Part shown: positions 1 to 64,000 of the stretch, one piece after another
Layout of the letters: every line of letters starts with the position of its first letter
Position numbering within the stretch: position 1 is the stretch's first letter
Notes under the pieces: model-generated
The model's database searches: none
Seen by the model: only the letters and a program-made list of their open reading frames with translations
What the model was told of the DNA's origin: nothing
Translations under genes and position numbers: made by a program
Assembly (NCBI GenBank): GCA_015709675.1
Contig: CP054182.1
Coordinates: forward strand, 2,893,448 to 2,957,447
Source: Ignavibacteriales bacterium
GTDB lineage: Bacteria > Bacteroidota > Ignavibacteria > Ignavibacteriales > Ignavibacteriaceae
Length of the DNA: 64,000 nt
Direction of reading: 5' to 3'

Positions 1-696
1 TAACTTTGTGACAGCACTCTCGGCATTAAACTCTTTTACTGCTGCAGAGGCAACCTCAGCTGAAAGAGAGAATCCTGAACCTCCGGAAAACATCTTTCTG
101 GCACCGGCGGATACGGAATAAAGATTCAGATTCCGGTTCTTAAAAGATGTATCATCCGTATAAAGTTTTCTGCTGTGAGAAAAGAAGCCGGCGTCTGCAT
201 CAACTATCAAGCCACTAAAAATTCCGGATTCAGCTCCGGTTGTGTAAGATGAACTGAGATCGAAGCTGTATATATTTTTCCCGTTATTAGGTTCATACTC
301 ACGGATATTCTTAAGTGAGAGTGAAGGTGATAACGTAAATCTTCCCATCTGTAAAGTATAGCTCCCCGTCATCTCCGGAATGGTGAGATTTCCGAATGAA
401 ATAGAAAAAATACCAGGATAGACGGCAACTGAATCCTTCTTGAAAGTCACGATTGTTTCCGGTGTGCTGATCTCACCTGCCGAAAACTCTTCTGCTTTAT
501 ATGGAGGATTAATGAATTCCTCTGATAGCGCGGAGATAACATCAGGTTTCATTTTTTTCGCCGGAGGAAATGTAATCTGATCTTTACCGGTAATTACAAA
601 GTCAGGAAGTTCCACGTTGGATTTTGGTTCATCCTGTGCAAAAAGAATTCCAGTTAAAAGAAAACCAAGCAGAAAAATGCTTAAAGATGATTTCAT
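1..696 (-). CDS. Putative outer-membrane beta-structure protein, C-terminus outside window
   Basis: The reading frame is open from an ATG at 694-696 to the window edge (232 codons seen), so the protein is cut off by the window. It starts with a signal peptide: Lys at position 2, a hydrophobic stretch of about 15 residues and an FAQD-type cleavage site near residue 20. A proline-rich segment follows (VELPDFVITGKDQ, then FPPAKKMKP), and after it come alternating polar and hydrophobic strands such as FTLSPSLSLKNI, as in outer-membrane barrels. The ATG overlaps the TGA of the upstream TPR gene (ATGA), so the two are very likely translated together. I do not recognise the family. Export is well supported; the barrel is an inference. 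Confidence 0.7.
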   Translation of the reverse strand, partial: MKSSLSIFLLGFLLTGILFAQDEPKSNVELPDFVITGKDQITFPPAKKMKPDVISALSEEFINPPYKAEEFSAGEISTPETIVTFKKDSVAVYPGIFSISFGNLTIPEMTGSYTLQMGRFTLSPSLSLKNIREYEPNNGKNIYSFDLSSSYTTGAESGIFSGLIVDADAGFFSHSRKLYTDDTSFKNRNLNLYSVSAGARKMFSGGSGFSLSAEVASAAVKEFNAESAVTKL

Positions 697-3662
697 TTCA
701 GTTTCCTCAGTTTTGCCTGTGCTTCTTTACCATACTCATCATCCGGATGCTTGGCAAGTACATTTTTATACATTTCTCTTGCCTTATTTTTATCTCCGGA
801 TTTTTCATATAACTCTCCCAGCCGGAGGTAACTCTTGGTAACCCATTCATCATATAATGAAAAGATATTTGTAACCCTTACAAACGCGGTAACTGCCTCA
901 CTGCTTCTCCCTTCTGCGGTATAGACAAGCCCCAGAATATACTGTGCTTCAGCTGCAAGGTCATCCGTTCTTTTCGAAGTAACTTTCAGCAGAACTTCAG
1001 CAGCTTTTTTATAACGTTTATTCATCATTTCAAGACGGCCAAGTTCAATCTTTGACTTATCACCAAACAGATTATCTGCATAAAATACTGAGGTTTCATC
1101 AAAAAGGTCATAGGCACCTCCTATATCATTCATCACAAGCAAAAGCTTAGCCTTTGTGTAAAGCAGTTCAGGATATCTGGCACTTTTGGTAAAATTACTC
1201 ATGACGGAGTTAATCACTTTTAGTGCTTCTCCGTTATTATTATCTGCCTGATAAAGAGATACAAGCTCCACCACAGCAGAAACGGTCACTTCTGCCGAAG
1301 GGTAACGGTCAACCAGAGCCCTGAATGTCTGCTTTGCTTCCAGTACCATTCCGGTATTGCGGTAACTTTTTGCAATCCAGAAGAATGCATCCGCGGTGAG
1401 CGGAGAACCGCTGAACAAATCAATAAATTCGTTGTAATACGTTATTGCACTCTGATAATCAGCATTTGTATAATAAATCTCTCCTTTTTTAAGGAATAAT
1501 TCATCTGCAAAATCTCTTGCCTTATACTGTCTGGCATAACGGTCAATAATCTGCGCGGCGCCTGCTAAATCACCTTTTGCTATATAACAATACTGTATAC
1601 CATTTATTGCGTCAAATAAATAGGAACTTCCTGCATGAGAGGTTATGATTCGGCTGTAATAAGCGATGGATGAATCGTAACTTCCCAGGTTAAAGTAGGA
1701 GTCACCGATGGAATAAAGCACCATAGGAATAAGCCGTGAGCGAGGCATGGTATTCAGCATAAGAAGATATTTGTCTATGGCGGCGCTATAGTTACCCTGT
1801 TGAAAATGAATCCAGCCGGCAAGATAGACAGCATTTTCACCATACTCACTTCGGGAATAAAGCGCGGAGACTGAATTAAGTTCGGTAAGTGATTCTTTAA
1901 TTTTACCCGCCCGGTAATAAGCAAGAGCAAGCTGATAACTCACATAATCCGCCCGGACGGATTTACTTTTTCTCACAAGAATATCCCGGTAAGTTCTTAC
2001 CGCGGAATCATAATCCTTGATGGCAAAATAGCTGTCACCCAGCCTGAGCAAAGCATCATCAGCTCTTTCATCATTCTTAAACAGCTTCTGAAAATCGGAG
2101 AAGAGAAAAGCAGCATTTTTGTAGTCTGCCTGATTATAATATGCATATGCTTTGCCGTAAAGAGCAAAGTTGCCGAACTGCTTATCTTCGGTGCTTATTT
2201 TATTATAATAAGCAATTGCATCTTTATACTTCCCCTGGTTAAACAATGCTTCCGCAAGGAAAAAGCTTACCTTTTCAAACTCAAAATTCGGGTCATCATT
2301 TTCGATCTGTTTAAGAATATCAGAGGTTATTTTATATTTCTCCTGATGGAAGGATGATATAGCGCTGCCCAACCGGGCACGGTAAACAAGTGAAATATCG
2401 GCAGGATTCATCGAAATGACTGAGGCAAAATAGTTATCAGCAAGCTGATATTTTTTTCTGTAAAGTTCAATTTCTCCCAGCAGGATATACGATTTAACTG
2501 TGATGACCCGGTCCTTGCCTGAAACCGAGCCCACAAGAAATTTTACTGCCTGCTCATATTTCTTATCTGAATAGGAGATGAGCCCCAGCTGATATCTGAC
2601 ACCCTGAACTTTTTCTGAATTCGGGAATTTTAACAGAAATTGTTCATAGATTTTGAGCGCTTCTGCCAGATTACCTGTATATCGCTTTGCTTCTCCCTTC
2701 CAGAAAAATGCTTCAATTCCCATGCTATCTTCTGTTTCTGAGACAGAATTAAAAAACTTATAAGCATCAGCATACTTCTTCAGCCGGAAATTGGTCCATG
2801 CAAAGGCATAACGCAAATCACGGATAAATGATACCGATGGAAATTTATTCTGTATATCAGCATAAATCTTATAAGCACCCTCATAATCAGAGGTGTGATA
2901 CATAGCGTTTGCCAGAAGATAAAGAGCCTCGGCCTGCTTTTCTGAATCCATGGTACCGATATTAGGATTAGATAATTCAAGTATTGAAGCATCATAATCC
3001 TTCAGTCTGAAATAACAATAACCAATCCGGATTTGGGCTGCAGCAAGCAGCTGGCTTCCCCGGTAAAATGATATCAGCTCATCGTAATAGGTTACAGCTG
3101 ATTTATAATCCCCTTTTCTTTCATAAACACCAGCAAGCGAGAAAATGGCAAAGTCACGGTATTTATTCCCCGCCCTGCTACTTATAGCATTCTCTAGGTA
3201 ACTGATAGCTTCATCAAATTTACCCTCATGAACAAAGGATTCTCCGATCCAGTACTGAGCCGAACCGCTATATTCACTGCCGGGGAATTCATTTATTAAC
3301 GAGTAATACAGTTCCCGTGAACGTGAATATTCTCCGGATTCAAAGTAATGGAGCCCCAGTTTATTATATACCTGTTCCTTACGTGAGGAGAGCGGATACT
3401 CTCTTATAAACCGGGCGAAGAGGTCAGCAGCTTCTGCATACTCATTCAGGTAGTATTTGGATTTTGCTAAAAAGTAGAGAGAGGTTTCCCTGTCAGGATG
3501 ATCAAAGGGAATAGAATTTATGTATTGCCTGAAAATCTGAGCAGATCGGCCATATAAACCATTGTTATAATTACGCATTGCTTCCTGATATTCAGTTCCG
3601 GCAGAATGGAGCTGAACGGACAGAATAAAGAGCAAGAAAAAAACACCTGCAAACCTGATCAT
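693..3662 (-). CDS. Large periplasmic tetratricopeptide-repeat protein
   Basis: This 989-residue protein has an N-terminal signal peptide (about residues 1-20, ending LHSAG) and is otherwise built of TPR helices from about 25 to the C-terminus. Typical units contain YxxA...F..(F/Y)P, for example AADLFARFIREYP and AREMYKNVLAKHP at the very end. The P-S/D-E/D spacing recalls YbgF and BamD-type TPRs, which act in the periplasm as protein-protein scaffolds for envelope work. No catalytic domain is visible. It overlaps the downstream outer-membrane gene by ATGA, so a role in assembling or anchoring that protein is a reasonable inference. A strong terminator separates it from the smaller TPR gene upstream. 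Confidence 0.85.
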   Translation of the reverse strand: MIRFAGVFFLLFILSVQLHSAGTEYQEAMRNYNNGLYGRSAQIFRQYINSIPFDHPDRETSLYFLAKSKYYLNEYAEAADLFARFIREYPLSSRKEQVYNKLGLHYFESGEYSRSRELYYSLINEFPGSEYSGSAQYWIGESFVHEGKFDEAISYLENAISSRAGNKYRDFAIFSLAGVYERKGDYKSAVTYYDELISFYRGSQLLAAAQIRIGYCYFRLKDYDASILELSNPNIGTMDSEKQAEALYLLANAMYHTSDYEGAYKIYADIQNKFPSVSFIRDLRYAFAWTNFRLKKYADAYKFFNSVSETEDSMGIEAFFWKGEAKRYTGNLAEALKIYEQFLLKFPNSEKVQGVRYQLGLISYSDKKYEQAVKFLVGSVSGKDRVITVKSYILLGEIELYRKKYQLADNYFASVISMNPADISLVYRARLGSAISSFHQEKYKITSDILKQIENDDPNFEFEKVSFFLAEALFNQGKYKDAIAYYNKISTEDKQFGNFALYGKAYAYYNQADYKNAAFLFSDFQKLFKNDERADDALLRLGDSYFAIKDYDSAVRTYRDILVRKSKSVRADYVSYQLALAYYRAGKIKESLTELNSVSALYSRSEYGENAVYLAGWIHFQQGNYSAAIDKYLLMLNTMPRSRLIPMVLYSIGDSYFNLGSYDSSIAYYSRIITSHAGSSYLFDAINGIQYCYIAKGDLAGAAQIIDRYARQYKARDFADELFLKKGEIYYTNADYQSAITYYNEFIDLFSGSPLTADAFFWIAKSYRNTGMVLEAKQTFRALVDRYPSAEVTVSAVVELVSLYQADNNNGEALKVINSVMSNFTKSARYPELLYTKAKLLLVMNDIGGAYDLFDETSVFYADNLFGDKSKIELGRLEMMNKRYKKAAEVLLKVTSKRTDDLAAEAQYILGLVYTAEGRSSEAVTAFVRVTNIFSLYDEWVTKSYLRLGELYEKSGDKNKAREMYKNVLAKHPDDEYGKEAQAKLRKLK

Positions 3663-3690
3663 AATTCTCTTTGAGTATTACTGAATTTCT

Positions 3691-3720
3691 AAAAAAAAAC
3701 CCTCGCTGACGAGGGTTTTT
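3691..3720 (-). terminator. Rho-independent terminator (works in both directions)
   Basis: A six-base-pair stem CCCTCG/CGAGGG at 3700-3715 has a CTGA loop. It is flanked by an A run on the left and a T run on the right, so RNA from either strand ends in a U-tract. It lies just after the stop codon of the small TPR gene read from the minus strand. Confidence 0.85.
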
Positions 3721-3726
3721 AATTCT

Positions 3727-4488
3727 TTACTTTAAGAGTGATATCTCGTATTCGGCGTTTTTCCGGTAAGTGGCATCAGCTTTGGCTTTATTAAAAGCTT
3801 CAAGAGCTTTGGCCTTATCACCTTTATTTCTGTATGCTAAGCCCATATAATAGTAAGGACCACCTGTACTTATTTTGGACTTATGTTTAATGGCATTTTC
3901 TGCAGCTTCAATAGCTTTGTCAAAATTTGCGATTTCGTTGTAGGCCTGAGCTAAATAAAGCCAGGCAGCGTCATAATTGTTTAAAGCAGTTGCTTTGGTC
4001 AGGTACTCAATGGCTTTCTCATAGTTGCCATCAGCCATACTTGAGGACCCAAGCTTCGTGTAGGAGCTTGAGAGGGATTCCTTTACTTTCTCTTTGAGAG
4101 TTGCATTTTTGGAGAGACTCTCAACTTTTTCAAAATTATCTATTGCTTTCGCATAATCTCCGAGCTGAAAATAAGCTGATCCTAGGGCATTGTAAGCCAG
4201 ATCAAAATCCGGCTTCAGTTTGAGGCATTCATTCAGGGAAGCAATTGCATCCTGCACTTTATTTGCGCGGCGAAGAGCAATACCCTTCTGATAGTAAATC
4301 CTGTAATCTTTCTCTTTTTCCAGTGCCTGGTCAAAACTTGCAATGGCACCATTATAGTCACCGGCCTTCATTTTATCATTACCCTCATTATAAAGACGGG
4401 CAGCATCCGGATTCATCTGCTGAGCAGAGAGAGAGATTGTAAATAAAACGGCAAAGACGGTGAAAAGGGAAGAAATATTCTTGAGCAT
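3727..4488 (-). CDS. Secreted small TPR protein
   Basis: This 253-residue protein has a clear signal peptide ending SLSAQQ at about residue 23. The remainder is about six TPR units, for example YNEGNDKMKAGDYNGAIASF, ending in KALEAFNKAKADATY. It should act in the periplasm as a binding scaffold; no enzymatic motif is seen. It sits between tRNA-Leu(GAG) upstream and a terminator downstream and looks monocistronic. It resembles the neighbouring 989-residue protein in architecture but has longer, more canonical 34-residue repeats. The partner is unknown. Confidence 0.85.
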   Translation of the reverse strand: MLKNISSLFTVFAVLFTISLSAQQMNPDAARLYNEGNDKMKAGDYNGAIASFDQALEKEKDYRIYYQKGIALRRANKVQDAIASLNECLKLKPDFDLAYNALGSAYFQLGDYAKAIDNFEKVESLSKNATLKEKVKESLSSSYTKLGSSSMADGNYEKAIEYLTKATALNNYDAAWLYLAQAYNEIANFDKAIEAAENAIKHKSKISTGGPYYYMGLAYRNKGDKAKALEAFNKAKADATYRKNAEYEISLLK

Positions 4489-4515
4489 TAGGAATCCTCA
4501 GATGTATTTAAGAAT

Positions 4516-4600
4516 TGGTGCGGAAGACGGGACTTGAACCCGTACGAGTTGCCCCACACGCCCCTCAAACGTGCGCGTCTACCAGTTCCGCCACTTCCGC
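4516..4600 (-). tRNA. tRNA-Leu (anticodon GAG)
   Basis: The minus strand reads GCGGAAG at the 5' acceptor side and CTTCCGC at the 3' side, with a TTCAAGT T loop. The anticodon stem CACGT/GCGTG encloses a loop TTGAGGG, giving GAG. A long variable arm follows, as expected for a class II leucine tRNA. The 3' end has discriminator A followed by an encoded CCA (4518-4516), unlike the other three intact tRNAs in this window. Confidence 0.93.
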
Positions 4601-4613
4601 AAAAACTGAATTC

Positions 4614-4645
4614 GAAATTTACACTCATTTTCTCATATTTTCAAA
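4614..4645 (-). promoter_or_regulatory. Bacteroidota-type promoter for tRNA-Leu(GAG)
   Basis: On the minus strand TTTG (4645-4642) is followed after exactly 20 nt by TAAATTTC (4621-4614). This differs at one position from the Bacteroidota -7 consensus TAnnTTTG. The element ends 13 nt before the mature tRNA 5' end. The match is seen in the sequence; use as a promoter is inferred. Confidence 0.55.
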
Positions 4646-4729
4646 TAAAAATGAAGAAATTTTCGGCAGAACCTGTTTTTTATACGATTTCAAATGGTAA
4701 AAGTTCCCGTAAAAATGCAGAATTCTACC

Positions 4730-5473
4730 TTAATTATTTGCCGCATTTTGCAATCGTGCAGTAAAGTTACTAATAAACCTCAGCCCGTAAGCGCCATCCG
4801 CAATGGTATGATCAATAGCAAAGACCAGGTTGATTTTTATGGTCTTATTGCCAGCTATGTCGGTGTTTTCCACGGTATTTCCTGCATAAAGTTCAAGACA
4901 TCGCAGGGGGTTCCCAACCGGCCACATCCTTTCATTAGATACCTTCCCTACACTGCTGAATGATGTTGTCCCGAAAATAGTCCTGTACCGATCATGGGAT
5001 CTTAGGGAATGCCTGAGATAGGCTCTTCTCAAAAATGCCGGAAGTTTTAGGAACAACTTTTCAATTCCTATCAATGGCTCAAAATCACTGCTTCTGAAAT
5101 ACTGAATGGCCTTGTTGATTTCTTCCAGAGTCATCTTTTCAGCCGATCTTATAATTGAAGGGTAAATAATGTACTCACCTTCCGTTTCTTTTTCAACCGG
5201 CATGAATACATCAATATTAGGGAACCGGTAAATGGTATCCTCCCCTTTTCTCATACAGTTTAATTCAGGAAACTCCATGAGAGTATCAGCGAGAGATTTT
5301 ACTAAATATCCTGTTAAACCCGGTGATTCAGGATTCATTTCTTTTTGTCCGGCAATAGAAGAAAACAAACCAGTAATATCAGTCTCAGTAAATATGAAAT
5401 AGTGAGACTTGCCATTTGTTAGAGAAATAGCATCCTTAACCATCCTTCTCAGATGGTTTTCCTTTACAATCAT
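4730..5473 (-). CDS. Stand-alone 2-oxoacid dehydrogenase-type (E2/CAT-like) acyltransferase
   Basis: This 247-residue protein matches the catalytic fold shared by dihydrolipoamide acyltransferases and chloramphenicol acetyltransferase. The key evidence is a C-terminal DHTIADGAYG segment (about residues 221-230), which supplies the HxxxDG active-site motif with His at about 222 and Asp at about 226. Upstream TLEEINKAIQYFRS and FGTTSFSSVGKVS also fit the family. There is no lipoyl domain, no E1/E3-binding domain and no linker, so it is not a conventional E2 subunit. It may acylate another substrate or pair with the fused kgd enzyme about 2.4 kb away, but neither is shown. There is no signal peptide, so it is cytoplasmic. 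Confidence 0.7.
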   Translation of the reverse strand: MIVKENHLRRMVKDAISLTNGKSHYFIFTETDITGLFSSIAGQKEMNPESPGLTGYLVKSLADTLMEFPELNCMRKGEDTIYRFPNIDVFMPVEKETEGEYIIYPSIIRSAEKMTLEEINKAIQYFRSSDFEPLIGIEKLFLKLPAFLRRAYLRHSLRSHDRYRTIFGTTSFSSVGKVSNERMWPVGNPLRCLELYAGNTVENTDIAGNKTIKINLVFAIDHTIADGAYGLRFISNFTARLQNAANN

Positions 5474-5583
5474 AAGCTATTGAGCAAAACTTTCAAAAAT
5501 TCAAATAAAGCTAAAATACTCCTTTCCGCTGAATTTCACACCTCGTAGTTTCTCATCTGTGTCCGGAAAATAACATTAGCATT

Positions 5584-6549
5584 TCAGCTTTTCTGTGATT
5601 CCCACAGCTTATTCATCATTTCAATAATTTCAGCTGCCTCCTTAGCCGTTGCCAGTTTGCTGCCGTTGACCGGGAAATAATTATCTGTTTTCATTCTTTG
5701 CATCACAACTGTATAACTTTTATCAATGCGGTACATTGCTTGGGATTTATTTGTCAGCCATTGATAATTGAATTTTCTTGTTGTGGAATCAACCGCTCCA
5801 AAACCGCGTATCCGGTTTGCATCGGGTTCAAAACCGGTGATTCCCCTATTCGCACGCCAGCACCAGAGAGTATTTGTTTTCCAGTCAACCCCCATACGGA
5901 ATTCGTGTCTTCCAAGTTTTCTTAATGGGATAATTAAAGGAAGCAATGCAGCACCTACGATAAAGAAAACAGGAACCATTTCAACATCTCCTTCTCGTCC
6001 TTCAGCCAGGACAAGCAATCCTATCAGGAATGAGAAAAGCGCCGTAACAATAGGAAAATAATACGTGAACTCTTTCCAGCCTGAGCTTTTCCAAACCGTC
6101 AGTGAAATTTGCGGAGAAGAGGGTCCTGTATCAATATTGTTCTTTCTTACTTTGTCTCTGTCGGTGGGCAGAATTTCAGGTTTAAGAGCAGTTCTTTCAC
6201 CTATCTCTTTCATTTTTTGCTGAAGTCTTTCTCTTTTGTCAGACCTTTCGCCGGTAAGAAGAACTTTTTCAATTGCATCCAGTGACATATCTGTGCCCGT
6301 ATCATTATCGATCAGTTTACCGTCACCCGGAGTCAGCGTCAGCAGGATTTTCTGTCCGGATTGAATAATCAAATTAGGAAAGCAAAAATCTCCTTCAGTC
6401 TGTGGTATCGGAATTTTTTTGAACCGAAGCAAAAGATCAAGAATTTCCCCGAAAGTCTTTTCTCCCAGGTTAACCTCATCATAGCTGCCGTTAAAAGATG
6501 AAAGATCCGGATTAATCCCCTGTGCTGATATTTTGAACAACTCTGACAT
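5584..6549 (-). CDS. Hypothetical protein with two membrane segments
   Basis: I do not recognise this 321-residue protein. It has a soluble N-terminal half of about 170 residues. Two adjacent membrane segments follow, at about 180-202 (YYFPIVTALFSFLIGLLVLA) and 210-228 (MVPVFFIVGAALLPLIIPL), and then a C-terminal soluble domain of about 95 residues. The C-terminal part has several aromatic residues (WKTNTLWCWRA, FNYQWL) and could form a small beta-rich domain, so both soluble parts should face the same side. It stands alone next to the tRNA-derived array. Confidence 0.6.
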   Translation of the reverse strand: MSELFKISAQGINPDLSSFNGSYDEVNLGEKTFGEILDLLLRFKKIPIPQTEGDFCFPNLIIQSGQKILLTLTPGDGKLIDNDTGTDMSLDAIEKVLLTGERSDKRERLQQKMKEIGERTALKPEILPTDRDKVRKNNIDTGPSSPQISLTVWKSSGWKEFTYYFPIVTALFSFLIGLLVLAEGREGDVEMVPVFFIVGAALLPLIIPLRKLGRHEFRMGVDWKTNTLWCWRANRGITGFEPDANRIRGFGAVDSTTRKFNYQWLTNKSQAMYRIDKSYTVVMQRMKTDNYFPVNGSKLATAKEAAEIIEMMNKLWESQKS

Positions 6550-6740
6550 GATAACCTCACAAAAGCGATTATAAATGAGTGATTGCTGCAGTTATTGCTT
6601 CTTCAGGTGTAATTCTCTCATTTGAGAAGCAAAACAACATGGAAATCTCCAACACATTTTATGCCAGTCCGGAAGAAAATAGGTAGTTATTACCATAACG
6701 AATAAAAAACGAGGTTCTATGAAACCTTAATTTTTTAATA
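6550..6740. other. Non-coding stretch between membrane protein and tRNA-derived array
   Basis: I see no convincing reading frame here. A weak inverted repeat AGGTT/AACCT lies around 6711-6727. Nothing else is supported. Confidence 0.4.
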
Positions 6741-6827
6741 CTGAAGGAGTCTTCGCAGGAATCACTTAGGAGAACCTCCGACCCGCTGATTATGAGTCAG
6801 CTGCGCTAATCAACTTAGCTAACTCAA
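6741..6827 (-). pseudogene. Broken tRNA copy with CAT anticodon arm (Met/Ile2-like)
   Basis: On the minus strand a perfect D stem GCTA/TAGC and a perfect anticodon stem GCTGA/TCAGC with loop CTCATAA (anticodon CAT) can be read. A T stem follows whose loop carries an insertion of about 20 nt. The acceptor strands do not pair. The T-loop insertion closely resembles the one in the Val-derived copies (CTTCGCAG then AGGAGAAC on the plus strand). Confidence 0.65.
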
Positions 6828-6838
6828 CAAAAACAAAA

Positions 6839-6862
6839 CAGCCCCGGATTTCTCCGAGGCTG
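6839..6862 (-). terminator. Array hairpin, GAAA loop, U-rich tail
   Basis: Minus-strand RNA pairs CAGCCTCGGA with TCCGGGGCTG (one U-G wobble) around a GAAA tetraloop, followed by TTTTGTTTTT. It lies after the Val-like copy at 6873-6967. Confidence 0.65.
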
Positions 6863-6872
6863 AATCTTCCTG

Positions 6873-6967
6873 TGGGGGCTGAAGGAGTCTTCGCAGAATC
6901 CCTTCGGGAGAACCCCGACCCTCTGCTTGTAAGTCCCGACGAGTCGGGGATCTAAACCAACTGAGTT
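6873..6967 (-). pseudogene. Degenerate tRNA-Val copy 1
   Basis: The 3' acceptor strand TGGGGGCT (plus strand), T stem and anticodon loop CTTGTAA match the intact tRNA-Val. There is an insertion in the T loop (TTCGCAGAATCCCTTCGGGAG). A hairpin with CCCGAC/GTCGGG arms and GAG loop replaces the 5' anticodon strand. The 5' acceptor strand is missing. Confidence 0.75.
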
Positions 6968-6985
6968 GACCGTTTTAAAACAAAA

Positions 6986-7009
6986 CAGCCCCGGATTTCT
7001 CCGAGGCTG
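6986..7009 (-). terminator. Array hairpin, GAAA loop, U-rich tail
   Basis: This has the same stem and GAAA loop as the hairpin at 6839, with one U-G wobble in minus-strand RNA, followed by TTTTGTTTT. It lies after Val-like copy 2. Confidence 0.65.
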
Positions 7010-7019
7010 AATCTTCTTG

Positions 7020-7114
7020 TGGGGGCTGAAGGAGTCTTCGCAGAATCCCTTTGGGAGAACCTCCGACCCTCAGCTTGTAAGTCCCGACGAGTCGGGATCT
7101 AAACCAACTGAGTT
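7020..7114 (-). pseudogene. Degenerate tRNA-Val copy 2
   Basis: This has the same structure as copy 1, with both the T-loop insertion (here CCCTTTGGGAG) and the CCCGAC-GAG-GTCGGG hairpin. One base of the anticodon-stem remnant has changed (CTCAGCTTG instead of CTCTGCTTG). Confidence 0.75.
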
Positions 7115-7128
7115 TATTTAAAACAAAA

Positions 7129-7152
7129 CAGCCCCGGATTTTTCCAGGGCTG
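7129..7152 (-). terminator. Array hairpin, AAAA loop, U-rich tail
   Basis: Minus-strand RNA pairs CAGCCCTGGA with TCCGGGGCTG. The wobble has moved to the neighbouring pair, the loop is AAAA instead of GAAA, and TTTTGTTTT follows. Confidence 0.6.
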
Positions 7153-7160
7153 AATTTTTG

Positions 7161-7255
7161 TGGGGGCTGAAGGAGTCTTCGCAGAATCCCTTCGGGAGAA
7201 CCTACGACCCTCTGCTTGTAAGTCCCGACAAGTTGGGATCTAAACCAACTGAGTT
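7161..7255 (-). pseudogene. Degenerate tRNA-Val copy 3
   Basis: This carries the T-loop insertion and a slightly decayed hairpin (CCCGAC-AAG-TTGGG). The T stem has one substitution (CCTACGAC). The 5' acceptor strand is absent. Confidence 0.75.
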
Positions 7256-7269
7256 TGTTTAAAACAAAA

Positions 7270-7293
7270 CAGCCCCGGATTTCTCCTAGGCTG
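7270..7293 (-). terminator. Array hairpin, GAAA loop, partly decayed stem
   Basis: Minus-strand RNA pairs CAGCCTAGGA with TCCGGGGCTG, giving one wobble and one A-G mismatch. The loop is GAAA and the tail TTTTGTTTT. Confidence 0.55.
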
Positions 7294-7301
7294 AATTTTT
7301 G

Positions 7302-7393
7302 TGGGGGCTGAAGGAGTCTTAGCAGAATCCCTTCGGGAGAACCTCAGACCCTCTGCTTGTAAGTCCCGACTGGTCGGGATCTAAACCAACTTA
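7302..7393 (-). pseudogene. Degenerate tRNA-Val copy 4
   Basis: This carries the T-loop insertion (with TTAGCAG in place of TTCGCAG) and the hairpin with TGG loop. It ends at CCAACTTA, so the D-loop end has diverged from the other copies. Confidence 0.75.
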
Positions 7394-7415
7394 ATGAACC
7401 CAATTTAAAACAAAA

Positions 7416-7439
7416 CAGCCCCGGATCTCTCCGAGGCTG
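7416..7439 (-). terminator. Array hairpin, GAGA loop, U-rich tail
   Basis: This has the same wobble-containing stem as the other array hairpins, but the tetraloop is GAGA, still of GNRA type. TTTTGTTTT follows. Confidence 0.65.
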
Positions 7440-7449
7440 AATCTTCATG

Positions 7450-7524
7450 TGGGGGCTGAAGGAGTCGAACCTCCGACCCTCTGCTTGTAAGTCCCGACGG
7501 GTCGGGATCTAAACCAACTGAGTT
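7450..7524 (-). pseudogene. Degenerate tRNA-Val copy 5 (no T-loop insertion)
   Basis: The first 42 bases (plus strand) are identical to the intact tRNA-Val, so the T arm is whole and uninterrupted. Only the CCCGAC-GGG-GTCGGG hairpin replacing the 5' anticodon strand and the lost 5' acceptor strand break it. It is the copy closest to the intact gene. Confidence 0.78.
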
Positions 7525-7542
7525 GACCGTTTTAAAACAAAA

Positions 7543-7566
7543 CAGCCTCGGATTTCTCCGAGGCTG
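7543..7566 (-). terminator. Terminator of tRNA-Gly/tRNA-Val transcript
   Basis: A perfect ten-base-pair stem (CAGCCTCGGA with TCCGAGGCTG) has a GAAA loop and is followed on the minus strand by TTTTGTTTT. It lies 14 nt after the intact tRNA-Val and is the likely ancestor of the array hairpins. Confidence 0.8.
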
Positions 7567-7580
7567 AATCTTCTTTCTTG

Positions 7581-7655
7581 TGGGGGCTGAAGGAGTCGAA
7601 CCTCCGACCCTCTGCTTGTAAGGCAGATGCTCTAAACCAACTGAGCTAAGCCCCC
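7581..7655 (-). tRNA. tRNA-Val (anticodon TAC)
   Basis: The minus strand starts GGGGGCTTAGCTCAG and ends AGCCCCCA. The acceptor pairs fully, the anticodon stem TCTGC/GCAGA encloses CTTACAA (anticodon UAC), and the T loop is TTCGACT. CCA is not encoded after the discriminator A. It follows tRNA-Gly by 63 nt and is probably co-transcribed with it. Confidence 0.95.
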
Positions 7656-7718
7656 TTATTTTTTCGAAAACAGATTAGAAATATATGGTTTCGGAATATA
7701 TTCTGCAAGTAATTTTTG

Positions 7719-7791
7719 AGCGAGTGACGGGATTCGAACCCGCGACCCTTAGCTTGGGAAGCTAATGCTCTACCAACTGAGCTACACTCGC
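7719..7791 (-). tRNA. tRNA-Gly (anticodon CCC)
   Basis: The minus strand starts GCGAGTGTAGCTCAG and ends CACTCGCT. The anticodon stem TTAGC/GCTAA encloses TTCCCAA, giving CCC. The T arm has GGTTCGAATC. CCA is not encoded. It is the first gene of the tRNA-Gly/tRNA-Val unit. Confidence 0.95.
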
Positions 7792-7802
7792 AATTCACTC
7801 TG

Positions 7803-7833
7803 CAAAATTATCTAACCACCGGATTATTCTCAA
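7803..7833 (-). promoter_or_regulatory. Bacteroidota-type promoter for tRNA-Gly/tRNA-Val
   Basis: Minus strand: TTG (7833-7831), 20 nt, then TAATTTTG (7810-7803), a full match to TAnnTTTG. It ends 11 nt before the tRNA-Gly 5' end. The upstream element overlaps the last codon and stop codon of kgd. Confidence 0.65.
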
Positions 7834-10800
7834 CAGTTAAATGCATCAAAAATTAATTTATCCTGCTGCTGACGTGAAAGTTTGGACGAACCCACTGCCG
7901 GACTTGCACTTGCTGGTCTTCCTGCATAGAACAAACGCTGGCCGTCGAAAAGATCTTCAAGCAGTCTGCCATGGAGGAAATTCCAGGCACCCATGTTCTT
8001 TGGTTCTTCCTGTACCCAGACAACTTTATTTGCTTTCGGATAGGATTTCAGCAGTTCTCTCATTCCGGCATCATCATAAGGATAATACTGCTCAACACGG
8101 ACTATCGCTGCATCCTCATGATTCTTCTCTTTCCGGTAATTGACCAGTTCATAATATACCTTGCCGGATGTAAGTATTACCCTGCTCGCTTTTTCCTTAT
8201 TCACAGATTTATCATCAATCACTTCTTCAAAAGTGCCGGTTGTGAATTCGTGGAATTCAGATTTGGCTTCAGGTAATCTCAGCAGACTCTTTGGAGTCAT
8301 TATCACCAGCGGACGAAGCAGTCCTTTTCTTACATGCCGTCTCAATAAATGGAATAACTGTGCGGGAGTTGTCGGATTACATACCTCCATGTTATCCTGC
8401 GCGCATAGAATCAGGAATCTTTCAATTCTTGCACTTGAATGTTCGGGACCCTGTCCTTCAAAACCGTGCGGAAGCATCAGTACTACATTTGATGGTACAT
8501 GCCATTTTTCGTAAGAGGCAACTATAAAGTTATCAATGATAACCTGCGCACTGTTTGCGAAGTCGCCAAACTGCGCTTCCCAGATAACCAGCGCAAGAGG
8601 ATCCGCGGTGCTGAAGCCATATTCAAATCCAAGCACTGCCGCTTCTGAAAGAAGACTATCATATGCCTCCATCTTCACCTGATCAGGATACATATGATTA
8701 ACCGGAAGATACTCTTCTCCTGTTTTGATATTCGTTAAACCGAGATGCCTCTGACTGAATGTCCCACGGACAACATCCTGACCGCTTAGCCGGACAAATA
8801 TTCCTTCTTTCAGCAAGGTAGCAAATGCCAGCGCTTCGCCTAGTGCCCAGTCAGCTGATTCTTTTCCGGTGGCAAGATCCGCCCGCTTCTCCAAAAACTT
8901 CTTAAGCTTTGGATGAAGCTGGAATTCAGGCGGGACGGAAGAAATCTTGGCTATAATTTCTCTAAGCGTCTGTTCATCTACCGCCGTTTTATGCGTGGGT
9001 TTAAATGAACGGATTTTTTCTTTCGAGATTGCTAGCGGCACATCAATTTTGAAATCAATATGCTTCCGCTTTACTTTATCAAGGGCATTGCTCAGGGTTT
9101 CACTGAATGATGATTTCATTCCAGCCGCTGAAGTCTCATCAAGCAGGCCGGATTTAACCAGTCTGGATGAATATATACTTACAACGGAAGGATGCGATTT
9201 GATTTTATCATAGAGCAGCGGCTGAGTATATCCGGGTTCATCACCTTCATTGTGTCCGTGCCTTCTGTATCCAAGAAGATCAATAACCACATCTTTTTTA
9301 TATTTCTGGCGGTAGAGATACGCAATTTTAGCAACCCAGAGAGCAGCCTCAGGATCGTCGCCATTCACATGAAATATCGGCGCCTGAACCATCTTCGCAA
9401 CATCTGTTGCATAGACCGATGAACGCGCATCTTCAGCAGTTGTAGTAAAGCCAATCTGATTATTAATTACCAGATGAATCGTTCCTCCGGTGCGGTATCC
9501 TTTTAACTGTGACAGGTTAAATGTCTCGGCAACTACTCCCTGCCCTGCGAATGCAGCATCACCGTGAATCAGCAGCGGAATAATTTTGCTCTCAGCATCA
9601 CCGTTTAATCTGGACTGCTTTGCTCTTACGATACCTTCCACAACCGGATTCACCCACTCAAGATGGCTCGGGTTGGATGCAATGGATATTCCAATCTGAT
9701 TTCCGCTCAGGGTTTTATACATACCGGATGCACCAAGGTGATACTTTACGTCACCTGAACCCTGATAGGAATTAGGATCAATAATATCTTCAAACTCTGA
9801 GAATATTGATTCATAGCTTTTACCAATAATATTCGCCAGAACATTAAGACGGCCCCTGTGAGCCATGCCAAGAACTATTTCTTCAACACTTTCCTGTGAG
9901 GCAAGATCAAGTATATAATCAAGCACAGGGATTACCGTCTCTGAGCCCTCAAGGGAGAATCTCTTATGCCCTACAAACCGGTTGTGAATAAAATGTTCAA
10001 ATCCCTCCGCCTGAATAAGTTTCTGCAGCAGCCGGATTTTTACATCATTAGAAAAAGCCGGTTTATTCTGCACCGGCTCCATCACACTCTGAAGCCACAG
10101 TTTTTCCTCATGATTCTGAATGTGCATATATTCAACGCCTATCTTCTCACAATAGGTGCTCTGCAGGATATCCAGAATTTTTCTCAGGGTTGCTGTTTTC
10201 AGTCCGCCGAACCCGCCGGTGATAAACTGGCGGTCAAGATCCCAGATGGTAAGTTTGTGGAATGAGGGGTCAAGCTCTGAGTGGTATATATTCTTTGTTC
10301 CCAGAGGATCAATACTTGCGACAAGATGGCCGCGGACGCGAAACATATTAATAAGCTGCAGTACCCTGGCCTGCTTTTCAGTTTCTGAAAGATTGGATAT
10401 ATCATTATATCCTCTCGGCTGTATATCAGTTTCCCAGGTGCTGGGCTTAAGAGGAATTTTAAGTGATTCGAAAATCTCCTCATAAAAACCATTCTGACCG
10501 AGCAGCAGTTCATGCAGTTCCTTTAAGAAGAGCCCTGACTCAGCTCCCTGGATAATCCTGTGATCATAAGTGCTGGTAAGCGTAAGTACTTTGCTGATTC
10601 CCAAAGTGGAAATCGTCTCAGGAGACATCGCCTGATATTCTGCCGGATATTGAATTGCACCTGTTGCTATGATTGCACCCTGCCCCAACATCAGACGGGG
10701 TACTGAGCCAACCGTTCCAAGTGTGCCAGGATTGGTAAGAGTAATCGTTGTACCCGCAAACTCGGCCGGGTCAATCTGCCCGGTGCGGGAGCGCTTTACT

Positions 10801-11450
10801 AATTCTTCATATTTATTGAGGAATCCGGCGAAATCAAGCGTATCACAATTTTTAATATTGGGCACCAGCAGTGACCGGCTGCCGTCTTTTTTCTCAACAT
10901 CAATGGCAATTCCAAGATTGATGCTTCCCCTCTGAACAAGATGCGGCTTCCCATCTTTTATGGTATAAGCATTATTCAGAGCAGGATGTTTCTTCAGGGA
11001 TTTGATAATGCCCCACCCAATCAGATGAGTAAATGATACTTTTCCCCTGCCCTGCTTCTGAAGATGATTATTAATAAGAATTCTGTTTTCTTCCAGCAGT
11101 TTAACAGGAATTACCCTTTGGGTAGTAGCGACAGGAATCGCCAGACTGGATTCCATATTATCAATAATACGGGCCGGAGCACCTGCCAGAAGTTTCAGAG
11201 TATCATTTGAGTTCCCCTGAGGATAATTAACTGTCTTCCCCTGAGGAGGGACTGCACCTGCCGGGGAAGTATAATTTCCGTTGCCATTCCCGGTTTTTGG
11301 TGTTTCGGTTACGGTAAAAGCTTTTTCCTGCGGTAAGGCAGCATCTGAAGTAAAGGAATCACTTTGCAGATATTCAAGATACCAAGAATTGGCACCGAAT
11401 TTCTCGATTTCCTGTTTCTGTTCCGGAGTTAATTTCTGTTTCATATACAC
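7830..11450 (-). CDS. kgd: Fused 2-oxoglutarate decarboxylase/dehydrogenase E1 with E2 acyltransferase domain
   Basis: At 1206 residues this matches the actinobacterial Kgd/OdhA layout. A short N-terminal E1 recognition segment (FGANSWYLEYL, about 19-29) is followed by a low-complexity linker. An E2-type catalytic domain then runs from about 95 to 330 without a lipoyl domain. The thiamine-diphosphate E1 part runs from about 350 to the end, with HGDAAFAGQG and EAQFGDFANSAQ. The E2 motif is HRIIQG at 297-302, so the usual Asp of HxxxDG is Gln, as known for Kgd proteins. The family converts 2-oxoglutarate to succinyl-CoA or succinic semialdehyde, closing the TCA cycle. The gene is monocistronic and divergent from pdxH. 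Confidence 0.92.
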   Translation of the reverse strand: MYMKQKLTPEQKQEIEKFGANSWYLEYLQSDSFTSDAALPQEKAFTVTETPKTGNGNGNYTSPAGAVPPQGKTVNYPQGNSNDTLKLLAGAPARIIDNMESSLAIPVATTQRVIPVKLLEENRILINNHLQKQGRGKVSFTHLIGWGIIKSLKKHPALNNAYTIKDGKPHLVQRGSINLGIAIDVEKKDGSRSLLVPNIKNCDTLDFAGFLNKYEELVKRSRTGQIDPAEFAGTTITLTNPGTLGTVGSVPRLMLGQGAIIATGAIQYPAEYQAMSPETISTLGISKVLTLTSTYDHRIIQGAESGLFLKELHELLLGQNGFYEEIFESLKIPLKPSTWETDIQPRGYNDISNLSETEKQARVLQLINMFRVRGHLVASIDPLGTKNIYHSELDPSFHKLTIWDLDRQFITGGFGGLKTATLRKILDILQSTYCEKIGVEYMHIQNHEEKLWLQSVMEPVQNKPAFSNDVKIRLLQKLIQAEGFEHFIHNRFVGHKRFSLEGSETVIPVLDYILDLASQESVEEIVLGMAHRGRLNVLANIIGKSYESIFSEFEDIIDPNSYQGSGDVKYHLGASGMYKTLSGNQIGISIASNPSHLEWVNPVVEGIVRAKQSRLNGDAESKIIPLLIHGDAAFAGQGVVAETFNLSQLKGYRTGGTIHLVINNQIGFTTTAEDARSSVYATDVAKMVQAPIFHVNGDDPEAALWVAKIAYLYRQKYKKDVVIDLLGYRRHGHNEGDEPGYTQPLLYDKIKSHPSVVSIYSSRLVKSGLLDETSAAGMKSSFSETLSNALDKVKRKHIDFKIDVPLAISKEKIRSFKPTHKTAVDEQTLREIIAKISSVPPEFQLHPKLKKFLEKRADLATGKESADWALGEALAFATLLKEGIFVRLSGQDVVRGTFSQRHLGLTNIKTGEEYLPVNHMYPDQVKMEAYDSLLSEAAVLGFEYGFSTADPLALVIWEAQFGDFANSAQVIIDNFIVASYEKWHVPSNVVLMLPHGFEGQGPEHSSARIERFLILCAQDNMEVCNPTTPAQLFHLLRRHVRKGLLRPLVIMTPKSLLRLPEAKSEFHEFTTGTFEEVIDDKSVNKEKASRVILTSGKVYYELVNYRKEKNHEDAAIVRVEQYYPYDDAGMRELLKSYPKANKVVWVQEEPKNMGAWNFLHGRLLEDLFDGQRLFYAGRPASASPAVGSSKLSRQQQDKLIFDAFNC

Positions 11451-11532
11451 ATCTAAACTTTGTAAAATCGCCTCTTTAGTCCGTTTGTTCCCGCCTGTTA
11501 AGCCCTCAAATCAAAACGGAAATATTATTATA

Positions 11533-12216
11533 ATGGACATCAAAAATAAAAAAAATAACCAGAATACTGTGATGGAAATTGATATTGCCGCAATGAGGCG
11601 TAATTACAGCAGGGCTGACCTGGACGAAACCAAAGCTGCCCGCAATCCTTTTGAAATGTTTCACCTTTGGTTTAATGAGGCGGTTGACTCCCAGATTGAT
11701 GAACCTAATGCAATGACCCTTGCCACTGCTGATTCTTCAGGCGCTCCATCAGCAAGAATCGTTCTGTTAAAAGGAATCAGCCAGGAAGGGTTTGTATTTT
11801 ATACGAACTATGGAAGCCGTAAAGGGGCGGATATTAGTAAAAACCCCAGGGCAGCACTTCTTTTTTTCTGGAAAGAACTGGAACGGCAAATCAGAATTAC
11901 CGGAACCCTGACCAAAGTCAGCCGTGCTGAATCAAAAGAATATTTTAACTCCCGCCCGTTTGAGAGCAGAATTGGTGCTCTTGTTTCTCATCAGAGCGAA
12001 AAGGTAAGATCGAGAGAAGAACTGGAAAAGAAATTCGCGGAAGCAATGAAACTATACGAAGGGAAAGAAGTTCCGCTGCCCGATTTTTGGGGCGGATATC
12101 GGTTACTGCCGGAAAGTTTTGAATTCTGGCAGGGGCGCCCTTCCCGCCTGCATGACAGATTATTTTACGAAAAATCCGAATCAGGTGAATGGGTTATTTT
12201 CAGATTATCCCCTTAA
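11533..12216 (+). CDS. pdxH: Pyridoxamine/pyridoxine 5'-phosphate oxidase
   Basis: This FMN enzyme oxidises pyridoxamine or pyridoxine 5'-phosphate to pyridoxal 5'-phosphate. Conserved stretches include MRRNYSRADLDE, MTLATADSSG, RIVLLKG, FYTNYGSRKG, LERQIRITG, SRPFESRIGALVSHQS, DFWGGYRL and EFWQGRPSRLHDR near the C-terminus. The ATG at 11533 gives 227 residues, close to the 218 of the E. coli enzyme. The ATG at 11572 (214 residues) is an alternative. The open frame extends further upstream, but that part overlaps kgd antisense and does not resemble PdxH. No strong Shine-Dalgarno decides between the starts. Confidence 0.93.
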   Translation: MDIKNKKNNQNTVMEIDIAAMRRNYSRADLDETKAARNPFEMFHLWFNEAVDSQIDEPNAMTLATADSSGAPSARIVLLKGISQEGFVFYTNYGSRKGADISKNPRAALLFFWKELERQIRITGTLTKVSRAESKEYFNSRPFESRIGALVSHQSEKVRSREELEKKFAEAMKLYEGKEVPLPDFWGGYRLLPESFEFWQGRPSRLHDRLFYEKSESGEWVIFRLSP

Positions 12217-12222
12217 GCCGGC

Positions 12223-13074
12223 TCATTCAACCAGTATCGGTTTTTGATCCCTGCGGTCAAACCAGAGAGTTTTTATAATTAGTCCGGTCAGGATAACCGA
12301 ACTGCCGAGAATGGCCCATCCGGACGGGGTTTCACCATGCCAGATAAACACCCAGACAGGGTTAAGTACCGGCTCAATCATGGAAATAAGTGATGCCTCG
12401 ATTGCCTGCACCCGTTTAAGTCCCAGGTTAAAAAGGAAATAAGCCGTACCAATTTGGAAAATGCCAAGATAGGCAGTCATCAATAGGTTACCCGGCTGAA
12501 ACATAAGGGAAGGCTCAAAAGAACCGATGCAAAGAAGCGCTATAAGAATGTTCCCCAGAATAACCGTTGAATTCTGATACTCTTCCCCGTTTTTACGCAT
12601 CCCGATCAGAAAAGCTGCAAATGCCACTCCGCTCAGTAGAGCAAGCAGATTTCCGCTAAGATGACCGGGCTGAAGATCTCCCAGAAAAAAGAGCGCCATT
12701 CCAAAGAAACAAATAAGCACCGAATAGATGTTCTTTCTCTTAAATCCGGTTTTTAACAGCAGAGGTTCAAACACCAAAACATAGATTGGGGCAGTGTACT
12801 GGAGAAAAATTGCATTAGCCGCGGTAGTCAGCTTAGTGGCTGCCACAAAAAGGATGAGAATTCCGGCATAAAATAAACTATTCAAGGCGACCAGTTTATT
12901 AACCCTGAACGAGCTTTTTCCTGAGAGTACCATCAGAATTCCCGCGGCAAAAACCGAACGGGCAAACGAAATCTGGAAAGCATCAAGAGGAAGTATTTTT
13001 ATAAACAGTCCGCCGGTACTCCAGAGAATGGCTGAGATAAGGATAAAGAGAATGCCTTTGTTATGGTCTTTCAT
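12223..13074 (-). CDS. EamA/DMT-superfamily permease
   Basis: This 283-residue protein is an integral membrane protein with ten hydrophobic segments arranged as two five-helix repeats. It has the typical start KGILFILISAILWSTGGLFIK and a second-half motif MIEPVLNPVWVFIWHGETPS. Drug/metabolite transporter family members export amino acids, nucleosides or other small molecules. The substrate cannot be told from sequence. It converges on pdxH with a 6-nt gap and has no operon partner. Confidence 0.85.
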   Translation of the reverse strand: MKDHNKGILFILISAILWSTGGLFIKILPLDAFQISFARSVFAAGILMVLSGKSSFRVNKLVALNSLFYAGILILFVAATKLTTAANAIFLQYTAPIYVLVFEPLLLKTGFKRKNIYSVLICFFGMALFFLGDLQPGHLSGNLLALLSGVAFAAFLIGMRKNGEEYQNSTVILGNILIALLCIGSFEPSLMFQPGNLLMTAYLGIFQIGTAYFLFNLGLKRVQAIEASLISMIEPVLNPVWVFIWHGETPSGWAILGSSVILTGLIIKTLWFDRRDQKPILVE

Positions 13075-13338
13075 GCCGGGTTATTTGAGCTATTTAACAG
13101 AGAAATCAAAATGCAAAAATAGAGAGCATGAATGAATTATATGCAACATATTTACTAACGATAGAGGAATCTTTTTCAGAATCAGCAGAAGGATTTTCGC
13201 AAAAGATTACCATCCCCGGTAATTTGTGGAATCACCAGATCTTTTGTCCCGGGAACGCTTTATATCAGTCAAACCTCAAAGTAGTGCTGCAAATTCAGTA
13301 ACAAGGGCATCATATTTTTACACTCAACATACACCAAC
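13075..13338. other. Intergenic region without a supported gene
   Basis: This is an AT-rich gap upstream of the DMT permease. It holds one 57-codon ORF (13128-13301, plus) with no ribosome binding site or recognisable family, which I do not annotate. Promoter elements for the permease must lie here but none stands out. Confidence 0.4.
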
Positions 13339-13373
13339 AAAAAAGCCCCGGCTGCAAACCAGGGCTTTTTTTA
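13339..13373 (-). terminator. Rho-independent terminator
   Basis: An AAAAAAGCCC/GGGCTTTTTT inverted repeat surrounds a loop of about 14 nt. Both flanks are A/T runs, so it can work on either strand. It lies about 70 bp after the stop codon of the BNR-repeat T9SS gene. Confidence 0.75.
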
Positions 13374-13374
13374 G

Positions 13375-13443
13375 TTAAAAGTTAAGAGTGAAAAGTTAAA
13401 TGATCTTTTTAACAATTCATACTTCATACTTCATAATTCATAA
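13375..13443. repeat. Short direct repeats GTTAA(A) and TTCATA
   Basis: Three GTTAAAAG/GTTAAGAG/GTTAAATG words are followed by four copies of TTCATA-like hexamers at 13416-13443, directly after a stop codon. This looks like slippage-prone AT-rich spacer DNA. Confidence 0.45.
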
Positions 13444-15573
13444 TTATTTGACCAGGCTCATTTTTTCTCTTGCGAGGAAGGAGCCGGCTTTCATTTCGTA
13501 TATATAGATTCCGCTTGAAAGACCTGATGCATTAAATATGATATCATGTCTTCCTGCTTCGGTAAAGCCGTTTACCAGAACCGCTACTTCCCTGCCGATA
13601 GCGTCATACACTTTCAGAGTCATTTCTGCTGATTCAGGAAGGTAATACTCAATCCGGGTTGAAGGGTTAAAGGGATTCGGATAATTTTTTGAGAGTCCGA
13701 ACAGCACTGGTTTGTCAATATTGACAAATACTTCCGGTGTAAAATTAAACTTTCCGTCAAAGTCAATCTGACGCAGGCGGTAGCTGAATTTACCGACTTT
13801 ATTCAGATCACGGTCGGTAAATGAATACTGCTGCGTTTCTGTAACAGTTCCGGCACCTTCAATATATCCGATCTTCTGCCAGTCTTCGGTAATAAGGCCG
13901 GTCTGGATTTTTCTTTCGATTTCAAAACCCTTATTATTTGTTTCGGTCGCGGTCATCCATTCAAGCGTTACGCTGTTATCCTGCTGCTTTGCCTGGAATG
14001 AAGTCAGTTCAACCGGTATCACCTGCTGAACAAGAATACTTACCGTTCTCTGGTGAACAGGTATTCCGTTCGGTCCGCTTCCTTCGATCACCAGTGTATA
14101 TGTTCCGGTTGAAACTTCACCGGATGTTTTAATCTTCACCGGAAGTGAGGAAGGGAAAGTCATAAGAGAATCTCCCTGAGGAAAGATCACCTGAAGACTT
14201 CCTGAAACAGGAGTTGGGGTAAGTGTTGCCGTGAATTTAACTTTATCGCTCCAGAGTTTAACGCTGGGTATATTAACCGAAACAGTGAGTGAGTCATCAG
14301 CATTATACATCTGAGCGCTTTCAGGAGTAACGGTAAGAGCATAGTCAGGGAAATACCCTACATAACTGCCATAGTTATTATTGCGGAAATCAGTCCAGAT
14401 TGCAAGTGAAACATTTCCAACCGAAGTTATTGCATCATAATCCCCCTGATATGCAGGAGCAGACCCGCTGGTACTTAGTTTGATTTTAAAGGTTCTGTTC
14501 GTAATTCTCTGATTAGGAGCCCATGTTACACCTCCATCGTCAGAGTAGGATGCATATACATCCATGCTGTCGCTGGTCGGTACACGTCTGGTATCATACC
14601 ATTTTGCGAAAAGGCGTCCTGTTTCTTTATCACACCAGATCGCCGGGAAAAACTGAAAATTGCTTTGTGAATTAGGATCATCATTCACGATAACGGGTGA
14701 AGACCATGTTGCTCCCTGATCGGTTGAATATCTGCTGAATATATCAGATTTATTTCCGTTGCCTGCCGGATTGTTTGAAGCATATACCAGATATAACCGT
14801 CCTCTGAACTGCCCCCATGAATTATCAGCTGCAATCATGGGATAAGGTCTTGTTCTCATCCCCTGTACGGTTGAGCGTCCGCTGATTTCAGTTCCGATAA
14901 GATTGGAAAACGTCTGGGTTGACTTAAGAGTAAAGGTCGCGCCGCCGTCGGTTGACACATAAAAGGTATATATACCAGCCGCGTTTGATCCGGAATGTGT
15001 AACCACATAAACTGCTCCGCCTGATATATTATTACCGTTTGCCACATTAGGACCTACGGCAACCATCATTCCCGGCAGAAGCTGTGTATTCATCACCGCC
15101 GTCTGATTCCAGGTGGCACCAAGATCGGTTGTTCTCCAGAAGTTGCCCGCGCTTGAGGCACTGGGGCCTGACATAACACCATAAACATAATTTGAATACG
15201 GGCCTGCAGACTGATCAGCGGCTATCCAGTTTTTATCCCGTCCTGAAACTCCTGTTAAAGATGGACCCCAGGTTGCTCCGTTATCAGTGGATTTCATTAC
15301 TTTGGCTCCCTGTATCGGGCTGCCAAACATATTCTGATAATACAGGTTGCCAAGACTGTCAAATGCAGTAACCGGGTCGCCTGACATGGAGACACCAAAC
15401 TGCGGAGTGGACTGCTGCCAGGTCAAACCGTTATAAGAGCGGAAAGCAACATTGATATTCCAGCCAGTGAAGGATTGTCTCGGGTTTTTGGGGTTCAGAC
15501 TGCCGTGAGGCTCTGCCGTGGAGAGACCAAGATAAAAATTATCGTAGCCGTCAATGGTAACCATCTGCTCCAA
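13444..15573 (-). CDS. T9SS-exported BNR/sialidase-like repeat protein (5' end interrupted)
   Basis: The 709 residues after the first available ATG hold at least five Asp-box (BNR) repeats of the form S/T-x-D-x-G-x-T-W/F: STDNGATWG, TTDLGATWN, STDGGATFT, STDQGATWS and SDDGGVTWA. They indicate a beta-propeller as in sialidases and other exo-glycosidases. A linker with ELTSFQAKQQDNSVTLEWMT follows (fibronectin-like). The last 80 residues are a type-A T9SS sorting domain (NYPNPFNPSTRIEYYLP, then SSGIYIYEMKAG). No sialidase FRIP motif is seen, so glycosidase activity is not assured. The open frame continues upstream to a normal signal peptide but is broken by TGA (see next entry). As it stands, this ORF lacks an export signal. 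Confidence 0.8.
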   Translation of the reverse strand: MEQMVTIDGYDNFYLGLSTAEPHGSLNPKNPRQSFTGWNINVAFRSYNGLTWQQSTPQFGVSMSGDPVTAFDSLGNLYYQNMFGSPIQGAKVMKSTDNGATWGPSLTGVSGRDKNWIAADQSAGPYSNYVYGVMSGPSASSAGNFWRTTDLGATWNQTAVMNTQLLPGMMVAVGPNVANGNNISGGAVYVVTHSGSNAAGIYTFYVSTDGGATFTLKSTQTFSNLIGTEISGRSTVQGMRTRPYPMIAADNSWGQFRGRLYLVYASNNPAGNGNKSDIFSRYSTDQGATWSSPVIVNDDPNSQSNFQFFPAIWCDKETGRLFAKWYDTRRVPTSDSMDVYASYSDDGGVTWAPNQRITNRTFKIKLSTSGSAPAYQGDYDAITSVGNVSLAIWTDFRNNNYGSYVGYFPDYALTVTPESAQMYNADDSLTVSVNIPSVKLWSDKVKFTATLTPTPVSGSLQVIFPQGDSLMTFPSSLPVKIKTSGEVSTGTYTLVIEGSGPNGIPVHQRTVSILVQQVIPVELTSFQAKQQDNSVTLEWMTATETNNKGFEIERKIQTGLITEDWQKIGYIEGAGTVTETQQYSFTDRDLNKVGKFSYRLRQIDFDGKFNFTPEVFVNIDKPVLFGLSKNYPNPFNPSTRIEYYLPESAEMTLKVYDAIGREVAVLVNGFTEAGRHDIIFNASGLSSGIYIYEMKAGSFLAREKMSLVK

Positions 15574-15717
15574 CGGCGGAACCGGATGAAACTGCTGGCT
15601 GAATTTGACAGGATCAATAAAATCTGAATAGGGGTCATCCTGCCCTCTAAGCTGATAACCGGTTAAAAGAAATACTGCAGCAAAATACAGTCATAAAAAG
15701 CGTAGCGAAAGCTTCAT
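15574..15717 (-). pseudogene. Interrupted signal-peptide end of the BNR-repeat gene (in-frame TGA)
   Basis: In frame with the BNR gene, an ATG at 15717-15715 starts MKLSLRFL, then TGA at 15693-15691, then LYFAAVFLLTGYQLRGQDD. Replacing the TGA by Trp (TGG) gives a textbook signal peptide with a GQDD cleavage region like other exported proteins here. So the gene has either a nonsense mutation or a sequencing error at this base. A G-rich AAAAGGG lies just upstream of the ATG and could be its ribosome binding site. Confidence 0.75.
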
Positions 15718-15766
15718 CCGGGGCCCTTTTATGATTAGTGAAACTGCAAGTTACAAAAATCATTCT

Positions 15767-15785
15767 ATTCCCTGCAAAAGGGAAT
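15767..15785 (-). terminator. Possible weak terminator after hydA
   Basis: A six-base-pair stem ATTCCC/GGGAAT with a seven-base loop lies 23 bp after the hydA stop. On the minus strand it is followed, after AGAATGA, by five T residues. Confidence 0.35.
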
Positions 15786-15807
15786 TAAGACCCCGGGCTG
15801 CTTTTTT

Positions 15808-17547
15808 TTAATCCCTCTCTGAGTAGTGAGTATGCAGAATTTTGTGTGCCTTATGGCTTCCGGGATGTTCCAGGTACTCAGAATAAAGGGCTTTCACGGC
15901 TTCATTATCATGGGAGTTTCTTTTTGCAGCTTTTGCATCAAGCTGGTAGAGAGTATCCCGCCTTTTTTCCACCTTATTTTCAATTTTGCGGATCGGCTGT
16001 CCGCCGCCATTTACACAGCCCCCCGGGCATGCCATTACTTCGATAAAGTGATATTCGCAGGTACCGTTCAGAATTGAATCCATCACCGGGGCAATACCTC
16101 CGATACCGTTAACCACTGCAACATTAACCTTCAGACCGTCAATCTGGACGGAAGCTGATTTCAGATGATCGTTTCCTCTTACTGCTTCCAGATCAGGAGA
16201 TGCCATATTCTCCCCTTTCAGCATATAGTGAGCGGTACGGATGGCTGCTTCCATCACACCGCCGGTAGATCCGAAAATTGCAGCCGCTCCGGTTGATTCA
16301 CCCAGCGGATTATCAAATTCACTTTCGGGCAGATTGGCAAAATCGAGTCCGGCAATATTTATCCACCGTGCCAGTTCGCGCGAGGTGAGCACAGCATCCA
16401 CATCCGGGAGCGTTTCCTCAGAAAGCTCAACGCGCGATGCTTCAAACTTCTTCACGGTGCAAGGCATTATTGAAGTAACATAAATATTATGCGGAGCCAG
16501 TCCCATTTTACGGGCGTAATAGGTTTTAAGAATTGCGCCTTCCATCTCATGAGGTGATTTGCAGCTTGAGAGATGACCAAGCAGTGAAGGATAATAGTGC
16601 TCAATATATTTCACCCAACCCGGGCAGCAGCTGGTGAACATAGGAAGGGTGCCGCCGGTTTTCACTCTTTCAATAAACTCATTTGCTTCTTCCATAATGG
16701 TAAGATCGGCAGCGAAATTTGTATCAAACACTCTTGAGAAACCAAGGCGTTTGAGTGCTGTCACCATTTTACCGGTTACATTTGAGCCGGCAGGAAGTCC
16801 GAACTCCTCACCAAGAGCGGCACGTACCGCCGGTGCAATCTGAACGATGGTGAATTTCTCATCATCTTCAATTGCATTAACCACTTCCTTCAGTGAACTC
16901 TTTTCGCGCAGAGCAGCTACCGGACAGGACAAAATACACTGCCCGCAGAGTATGCAGGATGAACTCTGGTTCAAACCTTTATTAAACGGAGTAGTAACTA
17001 TGCTTCTGAATCCCCGGTTCGCGAAATCAATAGCCCCAATCTTCTGAACTTCACCGCAGGTTCTTACGCATCTTCCGCAGAGAATGCATTTTGCGGGATC
17101 GCGCTCCATGGAGGGGCTTGATATATCAATAGCATGCTGTTTACATTCTCCGAAATACCGGTGTTCCCTCACGCCATAACGTGCCGCAAGAGTCTGCAGT
17201 TCGCAGTTGCCGTTGCGCACGCAGATAAGGCATTCCTGCGGATGATCTTCAATAAGAAGTTCAATGATGGTTTTTCTTGCGCGGCGCACTCTGGTGTTAT
17301 TCGTGATAACTTTCATTCCTTCAGATGCAGGAAATGCACATGCAGGAACCAGGGACTTGTAACCTTCAACTTCAACTGTGCATAAACGGCAGGCACCGCC
17401 GGGTATCAGGTCTTTCATGTGGCAGAGAGTAGGTATATCTATACCTGCTGCTTTTGCGACATCAAGGATTGTTGCACCGTCTTTAGCCGTAACGGATATA
17501 TTATCTATCTGTAATTCAATCGTCTTTTCTGTTGTCATTTCAAACAT
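15808..17547 (-). CDS. hydA: [FeFe] hydrogenase catalytic subunit
   Basis: The 579-residue protein has every metal site of a group A [FeFe] hydrogenase. The [2Fe-2S] cysteines are at about 42, 53, 56 and 70. A His-Cys cluster HPQECLICVRNGNC spans 102-115. Two [4Fe-4S] ferredoxin motifs lie at 154-164 and 198-208. The H-cluster motifs are TSCCPGW (305-311), MPCTVKKFE (361-369) and MACPGGC (505-511). It reduces protons or oxidises H2. Together with the NuoF- and NuoE-like genes directly upstream it forms the HydABC complex, which in studied bacteria bifurcates electrons between ferredoxin and NAD. A second Met at residue 4 is an alternative start. No export signal, so cytoplasmic. Confidence 0.95.
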   Translation of the reverse strand: MFEMTTEKTIELQIDNISVTAKDGATILDVAKAAGIDIPTLCHMKDLIPGGACRLCTVEVEGYKSLVPACAFPASEGMKVITNNTRVRRARKTIIELLIEDHPQECLICVRNGNCELQTLAARYGVREHRYFGECKQHAIDISSPSMERDPAKCILCGRCVRTCGEVQKIGAIDFANRGFRSIVTTPFNKGLNQSSSCILCGQCILSCPVAALREKSSLKEVVNAIEDDEKFTIVQIAPAVRAALGEEFGLPAGSNVTGKMVTALKRLGFSRVFDTNFAADLTIMEEANEFIERVKTGGTLPMFTSCCPGWVKYIEHYYPSLLGHLSSCKSPHEMEGAILKTYYARKMGLAPHNIYVTSIMPCTVKKFEASRVELSEETLPDVDAVLTSRELARWINIAGLDFANLPESEFDNPLGESTGAAAIFGSTGGVMEAAIRTAHYMLKGENMASPDLEAVRGNDHLKSASVQIDGLKVNVAVVNGIGGIAPVMDSILNGTCEYHFIEVMACPGGCVNGGGQPIRKIENKVEKRRDTLYQLDAKAAKRNSHDNEAVKALYSEYLEHPGSHKAHKILHTHYSERD

Positions 17548-17562
17548 GGCATTACCATTCTT

Positions 17563-19548
17563 CTAATTCACTGTAATTGCATTAAACTTGCACGAATCCA
17601 GGCACATGCCGCATTTCACGCACTTATCATCAACAATATAATGAGCCTGTCCTTTTTCTCCCAGTATTGCTTCAACCGAGCATTTCCTCAAACAGATTCC
17701 GCATCCGGTGCATATATCATTATCAATTGTAAAAGTCAGCAGGTCTTTGCAGACACTGGCTTTACAATGACGTTCATATAAATGCTCTTCATATTCCTCT
17801 TTGAAATACTGAAGTCCTGAAAGAATCGGGTTTGGGGCAGATTGCCCGAGTCCGCAAAGTGCCGTATCTCTGATCACATTAGCAAGACGGCGCAGATGTA
17901 TTACACCTTTAAAGCGGTGCAGTTCATCTTTTTCATCCTTTGTGCTCTTATAGCTTACAGGAATTCTTTCAATGATCTCGAGCATACGCTTGGTGCCTTC
18001 ACGGCACGGAACACACTTGCCGCATGATTCGTTTTGTATAAAGGTCAGGAAATATTTCGCTACATCTACCATGCAGGTATCCTGATCCATCACCACAAAT
18101 CCGCCTGATCCCATCATGGCGCCGACTTCTTTGAGTGATTCATAGTCAACAGGAGTTTTAATAACCGACTCAGGAAGACATCCTCCTGAAGGTCCGCCTA
18201 TCTGCACGGCTTTGAATTTTTTATTATCAGGAATTCCCCCTCCAATTTCAAAAACCACCTGCTCAAGAGTAGTACCCATCGGTACTTCTACTAATCCGGT
18301 GTTCTGAATTTTTCCTGAAAGCGCAAATACTTTTGTGCCTTTGCTTCTTTCAGTTCCGATTTTTTTGTACCATGAAGCGCCTTTTTCAATAACCGCCGCA
18401 ACATTTGCGAATGTTTCAACATTATTAATGACCGTCGGCTTTCCCCAGAGTCCTGAGACTACAGGGAAAGGAGGCCGGGGTCTTGGCATTCCCCTCTTGC
18501 CTTCAATGGAACCGATAAGTGCAGTTTCTTCGCCGCATACAAATGCGCCTGCACCTTTTTTGATTTTAAGATGGAAGTTGAAACCGCTCCCAAGGATATT
18601 CTCTCCGATGAGGCCGTATTCTTCAGCAGTAGCAATTGCCCGCTGCAATCGCTCAATAGCGAGCGGATATTCAGCCCGGCAGTATATATAACCGGAAGAT
18701 GCTCCGATGGCAAATCCTCCTATCAGCATTCCTTCAATCACGCGGAAAGGGTCGCTTTCAAGTACGCTTCTGTCCATGAATGCACCCGGATCACCTTCAT
18801 CAGCATTGCAGATTATATATTTGTCATCGCTCTTCTGTTTGGAGGCAAGTTCCCATTTCTTTCCTGTAGGGAACCCGGCTCCGCCTCTTCCGCGAAGTCC
18901 TGAATCCAGGATTTCTTTAATAACCATCTGAGGATTCATCAGACGTAGGCTTTTATCCAGCGCCTTAAATCCGCCCCAGGCGATATATTCGTCAATTGAA
19001 TCGGGATTAATGATTCCGCAGTTTTGCAGAACAACCTTCTTCTGCAGTTTGAAAAAAGGATGATCACCTATAAAGGGTACATCCTGAATTCCTGCCACAT
19101 GAGAGCCGAGCAGCTTTTCGTGATAGATTTTTTTCTCAAGGATCGTTCTTTTAATCAGAGCGGGAACAAGTTTAGGAGTAATTTCGCAGTAAGATACTCT
19201 TGGACCGCCCGGCATTTTTATATCAACAATCACTTCTTTTGCGCAGAAGCCGATACATCCGACTGCAACGATATTCGCTTTAATTTCATTCCGGTTAAGT
19301 TCTGCCTCAATGGCTTCTTTAACTTTTGCGGCACCTGAAGCAAGTCCGCAGGTTCCCATACCAATGAAGATAAAAGGATTTTCGATATCGTTATATAACT
19401 GATACTCCGAGAGTGCCTTAAATTTTGCTTTGCAATGGTCATCAAGATGGCAGAGAGGGCCGTCTTTGCAGCACTGAATATACATCGGGCAGGGATTGCT
19501 GGTATCGTGCCAGCATTTATCGCAGCATTTTTCACTGAACTTTAGCAT
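17563..19548 (-). CDS. hydB: NuoF-like NADH-binding subunit of [FeFe] hydrogenase
   Basis: The 661-residue protein begins with a thioredoxin-like [2Fe-2S] region (GTCGLASGA at about 65-73, GCIGFC at about 97-102). The NuoF core follows, with GLRGRGGAGFPTGKKW (FMN/NADH binding) and GAGAFVCGEETALIGSIEG, an SLBB segment, and the [4Fe-4S] motif SCGKCVPCREGT. Two C-terminal ferredoxin clusters (CTGCGICLRKC and CVKCGMCLDSC) end the protein. An additional extension (residues 1-40) has eight cysteines. It carries electrons between NAD(H) and hydA. Its start overlaps the hydC stop by 7 bp and it ends 15 bp before hydA. Confidence 0.95.
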   Translation of the reverse strand: MLKFSEKCCDKCWHDTSNPCPMYIQCCKDGPLCHLDDHCKAKFKALSEYQLYNDIENPFIFIGMGTCGLASGAAKVKEAIEAELNRNEIKANIVAVGCIGFCAKEVIVDIKMPGGPRVSYCEITPKLVPALIKRTILEKKIYHEKLLGSHVAGIQDVPFIGDHPFFKLQKKVVLQNCGIINPDSIDEYIAWGGFKALDKSLRLMNPQMVIKEILDSGLRGRGGAGFPTGKKWELASKQKSDDKYIICNADEGDPGAFMDRSVLESDPFRVIEGMLIGGFAIGASSGYIYCRAEYPLAIERLQRAIATAEEYGLIGENILGSGFNFHLKIKKGAGAFVCGEETALIGSIEGKRGMPRPRPPFPVVSGLWGKPTVINNVETFANVAAVIEKGASWYKKIGTERSKGTKVFALSGKIQNTGLVEVPMGTTLEQVVFEIGGGIPDNKKFKAVQIGGPSGGCLPESVIKTPVDYESLKEVGAMMGSGGFVVMDQDTCMVDVAKYFLTFIQNESCGKCVPCREGTKRMLEIIERIPVSYKSTKDEKDELHRFKGVIHLRRLANVIRDTALCGLGQSAPNPILSGLQYFKEEYEEHLYERHCKASVCKDLLTFTIDNDICTGCGICLRKCSVEAILGEKGQAHYIVDDKCVKCGMCLDSCKFNAITVN

Positions 19549-20105
19549 GCTTCCTCCCCTGCTTTAACAGCAACTTTAGCGGGTGTATTCGCCTTTGCCA
19601 TAAATTTCTTTATGATGCCGGCTACTTCTTTTACAGCAAGTCTGCCATAATACTCTTCGTTTATGGTGATTACCGGAGCAATGCTACAGGCACCAATGCA
19701 GTTTACCACTTCAATGGTAAAATTCTTGTCTCGTGTGGTGTCACCTGCTTTGATGCCGAGCTGGACTTCGAGTGCATAAAGCACACCCGATGAGTTTTTA
19801 ACATGACACGCAGTGCCGCGGCAGACCCGGATGATATTTTTTCCGAGTGGTTTCAGGCGGAACTGATTGTAAAAAGTAGCGACTCCATAAACCCTGCTCA
19901 GTGGTATTGCAGTATATCTGGCAATAAGTTTCATCTGTTCTTCAGACAGATAGCCATAAACATCCTGGGTATCCTGCAATAATGGAATAAGTGAGCTTTT
20001 CTCGTTGGGGGGGTATATTTTATAAAAATCAGGAAACATTGTAACCTCGTTTGCGTTAATATAATTGAGCAATTCACGTGCCATTTTACCTATTGAGAAA
20101 TCCAA
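19542..20105 (-). CDS. hydC: NuoE-like [2Fe-2S] subunit of [FeFe] hydrogenase
   Basis: This 187-residue NuoE family protein has an N-terminal helical bundle (LIPLLQDTQDVYGYLSEEQM) and a thioredoxin-like C-terminal domain. The [2Fe-2S] ligands are in CRGTACHV and CIGACS. It is the first gene of the hydCBA operon and overlaps hydB. The region upstream (20106-20288) is a divergent promoter region shared with the DegQ lipoprotein. No maturase genes hydE, hydF or hydG are in this window. Confidence 0.93.
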   Translation of the reverse strand: MDFSIGKMARELLNYINANEVTMFPDFYKIYPPNEKSSLIPLLQDTQDVYGYLSEEQMKLIARYTAIPLSRVYGVATFYNQFRLKPLGKNIIRVCRGTACHVKNSSGVLYALEVQLGIKAGDTTRDKNFTIEVVNCIGACSIAPVITINEEYYGRLAVKEVAGIIKKFMAKANTPAKVAVKAGEEAC

Positions 20106-20288
20106 CTAAACTGCTGAAATTCTCTACAATAATTGTTTTTTTTAACCTGCCATCCGGATACAATTCTATTTTTAAGAAATATTTTCTATAAAATGGAAGA
20201 ATTCTCCTGATTCCGGTCAGAGGTTCAGATTTTTGTATATTTAGGGCATATTTTCACATATTTCCCCAAAAATTATTCAGTTCGACAG

Positions 20289-21443
20289 ATGAAAAAGACA
20301 TTTTTTATCCCGGTTTTCTTCTTTTTGATAATACCCATTGCGGCCTGCAATTTTTCAGGTGATGACGATAAAGTTTATACGGAAAGTCAGAGGACTGCCG
20401 ATCTGGATAGGGCAAATGATGAAATTTCGAAATCCCGCAGAAATATCATAACTGAAACAGTGGCTAAATCCAGCCCCGCGGTGGTGGGTATTAACGTTAC
20501 AGAAGTCCGCCAGTTCAGGGATCCCTTTTTCTCCCCCTTTTTTGAAGACCCGTTTTTCCGTCAGTTTTTCGGCGACAGAACGTACTCCCAGAAAGTAAAG
20601 AGCCTGGGTTCCGGTTTTCTTATTTCAGCAAACGGCTACATCCTCACCAATGATCATGTTGCCGGAAACGCGACTGAAATTGTGGTGACTCTGACCAATG
20701 GAAAACACTACAATGCGAAAGTGGTCGGGAGTGATCCTGTATCGGACATTTGTCTTATTAAAATAGAAGGTGAAGATTTTCCATTTATTCCGCTCGGTAA
20801 CTCTGATGATGTGATCATCGGAGAATGGGTAATTGCTCTCGGCAACCCATTCGGACTCTTTGACCTTAACAATAAACCTACAGTGACAGTCGGTGTTATT
20901 TCCGCGACCGGAATGAACCTGAACCGGGTTGAAAACCGTTACTACCTGAATATGATTCAGACCGATGCTGCTATTAACGGCGGTAACAGCGGCGGACCGC
21001 TTGTGAACTCACTTGGTGAAGTTATCGGGATGAATACAATCATCTTCACCTCAGGACAGTCTCAGGGAAGTATCGGACTTAGTTTTGCAATTCCAATCAA
21101 TAAAGTTAAAAAGATAATTGATGAACTGAAGGAAAAAGGGAAAATTGACCGTGACTTTACGACCGGACTGACTGTTCAGAATATTGATGAAGCACTTGCG
21201 AAGTATTTCAAACTGGATGATACCAAAGGAGTAATCATAACAAAAATACGACGAAACTCATCTGCCGATAACGCAGGTCTGAAGCCGGGTGATGTGATTA
21301 TCCAGATTGATGATTATAAGATTGATAACGAAACAACTCTGATAGGTGTTCTGCAGGAGTACCGGACAGGCCAGTCTGTAACCTTTTCCATACTTCGTGA
21401 CGGAAAAACAGAAACTTATAAAATGAAACTGGAGAAGAATTAA
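20289..21443 (+). CDS. degQ: HtrA/DegQ-type serine protease, lipoprotein
   Basis: This 384-residue trypsin-like protease has a single PDZ domain. The N-terminus is a lipoprotein signal with lipobox IAAC and Cys at 20. The catalytic triad is visible as His123 (NDHVAG), Asp153 (SDICLI) and Ser234 (NGGNSGGP). The PDZ domain occupies about 290-384 (GVIITKIRRNSSADNAGLKPGDVI). It should degrade or refold damaged proteins in the periplasm, tethered to a membrane by its lipid. The phenylalanine-rich insertion DPFFSPFFEDPFFRQFF before the protease core resembles the LA loop region of HtrA proteins. purB starts right after its stop (TAAATG). Confidence 0.92.
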   Translation: MKKTFFIPVFFFLIIPIAACNFSGDDDKVYTESQRTADLDRANDEISKSRRNIITETVAKSSPAVVGINVTEVRQFRDPFFSPFFEDPFFRQFFGDRTYSQKVKSLGSGFLISANGYILTNDHVAGNATEIVVTLTNGKHYNAKVVGSDPVSDICLIKIEGEDFPFIPLGNSDDVIIGEWVIALGNPFGLFDLNNKPTVTVGVISATGMNLNRVENRYYLNMIQTDAAINGGNSGGPLVNSLGEVIGMNTIIFTSGQSQGSIGLSFAIPINKVKKIIDELKEKGKIDRDFTTGLTVQNIDEALAKYFKLDDTKGVIITKIRRNSSADNAGLKPGDVIIQIDDYKIDNETTLIGVLQEYRTGQSVTFSILRDGKTETYKMKLEKN

Positions 21444-22742
21444 ATGATTGACCGGTATTCCCGTCCTGAAATTAGCGCAGTCTGGTCAGATGACTTTAAG
21501 TATAAAACCTGGCTCAGTATTGAGATTCTTGCGTGTGAAAAGCGTGCACAGTCAGGTGAGATACCTCAGGAAGATCTGGATACGATTAAGGAGAAAGCTA
21601 ATTTTGATATAGCAAGAATACTCGAAATTGAGGAAACGACCAATCATGATGTAATAGCGTTTCTGACCAATGTTGCAGAATATGTGGGTCCTGCCTCACG
21701 TCATATACATTACGGAATGACTTCCTCTGATGTGCTTGATACTGCACTCTCCTATCAGATGAAAACTGCCGGTGAAATTCTCCTCAGAGAATTACACACA
21801 CTTAAAGAAAGCCTGCAAAAAAGAGCGGTTGAACACAAGAATACCCTCTGTATCGGCAGAACACACGGCATTCACGCAGAACCCGTAACCATGGGACTGA
21901 AGTTTGCTCTCTGGTATGAAGAAACAAAAAGAAATATCGTCCGACTCGAACAGGCAGTAAAAAATATATCATTCGGGAAGATCTCCGGAGCAGTCGGAAC
22001 GTTCGATCACCTTGATCCTGATGTTGAGGAGTATGTATGTGAAGGAATGGGTCTGAGCCCGGCTCCGATTTCTACTCAGGTGCTGCAGCGTGACCGGCAT
22101 GCCGAGTATATAACTGTTCTTGCCATCATCGGAGGAACATTGGAAAAAATAGCCACGGAGATACGGCATCTGCAGAAAACCGAAGTATTGGAAGCAGAAG
22201 AGTTTTTCTCCAAAGGGCAGAAGGGGTCGAGTGCAATGCCTCATAAAAGAAATCCGATAACCTGCGAAAGAATTGCGGGAATGGCAAGAATTCTGCGCGG
22301 TAATGCAACTGCCGCTCTGGAGAATATATCGCTCTGGCATGAAAGAGATATTACTCACTCCTCCGTTGAAAGGGTTATCATCCCCGACTCCACCATTCTG
22401 CTTGATTATATGCTTGCCAAGACAATACAGCTGATTGATAATCTTCTGATATACCCCGACAATATGCTGAAGAATTTAAACAAAACCAGGGGTCTGGTCT
22501 TTAGTCAGCGGGTCCTTTTGCGATTGGTTGAAAAGGGACTTACCAGAGAAGCTGCTTATAAGGCCGTGCAGACCGCTGCCATGACTGTCTGGAGAGATGA
22601 ATCCAAAAATATGAAAGATGAACTCTGTGCTGATGAATCAGTAATGAGTTTTATAACAAAAGGTGAACTGGAAGAGATCTTTAATCCGGATAATCTTCTC
22701 AGGAATATTGATAAGATATTTGAAAGAACCATTCATTCATAA
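21444..22742 (+). CDS. purB: Adenylosuccinate lyase
   Basis: At 432 residues this is a standard PurB of the fumarase/aspartase superfamily. It has TSSDVLDTALSYQ (about 93-105), GRTHGIHAEPVTMGLKF and the signature SSAMPHKRNPI (about 262-272) with the flexible catalytic Ser loop. It catalyses two steps of purine synthesis, releasing fumarate from SAICAR and from adenylosuccinate. The ATG follows the protease stop codon without a gap, so translation is probably coupled. Confidence 0.96.
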   Translation: MIDRYSRPEISAVWSDDFKYKTWLSIEILACEKRAQSGEIPQEDLDTIKEKANFDIARILEIEETTNHDVIAFLTNVAEYVGPASRHIHYGMTSSDVLDTALSYQMKTAGEILLRELHTLKESLQKRAVEHKNTLCIGRTHGIHAEPVTMGLKFALWYEETKRNIVRLEQAVKNISFGKISGAVGTFDHLDPDVEEYVCEGMGLSPAPISTQVLQRDRHAEYITVLAIIGGTLEKIATEIRHLQKTEVLEAEEFFSKGQKGSSAMPHKRNPITCERIAGMARILRGNATAALENISLWHERDITHSSVERVIIPDSTILLDYMLAKTIQLIDNLLIYPDNMLKNLNKTRGLVFSQRVLLRLVEKGLTREAAYKAVQTAAMTVWRDESKNMKDELCADESVMSFITKGELEEIFNPDNLLRNIDKIFERTIHS

Positions 22743-22761
22743 ATAACAATGGAGTAAAAAC

Positions 22762-24498
22762 ATGAACGCCCGGATCATGCTTTTTTCATTTACACTGCTC
22801 ATCTCGGCTATTATATTACCTCAGGGAATAAACTTCCCTCTTGAGGTAATTGCGTCGAACAATCTCTTCAATAACAGGCAGTTTGCCGCTTTTGATCAGA
22901 ACGGCAAAATTCATGTCTCTTACACCGGGCAATCCGGAACAAACAGCAACAGCAGAGAAATTTATTATGTGTATGAAACCGCAGGTGGCTTTTCCGATAC
23001 TCTCAACATCTCTTCAAATACCGTAGACGACAACTATTCCACTCTTTCAATTGACAACAATAATAAAGTGCACATCGTCTTTATCGGACGGGATGCAGGC
23101 AGCCTGTTTCAGTTAAAGTACACCAATAATATTTCAGGAAGTTTCTTTACGCCGGTATATCTTTCAACCGGTGGTTTGAACAAGGCAACTCCATACAGTA
23201 AGATAGGGCCGGACAGTGTTCTGCATATAGTGTATTTTACCTTTACTAATGATCCTGATAATGCCTATTATTTAAAGCATGATTTACGGACCGGTCAGAG
23301 TTCATCTCCCCTTCTCTTAGCAGCAGCAGAAACATCAGGAGACTTTGATGCAAGTCTTGATGTTGACAGCAATGGCAAAGTGCATATTCTGCTTAAATCA
23401 GGCGGAGTATTCGGCGGCCCGCTCCGTTATTACAATGATATTTCCGGCACCGTAACCCAGGTGAATTTACCTGTTACAGCAAACGTAACCACCTGTAAAG
23501 TTGCCGTTGATAAAACAAATAAAGTGCATATTGTTTACCGACTCGAATCAGAATTACGGATGTATTATACTTCAGGAGAAAATGGTGTTTTCAGCACTCC
23601 GGTTGTTTTTACTCCGCCGGGACAGAGACCATCAGGCATGCAGAACATAGCAGTGGATGACAGTCAGCGGGTCTATGTAATATATCAGTCCTCATCTGCA
23701 AATTCAGGCAAGGGATTTTATCTTGTTTACGGCCAGAATGGAATTTTCTCTGACACTACTCTGGTTTATGAAATTCCGCCCCAATACGTTACCAGAAATT
23801 CATCCGCCATTCTTGCAAAAGGTAACGGATATATTGCCGCATTTTTTACTCCGGGAGGAGTCAGAGATGGAATAGTACTTGCAGATATATTCATGAAGCG
23901 CGGTCAGCTTTTTGAACCCGTACCGGTTGAGTTCGCCAGTTTTACCTATACCATTGACAAGAACTCACTTTTGCTTTCATGGGTAACAGCGAGCGAAACT
24001 AACAATAATTTCTTTACTGTCGAAAAACTTACCGACGGAAACTGGGAAGCATTAGGAGTGGTTAAAGGACAAGGAACCGCCATAAGTTCAAACAGCTATT
24101 ATTTCAGAGTTACAAATTTCGCTGATGGAGACAGGTTCCGCGTTAAGCAGACAGATTTTGACGGCACTTATTCCTACAGTAATGAACTATCTGTTGATTC
24201 AGGCCCTTCGCCTGATCGTTTTGCTTTACTGACAAACTATCCGAATCCGTTTAATCCGACTACAACGATCGAATATACTCTGCGGGAGCCGGGGTATGTT
24301 ACAATTTCGATTTTCAACACAATGGGTGAACTTGCAGCTGTTTTAACTCAAAAACAACATGAAGCGGGTAATTACAGAATGGAGTGGAATGCAGAATCAT
24401 ATCCATCCGGGGTGTATTATGCAGTTATGGATTTCCAAACTAAAGGGAAAAATCAATCCGCACAAATGTTTGTACAGAAAATGGTATTGATGAAGTAA
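22762..24498 (+). CDS. T9SS-exported protein with VHIV-type propeller repeats
   Basis: The 578-residue protein has a signal peptide (first about 20 residues, ending ILPQG). Repeats follow in which D-x-N-x-K-V-H-I-V/L recurs (DNNNKVHIVF, DSNGKVHILLK, DKTNKVHIVY, DDSQRVYVIYQ), suggesting a six- or seven-bladed beta-propeller. A domain at about 390-480 with FTYTIDKNSLLLSWVTASETNN precedes a C-terminal sorting domain (NYPNPFNPTTTIEYTL, then YPSGVYYAV). The exact substrate or ligand is unknown. A GGAG ribosome binding site is seen before the ATG. It probably shares a transcript with degQ and purB. Confidence 0.85.
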   Translation: MNARIMLFSFTLLISAIILPQGINFPLEVIASNNLFNNRQFAAFDQNGKIHVSYTGQSGTNSNSREIYYVYETAGGFSDTLNISSNTVDDNYSTLSIDNNNKVHIVFIGRDAGSLFQLKYTNNISGSFFTPVYLSTGGLNKATPYSKIGPDSVLHIVYFTFTNDPDNAYYLKHDLRTGQSSSPLLLAAAETSGDFDASLDVDSNGKVHILLKSGGVFGGPLRYYNDISGTVTQVNLPVTANVTTCKVAVDKTNKVHIVYRLESELRMYYTSGENGVFSTPVVFTPPGQRPSGMQNIAVDDSQRVYVIYQSSSANSGKGFYLVYGQNGIFSDTTLVYEIPPQYVTRNSSAILAKGNGYIAAFFTPGGVRDGIVLADIFMKRGQLFEPVPVEFASFTYTIDKNSLLLSWVTASETNNNFFTVEKLTDGNWEALGVVKGQGTAISSNSYYFRVTNFADGDRFRVKQTDFDGTYSYSNELSVDSGPSPDRFALLTNYPNPFNPTTTIEYTLREPGYVTISIFNTMGELAAVLTQKQHEAGNYRMEWNAESYPSGVYYAVMDFQTKGKNQSAQMFVQKMVLMK

Positions 24499-24547
24499 AT
24501 TAGAATGATATCTCGCTTTTTGTCAGGTGGTGTGTTCGAATCGTAGT

Positions 24548-24565
24548 GACAGGTCGTGACCTGTC
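24548..24565. repeat. Perfect 18-bp palindrome GACAGGTC-GT-GACCTGTC
   Basis: Two 8-bp arms, GACAGGTC and GACCTGTC, flank a two-base centre between two convergent genes. It could be a small interspersed palindromic repeat or part of the terminator region. Confidence 0.55.
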
Positions 24566-24583
24566 ATAACGTGTAGATATATA

Positions 24584-24619
24584 AATGCAGAAACACGCAC
24601 TTAAGCGTGTCTCTGCATT
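24584..24619. terminator. Long hairpin between convergent genes
   Basis: The arms AATGCAGA/TCTGCATT and ACACGC/GCGTGT, with one bulge on each side, enclose ACTTAA. It lies between the stop codons of the T9SS gene and the aldehyde dehydrogenase. The U-tract is weak on both strands, so termination is probable but not certain. Confidence 0.6.
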
Positions 24620-24632
24620 GTTATTATATAGA

Positions 24633-26171
24633 TCAGATTTCGAACTTAATACCCTGTGCCAGCGGCAGAGTGGTACCAAAGTTAATAGTATTGGTCTGAC
24701 GGCGCATATACGCTTTCCATGCATCAGATCCTGATTCGCGTCCGCCTCCGGTTTCTTTTTCACCGCCGAATGCACCGCCGATTTCAGCACCTGAGGTTCC
24801 AATATTCACATTTGCAATACCGCAGTCTGAACCCCATCCTGAGAGGAATTCTTCAGCTTCGCGCATATTGTTCGTGAAAATCGCAGAGGAAAGTCCCTGC
24901 ACCACATCATTATGAATTTCAATTGCATGGCTTACATCACCTGAGTATTTCATCAGATAAAGAATCGGTGCAAAAGTTTCTTCCTGAACTATTTCATAAT
25001 GATTTTCTGCTTCAACTAAAGCAGGGCTTACATAGCATCCTGATTCATATCCGGGACCGGATAAGTTTTCACCGCCGAAAAGAATTTTGCCTCCCTCCTG
25101 CTTTACTTTATCAAGAGCAGCGAGGAATGTTTTAACTGCATCTTTATCAATAAGCGGACCCACATGATTGTTTTCATCAAGAGGGTTGCCAATGCGCAAT
25201 GAGGCATACGCCTTCGTAAGAGATTCTTTCACCTTGTCATAAATTGATTCATGAATGATGAGTCTTCTGGTTGAAGTACATCTCTGTCCGCAGGTTCCTA
25301 CAGCACCAAAAACTACTGCCGGGATAGCCAGTTTAAGATCTGCATCCGGTGTGATGATAATACCATTGTTACCGCCGAGTTCAAGAATCATCTTGCCAAA
25401 GCGTTTACCAACTACTTCAGCGCAATGACGGCCAACTCTAGTTGAACCTGTTACACTGACCAGAGGTACATTCTTATCTTCCAGCATTCTTTCACCGATA
25501 GTAGCGCCTCTTCCGACAATCAGAGAGAAAACTCCTTCAGGTACATTGTTTTCTTTCAGAACATCTGCAATAAGGTTCTGAATTGCAATAGCGCTGAGGG
25601 GCACTTTTGATGAGGGCTTCCAGAGATTAACATCACCGCAAACTGCTGCCAGCATGGCATTCCAGCCCCACACGGCAACCGGGAAATTAAATGCTGTTAC
25701 AGTGCCAACAATACCGAGGGGATGGTACTGATCATACATCCGGTGATTCGGGCGTTCTGAAACCATGGTATTGCCGTAGAGCTGGCGGGAAAGGCCAACT
25801 GCAAAATCGCAGATGTCAATTATTTCCTGCACTTCACCCATCCCCTCCTGGAGTGATTTGCCCATTTCAAATGAAACCAGGCTTCCAAGGGGTTTTTTGT
25901 AATCACGAAGCTTGTTTCCGATCTGGCGAACAACTTCTCCTCTTTTAGGGGCAGGAAGTTTTCTCCAAACCTTAAAAGCTGCCTTCCCTTTTTCTATCAG
26001 GTCGTAATAATCCTTTTCACTTGCCTGATAAACTGAACCAATGAATTCGCCGGTTGCCGGGGAGGATATTTTAAGCTCCCCCTGGTCAGTGGTTTGATAC
26101 CAGTTCAGCCCTGAAGCTGCACCGTAATTTTTGTCTTTAATGCCTAATTGTTTTAAGAATTCCATTATCAT
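24633..26171 (-). CDS. ALDH7-type aldehyde dehydrogenase (likely 2-aminoadipate semialdehyde dehydrogenase)
   Basis: At 512 residues this is a full-length NAD(P)-dependent aldehyde dehydrogenase. The general base Glu is in LELGGNNG and the catalytic Cys in CGQRCTSTRR. The CGQRCTSTRR form and the SGSDAWKAYMRRQT C-terminus are typical of the ALDH7/antiquitin branch, which oxidises 2-aminoadipate 6-semialdehyde (or piperideine-6-carboxylate) to 2-aminoadipate. It faces the lysine 6-transaminase gene across a divergent promoter, which makes the lysine-degradation role likely. Confidence 0.88.
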   Translation of the reverse strand: MIMEFLKQLGIKDKNYGAASGLNWYQTTDQGELKISSPATGEFIGSVYQASEKDYYDLIEKGKAAFKVWRKLPAPKRGEVVRQIGNKLRDYKKPLGSLVSFEMGKSLQEGMGEVQEIIDICDFAVGLSRQLYGNTMVSERPNHRMYDQYHPLGIVGTVTAFNFPVAVWGWNAMLAAVCGDVNLWKPSSKVPLSAIAIQNLIADVLKENNVPEGVFSLIVGRGATIGERMLEDKNVPLVSVTGSTRVGRHCAEVVGKRFGKMILELGGNNGIIITPDADLKLAIPAVVFGAVGTCGQRCTSTRRLIIHESIYDKVKESLTKAYASLRIGNPLDENNHVGPLIDKDAVKTFLAALDKVKQEGGKILFGGENLSGPGYESGCYVSPALVEAENHYEIVQEETFAPILYLMKYSGDVSHAIEIHNDVVQGLSSAIFTNNMREAEEFLSGWGSDCGIANVNIGTSGAEIGGAFGGEKETGGGRESGSDAWKAYMRRQTNTINFGTTLPLAQGIKFEI

Positions 26172-26288
26172 CCTATGAAAAAAATCGAAAAAAGTAACCG
26201 TAAATATACCAAATTAGAGGGTCCGCTCCTTTCAGGAAACCCTCTGAGAGACTGAAAATAATGGGAAAAAGACGGGCACCCAACTGTC

Positions 26289-26319
26289 TTGTAAAATTCT
26301 CAAAGGTTCTTTAATTTTG
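26289..26319 (+). promoter_or_regulatory. Bacteroidota-type promoter for lysine 6-transaminase
   Basis: TTG (26289-26291), 20 nt, TAATTTTG (26312-26319) is a full match to the TTG/TAnnTTTG layout. It would give a 5' leader of roughly 155 nt before the ATG at 26482. Confidence 0.6.
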
Positions 26320-26376
26320 CAACTACATTAAAATTACACATGAAAAACATTTTTGACAGATACAGCAAACGAAGCT

Positions 26377-26391
26377 ATCTCGTATCGAGAT
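26377..26391. promoter_or_regulatory. Palindrome ATCTCG-TAT-CGAGAT, possible operator
   Basis: Six-base perfect arms around a three-base centre lie within the predicted leader of the transaminase gene. A regulator binding site is possible; no regulator gene is adjacent. Confidence 0.3.
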
Positions 26392-26481
26392 TCGAAAATG
26401 TATTTTAAACTTACCTGATCTCCGCCTAAGTTCTCTTTTCTCAGTAATTTTTTCAAAATTTTTTAATTTTTAGGTATTCAC

Positions 26482-27831
26482 ATGGAAATTGTGCATCATT
26501 CCCCCTTTTCATTGGTAAAACCAGAAGCGGTTCATGCTGTTCTCTCAAAAAATATGCTGGCTGACGGTTTTGAATTTGTACTCGATCTTGAGAAAAGTCA
26601 GGGTTCCTGGCTTTATGACTCAAAATCAGGTGACAGATATCTGGATTTCTTCTCCTTTTTTGCTTCAAATGCACTTGGAATGAATCATCCGGCCGTAACC
26701 ACCCCGGAGTTTAGAGAAAAACTGATTCTTGCCTCACAGAACAAACCTTCAAATTCGGATATTTATACCGAATTTATGGCGGAGTTTGTTCAAACCTTCT
26801 CATCCATTGCCAAACCGGATCATTTTAAGTACCTTTTCTTTGTTGAAGGGGGCTCGGTCGCTGTTGAGAACGGACTGAAAGTAGCATTCGACTGGAAAGT
26901 AAAGAAAAACTTCAAAAAGGGTTATAAAGAAGAAAAAGGTACCAAGGTACTTCATTTTAAGGAGGCTTTCCACGGAAGAACTGGTTATACCCTTTCTCTT
27001 ACTAATACTGACCCGAATAAAGTTCAGTATTTCCCGAAATTCGACTGGCCGAGGGTTACAAACCCCAAAATAACCTTCCCGCTTGAGAATAACCTGGGTC
27101 ATGTAATTGATCTGGAGAACCAGGCAATATCAGAAATCGAAGCGGCTATTGCAGCAAATAAGGATGATATCGCCTTAATAATTCTCGAACCTATTCAGGC
27201 AGAGGGAGGAGATAATTTCTTCCGGAAAGAATTCCTGATGAAACTCCGTGAAATAGCAGATGCAAATGACATTCTTTTGATGTTTGACGAAGTTCAGACC
27301 GGAATGGGAATGACGGGCAAAATGTGGGCCTCTGAGCATTTTGTTATGCCTGATATCGTCTCTTTCGGCAAGAAATTCCAGGTTTGTGGAATCATGGTCT
27401 CAGACAGAATTGATGATATTGAAGACCATTGCTTCAGGAAATCCAGCCGTATCAACTCAACCTGGGGCGGAAACCTTGTTGATATGGTAAGAGCCACAAA
27501 GATTCTTGAGGTTGTAAAGGAAGAAAATCTGCTCGAAAACTCTCGAAATATGGGTTCATATCTGCTGGATAATCTGAAGAATATTCAGAAGGAGTTCCCT
27601 AATCTTGTTTCAAACGTGAGAGGGTTGGGACTGATGTGTGCATTTGATTTCCCCCATCATGACCTCAGAAATGAGTTTACAAAGCACCTCTATAATCATA
27701 AAATGATTATCCTTGGCTGCGGTACCCAGTCAATACGTTTCAGAAACCCGTTAACGGTTAATACTGAGGATATGAACAAGGGCTTGCAGATAATGCGGGA
27801 TGTTTTATATTTGATGTCATCAAAAAACTAA
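26482..27831 (+). CDS. lat: L-lysine 6-transaminase
   Basis: This 449-residue PLP-dependent class III aminotransferase transfers the epsilon-amino group of lysine to 2-oxoglutarate, giving 2-aminoadipate 6-semialdehyde. Support comes from the start HHSPFSLVKPEAVHAVLSKN, LDFFSFFASNALGMNHPA, FVEGGSVAVENGLKVAFDWK, the FDEVQTGMGMTGK block and VSFGKKFQVCG with the PLP lysine. The divergent ALDH7 enzyme would take its product. It makes glutamate, so it also links to the 2-oxoglutarate enzyme kgd of this window. Confidence 0.93.
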   Translation: MEIVHHSPFSLVKPEAVHAVLSKNMLADGFEFVLDLEKSQGSWLYDSKSGDRYLDFFSFFASNALGMNHPAVTTPEFREKLILASQNKPSNSDIYTEFMAEFVQTFSSIAKPDHFKYLFFVEGGSVAVENGLKVAFDWKVKKNFKKGYKEEKGTKVLHFKEAFHGRTGYTLSLTNTDPNKVQYFPKFDWPRVTNPKITFPLENNLGHVIDLENQAISEIEAAIAANKDDIALIILEPIQAEGGDNFFRKEFLMKLREIADANDILLMFDEVQTGMGMTGKMWASEHFVMPDIVSFGKKFQVCGIMVSDRIDDIEDHCFRKSSRINSTWGGNLVDMVRATKILEVVKEENLLENSRNMGSYLLDNLKNIQKEFPNLVSNVRGLGLMCAFDFPHHDLRNEFTKHLYNHKMIILGCGTQSIRFRNPLTVNTEDMNKGLQIMRDVLYLMSSKN

Positions 27832-27854
27832 TTACTAATACTACTTGCATGGAG

Positions 27855-27890
27855 CGGCTCCCCTTTAACAGGGAGCCGTTTCCGTTTTAA
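27855..27890 (+). terminator. Rho-independent terminator after lat
   Basis: An eight-base-pair stem CGGCTCCC/GGGAGCCG with an eight-base loop is followed by TTTCCGTTTT. It sits between lat and rsmI, just before the rsmI start. Confidence 0.8.
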
Positions 27891-27897
27891 AAGTTTA

Positions 27898-28602
27898 ATG
27901 CTTTACATTGCTGCCACACCAATTGGTAACCTTGAGGATATCACCCTCAGAACTATCCGGATTCTAAAGGAAGCGGATCTGATTCTTTGCGAAGATACCA
28001 GGGTAACTGGCATTCTCCTCCGTCATCTGGAGATTCCCCATAAAGAGTTCATTGTGATCAATGCCTTTAATGAAGCGAAGAATCTGGACAAAATTATCGA
28101 GAGAATATCCGGTGTGCAATCCGCTGTGCTGGTTTCTGATGCCGGCACTCCCGGAATCTCTGACCCGGGTGTAAGGCTGGTCAATGCTGCAAGAAAAGCC
28201 GGCATTGAGATAGCAGCCATCCCCGGTCCCTCCTCGGTTACCGCTGCACTTTCTATTGCGGGGATTCCAACAGATTCTTATCTATACGAAGGATTTCTTC
28301 CTCTTAAGAAAGGAAGACAGAAAAAATTGACACAACTCTCAGAAATTGAATCAACCATTGTGCTTTTTGAATCCAGTCACAGAATAGAAAAACTGCTGAA
28401 CGAGCTAAGCCAATTTATGCCGGACCGTTTAATCCTGGTCATGAGAGAACTTACAAAAAAGTTTGAAGAAACATGGGAGGGATTCCCGGGAGAACTTATT
28501 GCCGCATTCCCATCGAAAATCAGTAAAGGCGAGTTTGTTGTCCTGATAGCAAAGACGGGATTCAGAAGATCCGATGAACTGAAAGTTAATCTTCCTGAAT
28601 AG
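27898..28602 (+). CDS. rsmI: 16S rRNA 2'-O-ribose C1402 methyltransferase
   Basis: This 234-residue SAM-dependent methyltransferase of the tetrapyrrole-methylase fold has the RsmI hallmarks ATPIGNLEDITLR, CEDTRVTGILLRHL, VLVSDAGTPGISDPG and IPGPSSVTAAL. It modifies C1402 of 16S rRNA together with RsmH. It lacks the C-terminal extension seen in some orthologues. The 3' end overlaps the convergent RDD gene by 17 bp. Confidence 0.95.
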   Translation: MLYIAATPIGNLEDITLRTIRILKEADLILCEDTRVTGILLRHLEIPHKEFIVINAFNEAKNLDKIIERISGVQSAVLVSDAGTPGISDPGVRLVNAARKAGIEIAAIPGPSSVTAALSIAGIPTDSYLYEGFLPLKKGRQKKLTQLSEIESTIVLFESSHRIEKLLNELSQFMPDRLILVMRELTKKFEETWEGFPGELIAAFPSKISKGEFVVLIAKTGFRRSDELKVNLPE

Positions 28603-29311
28603 CTAAAAAGTAGTAATCCCTTACTAAAATCTGCAGTGAACCTGCGTCCGGGGAAAGCGAAATTCCAAGCCGTCTGCTGATAAGTTCTGCCGTCCTTTCC
28701 AACATCCCCGAGTCCTCCGGTCTGTGAACACCCGTTGTTACGCGGTTTATCACTTCATTTATCAGTCTGATTTCCTCATCATTCAATAATCTGACTTCCG
28801 GGTAGGTAACACGGTAACCCGCAGGAAAATTAATAAGACGTATACCATTTCGTATATTTCTTCCTGATATTTTAACCACTGACGTACCCGCGGCTATATC
28901 CCCAAGTCGTTGTCCTTTCCCGGAGAAAAAATAGGTCATGATAGCAAGTCCGCCGAAACTGAAAGAAATGTCTATAAACCGGGTCATCCACCTTATAAAG
29001 TAAGATACAAAGGATGGTGCGGCACCGTCAAGTCGTATAACTCTCAATTTTAATATCATCTTGGCAGGACTCTGCCCTTTGAAATAATACTCAAATATAA
29101 GATCATAAAAAAAGAGAGGTATATAAAGCAGCAGCCCAGCTGTATATGCTAAATCTCCCATCGCAAAGATGCCTATAAGATAAAACACTGCCAGGATATA
29201 CACTGCGATGAATCCCGCATCAATGAACCAACCTGCTATTCTCAGGCCCAGCGATGCGTATTCATATTCAATCCGCACATTTTGCGGAGTTTCAATCTGT
29301 ATGGTACTCAT
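28586..29311 (-). CDS. RDD-family membrane protein
   Basis: The 241-residue protein has an RDD domain with the starting motif YASLGLRIAGWFIDAGFIAVY, a central membrane segment LAYTAGLLLYIPLFFYDLIFE, and the FKGQSPAKMILKLRVI consensus. A non-membrane tail of about 90 residues follows. RDD proteins have been implicated in ion transport or anchoring of membrane complexes. It is the last gene of the SpoIIM/DUF4129/MoxR/DUF58 block, a conserved neighbourhood in bacteria whose role is not settled. Confidence 0.85.
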   Translation of the reverse strand: MSTIQIETPQNVRIEYEYASLGLRIAGWFIDAGFIAVYILAVFYLIGIFAMGDLAYTAGLLLYIPLFFYDLIFEYYFKGQSPAKMILKLRVIRLDGAAPSFVSYFIRWMTRFIDISFSFGGLAIMTYFFSGKGQRLGDIAAGTSVVKISGRNIRNGIRLINFPAGYRVTYPEVRLLNDEEIRLINEVINRVTTGVHRPEDSGMLERTAELISRRLGISLSPDAGSLQILVRDYYFLAIQED

Positions 29312-29329
29312 TTCCGCTTAGAATCCATA

Positions 29330-30661
29330 TCAGATGAGTCCCCTTTTTTTGAATTCGATATATTTGCTCAGCACATCAGTATTTAACGCCTCAGGAGTGG
29401 TCAGCACTGCAGGAATTCCGCGAAGTTCAAGTTCTTTAACCACTCTCAGCTTCTCTGCTGAGAAACGAAGGATGGTATCTTTCAGAAGCAGATCCTCAAG
29501 ACTAAAAGCAGAATCATTCAGAACCTTACCGGTTTCAGTATCCTGGAAAAAGATAACTGTGACAAGATGATACTGTGCAAGCCGGCGGATATATGGAATC
29601 TGCCTGAAAAGAGAGCTTGTTGTCTCGAAATTAGTATAGAGGAGTACCAGACTTCTCTGCCGGACTTTAGTCAGGAAATAAGCAGAGAACGATTCAAAAT
29701 CTGATTCGCCGAATTCAGTTGTCAGATTATACAGCAAATCATTAATATCCTGAAGGTGCTTCCTGCTGTTTTCCGCGGTAATAATCGAAGTTTTTCTTTC
29801 CTTAACTAACGCAATACCAGCCCGGTCCTGTTTAAGCATGGCAATATCTGAAATCATAAGAGATGCATTTACCGCATAATCAAGCAGTCTCATTCTGTTA
29901 AAAGGAATTTTCATTACTCTGCCGCAATCAATCACCGAATATACTTGCTGCGATATTTCGTCCGTATAATGATTTACCATTAGTTTATTCCTCCGGGCAC
30001 TGGCTTTCCAGTTGATGCTGCGTAAATCATCTCCCGTGACGTAGTCTTTTATCTGCTCAAATTCCATCGAGTGGCCGATCCTGCGCACCTTTTTCATACC
30101 GCTTAAAAGAACTCTGTCATTAACCGCAGTCAGTTCATATTTCTTTAAATGGAGAAAAGAAGGGTACACTTTTACCACCTCCTCCTGGCCAAAGCTGAAT
30201 CGTCTCCTGAAAATACGTAACGGACTATGTAAAAAGATTCTTGTAAGACCGAACTGATATTCGCCTCTCTGAACAGGGCGCATTGTGAATTCAGCAGTTT
30301 TAATCTCTCTTTCATTTAAAGTAAAATCTTGTCTCAGATCCCTTCTCTGGAACTGAGACGGTATTTCATCTATCAGTGTGATAAATACTTTTCTGCCTGT
30401 TAGATTTTCAATAATTATATGATAAACATTATCATCCCCGTTAGAAAACCGGGCTGGCAGAATCCTTTTGCCAGATATCAGACTATTCCCGAAAAAAAGG
30501 TAGATTGCTTCGGCGGTTAAAACTGTGGCAACAACTGCTGAACAAACATACCCCCAGAACATTGACATATCTATAACATACAGCAGCACCCAAATAACAG
30601 CGAGTGCCGCAAGCAGCAGGAAAAAACGGATAGTAAAATAAAACTGTGAAAGAGATTTCAT
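29330..30661 (-). CDS. DUF58 domain protein, membrane anchored
   Basis: This 443-residue protein has two N-terminal membrane segments (about 10-57). The DUF58 core includes GTGDD-like YVTGDDLRSINWKASARRNKLMVNHY, which is the family signature, followed by a VWA-like fold (QVYSVIDCGRVM). DUF58 proteins typically work with the MoxR ATPase encoded just upstream. Its start overlaps the moxR stop by one base (TGATG). Function in envelope assembly or stress tolerance is inferred from related clusters. Confidence 0.88.
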   Translation of the reverse strand: MKSLSQFYFTIRFFLLLAALAVIWVLLYVIDMSMFWGYVCSAVVATVLTAEAIYLFFGNSLISGKRILPARFSNGDDNVYHIIIENLTGRKVFITLIDEIPSQFQRRDLRQDFTLNEREIKTAEFTMRPVQRGEYQFGLTRIFLHSPLRIFRRRFSFGQEEVVKVYPSFLHLKKYELTAVNDRVLLSGMKKVRRIGHSMEFEQIKDYVTGDDLRSINWKASARRNKLMVNHYTDEISQQVYSVIDCGRVMKIPFNRMRLLDYAVNASLMISDIAMLKQDRAGIALVKERKTSIITAENSRKHLQDINDLLYNLTTEFGESDFESFSAYFLTKVRQRSLVLLYTNFETTSSLFRQIPYIRRLAQYHLVTVIFFQDTETGKVLNDSAFSLEDLLLKDTILRFSAEKLRVVKELELRGIPAVLTTPEALNTDVLSKYIEFKKRGLI

Positions 30662-31614
30662 CAGCGGGGTACTTCTATCCTGTCTACTAACATACGTATA
30701 AGGTCATCCGGTTTCAGGCCTTCCATTTCCTTTTCGGGTGATAATATAATCCTGTGTCGTAAAGCAGGCAGAGCCACTGCTTTGATATCATCCGGGATTA
30801 CATACGGCCTTCCCTGCAGAACCGCATGAGCTTTCGCTGAACGCATGATTGAGAGTGATGCACGGGGCGATCCCCCCAGAACTATATCACGGCTTTTTCT
30901 TGTGGCTATCACAATGGCTGCAACATAGCCGGCAATCTTCTCATCAATATAGATTGACTCAACTTTGTTTCTCAGAACTTCCAGATCAGAAGGGGCAACA
31001 ACCGGATTTATCAGACTCAGTTTATCTGATGCCGAAGCAGACTGATAGTTCTTGAGGATTTGTACTTCTTCATTATCAGCCGGATAGTCTATAAGTACTT
31101 TAAATAAAAAGCGGTCAAGTTGTGCTTCAGGCAGTCGGTAGGTACCCTCCTGCTCAATCGGGTTTTGCGTTGCATAGACTATGAAAGGAGGTGTCATAGG
31201 ATACGTAGTTCCGTCAACGGATATCTGCCGTTCCTCCATGACTTCGAACAGCGCGGACTGCGTCTTGGCAGGCGCTCTGTTAATCTCATCAATGAGAATA
31301 ATATTCGAAAAGAGGGGTCCTTTTCTGAAATAGAATTCCGACTTCACGGAATCAAAAACCATGGTCCCAACCAGGTCACTTGGCATAAGATCAGGCGTAA
31401 ACTGAATCCTGCTAAAACCGGCCGAAACAGATTTTGATATACATTTGGCAATCAGGGTTTTCGCAATACCCGGTACCCCTTCAATCAATATATGGCCGTC
31501 AGCGAGAAGTCCGGTAATTAACTGTTCCGTCACCTTGTCCTGACCAATAATTACCTTTCGGATTTCATTCTTCAGCCGGTCTAGAGTTTCAAATACGATA
31601 TCTTCTTTTTGCAT
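30661..31614 (-). CDS. MoxR-family AAA+ ATPase
   Basis: The 317-residue AAA+ protein has Walker A GVPGIAKTL, Walker B IILIDEINRAPAKTQSALFEVMEE, the pore region RQISVDG, sensor I FIVYATQNPIEQEGTY and sensor II GGSPRASLSI. MoxR ATPases act as chaperones for partner proteins with VWA-type domains, here the DUF58 protein with which it overlaps. Its start lies within the end of the DUF4350 gene (26-bp overlap), so they are translationally coupled. Confidence 0.92.
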   Translation of the reverse strand: MQKEDIVFETLDRLKNEIRKVIIGQDKVTEQLITGLLADGHILIEGVPGIAKTLIAKCISKSVSAGFSRIQFTPDLMPSDLVGTMVFDSVKSEFYFRKGPLFSNIILIDEINRAPAKTQSALFEVMEERQISVDGTTYPMTPPFIVYATQNPIEQEGTYRLPEAQLDRFLFKVLIDYPADNEEVQILKNYQSASASDKLSLINPVVAPSDLEVLRNKVESIYIDEKIAGYVAAIVIATRKSRDIVLGGSPRASLSIMRSAKAHAVLQGRPYVIPDDIKAVALPALRHRIILSPEKEMEGLKPDDLIRMLVDRIEVPR

Positions 31615-32794
31615 ACATACCTGTCAGTTTATAAAAATTATCAATTTTTGTTATGAGCCCGGAAAGTGCATCCCCAGGTTTTTCCATTTTCCTTACTGCT
31701 TCAAAATCCTTTTCTATCTGCCGGTACAGAATTCCCGACTGGATATTATCAGCATCAATCAGTAAGATATTTTCTTTCGCGAAGATATCACCTGACATTC
31801 TGTAATACGAAATAACCCGTGCAGAGAAAGCATCAAAAAGTATAACAATGGAATCCTTATTCCCCTTTTTCCGAAGCAAAGCCGTTTGTTTATAGAACTC
31901 AAGTGTGGAGTTAATAAATGGTTTAATCACCGGAATTATTCTTTGCTCCCTTCTTCCATGGAGAAAGATAAATAATACAGCGGAAATAAGCAGAATATAG
32001 TAAGCCCACGCCAGGCGTGGTTCAGAAAGAATAAACCGGAGGGGCGTTTTGACCATCATTCTGCCCGATTTATAATATTCATCCCAGATAATATTACTCA
32101 CCGGAAGATATGCGAAGGATTTATACGCAAAGTCATAACCGTCCTTTTCCGTCATATAGTAATTAGTAAACCCGATCGGAAAAAGATGGATATAGAGTTT
32201 CCCTTTTCCGAAAATTTTGGAAAAGTATACATGTTCACCAAGATCATTCTTTGCATAAATCTCCAGATTACCTGCTTCTGCTTCACCACTCAAAGAACTT
32301 AGCGGATAATTGAATTTTGAAACTGAATAATTTCCTGGTGTTGATTTACCTGAATCTACGAATGTAATATAATCCCACTGTGAAAACTGAAAAGACGGGG
32401 TGAAACGGATTCCAGTCTTATCCTGAAAATCCTTTGAAAACTCAAATGCTGAAATAAATACTATCCCCCCCGATTCCAGATGCCTTAAAAGTCTGTCTGT
32501 ATCGAACTCATCCGGTTCAAATACATCATTCACAAAAATGAATGCTGCATCAGAATCAGAGGTATCTCCGGGAAACTCATAAATAGTTTTGTACGAGTAT
32601 TGAATTCGCTGATCAGGAAAAACATACGGAAGATTATTTTCAATGATTTCACACCCGTAAGGGAGCGTGCTTCCTGAGGTAAAATCAAAGCGCCAGTCTG
32701 TTGCTGATGGCCGTGTTGAATTCAGAATCAATAAGAGAATGATGAGCATTCCCGAGGCAAGATAAAGTACCTTATTGTTAAAGAACCGATTCAT
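31589..32794 (-). CDS. DUF4350 domain protein
   Basis: The 401-residue protein has an N-terminal membrane anchor (LYLASGMLIILLLILNST). A soluble domain with GGIVFISAFEFSKDF resembles a glutamine-amidotransferase-like fold (DUF4350). A second membrane segment lies at about 263-281 (AWAYYILLISAVLFIFLHGR) and is followed by a cytoplasmic tail. Member of the DUF58/MoxR cluster. It overlaps the DUF4129 gene by 4 bp (ATGA) and MoxR by 26 bp. No catalytic role is established. Confidence 0.8.
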   Translation of the reverse strand: MNRFFNNKVLYLASGMLIILLLILNSTRPSATDWRFDFTSGSTLPYGCEIIENNLPYVFPDQRIQYSYKTIYEFPGDTSDSDAAFIFVNDVFEPDEFDTDRLLRHLESGGIVFISAFEFSKDFQDKTGIRFTPSFQFSQWDYITFVDSGKSTPGNYSVSKFNYPLSSLSGEAEAGNLEIYAKNDLGEHVYFSKIFGKGKLYIHLFPIGFTNYYMTEKDGYDFAYKSFAYLPVSNIIWDEYYKSGRMMVKTPLRFILSEPRLAWAYYILLISAVLFIFLHGRREQRIIPVIKPFINSTLEFYKQTALLRKKGNKDSIVILFDAFSARVISYYRMSGDIFAKENILLIDADNIQSGILYRQIEKDFEAVRKMEKPGDALSGLITKIDNFYKLTGMYAKRRYRI

Positions 32795-33429
32795 ACACCA
32801 GCCCCCGAACTTATTTCAGATCTGAAATACTCAAGTTCCTTCGCACTCACATTAAAACCGCCATACCAGGAATTCTCGAACATCATTGTAAGTTTGATAA
32901 ACTTTACCTGCAGATTTTTATCACGTAATTCTGAGGCATATTCCCAGTTTGTTTTCTTAGCATCGAGCCGGAGCATATTTTTTTCGGCTAGAATGCGCAA
33001 ATATTTAATGTAAAGTACCCTAAGCAGTCCCCTGTTATTTCCTTCTGAAAGATACTTTTCTTCAAGTTTATCCAGATCACCGGTATCTGTTTCATGCACA
33101 GAAATATCAACAGAAGATTCTTGGTTACCCGCAAAATCAGATTTTGCAGTGAACAAATACATCTTTTTATTGAGGATATAAAACACCCCGGCTGCTATGA
33201 GCAGAAGTGCAGCAATCTGATAATAATTGCTGTTTTCTCCAAAAATGGTTGAATATAAGATCCAGTCAATAAAGTCAATCACTGACCTGACTATGTGTTC
33301 AAATAAGGTGTCTGGCTTCACCGGAGTACGGTCATAGACATACCTGGGACTGTTCAGATATTCATCCATCACCTCTTTTGGCGGCAGACGGAGGGTAAAC
33401 TTTGTATCCAATAAGAATATCACCCGCAA
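32791..33429 (-). CDS. DUF4129-like membrane protein, short N-terminus
   Basis: The 212-residue protein has RLPPKEVMDEYLNSPRYVYD near the N-terminus, one membrane segment (YYQIAALLLIAAGVFYILNK, about 67-86) and a C-terminal DUF4129 region (RLDAKKTNWEYASELRD). Family members normally have a signal peptide before the LRxP segment. Here a stop codon lies shortly upstream, so the protein starts at TTG (33429) or GTG (33423) without one. The start is therefore uncertain. Confidence 0.7.
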   Translation of the reverse strand: MRVIFLLDTKFTLRLPPKEVMDEYLNSPRYVYDRTPVKPDTLFEHIVRSVIDFIDWILYSTIFGENSNYYQIAALLLIAAGVFYILNKKMYLFTAKSDFAGNQESSVDISVHETDTGDLDKLEEKYLSEGNNRGLLRVLYIKYLRILAEKNMLRLDAKKTNWEYASELRDKNLQVKFIKLTMMFENSWYGGFNVSAKELEYFRSEISSGAGV

Positions 33430-33456
33430 CTCACAGGATTATGTGCCGTCAGATTA

Positions 33457-34305
33457 TTAATGATTACCAAATTTTTGCTCAATCTGGTTAAGAAGAACAT
33501 CACCCTGTTTCATTTCCCTCAGGTTAAAATACTGCATATAGATACCTGTCCAGAAAATTATTGAGAAAAGATAGGCAAACCGGCTGGACAGCTCAATCAG
33601 CTGTAATATCATTACGTCCGTAAAGCCAGGTGAATTCACTGCATCATGCAGACTGAGAGATATTTGGAAAAACGTTGCAGGCAGTTCAAATACAAATCCC
33701 ATAAAAAATTGTATAATTCCTAAAATCATGCTCAGCCAGAAGGTCTTCCAATAATTCCTCTTAAGGAGCTGATGTGCTTTCCTAATTGAATTAAAAACAG
33801 GAACTTCTTCAACCACAACTTCGGCCGTTGCAATGGAATAAAGAACATAAAGAAATAAAACCGGCACAAAAAGCAGGATTACGGAAAAAGCCGCCGCGAT
33901 AAAAAACAACAGGGTCAAAACAAGGAAAGGAAGCCCGCTGATTCTGACAGTTCGCATGATTGAACCCGGAGATATGACCTCACCCCGGTAATGAAGCGTC
34001 AGTCCGCTTAGAACAAAAAGCGAAATAAGCATATATGAGAAAACTGATCCTGCCGCTGAGTAGTATGAACCCTCCAGCAGATAATCAAACAAACTACTCC
34101 CTCCTTTGAAGTAATTAAAACTCAGATACGATTCAGCTACCATAATAATCAGAAGAACCGGCAGTGTTATTTTAATCAAAGGGAGGAAAAGAACCCTAAA
34201 ATTAGCTGAGAGAAAGCTGATTGATTCTGAAATTATTTTATCGTTCGTGCGAAGTCCGGTTAGTTTAATTTCTTTATTCATTCGTATTTCTAACTCTTTT
34301 TGCAA
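33457..34305 (-). CDS. Hypothetical multi-pass membrane protein of the MoxR/DUF58 block
   Basis: The 282-residue protein has about six hydrophobic segments, for example FLPLIKITLPVLLIIMVAES and FLVLTLLFFIAAAFSVILLF. It resembles the membrane domain often found beside SpoIIM and RDD genes (DUF975-like or glycerophosphodiesterase membrane domain type). I do not recognise the family with certainty. The first ATG (34305) overlaps SpoIIM by 32 bp. The ATG at residue 9 (34281, MNKEIKL) gives a smaller overlap and may be the true start. Confidence 0.65.
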   Translation of the reverse strand: MQKELEIRMNKEIKLTGLRTNDKIISESISFLSANFRVLFLPLIKITLPVLLIIMVAESYLSFNYFKGGSSLFDYLLEGSYYSAAGSVFSYMLISLFVLSGLTLHYRGEVISPGSIMRTVRISGLPFLVLTLLFFIAAAFSVILLFVPVLFLYVLYSIATAEVVVEEVPVFNSIRKAHQLLKRNYWKTFWLSMILGIIQFFMGFVFELPATFFQISLSLHDAVNSPGFTDVMILQLIELSSRFAYLFSIIFWTGIYMQYFNLREMKQGDVLLNQIEQKFGNH

Positions 34306-35239
34306 TTTGGGCAGGATAAAAATAAAAGTACGTTACAGAAAAGATCAGGGAAGCCGCGATGATGGTTAATTTAATAATCCAGTGCATCCCGGTATATCTT
34401 GTTACAAAAGATTCGATAAAACCAGCCATTATGATAAGCGGTGCAATTCCAAGGATCATCAGAGCCGCATTTTTTGACCGGACCCTAAAGGACGTTGCCC
34501 GTGAATATGTTCCTGGGAATAATATTCCCTTACCAATAACAAAACCCGCGGCTCCGGCAACGGTAATTGAAGCTATCTCAATTGTCCCGTGGAGCCATAC
34601 GATCAGCATTGCGTCAGCAAAAACATTTTGCTGATACAGAAAACTAAAAAAGGTACCAATCAGTACGCCGTTAACAAAAAGGACATAAATGCTTCCGAAA
34701 GAAAACAGAATTCCTCCTGCAAACGCAAGAAATGAAACCCTCAGATTATTCAGTGTTATTCCAAGAAACATATCCGCCTGATTCATCTTTTTATATACTG
34801 CCATCGGGTCCCCTTTTTCAATATTCTCCATGGTCATTGCAACATACCGGTCTCCCAGAATGAGGCGCACAAAATAGTCATCATTAAAGGTTGAAAGAGC
34901 GCCGATACTCACTGCGACCATCATGAGTAGTAATGCAAGGGCCATTTCCTTTCGTGCGGAGTAGAAAACCAGCGGAAGTTCTGTTAAGAAGAAATTCTTA
35001 AAGTACCCTTTTTTATTCCAGGTGTATTTATACAGCTTTTCATGAAGTGAAGCTGACAGGGCATTAAGATACCGTACTGCCTGTGAATCAGGATAAAATG
35101 TCCGGGCATATGCAAGATCATCGGTAACTTCCAAAAATGAAGAAGCTAACTTATCTGTATCGGAGCCTTTTATACTGGCGGCTTCTTCAATCTTTTTCCA
35201 CTTCTCCTGATTGAGCTTTATAAATTTTATTTCTTTCAT
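34274..35239 (-). CDS. SpoIIM-type stage II sporulation protein M domain protein
   Basis: The 321-residue integral membrane protein belongs to the SpoIIM/DUF95 family. It has a soluble N-terminal part (KEIKFIKLNQEKWKKIEE) and about five membrane segments. The NGVLIGTFFSFLYQQNVFADAMLIVWLHGTIEI region carries the family HGTIE motif. This organism shows no sign of sporulating, so the name only reflects the fold. It follows the large outer-membrane gene with a one-base gap and leads the DUF4129/MoxR/DUF58 genes. Confidence 0.87.
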   Translation of the reverse strand: MKEIKFIKLNQEKWKKIEEAASIKGSDTDKLASSFLEVTDDLAYARTFYPDSQAVRYLNALSASLHEKLYKYTWNKKGYFKNFFLTELPLVFYSARKEMALALLLMMVAVSIGALSTFNDDYFVRLILGDRYVAMTMENIEKGDPMAVYKKMNQADMFLGITLNNLRVSFLAFAGGILFSFGSIYVLFVNGVLIGTFFSFLYQQNVFADAMLIVWLHGTIEIASITVAGAAGFVIGKGILFPGTYSRATSFRVRSKNAALMILGIAPLIIMAGFIESFVTRYTGMHWIIKLTIIAASLIFSVTYFYFYPAQIAKRVRNTNE

Positions 35240-35240
35240 C

Positions 35241-38200
35241 TCAGAAAAAGGCCCTTACTTCACTTCTGGCAAGATTAATAAACCTTCCCCCTCCGAGTGA
35301 TCTTCCTTCATAGTACATCGTCGCCTGTAAGTTTAGTGATATCCTGTAATCAAAATTAAACCTTACAAAATAATTCTTTCCGGCAGAATTCCCGCCGGTC
35401 AGCTCATAAGGCAGATAATTTTGTGTCTGTTGAGTCAGTAATTCCGTACGTTCCGCTTCCAGACGCAGTCTTCCTGAGCCAGTAATTGCATAATTAATTC
35501 GTAAAGTTATTGAATTAATATCAAGCACGGTTGGCTGGACCGGGTAGATATCTTCGCTTCTTGCAACTTTTACTTTAAAACCAGTTTCAATGTTCCTGAC
35601 CGGCCGGTAACTAAAATCAGAGGTAAAGGACTCAGTCCTGATCATCCGGTTCCTGCTCACGGCGGCAGCAGAAGAGAGATTATCATGCAACGCGGAAATT
35701 TCGGTGGTATTACTGATCTCCGGTATCAACCTTATACTCGCCTGAATACTCAGCTCGCGGCCAAATCCCTGTTCAGTACCACCGCTGAATTGGTTCATAC
35801 TTTCTCTTTGATTAAATCTTCCGCGGAAAGAAAGATCACTATTCCCTCCAAAAAGGAACAAATCCTGTTGAAAGAAATATATCCCCCTGATGGTCGTCAG
35901 AGGATCCCTGAATACAGAAAAATCAAGCAAATAGATTTTAGCATAATCTGTGAGAGTTGAATTCTCTTCAATCCTGAATGAAGTTTCGGAAGAAAACTGA
36001 CTGAGTATATTTCCGGCAATTCCTCCGAAATGAGCAATATTTAACGTATTCAGCCGAATACGCGGAAGAAGATTCAAAGTTATGACGGGGTAGAGTTCAT
36101 CAGAAGGCACCGTCAGCAGGATATAATCTCCGTCAAAGGCTGTGAGCTCAAATTCCCCCTCATCTTTTATCCCGTCGTTATTCAAGTCTCCTCTGTACCG
36201 GTAATTCCCTCTGCCGGTTTCAACCTGCAAAAAGACTCTTTCAGGTTTTGTGGTTTTTTTAGTGGTTCCTTCGTAAAATATATCACCCTCGATGTCTCCA
36301 ACTGCCAACCTGAAGCGGGTTGATGACTTCACCAGAAGAACATCATTGTCAGTCCGGTTAAGCAGTCTGAATTCCTCAGTGAAGGTTTTTTTCCGGTAGG
36401 TAATTGAGGAAATGGAATTAAATTGCCTTCCCCCGGTTATTTGTAAATCTCCTCCATACCCCGATGAAACAGATTCTTTGATAAGATTTCCGAAGATTGG
36501 TGAAAATTCAGTCCGGCCAGTGACGTGTATTCCAGCAGTGAGAATTTCAAACGGTGAGATTTTAAGTCCGGGAGAAAGTTCATAAAATCGGAATGAACTG
36601 TTATTCACGGAATCACTCCCCGGCCTCTTTTCGGAACGATCCTCATACAATACCGGAAAATCAAACTGCAGGATTCCGGCGGTGAGAGAAGATGTTATTT
36701 TTTGTTTTAACCAGTAACCTTCTGATATACTGTAGGTTGTTGCATTATAATCAGTATTCGAAGAGATGACAAAAGACTCGTCCCGGTATTCAGAAATATT
36801 GGTAAGGCGGTTAGTTGAAAAATCCCTGCCTCTGGTAAGTACAGAATAGCCGGTCTGATTTGAAAAACGCTTGCCAAGAGTATATTGAACCCTTCCCTCC
36901 CTCAGAGACTCGTCAGAAGTTACCGCCCCGATAAGATTAAAATCACGTTCAAACTCAACAGAATTTAACCGGTCAGGTGAAACATATCTCTCTTCAATAT
37001 ATCTTTCCCTGAAAAAGAGAGAAACAGTTTCTCCTCCATCCGAAAAAATGCTCAGTGGTTCAGGAGTATATCTCAGGGAAATGTTGCGCGCATATCCCCC
37101 GTTTTCGTTATCATCAAGTGATGAAAATCTGTTGCGGTCATAAAGTGATCCGGATAATTCTGCTGAAATTATTACATCATTAAAGTTTAACTCCGCGGTA
37201 ATGTTTCCGCTCTGTGTGAGAGCCGGCAGCGGCAGAAAAATAACCGGAAGATATGCACCTGATCCTTTTCCCGAAAAGATAAAATTACCGATTCCTGCGC
37301 GCCGGTAATCACCTTTAAACTCACCAACATAGGTAAAAGTGACGTTATACACCGCAGATGTATCACCAGGATTATATATGTAAATAGTTTCAGGATTACC
37401 GTTAATTGTCGTATCCCTTGCAGCATACGTACCCCGCCGTAATCCGAGTGAATCAAGTGCAGCTATTGTAACCCCGGATCTGACAGCCATAAAACGGTCA
37501 TCCCCTGCCTGACGCAGCAGTTCTTTATCAGAATCACTTAATGAAAGATCAATCGGCGAGTCCTGGTCATCCCCTTCCCTGATAAACTGGATTCCCATTG
37601 AAAAATGTTTTGATAATTTTGATTGAGCGCCGGCTAAAAAGATATTTCGTGTATATCTTCTGTCGGTATATTCAAAATCAACAACAATACGGCTTGCTGA
37701 GGTAATTATAAATTGTGAATTAAATGTTATTTCACCTAAAGAATAATCTATTGTATACTGGTGTATTTCCCCGCGTTTTAATTCATTGCCATCAACAAAA
37801 ACTTTTTCGGTTCCCGCTATTACAATGATTTCTCTTTCACCGTTTAAGCCGGAAAGCCTGTAAGGGCCCTGCACACCATCCAGACCAGAGAAACTTTGCG
37901 AGTGGAATTTACCTCTGGCACTGGCAAATCCAAAGTACGCAGAATTTCCCTCATATTCTCCTTCAGCTAAAAATCCCTGCAGTTTTCGTTTTATACCTCC
38001 AAACTCACCATTCTTTTTTTGCAGCTCATAATCACCAAAAACTGCAGAAAAATTTTTATGCCTGAGCTGAATAAATACTTTGTCCAGTTCTTCCAGACTT
38101 TCAGTAGTCCCTTCCGGCTGAATCGGGGTGTTTTCATCGGTGAGTGCAGCGCTGATCTCAATATCGTCGGTAAGGTAACCGGAAAATTCCAGTCTCATAC

Positions 38201-38681
38201 CGCTTTGCAGAGAGAAGTCCCGGTTTGTACCTACAGTAAATCCCCTGTAAATGGAACCGCTCCTCTGTATCCCCTTGCCAAAGATTGATTCCTCAATTGT
38301 TACAAATTCCCCGCTGCCAGCAATAAGAACTGAATCCCCGAGCATATCATCATATTTTTTAAGTAGTGTCCTCTTCTGGTAAACAGGCTTTAACGTTATG
38401 AGCAGAGAGGAATATGAAACGAATAATGTATCAAATACGGATATCATGACAGAATCAGCAAGACTGAAGGATAGCTCACCATAATTCATGAGATATTCAG
38501 TTCTGCTCAGGACCCTTCCCCTCAGAGTAATTATTTCGCTTTCGGGAATAATATTAAAATGTTTTAGTAAGTATACGTTTTTAGGATTAAACAGAAGAGT
38601 GTCTGTCCGCGCAATGGAATTAAATTCCTGCGCGGTCAGGGTAAAACTCATTAGAAATAATGCTATGAGGACTATTCGCAA
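35241..38681 (-). CDS. Large outer-membrane protein with SprA-like N-terminal segment
   Basis: The 1146-residue protein has a signal peptide ending LTAQEF. Its long body is rich in alternating beta strands and ends with aromatic RFINLARSEVRAFF, typical of outer-membrane barrels. Two N-terminal stretches, LTDENTPIQPEGTTESLEELDKV and GTEKVFVDGNELKRGE...YTIDY, resemble segments of SprA/Sov, the T9SS outer-membrane translocon. It is less than half the size of SprA, so the similarity is partial. DLNNDGIKDEGEFE looks like a calcium-binding loop. Exact function unknown. It is directly upstream of the SpoIIM gene. Confidence 0.65.
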   Translation of the reverse strand: MRIVLIALFLMSFTLTAQEFNSIARTDTLLFNPKNVYLLKHFNIIPESEIITLRGRVLSRTEYLMNYGELSFSLADSVMISVFDTLFVSYSSLLITLKPVYQKRTLLKKYDDMLGDSVLIAGSGEFVTIEESIFGKGIQRSGSIYRGFTVGTNRDFSLQSGMRLEFSGYLTDDIEISAALTDENTPIQPEGTTESLEELDKVFIQLRHKNFSAVFGDYELQKKNGEFGGIKRKLQGFLAEGEYEGNSAYFGFASARGKFHSQSFSGLDGVQGPYRLSGLNGEREIIVIAGTEKVFVDGNELKRGEIHQYTIDYSLGEITFNSQFIITSASRIVVDFEYTDRRYTRNIFLAGAQSKLSKHFSMGIQFIREGDDQDSPIDLSLSDSDKELLRQAGDDRFMAVRSGVTIAALDSLGLRRGTYAARDTTINGNPETIYIYNPGDTSAVYNVTFTYVGEFKGDYRRAGIGNFIFSGKGSGAYLPVIFLPLPALTQSGNITAELNFNDVIISAELSGSLYDRNRFSSLDDNENGGYARNISLRYTPEPLSIFSDGGETVSLFFRERYIEERYVSPDRLNSVEFERDFNLIGAVTSDESLREGRVQYTLGKRFSNQTGYSVLTRGRDFSTNRLTNISEYRDESFVISSNTDYNATTYSISEGYWLKQKITSSLTAGILQFDFPVLYEDRSEKRPGSDSVNNSSFRFYELSPGLKISPFEILTAGIHVTGRTEFSPIFGNLIKESVSSGYGGDLQITGGRQFNSISSITYRKKTFTEEFRLLNRTDNDVLLVKSSTRFRLAVGDIEGDIFYEGTTKKTTKPERVFLQVETGRGNYRYRGDLNNDGIKDEGEFELTAFDGDYILLTVPSDELYPVITLNLLPRIRLNTLNIAHFGGIAGNILSQFSSETSFRIEENSTLTDYAKIYLLDFSVFRDPLTTIRGIYFFQQDLFLFGGNSDLSFRGRFNQRESMNQFSGGTEQGFGRELSIQASIRLIPEISNTTEISALHDNLSSAAAVSRNRMIRTESFTSDFSYRPVRNIETGFKVKVARSEDIYPVQPTVLDINSITLRINYAITGSGRLRLEAERTELLTQQTQNYLPYELTGGNSAGKNYFVRFNFDYRISLNLQATMYYEGRSLGGGRFINLARSEVRAFF

Positions 38682-38762
38682 ATCAAAGTATGGGAAATCA
38701 CCTGCGAAAGATACTTAAAAGGGGAAAAAAGGTAAGGGGGAATGTAAGGTAAAAAACAGGAA

Positions 38763-38789
38763 GGAATCCGGTTTTAGATACCGGATTCC
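38763..38789 (-). terminator. Terminator after efflux operon
   Basis: A stem GGAATCCGG/CCGGATTCC with a loop of nine bases is followed on the minus strand, after TTCCTG, by six T residues. It lies 17 bp after the last permease stop codon. Confidence 0.65.
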
Positions 38790-38805
38790 TGCTCAAAATT
38801 GCTAG

Positions 38806-40038
38806 TTATTCGTATCGGAGGGCTTCGATAGGATCAAGATTGGACGCCTTATAAGCGGGGTACGTCCCAAATATTATTCCAACCATTACACACATGGTCA
38901 GTCCGATGAAAACCCAGTCAACCGGTACTGCAACCTGTGCGTTTAATTGCATTCCGGCCAGGATACCAATACTCACTCCGGCAATTATGCCAATGATACC
39001 TCCAAAAAAGCAGAGAAATACTGCCTCTGAGAGAAACTGCAGCATGATGTTTTTTCGCTTTGCACCGAGGGCTTTTCTGATACCAATCTCTCTGGTTCGT
39101 TCCGTGACGGAAACCAGCATAATATTCATAATTCCGACTCCGGCTGCAAGTAGTGCAATAACGGATATAACCAATGCCCCGATTTTTATGCCTGAGGTAA
39201 TCTCGTTGACCTGGCCAATCAGTGACTCATTGGAAAAAATATGGAAATTATTCTCCTCTCCCGGGGCGAGTTTTCGGATTGTTCTCATATATCCAATTGC
39301 AGATTCAATCACCTGATTATACTCAGCTTTGGTAGCAGTCATAACAGTTATGTTTACTGATCTGCTTCTTCTGCCGTAGATACTTTGAAATGTCGTCAGT
39401 GGTGTGACCACATAGTTGTCTCTTGAACTGCCGAATAAACTTGGCTGCGGTTCCATGACACCTACAACACGGAAAGGATAGCCATCAACTTTTACATACT
39501 GACCGATCGGATTGACATTCTGAAATACCTTTTCAACCACTTCCTTACCAAGCAGACAGACATTTGCTGAATAATTAATATCTGCATCACGAAAATCACG
39601 GCCGAATTCAACGTTCCAGTTGTTTGTCTTCATGGCGTCAAGGGTGATACCGGCAACCTGAATATTAGGGTTTGTCTCATTATTGCCAAACTTTACTACC
39701 TTGCCAAACTGCCACTGCTCAGCCCCGATATACTCAGCCGTTTTTAAAAGTTCTTTCAGCCGTTCATAATCCTCATAGGTGATATCCGGACGGTTTCTGT
39801 CTCTTCTTCTGGATCCCGGTCCCCCCATCTGGATATTGTCCCATTTCTGAATCTGAAACGTATTTTTATTCAACTGCGAAAATCCGCTCTCAATGGTCGT
39901 TTGCAGCATGGTAATTATAGTCATAATGACTATAATGGAAAAAATTCCGACAACAACACCAAGGATGGTCAATGAAGTTCTTAGCTTATTAGCCCTGATG
40001 GACTGAAAAGCCATTGAAACAATTTCCTGAAAATTCAT
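38806..40038 (-). CDS. MacB-type ABC transporter permease 2
   Basis: The 410-residue FtsX/MacB-family permease begins MAFQSIRANKLRTSLTILGVVVG and has an N-terminal membrane helix. A periplasmic MacB core domain follows (about 50-260), then three C-terminal helices starting IALLAAGVGIMNIMLVSVTERTREIGIRKALGAKRKNI. That last segment is the FtsX coupling motif. It ends IEALRYE, as does the second permease. It pairs with the neighbouring permease and the ATPase to form a heteromeric MacB. Start codon adjacent to the upstream permease stop. Confidence 0.9.
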   Translation of the reverse strand: MNFQEIVSMAFQSIRANKLRTSLTILGVVVGIFSIIVIMTIITMLQTTIESGFSQLNKNTFQIQKWDNIQMGGPGSRRRDRNRPDITYEDYERLKELLKTAEYIGAEQWQFGKVVKFGNNETNPNIQVAGITLDAMKTNNWNVEFGRDFRDADINYSANVCLLGKEVVEKVFQNVNPIGQYVKVDGYPFRVVGVMEPQPSLFGSSRDNYVVTPLTTFQSIYGRRSRSVNITVMTATKAEYNQVIESAIGYMRTIRKLAPGEENNFHIFSNESLIGQVNEITSGIKIGALVISVIALLAAGVGIMNIMLVSVTERTREIGIRKALGAKRKNIMLQFLSEAVFLCFFGGIIGIIAGVSIGILAGMQLNAQVAVPVDWVFIGLTMCVMVGIIFGTYPAYKASNLDPIEALRYE

Positions 40039-41282
40039 TATTCGTACCTCAGCGCTTCTACCGGATCAAGTTTAGCCGCGGAATATGCAGGTGCAAGACC
40101 GGCAACCACGCCAGTTATTAAAGAAATCATTATTGCAAGTGTAACTGCTTCGAACTGAATAGAAGTTGTTATAAATCTGTCTATAAGACTGCTGAGCAGC
40201 ACCGCAAACAGTAATCCAATAAAGCCGCCTAACAGGCAGATGATTGATGCTTCAAGCAAAAACTGAGAAAGAATGGTTCTTCTTTTTGCACCCAAAGCTT
40301 TTCTGACTCCGATTTCTTTGGTTCGTTCCTTAACCGATACAAACATGATATTCATGATTCCAATAGCACCAACGAACAATGAAAGTCCGGTAATAAAGAA
40401 TCCGGCAACCTGAATAACGCCAACCGTCTGATTGTAATTATCAAGCAAACCTTCCTGCTGATTTATTGAGAAATCATTTTCATCACCAGATTTAAGCCCT
40501 CTGATTTTCCGCATTATGCCTTCGGCTTCAATCTTTGTATCTTCAATACTTGCGTTATCTTTTGCTCTAACATTAAAAGTGATGGTGTTTCTTTGCTCAT
40601 TTGCAAAATGTTTAAAGATGGTACCCATTGGTAAAAAAACCTGGTTATCCGGGTTAAATGCTCCAAGGATAAAGCTTCCCTGCTCCGCAAGAATACCAAC
40701 AACTCTGTAACTCACACCGCCGATCTTTACCGTTTTATCAAGTCCGTTTCCCATGGGGAAAAGTGACTTTGCTATTTCACTGCCGATAACGCAGACATAA
40801 CGGCTTCCGTTGCTCTCTGTTTCTGTATAAAATCTTCCGAGATCAAAAGTAAAATTGGTAGTTTTTATATAATCGGCGTTTGAACCGTTCAGAAATACAT
40901 TTTCAACAACTTTGTCATTATATTTCACATTCTGACGTGAATTAATTACCGGAGCTACTGCAATAGGAAGCTGGGCAAGCTGCCTGAACTGCTGAAACTC
41001 ATCAAGAGTCATGTTTTTACGGTTTCGGATCTTCCACCAGTCCTCGTTTGAAAACCAGGCCCATTTATCAATATACAGAACATCGGATCCAAGGGCAGAT
41101 ATGCCAGACTGAAATGAATTATCAATTCCGCGTATTGCAGTGCTCATGGTCACCACGGAAGTGATTCCAATAACTATTCCCAGCATAGTTAATACAGACC
41201 GGACTTTGTTAGCCCTGAGAGCCTGAAGAGCAATTAAAAGCCCTTCTTTTAATTCATACAACAGCGGTTTTAGATTTTTCAT
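40038..41282 (-). CDS. MacB-type ABC transporter permease 1
   Basis: The 414-residue permease has the same layout as its neighbour: an N-terminal helix (ALQALRANKVRSVLTMLGIVIG), a periplasmic domain, and C-terminal helices with GAIGIMNIMFVSVKERTKEIGVRKALGAKRRTI. The two permeases differ throughout but align end to end, so they arose by duplication and probably form a heterodimer. It follows the ATPase gene by one base. Confidence 0.9.
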   Translation of the reverse strand: MKNLKPLLYELKEGLLIALQALRANKVRSVLTMLGIVIGITSVVTMSTAIRGIDNSFQSGISALGSDVLYIDKWAWFSNEDWWKIRNRKNMTLDEFQQFRQLAQLPIAVAPVINSRQNVKYNDKVVENVFLNGSNADYIKTTNFTFDLGRFYTETESNGSRYVCVIGSEIAKSLFPMGNGLDKTVKIGGVSYRVVGILAEQGSFILGAFNPDNQVFLPMGTIFKHFANEQRNTITFNVRAKDNASIEDTKIEAEGIMRKIRGLKSGDENDFSINQQEGLLDNYNQTVGVIQVAGFFITGLSLFVGAIGIMNIMFVSVKERTKEIGVRKALGAKRRTILSQFLLEASIICLLGGFIGLLFAVLLSSLIDRFITTSIQFEAVTLAIMISLITGVVAGLAPAYSAAKLDPVEALRYE

Positions 41283-41283
41283 A

Positions 41284-42015
41284 TCAGCTATCTTGCATGG
41301 TTTGTTCGTTTTTCAGTTTGGGCACAGTTCGAGCTTCAACAAACTCATCGCTGGAGATATATCCGTCTTTCAGGCGGATAATTCTGGCAGCATGCTGTGC
41401 AACAAACTCTTCGTGAGTTACAAGAATGATTGTATTTCCTGAATCATGAATCTGTGAAAACAGATACATAATCTCATCACCGGTTTTTGAGTCAAGATTT
41501 CCTGTCGGTTCATCGGCAAGAATAATTGCGGGATTAGTAACCAGCGCTCTTGCTATAGCAACGCGCTGTCTCTGTCCTCCGGAGAGTTCATTTGGCTTAT
41601 GATGAATACGGTCAGCCAGACCAACATCAACAAGTGCCTGCCGTGCTCTCTCTTTCCTCTCAGCACTTCCTACACCCGCATAAATCAGTGGTAATTCAAC
41701 ATTGTGAAGAGCATCTGATCTCGGAAGCAGATTAAAGGTCTGAAAAACGAATCCGATCTCGCGGTTTCGTATTTCAGCAAGTTCGTTATCGCTCATCAGG
41801 CTTACATTTTTACCCTTGAAATCATATTTGCCGCCAGTCGGAGTATCCAGACAGCCTAGCATATTCATTAAGGTAGATTTACCTGAACCTGATGGCCCCA
41901 TTATTGCAACATATTCATTTTTGCTGATGGTCAGCGAAACATCCCTCAAGGCATGTACTTCCACGTCGCCAATCTTATACATCTTTCGGATATGTTCGAT
42001 ACTGATAATATTCAT
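41284..42015 (-). CDS. MacB/LolD-type ABC transporter ATPase
   Basis: The 243-residue ATPase has Walker [11 protein letters not shown]-loop [11 protein letters not shown], signature [15 protein letters not shown] and Walker [17 protein letters not shown]. It energises the two MacB-like permeases encoded just downstream. Unlike the E. coli MacB fusion, ATPase and permease are separate proteins here. In such systems the complex takes substrates from the periplasm and passes them through the TolC channel. Confidence 0.95.
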
Positions 42016-42024
42016 GATGTTGCC

Positions 42025-43320
42025 TTATTTATTATCCGGTTTTTTCTTGCCGCCGTCTCTGTTTTCAACCTTAACGAGTTTACCGTTTTCAAGTTCTCTT
42101 GAAATTGCACGGTAACTTCCGGAAACTACTTCTTCATCACCAGCCAGTCCTTCGGTAATTTCAATATAGTTATCATCACTGATTCCGGTTTTCACTTTTA
42201 CAGATTTGGCTTTGCCTTCTGATACCAGGAATACGATTTCCTGAGGCATTTCACCATTTCCGTTCTTTTTTGTAGAGACCTGCAGTTGTGAAGGCTCTTC
42301 CTCATCAGATTTCGGAATCTGTTCAACGCGGGCAGTTACACTGGGAATAGGAACACTGATAACCTGAAATCTGGTTTCGGTTTCTATATTCGCATTACAG
42401 GACATTCCCGGACGTATTTTTTTATCCTGTGCAAAGATTTTTATTTTTACTTCAAAATTAATGACCTGATCCTGCGTGCCGAAACCGGATTGTTTGGCGC
42501 TATTGCCTATTTCATAAACAACACCAAGAAACTCATGATCGCCAAACGCATCAACTTTTACTCTTGCGGTGTCACCATACGATATCAGGGTTATATCATT
42601 TTCATCAACATCAACAATTGCCTGCATATTCGAAAGATCAGCAACCGTCATGATATTTGTACCCTGAGAAAATCCGCTTCCAAGAACTCTCTCACCTAGT
42701 TCAACATTAAGTTGTGTAACCGTTCCATCCATCGGGGAAACAATGGTAGTTTTATTCAGCTGCTCAACGGCTTCCCGTACTGCGGCTTCACTCTGCAATA
42801 CGTTCGCTTCCGCTCCGTTATATAAGGAGGACAGACTGAGGTACTGGCTCTTAATTGCTTCAAGTTCTGCATCACTGGAGAGTTTTTTTGCGTAGAGCTC
42901 TTTTGCCCTGTTATAATCAGCGGTTATTTTATCAAGCTCTGCTTTCCTGGCTGATAAAGTCGCCTTTGCTGACTGAAGATTTGCTTCAGCGCGCTCTTTC
43001 GCGGCAAGATAGGTATCAGCTTTAATTCTTAGCAGCACTGTTCCCTTTTTTACAACATCACCTTCTTTAACCGGAAGCGATACGATTTCACCGGTAACTT
43101 CCGGTGTAATTACTACCTTAAAAACAGGATCAATACTGCCGATTGCTGAAACCGTCTGCGTGATATCACGCTTGATCACATTTTCAGTCTGGACGATGAT
43201 AATTTCTTCTTTATTCCCCTTGAGAATAACCAGAATTACCAGAGCCAGCAGCAATACACCGATGCCGCCGAATATATAAAGTTTCTTTCTTGATTTCTTT
43301 TTTGCCTTAATTTCTGTCAT
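42025..43320 (-). CDS. MacA-type periplasmic adaptor subunit
   Basis: The 431-residue protein starts with a basic cytoplasmic tail and a membrane anchor (KLYIFGGIGVLLLALVILVILKG). A lipoyl-like domain (VVKKGTVLLRIKADTYLAA), a helical hairpin (about 95-175) and beta-barrel and membrane-proximal domains follow. It bridges the ABC permeases and the TolC-like channel. The gene lies 12 bp after tolC in the operon. A conserved GGKKKPDNK tail ends the protein. Confidence 0.9.
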   Translation of the reverse strand: MTEIKAKKKSRKKLYIFGGIGVLLLALVILVILKGNKEEIIIVQTENVIKRDITQTVSAIGSIDPVFKVVITPEVTGEIVSLPVKEGDVVKKGTVLLRIKADTYLAAKERAEANLQSAKATLSARKAELDKITADYNRAKELYAKKLSSDAELEAIKSQYLSLSSLYNGAEANVLQSEAAVREAVEQLNKTTIVSPMDGTVTQLNVELGERVLGSGFSQGTNIMTVADLSNMQAIVDVDENDITLISYGDTARVKVDAFGDHEFLGVVYEIGNSAKQSGFGTQDQVINFEVKIKIFAQDKKIRPGMSCNANIETETRFQVISVPIPSVTARVEQIPKSDEEEPSQLQVSTKKNGNGEMPQEIVFLVSEGKAKSVKVKTGISDDNYIEITEGLAGDEEVVSGSYRAISRELENGKLVKVENRDGGKKKPDNK

Positions 43321-43332
43321 CGGACACGTCCT

Positions 43333-44673
43333 TTACTTTTTTCCAAAATTTGATGAATCAAGCAGTCCTATCTGATAATCAAGCTGCTCTTTCAGCTTCA
43401 GATAATCGAACTGTGCTGTTATATAACTGGTCTGAGCGTTTGTATACTCTGAGTTCGCGATAAGAACATTAAGAAGAGTCGTTGCTCCTAAAAGATATTT
43501 CTCCTCTTCAATTTTTCTGTTTTCTGAGGCTGCAAGTACATTGCTTTTTCCAACTTCAAGTCTTTTTTCCGAGGCCTGAAGATCAAGATAGTTTTTCAGC
43601 AGATCGCGTTTAATTTCTCTTTCAAGATCACGCAGCTCAAGTTCCTTTACGGTTTTATCAATTTGAGCGAGCTGAACCTGCTGGTCGGTACTCCACCCGC
43701 TGAAAATTGGTATATCAAGCGTTAGCCCCACAGAATAACTCTTGTTTTTGAAGAGGTCACCGGGCCTGTCAGACTGAGTACCAAAGCTAAAGGTGTTCCT
43801 TAACGATGGCAAATATCCTGATTTTGCAATGGTTATAGACTCATCTGCACTCAGCAATGAAAGTTTGGTGCTCTGATAATCCTGTCTTGTACGGAGCGCC
43901 TGGTTAATAATATCTTCCAGTTTGAGACTGCCAATGCTCCCCTCTCCCAGTTCGAGTGAAAGCAGCTGTTCGGTTTTATCTTCAAACTCGTAATTCTCAA
44001 AAACATCTATACCAAGAGAATAAAAGAAATTACTTTTCAGGGTCTCATAATTATTCTGTGCTCTTATTGCTTCAAGTTCAGCATTTCCAAGTTTAACCTG
44101 CTGAGCGTAAACGTCAGCAATGGTAACCGAACCAAGCCGGTTTCTCTCCTGAATAATTTCAAAATTCTTCCTGTTCCATTTAAGATCATCCTCTTTTACA
44201 GCCAGAAGTTTTTTGGCTGTGAGCACATCATAGTACGCTGCAAGAGTCTGATACATTATGTCCTGTTTCAGCTTCTGAAAGTTCAGCCGGGCAGCCTCAA
44301 GATTGCTTTCACTCCGGTCTAAATTTGCATAACTGGCAAGACCATCAAACAGAGTCCACGACCCTCCAATTCCTGCTGAATAGCTCCTTGAATCAAGAGA
44401 TGATGAGGAACTGCCTCCGAAAAGTCCGGGAGTTGTTGCAGAACTCTGGTTTCTGTTCCAATTCCATGAAAAATCAGCACCTACCGCAGGAAGTAGTGCC
44501 CCAAATGCGGATTTATTCGATGCCTCAAAAGATTTCAGATTTTCCTGTGATTGGAGAAATACGGTATTCTTCTGCAAAGCGATGTTAACCGCATCCTCAA
44601 GAGTCAGAATACTCTGAGCATGGGAAGCAGAAAACATAAAAATGAGGAATACGATTATTCCAGAAAATTTCAT
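43333..44673 (-). CDS. TolC-family outer-membrane efflux channel
   Basis: The 446-residue protein has a signal peptide ending SHAQS and two outer-membrane-efflux-protein repeats, with LEDAVNIALQKN at the start, LLTAKKLLAVKEDDLKWN in the first coiled-coil and LGATTLLNVLIANSEYTNA in the second. It forms the trimeric outer-membrane exit duct for the transporter encoded downstream. It is the first gene of the efflux operon. Possible regulatory palindromes lie 45-75 bp upstream of its start. Confidence 0.92.
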   Translation of the reverse strand: MKFSGIIVFLIFMFSASHAQSILTLEDAVNIALQKNTVFLQSQENLKSFEASNKSAFGALLPAVGADFSWNWNRNQSSATTPGLFGGSSSSSLDSRSYSAGIGGSWTLFDGLASYANLDRSESNLEAARLNFQKLKQDIMYQTLAAYYDVLTAKKLLAVKEDDLKWNRKNFEIIQERNRLGSVTIADVYAQQVKLGNAELEAIRAQNNYETLKSNFFYSLGIDVFENYEFEDKTEQLLSLELGEGSIGSLKLEDIINQALRTRQDYQSTKLSLLSADESITIAKSGYLPSLRNTFSFGTQSDRPGDLFKNKSYSVGLTLDIPIFSGWSTDQQVQLAQIDKTVKELELRDLEREIKRDLLKNYLDLQASEKRLEVGKSNVLAASENRKIEEEKYLLGATTLLNVLIANSEYTNAQTSYITAQFDYLKLKEQLDYQIGLLDSSNFGKK

Positions 44674-44717
44674 TGTAACTCCGGTAATTCAATTTTAAGT
44701 TTGTTTTTCATTCTGTG

Positions 44718-44746
44718 AACCGGTTTATTTTTCATTATTACCGGTT
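44718..44746. promoter_or_regulatory. Paired ACCGGT palindromic words upstream of efflux operon
   Basis: AACCGGTT at 44718-44725 and TACCGGTTAA at 44739-44748 lie 14 bp apart. Both are in the gap between the CCA-enzyme stop and the tolC start. They could be operator half-sites for the efflux operon, or a hairpin ending the cca transcript. Confidence 0.3.
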
Positions 44747-44839
44747 AAAAACTAATAAATCCATATAGGTCATGGCCTTGTAAGTGTACGAACGGGCTTA
44801 TTGCATGACCAACGGAGGAACTGAACCGATGAATGAGTA

Positions 44840-46273
44840 TCAGATACCTGACTTTCTGAGTATCTCTTCCTTGTGTTCCATCATATAAGCATAGGCAGCA
44901 TCATACTCATTCGGAATGACTCCATCCAGAATCGCTTCTTCAATTGCTTTTTTGATGATTCCGACAGATTTGCCTGGTTTCAGCCCCAGATCTTTCATTA
45001 TCACGTCTCCTCTAACCGGAGACTGAAATGCCCTCAGACGGTCTTTTTCCTGAACTTCATAAACGCGCTCCATGACCGTGTTATAATTTTCAAGATACTT
45101 ATTAACCTTTTCCCTGTTTTTGCTTGTGATGTCAGCTCTGCAAAGGGAAATCAGGTCGTTCAGGTCCTCCCCGGCATCTACTATCAGTCTTCGGATTGCT
45201 GAATCAGTGACACTCTCCTCAGCCAATGCCATTGGGCGCTGATGAAGTCTCACCAGCTTGGTTACATACTCCGCCTTGTGGAGAGGCATTTTCATTCGTT
45301 TAAAAATCCCCTCAATCATTCTGGCGCCAACTTCCTCGTGGCCATGAAATGTCCAGCCAGTTCCCTCATAAAACCTCTTGGTAACCGGCTTTCCAATATC
45401 ATGAAGAAGGGTTGCCATACGGAGCCATAAATTATTTGAAACCCTGCAAAGATTATCAAGGACATCGCAGGTATGATAAAACACATCCTTATGATGGTAC
45501 TCTTTTCTCTGATCCACTCCCCCTAAGCGTGCAAGTTCAGGGAACACTATATTAAGTACACCAGTGCGGTACAAAAGTATCAACCCTACTGAGGGATAAT
45601 CTGATTCCATAATTTTCAGAAACTCATCGGTAACCCTTTCCTGAGAAATGATGGAAAGCCGTTCCCTCATTTTGTGGGCAGCAGGAAATATACTTTCATG
45701 CGGCTGAAAGTTTAGCTGAGCCGCAAATCTGAATGCCCTCATTATCCTGAGCGGATCATCATCAAATGTCATCTCGGGATCAAGCGGCGTCCTGAGGATT
45801 TTATTCTCCAGATCTTTCAAGCCGCCCGTCAGATCTATCAACTCACCAAAGGAATCTGTATTCAGGGAAACTGCCAGCGCATTAATAGTAAAGTCTCTGC
45901 GGAGGATATCATCTTCAAAAGTACCGGATGTAACCAATGGATTCCTGCTTTCCCTGGAATAGGATTCCCTTCTGGCACTCACGAATTCAAAATTCCAGTC
46001 AACACTATGAAAATGAGCGGTACCAAAATTCTTATAGACTGTAAATCCTGAGCCGTTAAGCCGTTCACAGATCCGTTTTGCATAAACTTCGGAATCACCC
46101 ATAACCAGAAAATCCATTTCCGGTTTTTTATGGATTCTTTCCAGTAAAATATCACGCACAAAACCACCAATCAGATAGACGTTTATTCCGGTCTCCCGGG
46201 AAGTCTCTGTCCAGTTGGAAAGAAACGGATATTTCTCTAATTCAATTTTCAGATTCATTCTTTGGTTCTTCAA
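44840..46273 (-). CDS. cca: CCA-adding enzyme / polynucleotide adenylyltransferase family, HD domain
   Basis: This 477-residue class II nucleotidyltransferase adds CCA to tRNA 3' ends. It has GGFVRDILL near the N-terminus, the metal site written as PEMDFLVMG (Glu instead of the first Asp of DxD), and RRDFTINALA. A C-terminal HD domain carries HHKDVFYHTCDV and LLHDIGKP. Three of the four intact tRNAs here lack an encoded CCA, so the enzyme is needed. The start overlaps the AI-2E gene by 32 bp; the ATG at residue 6 is an alternative. It is the last gene of a six-gene operon. Confidence 0.9.
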   Translation of the reverse strand: MKNQRMNLKIELEKYPFLSNWTETSRETGINVYLIGGFVRDILLERIHKKPEMDFLVMGDSEVYAKRICERLNGSGFTVYKNFGTAHFHSVDWNFEFVSARRESYSRESRNPLVTSGTFEDDILRRDFTINALAVSLNTDSFGELIDLTGGLKDLENKILRTPLDPEMTFDDDPLRIMRAFRFAAQLNFQPHESIFPAAHKMRERLSIISQERVTDEFLKIMESDYPSVGLILLYRTGVLNIVFPELARLGGVDQRKEYHHKDVFYHTCDVLDNLCRVSNNLWLRMATLLHDIGKPVTKRFYEGTGWTFHGHEEVGARMIEGIFKRMKMPLHKAEYVTKLVRLHQRPMALAEESVTDSAIRRLIVDAGEDLNDLISLCRADITSKNREKVNKYLENYNTVMERVYEVQEKDRLRAFQSPVRGDVIMKDLGLKPGKSVGIIKKAIEEAILDGVIPNEYDAAYAYMMEHKEEILRKSGI

Positions 46274-47324
46274 TACTTCCGCCCAGCAAAAGAGCCAGGG
46301 GTTTTAGAGGATCAATATTCTCAAATATTATAATACAAATGGCTGCAAAAGGAACTGCCAGAAACATTCCGGATAAGCCCCAGACCCAGCCCCAGAAAAG
46401 AAGAGACAAAAGCACAAAAACCGTGCTTAAATTCAAATGCCGGCCAAGGTAAATTGGTTCAATATAATTCCCCATGATATTCTGATTTATTATCAGCAGA
46501 ATACTTCCGGCAATAAAATTAAAATTGATTCCAAATTTAAGGAATAAAAAAAGCACCGGAAAGGCAGTAGCAATCAGCGAGCCGATATTCGGAATAAAAT
46601 TCAGCAGAAAAGCAAGAATTCCCCATAAAATCGCAAAATCGCCTCCTGTAAGGAGCACAATCAGCCAAGTGAAGATTCCTGTGATAAGACTGATAATTGT
46701 CTTGATGAATATATATGATTGAACCTGTTTATTGATCCTTGCGTAGGATGTCATTATTCTCCCCTCGCGTCCCTCAAAAATTCTGTCAAGTTTCTTTTCA
46801 AAAGCGTCCCTTCCTCCGCTCATAAAAAGCCAGAAAAGCAGAATAATAAACACATTTCCTAGAAAATTAGTAATCCCGCCAAGTAATCCGGCAATGATTC
46901 CGGATGAAAAGAAAGCATCAAATACGGCTGTCAGATTAAGGCCTTTGGCTTCGCTGTCAATAAGGTTCAGAATTTCATCAGTTGTATATCCGAACAGGGA
47001 GAGAATCTGTCCGATAATTGAAGCAAGCCTTGCCGAATAAATACCCCAACCCTCCGAGAACCCCCTCGATGAGGTAGCAACAAGTATATAAATCAGGAAG
47101 AGCACTCCTATCAGGAGAATCAATACAGACATGATTGCTATACTTTTCGGCACTTTCCAGCCAACCAGCCGCTCAATAAGAGGATATGTCAGCAGTGTAA
47201 GGAGCATTGCAAAAACAAATGGTATCAGTATAGACTGAAGCTGGATAAGCACAAAGAAAATCACAACAACCGAAAGCATCCCTAATGAGAATCTGAGCAG
47301 AGTATCGTTTCTTGCTGTATCCAC
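46242..47324 (-). CDS. AI-2E family (PerM-type) membrane transporter
   Basis: The 360-residue protein has about eight membrane segments, with the family motifs LNFIPNIGSLIATAFPVLF and FWGWVWGLSGMFLAVPF. The family was named from AI-2 exporter TqsA; most members have unknown or ion-related substrates. It starts at the same base where the upstream metallopeptidase gene ends and overlaps cca. The substrate is unknown. Confidence 0.87.
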   Translation of the reverse strand: MDTARNDTLLRFSLGMLSVVVIFFVLIQLQSILIPFVFAMLLTLLTYPLIERLVGWKVPKSIAIMSVLILLIGVLFLIYILVATSSRGFSEGWGIYSARLASIIGQILSLFGYTTDEILNLIDSEAKGLNLTAVFDAFFSSGIIAGLLGGITNFLGNVFIILLFWLFMSGGRDAFEKKLDRIFEGREGRIMTSYARINKQVQSYIFIKTIISLITGIFTWLIVLLTGGDFAILWGILAFLLNFIPNIGSLIATAFPVLFLFLKFGINFNFIAGSILLIINQNIMGNYIEPIYLGRHLNLSTVFVLLSLLFWGWVWGLSGMFLAVPFAAICIIIFENIDPLKPLALLLGGSIEEPKNESEN

Positions 47325-49456
47325 TATTCTTCCTTACTGTTTTTGTGAACGATTAAATAATTTCTGAAGCGCATTAATTCATGATAATCATTAAGTGAAC
47401 CTGAAGGCAACAGTCCCGGATTAGTTTTATCCAGAGCTGAAATAAATTCATCTGACACCCCGGCTGCCAGACTTCTTCTGGCAATCATAAGTTTACAGTA
47501 CTCAGTCCAGACATTCTTCAAGGGGAATTCTTCGCTCATCCTTAATACTTCTGCCCCGGATGAGAGGCTGAGCAGAGGATACAGCAAATATCCTGTACTG
47601 TCTTTTATCTGTGAGATAAGAATTTCTCTTTTTAAGGAATCACCTGCCGAAATATAATCCTTAAGGACTCCCCGTTTGTAAAGAAATATTCTCGTTTTAA
47701 TCACTGCATCAAATCTCAGATTCGGTGAATTGCTGAGAAGCTGACCATATATTCCATCGGAGATTCTTTCACCATTTAGCAGTTGAATATCCGACGTTTT
47801 AAGCTTAATATTTATATCTGAAACTTCCTCCCCGATATCTGCAAGTAGATCCAGAATTTCTGCATATCTTTTCTTCTTCTCCAGCAAAGCCGCATAGGTG
47901 AGAATGTACTGAGGCTCACGGCTTCGAGAAAGCAGCTCCCGTAAAATTGTTTCAGCTGCTTCACTATTCCCTTTGTTGATTTCTTCAGCAGCACTCTCAA
48001 ACTTTTCGGCCAGGTATCGCGGACAAATTTTTAGAAGAAAAGGTTTTGCCCTGAAATAATACTCTGCGGCTACCGAATCCCTGCCGGCTGCCCTGACAGT
48101 CAGTTCATTCATTGCTTCAGCAAATAACTGCTCAGAATTTTTCCCGAGAATTTTGGTAAAATCACCAGTTTGATAAAGTTCTTTTACTTTCTCTGCACCA
48201 TAATCATTATTAATCTTGTTGAAAATCAGACCGGCCTTGAGATATGCGTATCTGGTGTTCGCCGTAAAGAAAGATTGGGTACCGGATTTTCTGGCGGTAT
48301 CACGGTGATTTTGACCAGAAAAAGCTGCAAGAATAACAGGGATATCCTGATCATCAAACGAAAAACTGGCATATACGGCCAAACCCTCAATCAGCCAGGG
48401 GTTAATCCCTCCGGCTACATAAAAGGGAGGATTTGAAAATTCTGAAGCTGCAACATGTGCCAGTTCGTGCCGCAGATTTCTGAATACAGAACTTATTGAG
48501 GTATGAATTTCCCTTTTCCAAGGTTTGGCAACGTCCGCATTCTCAGAACCAAATAAACGTCCTTTATCTTCATAATTCCTGTAGATAAATGAACGGACTT
48601 TTTCATTCCCCTGCAAATGAAGTTTTTTTCGAAGTTCGGCCCATTGAAACTCATGAAATGCAGTGAGCATTTTCTTTTTCTCCCGGGTGATTCCGGCCGG
48701 ATGAACAATGACAAAGTTCTCAGTCTCTGTAACAGTATAGCCGTTACGTTTCAGGTGATCTGAGGTTGTTATGAAGCCAAAAAGAGGAGCAATAGTATAA
48801 TAATAAAAACCGATACTGAGCAGGATTACCAAAATTCTGAATTTCAGGCCAGTTACTTTGAGCAGCAGAAAATATAGTGCGGTGAATCCTGCCACGGAAA
48901 TGAATCGGTGAAGAAACAGCCTTGTGTCGGGTTTGATCAATTCATCATAAATTGTTCCGGGGAAATAAAATATCACAGGATTATAAAAATGAATCTGACT
49001 CAGAAAATAAAACTGTAATAATGGTTCCAGCAGAATCAAAAGCAGGACTGCGAGAAATGCAGCAAAAACGAATTTTTGGAGAAATAACTGAAGAATTCTT
49101 ACAAGAAAAAAAGAAGCTGCAACCGCCGGCAGGCCTCCGATAAGGTAAAACCTGATACCATGAGCATAGGAGCATCCTGCAGTGAAGAATGAATGAGCCA
49201 GTCGCACCAATGGCTCAATTGAGAATAAAACTGCAATCCCTATTATCAGGGCGCCGGGATTGACCTCCCTTCTGCCTCCAAGAAATAAATAAAGATATCC
49301 GCTAAGCAGAAACAGCATGAATGAGTGGATAATGGCCGATTCATAACTGAAATATCTGGTAACCGGGAAAAATAGCAGAGAAATACTGACCAGTAACTGC
49401 AGTATCAGCGGAAAGATGAGGATTTTAACGGAGAAGGTATTCACCAGATTGGACAT
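47324..49456 (-). CDS. Membrane-anchored gluzincin-like metallopeptidase
   Basis: The 710-residue protein has about eight N-terminal membrane segments (residues 8-230). A soluble part with a zinc-peptidase motif follows: HELAH at 330-334 and a likely third ligand Glu357 in LIEGLAVYAS, the layout of gluzincins (peptidase MA-like). Short TPR-like helices occupy the rest (about 470-600). Its catalytic domain should lie on the outer side of the inner membrane. Substrate and exact family are not clear. It is co-encoded with murA and the kinase, so cell-envelope work is likely. Confidence 0.7.
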   Translation of the reverse strand: MSNLVNTFSVKILIFPLILQLLVSISLLFFPVTRYFSYESAIIHSFMLFLLSGYLYLFLGGRREVNPGALIIGIAVLFSIEPLVRLAHSFFTAGCSYAHGIRFYLIGGLPAVAASFFLVRILQLFLQKFVFAAFLAVLLLILLEPLLQFYFLSQIHFYNPVIFYFPGTIYDELIKPDTRLFLHRFISVAGFTALYFLLLKVTGLKFRILVILLSIGFYYYTIAPLFGFITTSDHLKRNGYTVTETENFVIVHPAGITREKKKMLTAFHEFQWAELRKKLHLQGNEKVRSFIYRNYEDKGRLFGSENADVAKPWKREIHTSISSVFRNLRHELAHVAASEFSNPPFYVAGGINPWLIEGLAVYASFSFDDQDIPVILAAFSGQNHRDTARKSGTQSFFTANTRYAYLKAGLIFNKINNDYGAEKVKELYQTGDFTKILGKNSEQLFAEAMNELTVRAAGRDSVAAEYYFRAKPFLLKICPRYLAEKFESAAEEINKGNSEAAETILRELLSRSREPQYILTYAALLEKKKRYAEILDLLADIGEEVSDINIKLKTSDIQLLNGERISDGIYGQLLSNSPNLRFDAVIKTRIFLYKRGVLKDYISAGDSLKREILISQIKDSTGYLLYPLLSLSSGAEVLRMSEEFPLKNVWTEYCKLMIARRSLAAGVSDEFISALDKTNPGLLPSGSLNDYHELMRFRNYLIVHKNSKEE

Positions 49457-49472
49457 ATTATTCCAGCCCGGA

Positions 49473-50738
49473 TTAATACTCAGAACCTGCTACCCGCTGA
49501 ATCCTTGCTCCAAGTGAATTGAGTTTTTCTTCCAGTTTTTCGTAACCACGGTCAAGGTGATATACTCTTAACACTTCTGTAGAGCCTTCAGCTACGAGCC
49601 CGGCAAGTACTAACGAGGCACTCGCCCTTAAATCTGTTGACATTACCTTTGCTCCCTTCAGACGGTTCACTCCCCTCACAATCGCACTGTTCTCCTTGAC
49701 GGTGATATCTGCTCCCAACCGGTTGATTTCAGCGACATGCGAAAAACGGTCAAGATATATGGTATCTGTTATTGTTGAAGTACCGGCAGCAGTGGTCATA
49801 TAAGCCATCCACTGGGCCTGCATATCAGTGGGGAATCCGGGGAAAATTGATGTAGTGACATCGCTCGGAATTATCTGTTCATTGCCTGAGCTGATCGTAA
49901 TTAAACCATTGTTATTCAATACTTTAGCTCCTGCATCTTCAAGTCTTGCCAACACCGCGATCAGGTGGTTATCATTTATATTTGTAAATGTAACACTGCC
50001 TCTTGTCATTGCGGCAGCAATCATCAGGGTACCCGCCTCAATACGGTCAGGTATGGTGGCAATCTCAGCAGGCTTCAGTTCATCAACCCCTTCCACAGTC
50101 AGAATGGGAGATTCTATTCCTGAAATACGTGCTCCCATTTTATTGAGGAAATGTGCAAGGTTTGAAATCTCAGGTTCCATTGCAGCATTATTGATAACGG
50201 TTGTTCCCCGGGCAAGAACGGCAGCCATTAAGACGTTGCCTGTTGCTCCCACTGATGATTTATCAAAATTAATTTTTGCTCCCGTTAGTTTTTTTGAACG
50301 GGCAATAATATACCCGGCATCAAGTTCAATTTCTGCTCCGAGCTTTTTAAGACCCTCCAGATGAAGATTGATTGGTCTGGGACCCCATGCACAGCCGCCC
50401 GGAAGTGATACTTTTGCATATCCGTATTTTGCCAGCAGCGGACCGAGTACGTAGAATGAGGCTCGCATCTTCTTTACAAGTTCATAAGGAGCTTCCATTG
50501 AAGTGATAGCGGATGTATTAATGTGCATTACATGATCAGCAAAGGATACTTCTGCCCCGAGATGCCGCATGATTTTTATCATGGTATAAACATCATTCAG
50601 TTCAGGAGTGTTACTGAAAACTGAAACACCATTCGCAAGAAGCGCTGCCGGCATCAGAGCCAGGGAGGCATTCTTTGCTCCGCTGATGGAAATTTCCCCT
50701 GTAAGTCTGTGTCCCCCTTCGATGATTAATTTATCCAA
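49473..50738 (-). CDS. murA: UDP-N-acetylglucosamine 1-carboxyvinyltransferase
   Basis: This 421-residue EPSP-synthase fold enzyme transfers enolpyruvate from PEP to UDP-GlcNAc, the first committed step of peptidoglycan synthesis. The active-site Cys is at 116 in PGGCAWGPRP, so it should be fosfomycin sensitive; the catalytic Lys is at 22 in SGAKNASL. TDMQAQWMA and RASASLVLAGL also fit. It is cytoplasmic. It lies 14 bp after the PknB-like kinase and 16 bp before the membrane peptidase. Confidence 0.96.
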   Translation of the reverse strand: MDKLIIEGGHRLTGEISISGAKNASLALMPAALLANGVSVFSNTPELNDVYTMIKIMRHLGAEVSFADHVMHINTSAITSMEAPYELVKKMRASFYVLGPLLAKYGYAKVSLPGGCAWGPRPINLHLEGLKKLGAEIELDAGYIIARSKKLTGAKINFDKSSVGATGNVLMAAVLARGTTVINNAAMEPEISNLAHFLNKMGARISGIESPILTVEGVDELKPAEIATIPDRIEAGTLMIAAAMTRGSVTFTNINDNHLIAVLARLEDAGAKVLNNNGLITISSGNEQIIPSDVTTSIFPGFPTDMQAQWMAYMTTAAGTSTITDTIYLDRFSHVAEINRLGADITVKENSAIVRGVNRLKGAKVMSTDLRASASLVLAGLVAEGSTEVLRVYHLDRGYEKLEEKLNSLGARIQRVAGSEY

Positions 50739-50751
50739 ATACTTTTTTCAA

Positions 50752-52665
50752 TCAGTTTTTATTAGTTAGAACAATTCCGTTAAATCCGGCAATTATCAGT
50801 TTGGAGCCCTCCACAACTGCTGCCCGGTTCAGAGAATAATAATTTCCGCTTGAGGAAATAGACCAGGTTTTGCCTCCATCAAAAGACTCCAGAATCTCAC
50901 CTTTGTTCCCGGTAATTATGCCGTTACTATCATCAGTAAAAAGCACTGAGACGAGCCCTGAGTTGGTTTTCGATTCAACAGAAAGCCAGTTCTCTCCTCC
51001 GTCTGTTGTGCGGTAAATTTCTCCTCCTGCTGCAACAACAATGGCCTCATCACTTCCGGTCAGGTAAATATCTCTGAAATACTTGTCGGTAAATGCACTC
51101 AACTGCCTCCAGGTATACCCTCCGTCAGTAGTTTTAATAATGGTTCCGTTCCAGCCGACTGCCATGCCGGATTGGGAATTGAAGAAATGAACAGAGTAGA
51201 GCAAACTTTGTGTTGGGGTAATCACTCTCGTCCAGGATAATCCATTATCCGTTGTTCGGATCATTGCCCCTCTGCTACCAACAGCATAACCATTTCCGTT
51301 ACCGATGAAATAGATTCTGAAAAGAGTTTCAGATATACCCGTCGGAACAGGAAGCCAGGTTAATCCGTCATCAGCGCTTTTATACATTTTACCCCCGTCT
51401 GCCGAAACGAATAATGATGAAACTCCATTATACCTGACGTCAAAAAAGTTGAGAGAGTCAGGAGGTAAAACCCTTTCCCATGAATTGCCGCCATCAGTTG
51501 ATTTGATTATCACTCCACCTTCACCAACAGCAAATCCAAGCCCGTAATTAACAAATGTGAGACTATTCAAATTAGAGGTAATCCCTGAATTAAGTGCGAG
51601 CCAGGAACTCCTTGGCTTAAAAGATGGATTATTTGAATAACCGGAGTCGGTAGTATCAACTTCCCCGGCTCTTTGCTTTGTAATAGAGGGCCAAAAATCA
51701 GAAATAGCTGAAAAAAGAACATATCCGAGTCCGGCGAATAACCCCAGTACCAGAAGCGTGATAAAAAAGACCCGGACTTTATGTGAGGTTTCACTTTTTT
51801 CCTTTACCGGCTTGGCTGCCTGCTGTGTAGTCTGCGACCTCGCCATGTTATATTTTGCAGTCACATCATCTATCTCAGTGATAAACTCGTCACAGTCTCG
51901 GTATCTTTTTATCTGATTTTTATCAATGGCGCGGCTCACAATTTTATCCACTTCCGGCGGGATGGTTGAGATACTCGCCGAAACCCTCTGGGGTACCTTT
52001 TTGAGGTGACCTTCCATTATTTCGTATTCGGTCCCATAATCAAACGGGGTCTTCCCGACCAGCATTTCATAAAGTGTAATCCCTATTGAATAAATATCAC
52101 TCTGCCGGGTTGGCTCCTCTGCTTTGATTTGTTCAGGGCTCATATAGAGGATAGTACCGATCTTGGTGCCGGTCTTGGTAATTCCTTTTTCAGCAATGGA
52201 TTTTGAGATACCAAAATCCATGATTTTTACCACTCCCTCACGATTTATGATGATATTCGAAGGTTTAATATCTCTGTGGATAAACCCTCTGGAATGTGCA
52301 TACCCGACACCTGAGCATATCTGTTTGGTGATACTTAATGCATCAAATGGCTCAAGACGCTTTTTCCTGATAACCATTCTTTCAAGAGTTTCCCCCTCAA
52401 CATATTCCATTGCGATCCCCAAAATACCATTCTGATCAGTAAACCCATAAACCGGCACAATATTCGGGTGGTTTAGTTTGGCCTGATTTCTTGCTTCCCG
52501 CTTGAACCGCTCAATAAACTGCGGGTTATTAACTGCCTGTGAACCAAGGATTTTAAGGGCCACGAACCGCTCTAATTTCATATCAAGCGCTTTGTAAACA
52601 ACTCCCATTCCCCCTTCCCCGAGCATGGAGATGATTTTGTAATTTTCTATTACACTTCCAATCAT
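50752..52665 (-). CDS. Serine/threonine kinase with Ycf48-like sensor domain
   Basis: The 637-residue protein starts with a PknB-type kinase domain: GEGGMGVVYK (16-25), Lys38 in VALKIL, HRDIKPSN (130-137) with the catalytic Asp132, DFGIS (150-154) and SPEQI. A single membrane helix follows (VRVFFITLLVLGLFAGLGYV, about 298-317). The outer part (about 350-637) has Ycf48/BNR repeats with SxDGGxxW (STDGGNSWE, TTDNGLSWT, TTDGGYTWR, TTDGGENWL, SFDGGKTWS), predicted to form a beta-propeller. It is paired with a PP2C phosphatase that starts the operon, and with murA. Confidence 0.88.
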   Translation of the reverse strand: MIGSVIENYKIISMLGEGGMGVVYKALDMKLERFVALKILGSQAVNNPQFIERFKREARNQAKLNHPNIVPVYGFTDQNGILGIAMEYVEGETLERMVIRKKRLEPFDALSITKQICSGVGYAHSRGFIHRDIKPSNIIINREGVVKIMDFGISKSIAEKGITKTGTKIGTILYMSPEQIKAEEPTRQSDIYSIGITLYEMLVGKTPFDYGTEYEIMEGHLKKVPQRVSASISTIPPEVDKIVSRAIDKNQIKRYRDCDEFITEIDDVTAKYNMARSQTTQQAAKPVKEKSETSHKVRVFFITLLVLGLFAGLGYVLFSAISDFWPSITKQRAGEVDTTDSGYSNNPSFKPRSSWLALNSGITSNLNSLTFVNYGLGFAVGEGGVIIKSTDGGNSWERVLPPDSLNFFDVRYNGVSSLFVSADGGKMYKSADDGLTWLPVPTGISETLFRIYFIGNGNGYAVGSRGAMIRTTDNGLSWTRVITPTQSLLYSVHFFNSQSGMAVGWNGTIIKTTDGGYTWRQLSAFTDKYFRDIYLTGSDEAIVVAAGGEIYRTTDGGENWLSVESKTNSGLVSVLFTDDSNGIITGNKGEILESFDGGKTWSISSSGNYYSLNRAAVVEGSKLIIAGFNGIVLTNKN

Positions 52666-52667
52666 GG

Positions 52668-53408
52668 TTACCTGCCTGCCTGGACTTGATTACTGATAAT
52701 CACAAAGGTAAAATTATCCGGCGCTCCTCTTTCCTCTATTGCCTTTGTAAACTTATTAGTTATAAACTCAAGATCATTCGGGATTAACATCTGCTCTATT
52801 TCCTCATTGGAAAGCACCCCGCTTACACCGTCAGTACAGAGGAAAAATTTCCAAGGTTCATTCCTCTGGACGGTAAAATAGTCATGATCCACTTCGATAT
52901 CCGGTTTATCACCTAATGCCCTCATTATTACATTCCGGTGAGGATGTGATTCGGCCTGTTCAGGGCTGATATAACCATCATCAAGAAGCCGTTGCACATA
53001 AGAATGATCTTTTGTTACCTGAATCAGTTTATTCTGATAGTAAAAATAGATTCTGGAATCCCCCACATGACCCCAAAAAGCATAATTTTTATTGAGGTAC
53101 ACAGCCACAGCGGTAGTTGCCATGCCGGTATGCTCAGGTGTTCTGAGAGCACTTTCCTTTATTCTGACGTTTGAAGTTTTAATGGCATGATTCATTCTTG
53201 AGAGATAATCTTCATCATCATTCTGTAAGAAATAATCCCGGATAGTTGAAACAGCAAGTTTGGATGCAATTTCCCCGGCGTTATTTCCGCCTAATCCGTC
53301 ACAAACAACCGCCAAAAGACCTTCCTCTACCTCAAAAACATCGGCGTAATCCTCATTACCGCTGCGTTTCAGTCCGGTCTTGGATGTGAAGATATAATTA
53401 ATTTTCAT
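52668..53408 (-). CDS. PP2C-family serine/threonine phosphatase
   Basis: The 246-residue PPM/PP2C phosphatase resembles bacterial Stp1/PrpC. It has SKTGLKRSGNEDY at the start, VVCDGLGGNNAGE (metal-binding DG), FWGHVGDSRIYFYY and FFLCTDGVSG with the DG-D cluster. It should reverse phosphorylation by the kinase encoded 2 bp downstream. It is the first gene of the operon. The gap upstream carries no obvious gene. Confidence 0.93.
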   Translation of the reverse strand: MKINYIFTSKTGLKRSGNEDYADVFEVEEGLLAVVCDGLGGNNAGEIASKLAVSTIRDYFLQNDDEDYLSRMNHAIKTSNVRIKESALRTPEHTGMATTAVAVYLNKNYAFWGHVGDSRIYFYYQNKLIQVTKDHSYVQRLLDDGYISPEQAESHPHRNVIMRALGDKPDIEVDHDYFTVQRNEPWKFFLCTDGVSGVLSNEEIEQMLIPNDLEFITNKFTKAIEERGAPDNFTFVIISNQVQAGR

Positions 53409-53600
53409 GCAAATTCAGCCAACTTAATTCTTGGAAATAATATGGAACACTATTACAATTTAGTAAATATCTGAAGGTTATGGATTGGACTAGGTAAAAA
53501 ATAAGAAAAATCTTCGAATTTCCGACAGATTCTTGCAAAAAAGAGATGAAATTGCTGCATTTTGGCGAAATTTCCCCTAAAACCTCCTTCAACCGCGGAT
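53409..53600. other. Intergenic region between PP2C operon and tRNA-Leu
   Basis: Divergent promoter DNA, AT-rich. No gene is supported. A weak TAAATTG word on the minus strand could belong to the PP2C promoter. Confidence 0.35.
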
Positions 53601-53647
53601 TTTGGTAAGGAGGAAAAAACTGAGTATTTTTAAAGTTCGGCTATAAT
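53601..53647 (+). promoter_or_regulatory. Promoter of tRNA-Leu(UAG)
   Basis: TTTG (53601-53604), 20 nt, TATTTTTA (53625-53632) fits the Bacteroidota layout with one mismatch. A sigma-70-like TATAAT (53642-53647) just before the tRNA is an alternative, though no matching -35 element is seen. Confidence 0.45.
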
Positions 53648-53654
53648 AAATTAC

Positions 53655-53736
53655 GCGAAAGTGGCGAAATTGGCAGACGCGCCAGACTTAGGATCTGGTG
53701 GAGTAATCCGTAGGGGTTCAAGTCCCCTCTTTCGCA
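53655..53736 (+). tRNA. tRNA-Leu (anticodon TAG)
   Basis: The acceptor strands GCGAAAG and CTTTCGC pair fully and the anticodon stem CCAGA/TCTGG encloses CTTAGGA (anticodon UAG). There is a long variable arm, as for leucine tRNAs, and the T loop is TTCAAGT. CCA is not encoded. It lies 28 bp upstream of tig. Confidence 0.95.
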
Positions 53737-53753
53737 CAAAAAATGATAATCAT

Positions 53754-53759
53754 AAAGGA
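53754..53759 (+). promoter_or_regulatory. Shine-Dalgarno of tig deciding a TTG start
   Basis: AAAGGA lies 5 nt before TTG at 53765. No ATG or GTG at this position is in frame with the conserved N-terminus, so TTG is the start. Confidence 0.6.
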
Positions 53760-53764
53760 AAACC

Positions 53765-55054
53765 TTGGAAACCAAATTTAATATCATCCACGAGTCTGAA
53801 AAAGAAATAGAAGTAACTTTAACTCCAGAAGATTATAATGAGTCCCTCAATAAAGAAGTAAAAAAACTTGAAGGGAAAATTGAGATTAAAGGATTCAGAA
53901 AAGGTAAAGTGCCGCAGCAGATTCTTAAGCGGATGTATGGTGATTCACTTCAGTATGAGGCAGCAGAAGAAGTTGTTCAGAAATCATTCGCGGAGATTGT
54001 TAAAGAAGGCAAGATTAATCCTCTGCCGGGAACTCCAAGAATTGTTGATTTAAAATTCAAACCTGCAGAAAATTTGGAGTATAAAGTACGGTACGAAGTT
54101 AATCCGGAAATTGAACTTAAACAGTATAAGAATATCGAAATCGAAATAGATGAACTTACTGTTTCTGACGCAATGCTGACTGAAGAGTTACTTAAACTGT
54201 ACGAAGGGCACAGCACCCGCGAGCAGGTTGAATCTGTAGATGCAGAAGATCTGATGCTTACTTTGGATATAGCTAAAATCCTTGATGACGGTTCACTGGA
54301 CCATAATGCGGGCGGCAAGAATATGGAAGTACGCCTGAATAATCCGAATGTGAATGCTGATATTGTTGCCAACAGTAAAGGTAAAAAAGCCGGTGATGTT
54401 TTCGAATTTACTTTTGAAGACCGTCATACTCATGATCATGAGGATGGTTCAAAAGAGGAACATGTTGTAAACTTCAAATATCAGGCAACGATTGTCAAAA
54501 TTGAAAAAATTAATCAGCCTGAAAAAACTGAAGCGCTCTTTATGGAGCTGAGTAATGAGGAATGCAAAACCGAAGAAGAACTGAAAGCAAAAATCAGAAA
54601 AGAACTTCAGGCATATTATAATCAGAGGATGGATGATCTTTATCTCAATAAACTTGAAGATAAAATCCTGAACGATCACCCTTTCACTCCCCCTGCTTCA
54701 TTTCTTGAAAGGTATCTGAACCGTCTGGTGGATGAAGAAGTGGAATACAGAAAGAAACGTAAAATGCCAGAAGCCAAAAGAACAGAAATAGCTGAGGCAA
54801 TGCGTTCAAGAGCGGATAGGGCTCTCCGGTGGTATTTCATCAGGGACAACATTGTTGTTGAAGAAAATCTTGAAGTTACTCCTGAAAAAGTCAGGGAAGT
54901 TGCTGAGAAAGTTGCTGAATCCACCGGATATCCGGTTGATGCACTCGTGCAGTTTTACAGCGGAGAAAAAGGGTACGATGAAGTAAAATCACGGATCTTT
55001 ACGGATTTTCTTAAGTCTAATAACGTCAGGAAACTTGTTTCCAAAGCAGAATAA
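53765..55054 (+). CDS. tig: Trigger factor
   Basis: The 429-residue ribosome-associated chaperone has the N-terminal ribosome-binding signature KGFRKGKVPQQIL (about 39-51). A central PPIase-like domain is shorter and less conserved than in E. coli, and contains the HTHDHEDGSKEEH stretch with five histidines. A long helical C-terminal domain follows. It folds nascent chains. TTG start with a good Shine-Dalgarno. It sits directly upstream of clpP, the usual tig-clpP order. Confidence 0.95.
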   Translation: METKFNIIHESEKEIEVTLTPEDYNESLNKEVKKLEGKIEIKGFRKGKVPQQILKRMYGDSLQYEAAEEVVQKSFAEIVKEGKINPLPGTPRIVDLKFKPAENLEYKVRYEVNPEIELKQYKNIEIEIDELTVSDAMLTEELLKLYEGHSTREQVESVDAEDLMLTLDIAKILDDGSLDHNAGGKNMEVRLNNPNVNADIVANSKGKKAGDVFEFTFEDRHTHDHEDGSKEEHVVNFKYQATIVKIEKINQPEKTEALFMELSNEECKTEEELKAKIRKELQAYYNQRMDDLYLNKLEDKILNDHPFTPPASFLERYLNRLVDEEVEYRKKRKMPEAKRTEIAEAMRSRADRALRWYFIRDNIVVEENLEVTPEKVREVAEKVAESTGYPVDALVQFYSGEKGYDEVKSRIFTDFLKSNNVRKLVSKAE

Positions 55055-55070
55055 AAGCATTTAAAGGATT

Positions 55071-55685
55071 ATGATGGATACGAAGAAGTTTGAAATATTT
55101 AACCAGTTAGTTCCCTATGTAATTGAGCAGACAGGCCGTGGTGAACGGGGCATGGACATCTATTCAAGACTGCTGAGAGAGAGAATTATCTTTCTTGGCT
55201 CAGCGGTTGATGATCATGTTGCGAGCCTTCTGGTGGCCCAGCTTATCTTCCTCGAAGCGGAAGATTCGCAAAAGGATATTCACTTGTATATAAATTCACC
55301 CGGCGGTTCAGTTTCTGCAGGCCTGGCTATTTATGATACAATGAAATATATAAAACCGGATGTTGCCACAATTTGCGTTGGGTTAGCAGCCAGCATGGGT
55401 GCAGTTCTGCTCGCAGGCGGAGCAGCAGGCAAAAGAACCAGTCTTCCCCATTCAAAAATTATGATTCATCAGCCCTGGGTCGGCGGGCTTCAGGGACAGA
55501 CCACCGATATTGAAATCCATGCCAAGGAGATGATTAAAACCCGCGATACGCTTTATGATATACTATCTGAGCATACCGGCAAACCCCGCGAAGTTATTCA
55601 TAAGGACTGTGAACGCGATTACTTTATGTCCGCAGAAGAAGCCAAAGAATATAAAATTATTGATAATATTCTCGTTAAGCGTTAA
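55071..55685 (+). CDS. clpP: ATP-dependent Clp protease proteolytic subunit
   Basis: The 204-residue serine peptidase of family S14 has the triad Ser108 (AASMGA), His133 (MIHQP) and Asp183 (CERDYF). [16 protein letters not shown] is the family block. It forms the tetradecameric barrel that works with ClpX or ClpA/C. A regular ClpX gene is not downstream, as it often is; a beta-lactamase-like gene follows instead. Confidence 0.96.
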
Positions 55686-55726
55686 GGTTTCTTATACGAT
55701 CTGTATATCAAATTTATGAGTAAACT

Positions 55727-57211
55727 TTGATCAATATTTCTTTAAGTAAGAGCAGATTAACCAGTCTGCTCTTTTTTTTATTATTTACCATTGCTGCATC
55801 CGGTCAGGAGACCTCCCCGCAAACAGCCTCGGCAGAAGCAGTTCAGAAACTAAGAGAGTTCACTCAGCTTTACTTTGAACGGAGAGGTATTCCGGGACTC
55901 AGTTTTGCACTTAGTCAGGACGGAAACACCTTATTTTCGGAAGTGAGAGGGTATGCGGATATTGAGAACCAGGTGAGCGTTCAGACGGGCTCCCTCTTCA
56001 GAATAGCTTCCATTTCAAAGCTTATAACCTCTGTTGCAGTACTCAAACTGGTACAGGATGGAGCAGTAAATCTTGATGAAGATATTAAAAAATACCTGCC
56101 CTATCTTAACAAACTTAATGGCAGAGTGACCCTCAGAAACATTCTGAATCACACATCGGGACTTCGCGGCTACCGGCATGGAGAATTTAACAGTACAAAA
56201 AAATACTGGACAACTAAAGAGCTCATGGATTATCTGAAAGATGATACCCTTGAGTATAGACCGGGAACTAAGTATCTATATTCCACTCTGGCTTACAACT
56301 ACGCAGTAGCTGCGATTGAAGCTGCAACAGGAAAAACTTTTAACCAGATTCTCAAAGAAAAGATTTTTCTGCCACTGCAGATGAGCAGCACACACCTTGA
56401 CGAGCAGGAAAAAATTCTCCCTTTAAGGGCCAGAGGATATATAAAAAATGACTACAGAGAACTGCAAAATGCCCAGCTTGCGGATCTATCCATCAAATAT
56501 CCCGGCGGAGGTATGATCTCCACTTCAGGTGATCTGCTCAAATTCGGAAATGCGCTGATAAACGGAAGTCTGCTTTCATCTGCATGGCTTGATACTCTGA
56601 CAAAAATATCCAAATTATCAGATGGCACTCCGCTGCAGTATGGACTCGGCATAAGTGTAGATACAGATCCGCAAGGAAGAAAAATAATTTCACATTCGGG
56701 AGGCGGTACCGGTTTTGTGTCACTGCTCCAGATGTATCCTGCTGAAAAACTGGTCTCGGTTCATCTTTTGAATATCGTGGACAGAAATTCGGGCAGTCCG
56801 GCACGAGATCTCTCAAAAATTTTCTTAGGCGACTCAGTTATCGTTCCCCTTAAACCAACTGCCGACACTTTGATGCAGGTTTATCTTGTTTCCGGAATTC
56901 AGGAAGCATTGAAGACTTATTCTTTTATCAAACAGACTCCCTCTCTGCAGTTTAATCCAGACAGAGAAGAATTTAAACAGTTTGGCTATGATCTAATTAA
57001 AATCTCTCGTATCCCTGATGCTATTGCGGTTTTTAATGAAATGCTGAGGGATGATCCGCAGAATAAAAGTGCATATATAGGTCTGGGCGACGCTTATTCT
57101 AAGGACGGAAATACAGGACTGGCTGTAAAAAATTACCGGCAGGCACTAAGACTGGACCCGGCAAATAAATACGTACAGTCGCGGCTTTCAGTGCTGGAGA
57201 AAAAGAAGTAA
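55727..57211 (+). CDS. Secreted serine beta-lactamase-like hydrolase with C-terminal TPRs
   Basis: The 494-residue protein starts at TTG with a signal peptide (TSLLFFLLFTIAASGQ). A class C beta-lactamase/penicillin-binding-like domain spans about 40-380. The SxxK motif is Ser95-Ile-Ser-Lys98 in FRIASISK and the third motif is HSGGGTGF. The second motif YxN reads YST in KYLYSTLAYNY. The C-terminus (about 410-494) has two TPR units with GLGDAYSKDGNTGLAVKNY. Similar proteins are peptidases or esterases; beta-lactam hydrolysis should not be assumed. Confidence 0.83.
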   Translation: MINISLSKSRLTSLLFFLLFTIAASGQETSPQTASAEAVQKLREFTQLYFERRGIPGLSFALSQDGNTLFSEVRGYADIENQVSVQTGSLFRIASISKLITSVAVLKLVQDGAVNLDEDIKKYLPYLNKLNGRVTLRNILNHTSGLRGYRHGEFNSTKKYWTTKELMDYLKDDTLEYRPGTKYLYSTLAYNYAVAAIEAATGKTFNQILKEKIFLPLQMSSTHLDEQEKILPLRARGYIKNDYRELQNAQLADLSIKYPGGGMISTSGDLLKFGNALINGSLLSSAWLDTLTKISKLSDGTPLQYGLGISVDTDPQGRKIISHSGGGTGFVSLLQMYPAEKLVSVHLLNIVDRNSGSPARDLSKIFLGDSVIVPLKPTADTLMQVYLVSGIQEALKTYSFIKQTPSLQFNPDREEFKQFGYDLIKISRIPDAIAVFNEMLRDDPQNKSAYIGLGDAYSKDGNTGLAVKNYRQALRLDPANKYVQSRLSVLEKKK

Positions 57212-57276
57212 CCTCCGGCAGAGAACTTTTTCAGGGGGAAATGCGTTTATTACAGTAATTAACCATCAGGAAAACA

Positions 57277-58374
57277 GTGCTCGGAATCAGGTTTGCAAAA
57301 TATACTCCCCCGCCTCTCAGCGGCAATAGGTTTGAGGACCTGCTTAAACTGTTCCTCCAGTTGTTAACCATTACCTCAGGTAATGTTTCCCAGTCCCTCC
57401 AAATTCTCAATGATCTTGACAGACGTTACCGTCTTACAGACCCGGCTTACGGAATGGGTGATTTTATCGAGGATCTTAAACAAAAGGGATATTTGGAAGA
57501 ACCCCAGGCAGGCGGAGAGTTCGGCATTACTGCCAAAACCGAGCAGTCAATCCGGAGGCAATCACTCGAAGAGATTTTTGGAAAAATTAAAAAATCCTCA
57601 AAAGGCAACCATATAACACCAAATACCGGTCAGGGGGATGAACTCACCTCAGACAGGCGGGAATACCGCTTTGGTGACAGCTTTGATCAGATTGACCTTA
57701 CAGATTCAATCCGTAATGCACAGATCAATCACGGTGTTGAACAATTTAATCTTTCCGAAGAAGATCTGACCGTTCAGGAGAAAGACTGGAAGGCGCTTAC
57801 CTCAACAGTTCTGATGATTGATATATCACATTCCATGATTTTATATGGAGAGGATCGCATTACACCGGCCAAAAATGTAGCAATGGCACTTGCAGAACTG
57901 ATCAGAATTAAATATCCGAAAGACACTCTTGATATTATTGTCTTTGGAAATGATGCCTGGCCGATCGACGTTAAGGATCTCCCCTATCTTAAAGTCGGCC
58001 CGTATCATACCAATACCGTTGCCGGACTGGAACTGGCGATGGATATTCTGAGGCGCCGTAAGACCAATAATAAACAGATTTTCATGATCACTGACGGAAA
58101 ACCAACCTGCCTGAAAGTTGGTCTGCAGTATTATAAGAACAGCTTTGGACTCGACAGAAAAATCCTGAATAAAACGCTCGATTACGCAGCCATTGCACGG
58201 AGAAGAAATATCTCTATTACAACATTTATGATTGCCCGGGATCCTTATTTACAGCAGTTTGTAAGTGAATTTACCAGGGTAAATAACGGCAGAGCTTTTT
58301 ATTCCAGTCTTCAGGGGCTTGGAGAATATATATTTGAAGATTATATCATTAACAGGCGTAAACGCTTACGCTAA
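57277..58374 (+). CDS. VWA-domain protein partnered with AAA+ ATPase
   Basis: The 365-residue cytoplasmic protein starts at GTG, with AGGAA 4 nt upstream. Its N-terminal half is unrecognised. The C-terminal half is a von Willebrand A fold with the MIDAS metal site DISHS at 182-186 and ITDGKPT later. Together with the MoxR-like ATPase directly downstream (9-bp gap) it forms a chelatase-like pair. Such pairs remodel target proteins or insert metal, but no target is evident here. Confidence 0.8.
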   Translation: MLGIRFAKYTPPPLSGNRFEDLLKLFLQLLTITSGNVSQSLQILNDLDRRYRLTDPAYGMGDFIEDLKQKGYLEEPQAGGEFGITAKTEQSIRRQSLEEIFGKIKKSSKGNHITPNTGQGDELTSDRREYRFGDSFDQIDLTDSIRNAQINHGVEQFNLSEEDLTVQEKDWKALTSTVLMIDISHSMILYGEDRITPAKNVAMALAELIRIKYPKDTLDIIVFGNDAWPIDVKDLPYLKVGPYHTNTVAGLELAMDILRRRKTNNKQIFMITDGKPTCLKVGLQYYKNSFGLDRKILNKTLDYAAIARRRNISITTFMIARDPYLQQFVSEFTRVNNGRAFYSSLQGLGEYIFEDYIINRRKRLR

Positions 58375-58383
58375 AAGGAATTT

Positions 58384-59901
58384 ATGAACGTTACGGAAAT
58401 TACAACTCTCGGTGAACTGAAATCAACCGGATATAAGACGAAAAGTATCCGTGAGGAACTTCGGTCGAATCTGATAACTGCTCTGCGTGAAGGGAAAAAC
58501 CCTTTTGAGGGCATTCACGGTTATCATGATACCGTTCTTCCGGATCTGCAAAAGGCAATCCTCTCAAGGCATAATATTATCCTTCTTGGTTTACGGGGGC
58601 AGGCCAAAACCAGAATTGCCCGCCTTATGGTCAGACTGCTCGATGAATATATACCCGCTGTTCAGGGATCGGAAATTCATGACAACCCCTTTGCGCCGGT
58701 ATCTAAATTTGGAAGAGACATGGTTGCCGAACACGGTGATGCCACCCCGGTAGAATGGATACACCGCGATCTGAGATATACGGAGAAACTCGCGACCCCT
58801 GATGTTTCAACCGCTGATCTGATCGGCGATGTTGACCCTATAAAAGCAGCGTCTTTGAAGCTTCCCTATTCAGATGAAAGGGTGATTCACTTTGGACTTA
58901 TTCCCCGCTCAAACAGAAGTATTTTCGTAATTAACGAACTTCCTGATCTGCAGGCAAGAATTCAGGTAGCACTGTTTAATATTCTTCAGGAAGAGGACAT
59001 ACAGATCCGCGGGTTTAAGATGCGGCTGCCGCTTGATATACTCTTTGTGTTTACCGCAAATCCTGAGGACTATACCAACAGGGGCAGTATTGTAACCCCC
59101 CTCAAAGACCGGATCGACAGCCAGATTCTAACGCATTACCCGAAAGACAGGGATACTGCACGGATGATTACCATGCAGGAAGCAAAAATCACACCGGAAC
59201 AAAAAGAGAGAATATCCATTGATCCCCTGCTTGCTGATCTGATTGAGCAAATTGCGTTTGAAGCCCGCTCGAGTGAATTTGTTGACCCAAAGAGCGGTGT
59301 CTCCGCACGTCTTACAATTTCAGCTTATGAAAATCTTTTTAGCACTGCAGAAAGAAGGATGCTGATTACCGGCGAATCCTCGACAGCCATCAGAATCAGT
59401 GATCTCTATGGAATTATTCTAAGCATCACCGGAAAAGTAGAACTGGTTTATGAGGGTGAGCAGGAAGGTTCAACTAAAGTCGCGGTTACGGTGATCGGTA
59501 AAGCAATCCGGACTCTTTTCCGTGATTATTTTCCCCTGCCGGAAAAAAGTAAGAAGGACACTCAGCAGAAAAATCCATACAGAGAAATTATAGGCTGGTT
59601 CAATAAAGGTAATAAAATTGACATACTTAATACAATCCCCAACAGCTCCTATATTGCTGAGTTAAATAAAGTGGCAGGGCTGGGAGAATTCGTTTCTGAA
59701 AAACTCAATGGGGCAGAACCGGAACGGTACCCGCTTTTTATGGAATTCCTCCTTCACGGACTGGCTGAATATTCACAGCTCAGCAAATATCGCTTAGAAG
59801 GCGGCGGAGTTCAGTTCAAAGACCTTATCAGCTCCATGTTTGCGGGGGGCATATCTGCGGAAGACGATCCCGATATTTCTGAAGAAGAATTCTACAAATA
59901 A
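58384..59901 (+). CDS. MoxR/ChlI-like AAA+ ATPase, NELPDL subtype
   Basis: The 505-residue AAA+ protein has Walker A GLRGQAKT (69-76), and the Walker B region is FVINELPDLQARIQVALFNILQEED. The first acidic residue of Walker B is Asn184 here, followed by Glu185. VFTANPEDYTNRGSIVTPLKDRID is sensor I. This subtype, related to magnesium chelatase subunit I, usually sits next to a VWA partner, as here. The C-terminal domain (about 380-505) ends DPDISEEEFYK. Function unknown. Confidence 0.83.
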   Translation: MNVTEITTLGELKSTGYKTKSIREELRSNLITALREGKNPFEGIHGYHDTVLPDLQKAILSRHNIILLGLRGQAKTRIARLMVRLLDEYIPAVQGSEIHDNPFAPVSKFGRDMVAEHGDATPVEWIHRDLRYTEKLATPDVSTADLIGDVDPIKAASLKLPYSDERVIHFGLIPRSNRSIFVINELPDLQARIQVALFNILQEEDIQIRGFKMRLPLDILFVFTANPEDYTNRGSIVTPLKDRIDSQILTHYPKDRDTARMITMQEAKITPEQKERISIDPLLADLIEQIAFEARSSEFVDPKSGVSARLTISAYENLFSTAERRMLITGESSTAIRISDLYGIILSITGKVELVYEGEQEGSTKVAVTVIGKAIRTLFRDYFPLPEKSKKDTQQKNPYREIIGWFNKGNKIDILNTIPNSSYIAELNKVAGLGEFVSEKLNGAEPERYPLFMEFLLHGLAEYSQLSKYRLEGGGVQFKDLISSMFAGGISAEDDPDISEEEFYK

Positions 59902-59923
59902 ATAGCGGAATTCGCTTCCCAAT

Positions 59924-59949
59924 GACTGCCCATTAAAAAATGAGCAGTC
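59924..59949 (+). terminator. Possible terminator hairpin without clear U-tract
   Basis: An 11-bp stem (GACTGCCCATT with AATGAGCAGTC, one mismatch) has an AAAA loop and lies 22 bp after the ATPase stop. No U run follows, so termination is uncertain. Confidence 0.35.
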
Positions 59950-59955
59950 TGGTGG

Positions 59956-59986
59956 TTTGAAATAGCCCTGAAAATGGCTAAATTTG
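59956..59986 (+). promoter_or_regulatory. Bacteroidota-type promoter for redox/secretion operon
   Basis: TTTG (59956-59959), 19 nt, TAAATTTG (59979-59986) is a full match to the layout. It would start transcription about 20 nt before the lipoprotein ATG at 60012. Confidence 0.6.
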
Positions 59987-60011
59987 GAGTTTATGTAATT
60001 TCCCTGAAATT

Positions 60012-61001
60012 ATGAAACTTAAACTTCACATTGCAGCACTAATGCTGGTTTTTATCACTTCCTGCACAACGGAACCTCCTAATGTAATTGAGCAGGAAGA
60101 CAGGTACGGCAAAATCTTTGTTCAGTCAAATACCTCCGGTGCCGCCATTTTTGTAAATGGAACTCCGTCAGGAAAAATTACTCCTGATACTGTTACCGCA
60201 AAAGCGGGTAATGCAATCATCCGGCTGGAAAAAGATGGGTACCTGCCTGCAACTCTGAACGCAATCGTACTGCCTGATTCCCTCATTGCAGTAACGGTTA
60301 ATATGGAGGTACAGTCTGCGCCTAAAGTTGTGCTGCTTGAGGAGTTCTCAAATGTCAGCTGTGTTCCCTGTGTAGCTACGAACAGAATAATCTCCAAACT
60401 TCCGGAGAGCGGTTACAGCAAGGAAAAAGTGGTTATTATAAAATATTCAGCAAATTACCCATCTCCTCTTGATCCTCATTATCAGCACGCAAAAAGTGAT
60501 ATGGATTCGCGCCTGATGTATTATACAGTGTTTTCCACTCCGACGATATATGTGGACGGAACTGTTTCGCCTGTTGCATCAGATTCAAATTCCATAAAAA
60601 GTGCATTAGATTTAGGTCTTGCAAAAACACCAAAATTCAGAATCACCATAAAAGATTCAATTGACGCCGGAGAATATAAAATAGGCATAACGCTTCAGAA
60701 TCTTGATTCAACGGGAATATCTTTCAGCAATCTTATCCTTCACACGGTCGTGACCGAAAGTCAGATTACTTACTCTTCACCTCCCGGTGCCAATGGCGAA
60801 ACAATCTTCAAAAATGTCGCGAGAAAAATGCTTCCCTCCAAAGACGGTGAGGCACTCACTATATCAAACTCAATGAATACCGTAACTTACAGCAGAAGCA
60901 TTCCGCTTCACTCAGCCTGGAACCCTGCTAATCTTCGGTGTGCAGTATTTGTACAAAATAAATTAACTAAAGAAGTATATCAGGCTTCATCAACGTATTA
61001 A
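60012..61001 (+). CDS. Lipoprotein with PEGA and Omp28-like thioredoxin-fold domain
   Basis: The 329-residue protein has a lipoprotein signal with Cys at 18 (ITSC). A PEGA domain follows at about 33-95 (GKIFVQSNTSGAAIFVNGTP, then GYLPATL). From about 105 there is an Omp28-like region with EEFSNVSCVPCVATN holding a CxxC pair, and YYTVFSTPTIYVDG. The thioredoxin fold with CxxC suggests a periplasmic or surface redox role. It is the first gene of a tightly packed operon with a T9SS cargo, a TlpA-like protein and an outer-membrane protein. Confidence 0.78.
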   Translation: MKLKLHIAALMLVFITSCTTEPPNVIEQEDRYGKIFVQSNTSGAAIFVNGTPSGKITPDTVTAKAGNAIIRLEKDGYLPATLNAIVLPDSLIAVTVNMEVQSAPKVVLLEEFSNVSCVPCVATNRIISKLPESGYSKEKVVIIKYSANYPSPLDPHYQHAKSDMDSRLMYYTVFSTPTIYVDGTVSPVASDSNSIKSALDLGLAKTPKFRITIKDSIDAGEYKIGITLQNLDSTGISFSNLILHTVVTESQITYSSPPGANGETIFKNVARKMLPSKDGEALTISNSMNTVTYSRSIPLHSAWNPANLRCAVFVQNKLTKEVYQASSTY

Positions 61002-61010
61002 AGAAAACCT

Positions 61011-61733
61011 ATGATCAAAAACATTTTCATAATTCTGCTTTTAAGTTCAGCCATTAACGCACAGAGTTTTAATCTGGTACAGCACCAGTCCTCAATTACC
61101 GATACCCTTGGCACTGAAATTATATTTTATTTTTCAGTTATCAATACCAGCAGTTCACCTCTATCCTTTTATGTAAAAAGAACAGAGAATCTTATACCCG
61201 AAGAATGGCAGAGTTCACTTTGTTTCAGTTCCTGTTTTGCTCCCTTTGTGGATAGTATCGTCAATAATGTAACATTCAACAGCGGTCCGCTTGCACCGGG
61301 AGATACAGCTTCAGTCTCAGTCCATATATTCACGATGTTAGCTCACGGACAGGCAACAGTATCATTACGATTTGGCAATGTTGATAACCCGCTGGAAACA
61401 GTAAACAGCACCGTTTTTGCAGCAACAAGTCCGACTAATATTTTTGATAATGCTGATGCAGCAGACAGCTATCTTCTTATTACCAATTACCCGAATCCTT
61501 TCAATCCTGAGACAAAAGTAAATTTTTCGATAAAGGAACCTGGACCGGTTAGTCTCTCCGTTGTATCATCAGACGGAACAATTTATACCGTTTTGGAAGA
61601 AGAGTATCGAAGCGCAGGAAATCATATCGTAAATCTTAATTTCGGAAGTCTGGGTCTTTCATCCGGTATATATTTCTTAAAACTGCAGTCAGGAAAATTC
61701 ACCTCAATCAGAAAGGCAGTATTTCTCAAATGA
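61011..61733 (+). CDS. Secreted protein with T9SS sorting domain
   Basis: The 240-residue protein has a signal peptide (LLLSSAINAQS), an immunoglobulin-like beta domain (about 25-140) and a sorting domain starting NYPNPFNPETKVNFSI and ending SSGIYFLKLQSGKFTS. Two cysteines in CFSSCF could be a redox target of the neighbouring thioredoxin-like proteins. The stop codon overlaps the TlpA-like start (ATGA). Confidence 0.8.
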   Translation: MIKNIFIILLLSSAINAQSFNLVQHQSSITDTLGTEIIFYFSVINTSSSPLSFYVKRTENLIPEEWQSSLCFSSCFAPFVDSIVNNVTFNSGPLAPGDTASVSVHIFTMLAHGQATVSLRFGNVDNPLETVNSTVFAATSPTNIFDNADAADSYLLITNYPNPFNPETKVNFSIKEPGPVSLSVVSSDGTIYTVLEEEYRSAGNHIVNLNFGSLGLSSGIYFLKLQSGKFTSIRKAVFLK

Positions 61734-62221
61734 TCAGGTTTTTATTATCAATAATTATTTTATCTGTTTTGCTGACTGCTTCAGACGGGAAAAAAATACC
61801 TTCACATAAGTTCGAAAATCTTGAGGGTAAACAATCTGAACTGAAGACACTTCTCTCCAAACAAGTAACCATCATCACTTTCTGGGCGACCTGGTGCAAA
61901 CCGTGCGCGGAAGAAATGAGTGAGTTTCAGAAACTACTTGATATCTACAAAGAATCCGGGTTAAAGGTAATTGCCATCTCAACAGATAATGAGCGGAGTA
62001 TCTCAAAAGTAAAACCGTTTATGAAATCAAAAAAGTTTGAATTCACTGTCCTGCTGGACACAAACGGAGAAGCAATGAGGAAATTCGGGGTTCAGTCTGT
62101 CCCCCATACCTTTGTTGTATCGGAGGACGGAACAATACTTTATAATCACAGCGGATACAGCAAAGGGGATGAAAAAAAAGTTGAAGAAATAATTAAAGCT
62201 AAACTGAAAGCCGGCGCGTGA
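61730..62221 (+). CDS. TlpA-like thiol-disulfide oxidoreductase
   Basis: The 163-residue thioredoxin-family protein has a hydrophobic N-terminal signal or anchor, then the active site FWATWCKPCAEEM (CxxC with KP between the cysteines), and FGVQSVPHTFVVSEDG with the cis-Pro. It should reduce disulfides in the periplasm, as TlpA/ResA proteins do. It overlaps both neighbours (ATGA before, GTGA after). Confidence 0.9.
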   Translation: MIRFLLSIIILSVLLTASDGKKIPSHKFENLEGKQSELKTLLSKQVTIITFWATWCKPCAEEMSEFQKLLDIYKESGLKVIAISTDNERSISKVKPFMKSKKFEFTVLLDTNGEAMRKFGVQSVPHTFVVSEDGTILYNHSGYSKGDEKKVEEIIKAKLKAGA

Positions 62222-63768
62222 ATTTAAGGCAAGCAACTTCTCTTTTCCTGACAATTTTTTTACTTCTCTGCACTCCGGATATGCAATCCCAGGATCATCA
62301 GCAGCCGGTTCAGCTGCCTGAGGGACTTTCACTTCAGAATGACCTGAAGTATTCATTCGATATTGAAAACAAGCGGGAAATTTTTGAAAACTGGCTGAAT
62401 CTTGACTATCAGACAAGTATATTCTCCGCCGGAATCAGGTATGAGTTTTTTCAGCCGAATGACCCCAATCCTGCAGTATCCAGGGGGAAAAACCGTTACG
62501 GCGATATAGGATTCAGATATATTGGAATATCACTCGGTGATGCAAATGCAGGAGGTGAGATCACAGCGGGAAATTTTTATTCCCTTTTCAGCCGAGGAAT
62601 GGTAATTAAAATTTATGAAGACCGTAATCTCCGGGTAGATAATAATCTTTCAGGTATGAGTTTTAAGGGATGGTATCATGATTTTTATCTGAAAGCATTC
62701 TCCGGTATGGCTGAAAATACCTCTGGCGTTAGAAATGAGATTCTGCACGCTGCTGATATAGAATACCGCGGATATGATTTCCTTCATGCAGGATTAAGCT
62801 ACGCTTCAAATCAGCCGTCATCCCCAGCACTTGCCAGAACAGGAATGGCATCGGGAAGAATTACATCTTCCTGGGATAATTTTGATATTTATGCGGAAGC
62901 AGTCATTAAGCACAATGACGATATCCGGCAGATTCCTGCACTTAATAATGACCGTATTGCAGGAAAGGGATTCTATGGAAATCTGAACCTTTATTATGAA
63001 TCCTTCAGTGTAACTGCAGAATATAAGCTCTATGATAACATCCTCTTTGCATCCTCGGACGGAACAATCATCTACAATACTCCTCCCGGCGTGAGGAAAG
63101 ATTACAGCTTTGCCCTTCTGAACCGTCATCCTGTTCCCTTAGATCAGAACAATGAACAGGGGTTTCATCTGGATTTTAATATCCCCTGGTCATCTCACAA
63201 CCTTTTAAACATTGCCTGGTCTAAAACAACTACTCTCACGCCTGACTCCTACTATAAGAGACTGATAGGAAGTTCCGTGGCAAGTTCAACAGGGTTGCAA
63301 GAATTATTTGCCTCCACACAGTTTGATATCTCAGAACATGGTAATATCCTTCCCGCAATAGGATATATGGAGGAAGACGTCACAAAAACCATCAGTATCA
63401 CACCGATTGTTCAGTATATTCATACAACCGGGGATTTCACGTCACTCAGGTTTTCTCTTGAACATCAGTATGTAAGAAACCGCAGTACATCAGAGAAATA
63501 TTACACTGATCTTCTTACGGCTGAATTCCACCGCTCACCTGATATCAGAGTGAGTCTGGTTTCTGAAATGGAAACAAAGGAGCCGGAAGCTGGGAAAACC
63601 ATCCGTAAATTCTGGAATTTTGTACAGTTTTCATACAGAGTAAATGAGCAGTATCGTTTCTCCATCCTCGCAGGATCAAGGCAGGCAGGAAATATTTGTA
63701 TAGGCGGAGTCTGCCGCTATGAACCAGAATTCAGAGGTATTGAATTAAGAATGTTCACTACACTTTAA
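62218..63768 (+). CDS. DUF6029-like outer-membrane beta-barrel protein
   Basis: The 516-residue protein starts at GTG overlapping the TlpA stop, with a signal peptide ending DMQSQ. Motifs GDANAGGEITAGNFYSLFSRG and YEDRNLRVDNNLSG match the DUF6029 family. The rest alternates strands, and the end FRGIELRMFTTL resembles a barrel terminus. Function is unknown. It probably works with the lipoprotein and thioredoxin-like protein encoded before it. Confidence 0.8.
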   Translation: MNLRQATSLFLTIFLLLCTPDMQSQDHQQPVQLPEGLSLQNDLKYSFDIENKREIFENWLNLDYQTSIFSAGIRYEFFQPNDPNPAVSRGKNRYGDIGFRYIGISLGDANAGGEITAGNFYSLFSRGMVIKIYEDRNLRVDNNLSGMSFKGWYHDFYLKAFSGMAENTSGVRNEILHAADIEYRGYDFLHAGLSYASNQPSSPALARTGMASGRITSSWDNFDIYAEAVIKHNDDIRQIPALNNDRIAGKGFYGNLNLYYESFSVTAEYKLYDNILFASSDGTIIYNTPPGVRKDYSFALLNRHPVPLDQNNEQGFHLDFNIPWSSHNLLNIAWSKTTTLTPDSYYKRLIGSSVASSTGLQELFASTQFDISEHGNILPAIGYMEEDVTKTISITPIVQYIHTTGDFTSLRFSLEHQYVRNRSTSEKYYTDLLTAEFHRSPDIRVSLVSEMETKEPEAGKTIRKFWNFVQFSYRVNEQYRFSILAGSRQAGNICIGGVCRYEPEFRGIELRMFTTL

Positions 63769-63782
63769 TTCTCTGACTTTTC

Positions 63783-64000
63783 ATGAACAAACAGTTTCCA
63801 TCTCCTCCCCTCTCTAAAATCATATCAAAAGCCCATCTTTTCTTAAAGGACGACCTCTCTTATTATCAGTATTTCCTTGAAACCTACGGTGATATGGTAT
63901 TTATGCAGCTTGGTGACTTTGAGATGCTGCTTGCAAATGATCCGGGATTTATTCAGCATGTTCTTAAAACCAATTATACAAACTATTCCAAACCTAAGGC
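63783..64000 (+). CDS. Cytochrome P450, N-terminal part, cut by window end
   Basis: The reading frame from ATG at 63783 is open to the end of the window (72 codons). Phe-Pro-Ser-Pro-Pro-Leu near the start, FLETYGDMVFMQLGDFEMLLAND and PGFIQHVLKTNYTNYSKPK match the beginning of cytochrome P450 proteins. The haem-binding Cys loop would lie outside the window. It starts 14 bp after the DUF6029 gene and may belong to the same transcript. Confidence 0.75.
   Translation, partial: MNKQFPSPPLSKIISKAHLFLKDDLSYYQYFLETYGDMVFMQLGDFEMLLANDPGFIQHVLKTNYTNYSKPK

Follow-up and report, generated by a model that had tools for sequence, protein, structure and literature searches.

A tandem array of hairpin-scarred tRNA-Val copies and its possible relation to small GIY-YIG genes beside bacterial tRNA genes

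How does an intact tRNA gene come to be followed by a row of broken copies of itself, all in one orientation and most of them broken in the same way? The question is raised by the window analyzed here (the whole 64,000-nucleotide stretch of an Ignavibacteriales genome). Sequence reading and ARAGORN place six co-oriented minus-strand units, from 6741 to about 7526, behind intact genes for tRNA-Gly and tRNA-Val (Table 1). Five units are derived from tRNA-Val, and the sixth is a Met(CAT)/Val chimera. TRF reported a period of 141 with a score of 995. The 3'-end to 3'-end spacings of the intact tRNA-Val and units 1-5 are 131, 148, 141, 141 and 147. A preliminary description had reported a tandem array next to the two intact genes, and sequence, ARAGORN and TRF confirm this. 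It had placed the array downstream of the intact gene; the array is indeed downstream, and it lies behind both intact tRNAs in their own orientation.

Table 1. Features of the tRNA-Gly/tRNA-Val run and of the array behind it (positions in the window).
Feature	Position	Strand	Source
tRNA-Gly(ccc), intact, first gene of the run	7718..7791	-	ARAGORN
tRNA-Val(tac), intact, source of units 1-5	7580..7655	-	ARAGORN
Terminator-like hairpin and T-rich tail behind intact tRNA-Val	7533..7566	-	sequence reading
Unit 1: tRNA-Val from D-arm, hairpin scar, intact T-arm, 3' end, terminator hairpin	7416..7526	-	
Unit 1 hairpin TCCCGACCCGTCGGGA, in place of anticodon-stem 5' strand	7492..7507	-	
Unit 2 (Val)	7270..7396	-	
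Unit 2 hairpin scar	7364..7379	-	
Unit 2 T-loop insert, double mini-hairpin, at GGTTC^GACTCC	7319..7338	-	
Unit 3 (Val)	7129..7257	-	
Unit 3 hairpin scar, one mismatch	7223..7238	-	
Unit 3 T-loop insert	7178..7197	-	
Unit 4 (Val)	6986..7116	-	
Unit 4 hairpin scar	7082..7097	-	
Unit 4 T-loop insert	7037..7056	-	
Unit 5 (Val)	6839..6968	-	
Unit 5 hairpin scar, one mismatch	6934..6949	-	
Unit 5 T-loop insert	6890..6909	-	
Unit 6: chimera of a tRNA-Met(cat) middle, its anticodon arm whole, with a T-loop insert and 3' end of Val type	6741..6829	-	
Unit 6 T-loop insert	6752..6771	-	

We found that the units carry two kinds of scar. Each of the five Val units contains a 16-nt hairpin, TCCCGACNNGTCGGGA, in place of the last part of the D-stem and the anticodon stem's 5' strand. 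Three copies of this hairpin are perfect, and those of units 3 and 5 have one mismatch each. A 20-nt insert interrupts the T-loop (TTC^GA) in units 2-6 (5/6) and consists of two mini-hairpins, one of 11 nt and one of 9 nt, with imperfections in units 2 and 6; unit 1 has no T-loop insert. A copy of the terminator hairpin of the intact tRNA-Val follows each of units 1-5. The middle of unit 6 is 94% identical over 50 nt to the tRNA-Met(cat) of the same genome, and its join lies within GGGTCGGAGGTTC, a sequence common to tRNA-Met(cat) and tRNA-Val. All units had been said to lose the 5' anticodon strand in the same way; this holds for the five Val units, and the CAT unit keeps its whole anticodon arm. 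The derivation of that unit from a CAT-anticodon tRNA is right for its middle, while its insert and 3' end are of Val type.

The ORF list and a PF01541 search gave no GIY-YIG ORF in the array, and none of its units (128-148 bp) has an ORF of 80 aa or more. We rejected a CRISPR array: the units are alike over their whole length and are not identical repeats with unique spacers. Mis-assembly of the array appears unlikely, because the genome is a single contig, an array related to it is present in a congener, and isolate genomes contain scarred copies of a comparable kind.

The hairpin recurs far outside the window. With at most one mismatch, it has 41 sites in the 4.21-Mb genome and none in the reversed control, which excludes chance. 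By reading, 40 of the 41 sites lie in partial RNA-gene copies or inside arrays of these; the sole exception is at 1982351 (L070). By a strict test, an RNA-gene 10-mer lay within 35 bp of 37 of the 41 sites, compared to 17% of random window positions. We had considered the hairpin as a generic mobile palindrome of the genome, an idea dropped because of the 40 sites in RNA-gene-derived arrays. The arrays that carry it belong to tRNA-Lys(ttt), Ser(tga), Asn(gtt), Thr(tgt), Ser(cga), Met(cat), Pro(tgg) and Val(tac) and to 5S rRNA, and one orphan Ser copy carries it as well.

Broken copies accompany ten of the 41 intact tRNA genes examined in this genome, a count that includes Ser(gga) and a second Met(cat), both with other hairpins. 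With 5S rRNA this makes eleven places found with arrays, and the Rfam tRNA model at E<=10 gave three further tRNA-like matches in addition. At the ten tRNA loci, 68 of 70 fragments are on the tRNA's own strand. The side varies: the arrays lie upstream (Met, six 5' copies), downstream (Val, 5S) or on both sides (Lys). Most have no ORF. Two loci, Met and Asn, have a GIY-YIG ORF (about 85 codons) with the intact tRNA on one side and a scarred copy on the other. Of the six PF01541 matches in the genome, two are these ORFs beside Met and Asn, two belong to long proteins, one lies among palindromes and one is degenerate. No Val-type GIY-YIG gene was found by this search of the genome.

We found that small GIY-YIG genes in relatives are tied to tRNA genes. 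We examined 115 places among the PF01541 matches listed (6 in this genome and 109 in relatives, most of those listed for the relatives), and our own profile confirmed a small GIY-YIG ORF in 112 of them. A tRNA lies within 100 bp at 51 of the 112 loci and within 1.5 kb at 60, and in all 60 the ORF and the tRNA share a strand. At 55 of these 60 loci the ORF has a broken copy of the same tRNA on its far side; with tRNAs of other kinds as a control, the figure was 12 of 600. The far copy is usually the 3' part of the tRNA if the ORF is downstream, and the 5' part if it is upstream. In 45 of 55 cases the far copy contains or adjoins a hairpin whose stem is 6 bp or longer, compared to 106 of 550 random stretches of the same loci. 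Rfam found three tmRNAs among the 52 loci without a tRNA, each with the GIY-YIG locus behind it. At one of these loci (L158) a broken tmRNA copy, whose T-loop contains a double hairpin, lies beyond the ORF; in the other two (L222 and L226) a broken tmRNA copy was looked for and none was seen. The remaining 49 loci have no intact tRNA or tmRNA nearby (45 after subtraction of four with tRNA fragments), and 40 of the 49 fall in a separate part of the ORF tree.

The encoded proteins have a lone nuclease domain. All five proteins tested matched PF01541 (E 4e-15 to 4e-17; the Asn protein was not among the five), and Pfam gave these five only GIY-YIG or overlapping weaker families, with no separate DNA-binding domain. 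The residues Y, Y, G, R, H, E and K are invariant in 39 ORFs. A profile search of the PDB gave UPF0213 (1zg2, 1ywl) and SLX1 as best matches, and I-TevI as a weak one (E 0.002). Searches with one Ser-type protein gave no match in phages or viral contigs and a single weak match in plasmids.

In several relatives the ORF is part of the repeated unit. Five 315-bp units at tRNA-Asp in G002 each consist of ORF, tRNA piece, hairpin, tRNA 3' end and terminator. In G019 there are five units of 450 bp at tRNA-Leu and three of 306 bp at tRNA-Ser. Mirror-image units stand in front of the tRNA at Ser in G002 (316 bp) and at Arg in G019 (350 bp). Two of the units in the Ser(tga) array of the congener (G001) contain an ORF; the counterpart in our genome has ORF-less units only. 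For tRNA-Val itself, a GIY-YIG ORF lies between the intact gene and a copy with an anticodon-arm hairpin in G010 (L011) and G012 (L015), and in G010 the next unit after this one is a copy that has a T-loop insert and no ORF. Based on the ORF-bearing units of G002, G019, G001 and G010, the window array is best seen as the ORF-less form.

Scars fall at few places in the tRNA. We listed 74 junctions where an insert separates two neighboring pieces of tRNA and no more than one tRNA base is missing; the list includes tandem copies and two loci counted twice. Of these junctions, 71 are at the T-loop, the anticodon loop or the D-arm; other scarred copies lose tRNA bases, as in the window. The TTC^GA site of the window units is also used in gene-bearing elements, and insert sites are common to different isotypes and phyla. 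At tRNA-Pro in G004, G011, G016 and G022, the whole anticodon arm has been exchanged for another hairpin.

Pairing within the inserts is conserved. We tested covariation in all 23 distinct inserts of exactly 22 nt in the junction list. These form two tandem 4-bp hairpins with 3-nt loops, and 92.9% of cells pair. Double-changed cells numbered 31, compared to 6.7±2.0 after shuffling (reached in 0 of 500 shuffles, which ignore relatedness), and no slid register gave more than 4. The first loop is GNA or ANA in 21 of the 23 inserts; GNA triloops are unusually stable in DNA.

Two further ideas about the elements were abandoned. One was that every element imports its own tRNA 3' end. Of 41 broken copies that were parsed, 22 have the T-stem of the local tRNA, and a compensated difference was seen at one locus only, G016, many of the rows that seemed to differ being misparses with poorly paired stems. 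There is thus almost no trace of an imported foreign tRNA end. The other was that flanking inverted repeats are a general feature of the ORF, which we rejected since most tRNA-linked loci have no long ones. Inverted repeats of 10 nt or more surround the ORF in 13 cases, compared to 1.5 expected. Several of the 13 resemble terminator arms or tRNA sequence. One GIY-YIG clade not linked to tRNAs (L127, L216, L227) has exact inverted repeats of 12-13 nt around the ORF.

We found that the ORFs form lineages that follow tRNA identity. In a tree of 112 ORFs the RNA-linked genes cluster, with 9 changes compared to a shuffled mean of 36.6, and the tree is largely ordered by tRNA identity (it rests on few columns, and 52 of 108 inner branches are open). 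With neighbors restricted to less than 85% identity, the nearest one belonged to a tRNA for the same amino acid at 106 of 122 loci (permuted mean 28.9, maximum 46) and to one with the same anticodon at 78 of 122 (permuted mean 11.7, maximum 25). Among the named loci described below, 27 of 57 nearest pairs cross phyla, 16 of them with the same amino acid. The GIY-YIG ORFs are under purifying selection, with a pooled pN/pS of 0.24 for 33 pairs of neighboring ORF copies from 22 loci, some of which have no tRNA.

Occupied and empty versions of one site were found between tRNA-Pro(cgg) and yajQ. Among 31 loci examined, 13 have no tRNA-Pro(cgg), 16 have it co-oriented with yajQ, and two (G008 and G030, with the tRNA on the other strand) were left out of the count. 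Six of the 16 co-oriented sites have scarred copies together with an ORF, and the other ten have neither on that strand. In the empty site of G023 the tRNA is 10 bp from yajQ, and the yajQ fragment is 86% identical to that of the occupied G004. The intact tRNA-Val of the window is identical at 74 of 74 bases in three relatives (L006-L008) in which no broken copy was found. Since the gene is the same with or without an array, it is not protected by its own sequence, and self-cutting would have to be avoided in some other way.

The association extends to named genomes. From a scan with a Ser/Cys-type alignment we took the best 80 of 212 confirmed places, which represent 79 loci. In this set a tRNA lies within 300 bp at 67 of the 79 loci, on the same strand in 67 of 67, with a far-side copy in 57 of 67. 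Three of the other 12 have a tRNA at 588-646 bp; nine have none, mostly at a contig end. Hosts include the isolates Fulvivirga lutimaris, Litoribacter ruber, Tangfeifania diversioriginum, Pedobacter puniceum and Jiulongibacter sediminis. Hosts known from MAGs belong to Ignavibacteriota, Balneolota, Chlorobiota, Calditrichota, Marinimicrobia, Verrucomicrobia, Omnitrophota and CPR groups.

We suggest, with a probability of roughly 0.6, that the window array is a tandem set of ORF-less (non-autonomous) units of a homing-type GIY-YIG element that parasitizes tRNA genes. On our best reading, the family to which it would belong parasitizes tRNA genes, sometimes tmRNA and, in this genome, 5S rRNA as well. 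Judged from sequence, a full element has a single-domain GIY-YIG gene of 80-90 residues on the tRNA strand, with the intact tRNA on one side of the gene and a hairpin-scarred partial copy on the other. The window array fits such a family in its intact RNA gene, its co-oriented partial copies and its scars at the anticodon arm and T-loop. We see in the family a common anatomy, co-orientation and bracketing, isotype-specific lineages, purifying selection, and both occupied and empty sites.

These observations also bear on what had been proposed earlier. The units had been judged too regular for random decay, and their hairpin scars and T-loop inserts have so far upheld this. The proposed origin, by tandem duplication or by a mobile element copying the tRNA and its terminator, stands so far and is partly supported overall: the units do carry a duplicated terminator, and in related genomes scarred copies occur in tandem units that each include a small nuclease gene. 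The array was expected to have counterparts in related genomes, as it does in the congener. No named family was known to match the array, and we found no description in open-licence PMC papers, so that chromosomal tRNA-GIY-YIG elements are apparently undescribed. The preliminary description had missed the hairpin scars, the T-loop inserts, the other arrays of the genome and the GIY-YIG link.

The homing-type element could work as follows. The nuclease would be read from the tRNA promoter and would break cognate tRNA loci free of the element, into which repair through tRNA homology would then copy it. Because one intact tRNA would always result, the host would survive. The scars may shield the spare tRNA copy against binding, cutting or processing as a tRNA. 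Unequal recombination between the direct repeats (tRNA pieces and terminator) could then raise or lower their number and remove the ORF, giving arrays like that of the window. The weak point is self-targeting, the intact tRNA being unchanged. A possible escape is that the nuclease binds tRNA sequence and cuts in the flank; insertion would replace the flank beside the intact tRNA, and the scars would destroy binding in the copy that retains the native flank. Against the homing model, cleavage and mobility are inferred only, the window array has no ORF, and no Val-type GIY-YIG gene was found in the genome. Sequence-specific homing is also not what the ORFs themselves suggest, as they lack a DNA-binding domain (5/5) and are nearest to UPF0213 and SLX1. 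The near absence of foreign tRNA ends and the 49 of 112 loci without an intact tRNA or tmRNA nearby count against the model as well.

The nearest described systems are the free-standing GIY-YIG homing endonucleases of T-even phages, above all SegB of T4 and T6, which is encoded beside tRNA genes (PMC2988022). SegB drives tandem amplification of a tRNA segment by breaks and recombination; no preference for tRNA isotypes is reported for it in phages, and how it spares its own genome is called an open question (PMC13096335). It is also tied to preferred inheritance of a tRNA region (PMC2988022, PMC13096335). SegB shares with the proposed element a GIY-YIG gene between or beside tRNA genes, with tandem tRNA amplification in SegB, and the self-sparing question is the same as for the chromosomal elements. 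SegB is phage-borne, whereas the proposed elements are chromosomal, have 80-90 residues and group by tRNA identity; scarred partial tRNA copies and hairpin inserts, present in the elements, are not known for SegB. Of the features of a Seg-type enzyme, the GIY-YIG domain and active-site residues are found in the gene-bearing relatives and not in the window array, a DNA-binding domain is lacking in 5/5 proteins, and the array has no nuclease gene.

A structure-guided mini-transposon would relax the need for recognition of tRNA sequence. An SLX1/UPF0213-like nuclease would recognize DNA hairpins, the tRNA arms and double mini-hairpins would be alternative hairpins in single-stranded DNA, the element and its palindromes would be inserted at hairpin tips, such as the T-loop, the anticodon loop and the D-arm, and the isotype grouping of the proteins would reflect inheritance at one locus. 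UPF0213 and SLX1, small GIY-YIG domains, are by profile the closest solved structures to the element ORFs, and SLX1 is named in the PDB as a structure-specific endonuclease. It has a role in repair, and we know of no tie of UPF0213 or SLX1 to tRNA genes. The placement of the listed inserts, mostly in tRNA-arm loops, the conservation of pairing and not of sequence, and the exact inverted repeats of the non-tRNA clade agree with such a mechanism. We nevertheless think it rather unlikely, since lineages by tRNA identity that cross phyla are easier to understand if tRNA sequence is recognized, and most tRNA-linked loci have no long inverted repeats bracketing the ORF.

The remaining alternatives need no such nuclease. 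In one, tRNA ends and terminator would have been duplicated in tandem in the ordinary way and then have decayed, REP-like palindromes would have been inserted independently, and the GIY-YIG genes would be passengers. In its favor are the direct repeats in the units, which are fit for slippage, and the fact that most arrays of this genome have no ORF. REP/RAYT and Rickettsia palindromic elements are small mobile palindromes, in this like the window hairpins, and they are not confined to RNA-gene copies and use other enzymes, in REP/RAYT a Y1 transposase. We consider this origin improbable in view of the same-strand and far-side rules (against the control of 12/600), the insert sites common to different isotypes and phyla, the purifying selection on ORF copies and the concentration of hairpin sites in RNA-gene arrays by both the reading and the strict test. 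That the array makes functional RNAs, as tRNA decoys or regulators, has a precedent in the E. coli rtT RNA, and the units are co-oriented behind tRNA genes and keep local hairpins. The tyrT (rtT) repeats of E. coli are tandem units behind a tRNA, each with its 3' end, and resemble the window array in unit size as well; they hold about 19 nt of tRNA per unit, at one locus, with no hairpin scars and no nuclease. This possibility is very unlikely, as units 1, 2, 3 and 5 fold no better than shuffled sequence (z -0.3 to -0.9, compared to -2.9 for the intact tRNA-Val), and no unit was found as a tRNA by ARAGORN or by the Rfam tRNA model, either at the gathering score or at E<=10 (150 of 223 candidates scored). 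Finally, integrative elements and prophages at tRNA 3' ends leave an intact tRNA and a partial copy, so successive tyrosine-integrase islands with the tRNA 3' end as attachment site might have left repeated 3' ends downstream of an intact gene. Such elements need an integrase, are far larger and leave no palindromic scars. Their repeats enclose integrase and cargo, and neither lies in or between the 128-148-bp units; moreover, scars replace the anticodon arm, and copies also occur 5' of tRNAs and for 5S rRNA. We give this origin hardly any credence.

We also put forward tentatively that the proposed element represents a new class of mobile element. Such elements would be some 300-450 bp long with their gene, would sit on stable RNA genes in about ten or more phyla, and would be spread by a lone GIY-YIG domain in lineages per tRNA identity. 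Each spare tRNA copy would be marked by short palindromic double hairpins in loops of the cloverleaf. As pairing is conserved and sequence is free, the shape of the palindromic loop hairpins in the DNA would be the recognized or protective feature, and gene-less units would amplify.

If our preferred reading is right, many bacterial tRNA genes carry a tiny selfish passenger, which annotation would miss as a 'GIY-YIG nuclease family protein' or as empty intergenic DNA. To our knowledge, it would be among the smallest autonomous mobile elements. The link between SegB and tRNA genes in phages would be extended to bacterial chromosomes, and two puzzles would follow: how a tRNA-tied nuclease spares the host's own copy of the gene, and how hairpins conserved in structure reach tRNA loops. 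The same element would explain the regular, co-oriented arrays of pseudo-tRNAs that are tied to single tRNAs.

Stable RNA genes other than tRNAs also had broken copies next to them. In the genome that holds the window (G000), the 5S gene of an rrn operon (L074) was followed by three tandem units derived from the 3' part of 5S rRNA, each with a terminator and the same hairpin as in the tRNA arrays. We found no GIY-YIG gene in this 5S array with a PF01541 search. At L158, a tmRNA locus, a GIY-YIG ORF was located between the tmRNA gene and a broken tmRNA copy, and the T-loop of the copy contained a 20-nt double hairpin, like the tRNA copies.

Features and their coordinates at non-tRNA, orphan and chimeric loci
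Feature	Locus	Coordinates
Stretch containing the 5S gene and 5S-derived array	L074	G000:C1:3410500-3413500
Hairpins of the 5S-derived units	L074	3411647, 3411773, 3411889 (genome)
tmRNA	L158	1124-1488
Broken tmRNA copy	L158	1754-1811
Additional GIY-YIG gene	L116	G000:C1:644067
Lone scarred Ser-type copy	L066	G000:C1:1039740
Unit 6	window	6741-6829

We found that some GIY-YIG genes were separate from tRNAs. L127, L216 and L227 belong to one non-tRNA GIY-YIG clade, in which the ORF is bracketed by exact inverted repeats of 12-13 nt. On reading L127, the ORF and its repeats seem to be inserted within another small gene. The ORF would thus form the loop of a hairpin. An additional GIY-YIG gene of G000 (L116) was surrounded by CTCGACTCCGCTCGGAG-type palindromes and had no tRNA within 1.5 kb; a tRNA was likewise absent within this distance at all 17 loci of its clade. 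In a relative (G037, L169), three tandem GIY-YIG units spaced ~420 bp apart were found without any tRNA, and a palindromic GGATTCCTGCCTCCGCAGGAATGACAG-like sequence was repeated between them.

A lone scarred copy of Ser type (L066) was found ~10 kb away from the tRNA-Ser(tga) array of G000, next to what reads as a putative transposase gene.

At tRNA-Pro loci L142/L310 and L321, the right arm of the hairpin, TCGGGA, is identical to part of the tRNA-Pro(CGG) anticodon loop, TTCGGGA. An inverted copy arising at this loop might be the origin of the common TCCCGA...TCGGGA scar. At the tRNA-Pro locus of another relative (L316, G016), the copy adjoining the native flank has the T-stem GTAGG/CCTAT, in contrast to GGAGG/CCTCT in the intact tRNA, a difference of one compensated pair. 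It looks as if the functional tRNA-Pro had its 3' end swapped for another.

In unit 6 of the window, a Val 3' end is joined to a Met(cat) middle at a stretch common to both tRNAs. Such a join is a possible route by which elements switch isotype.
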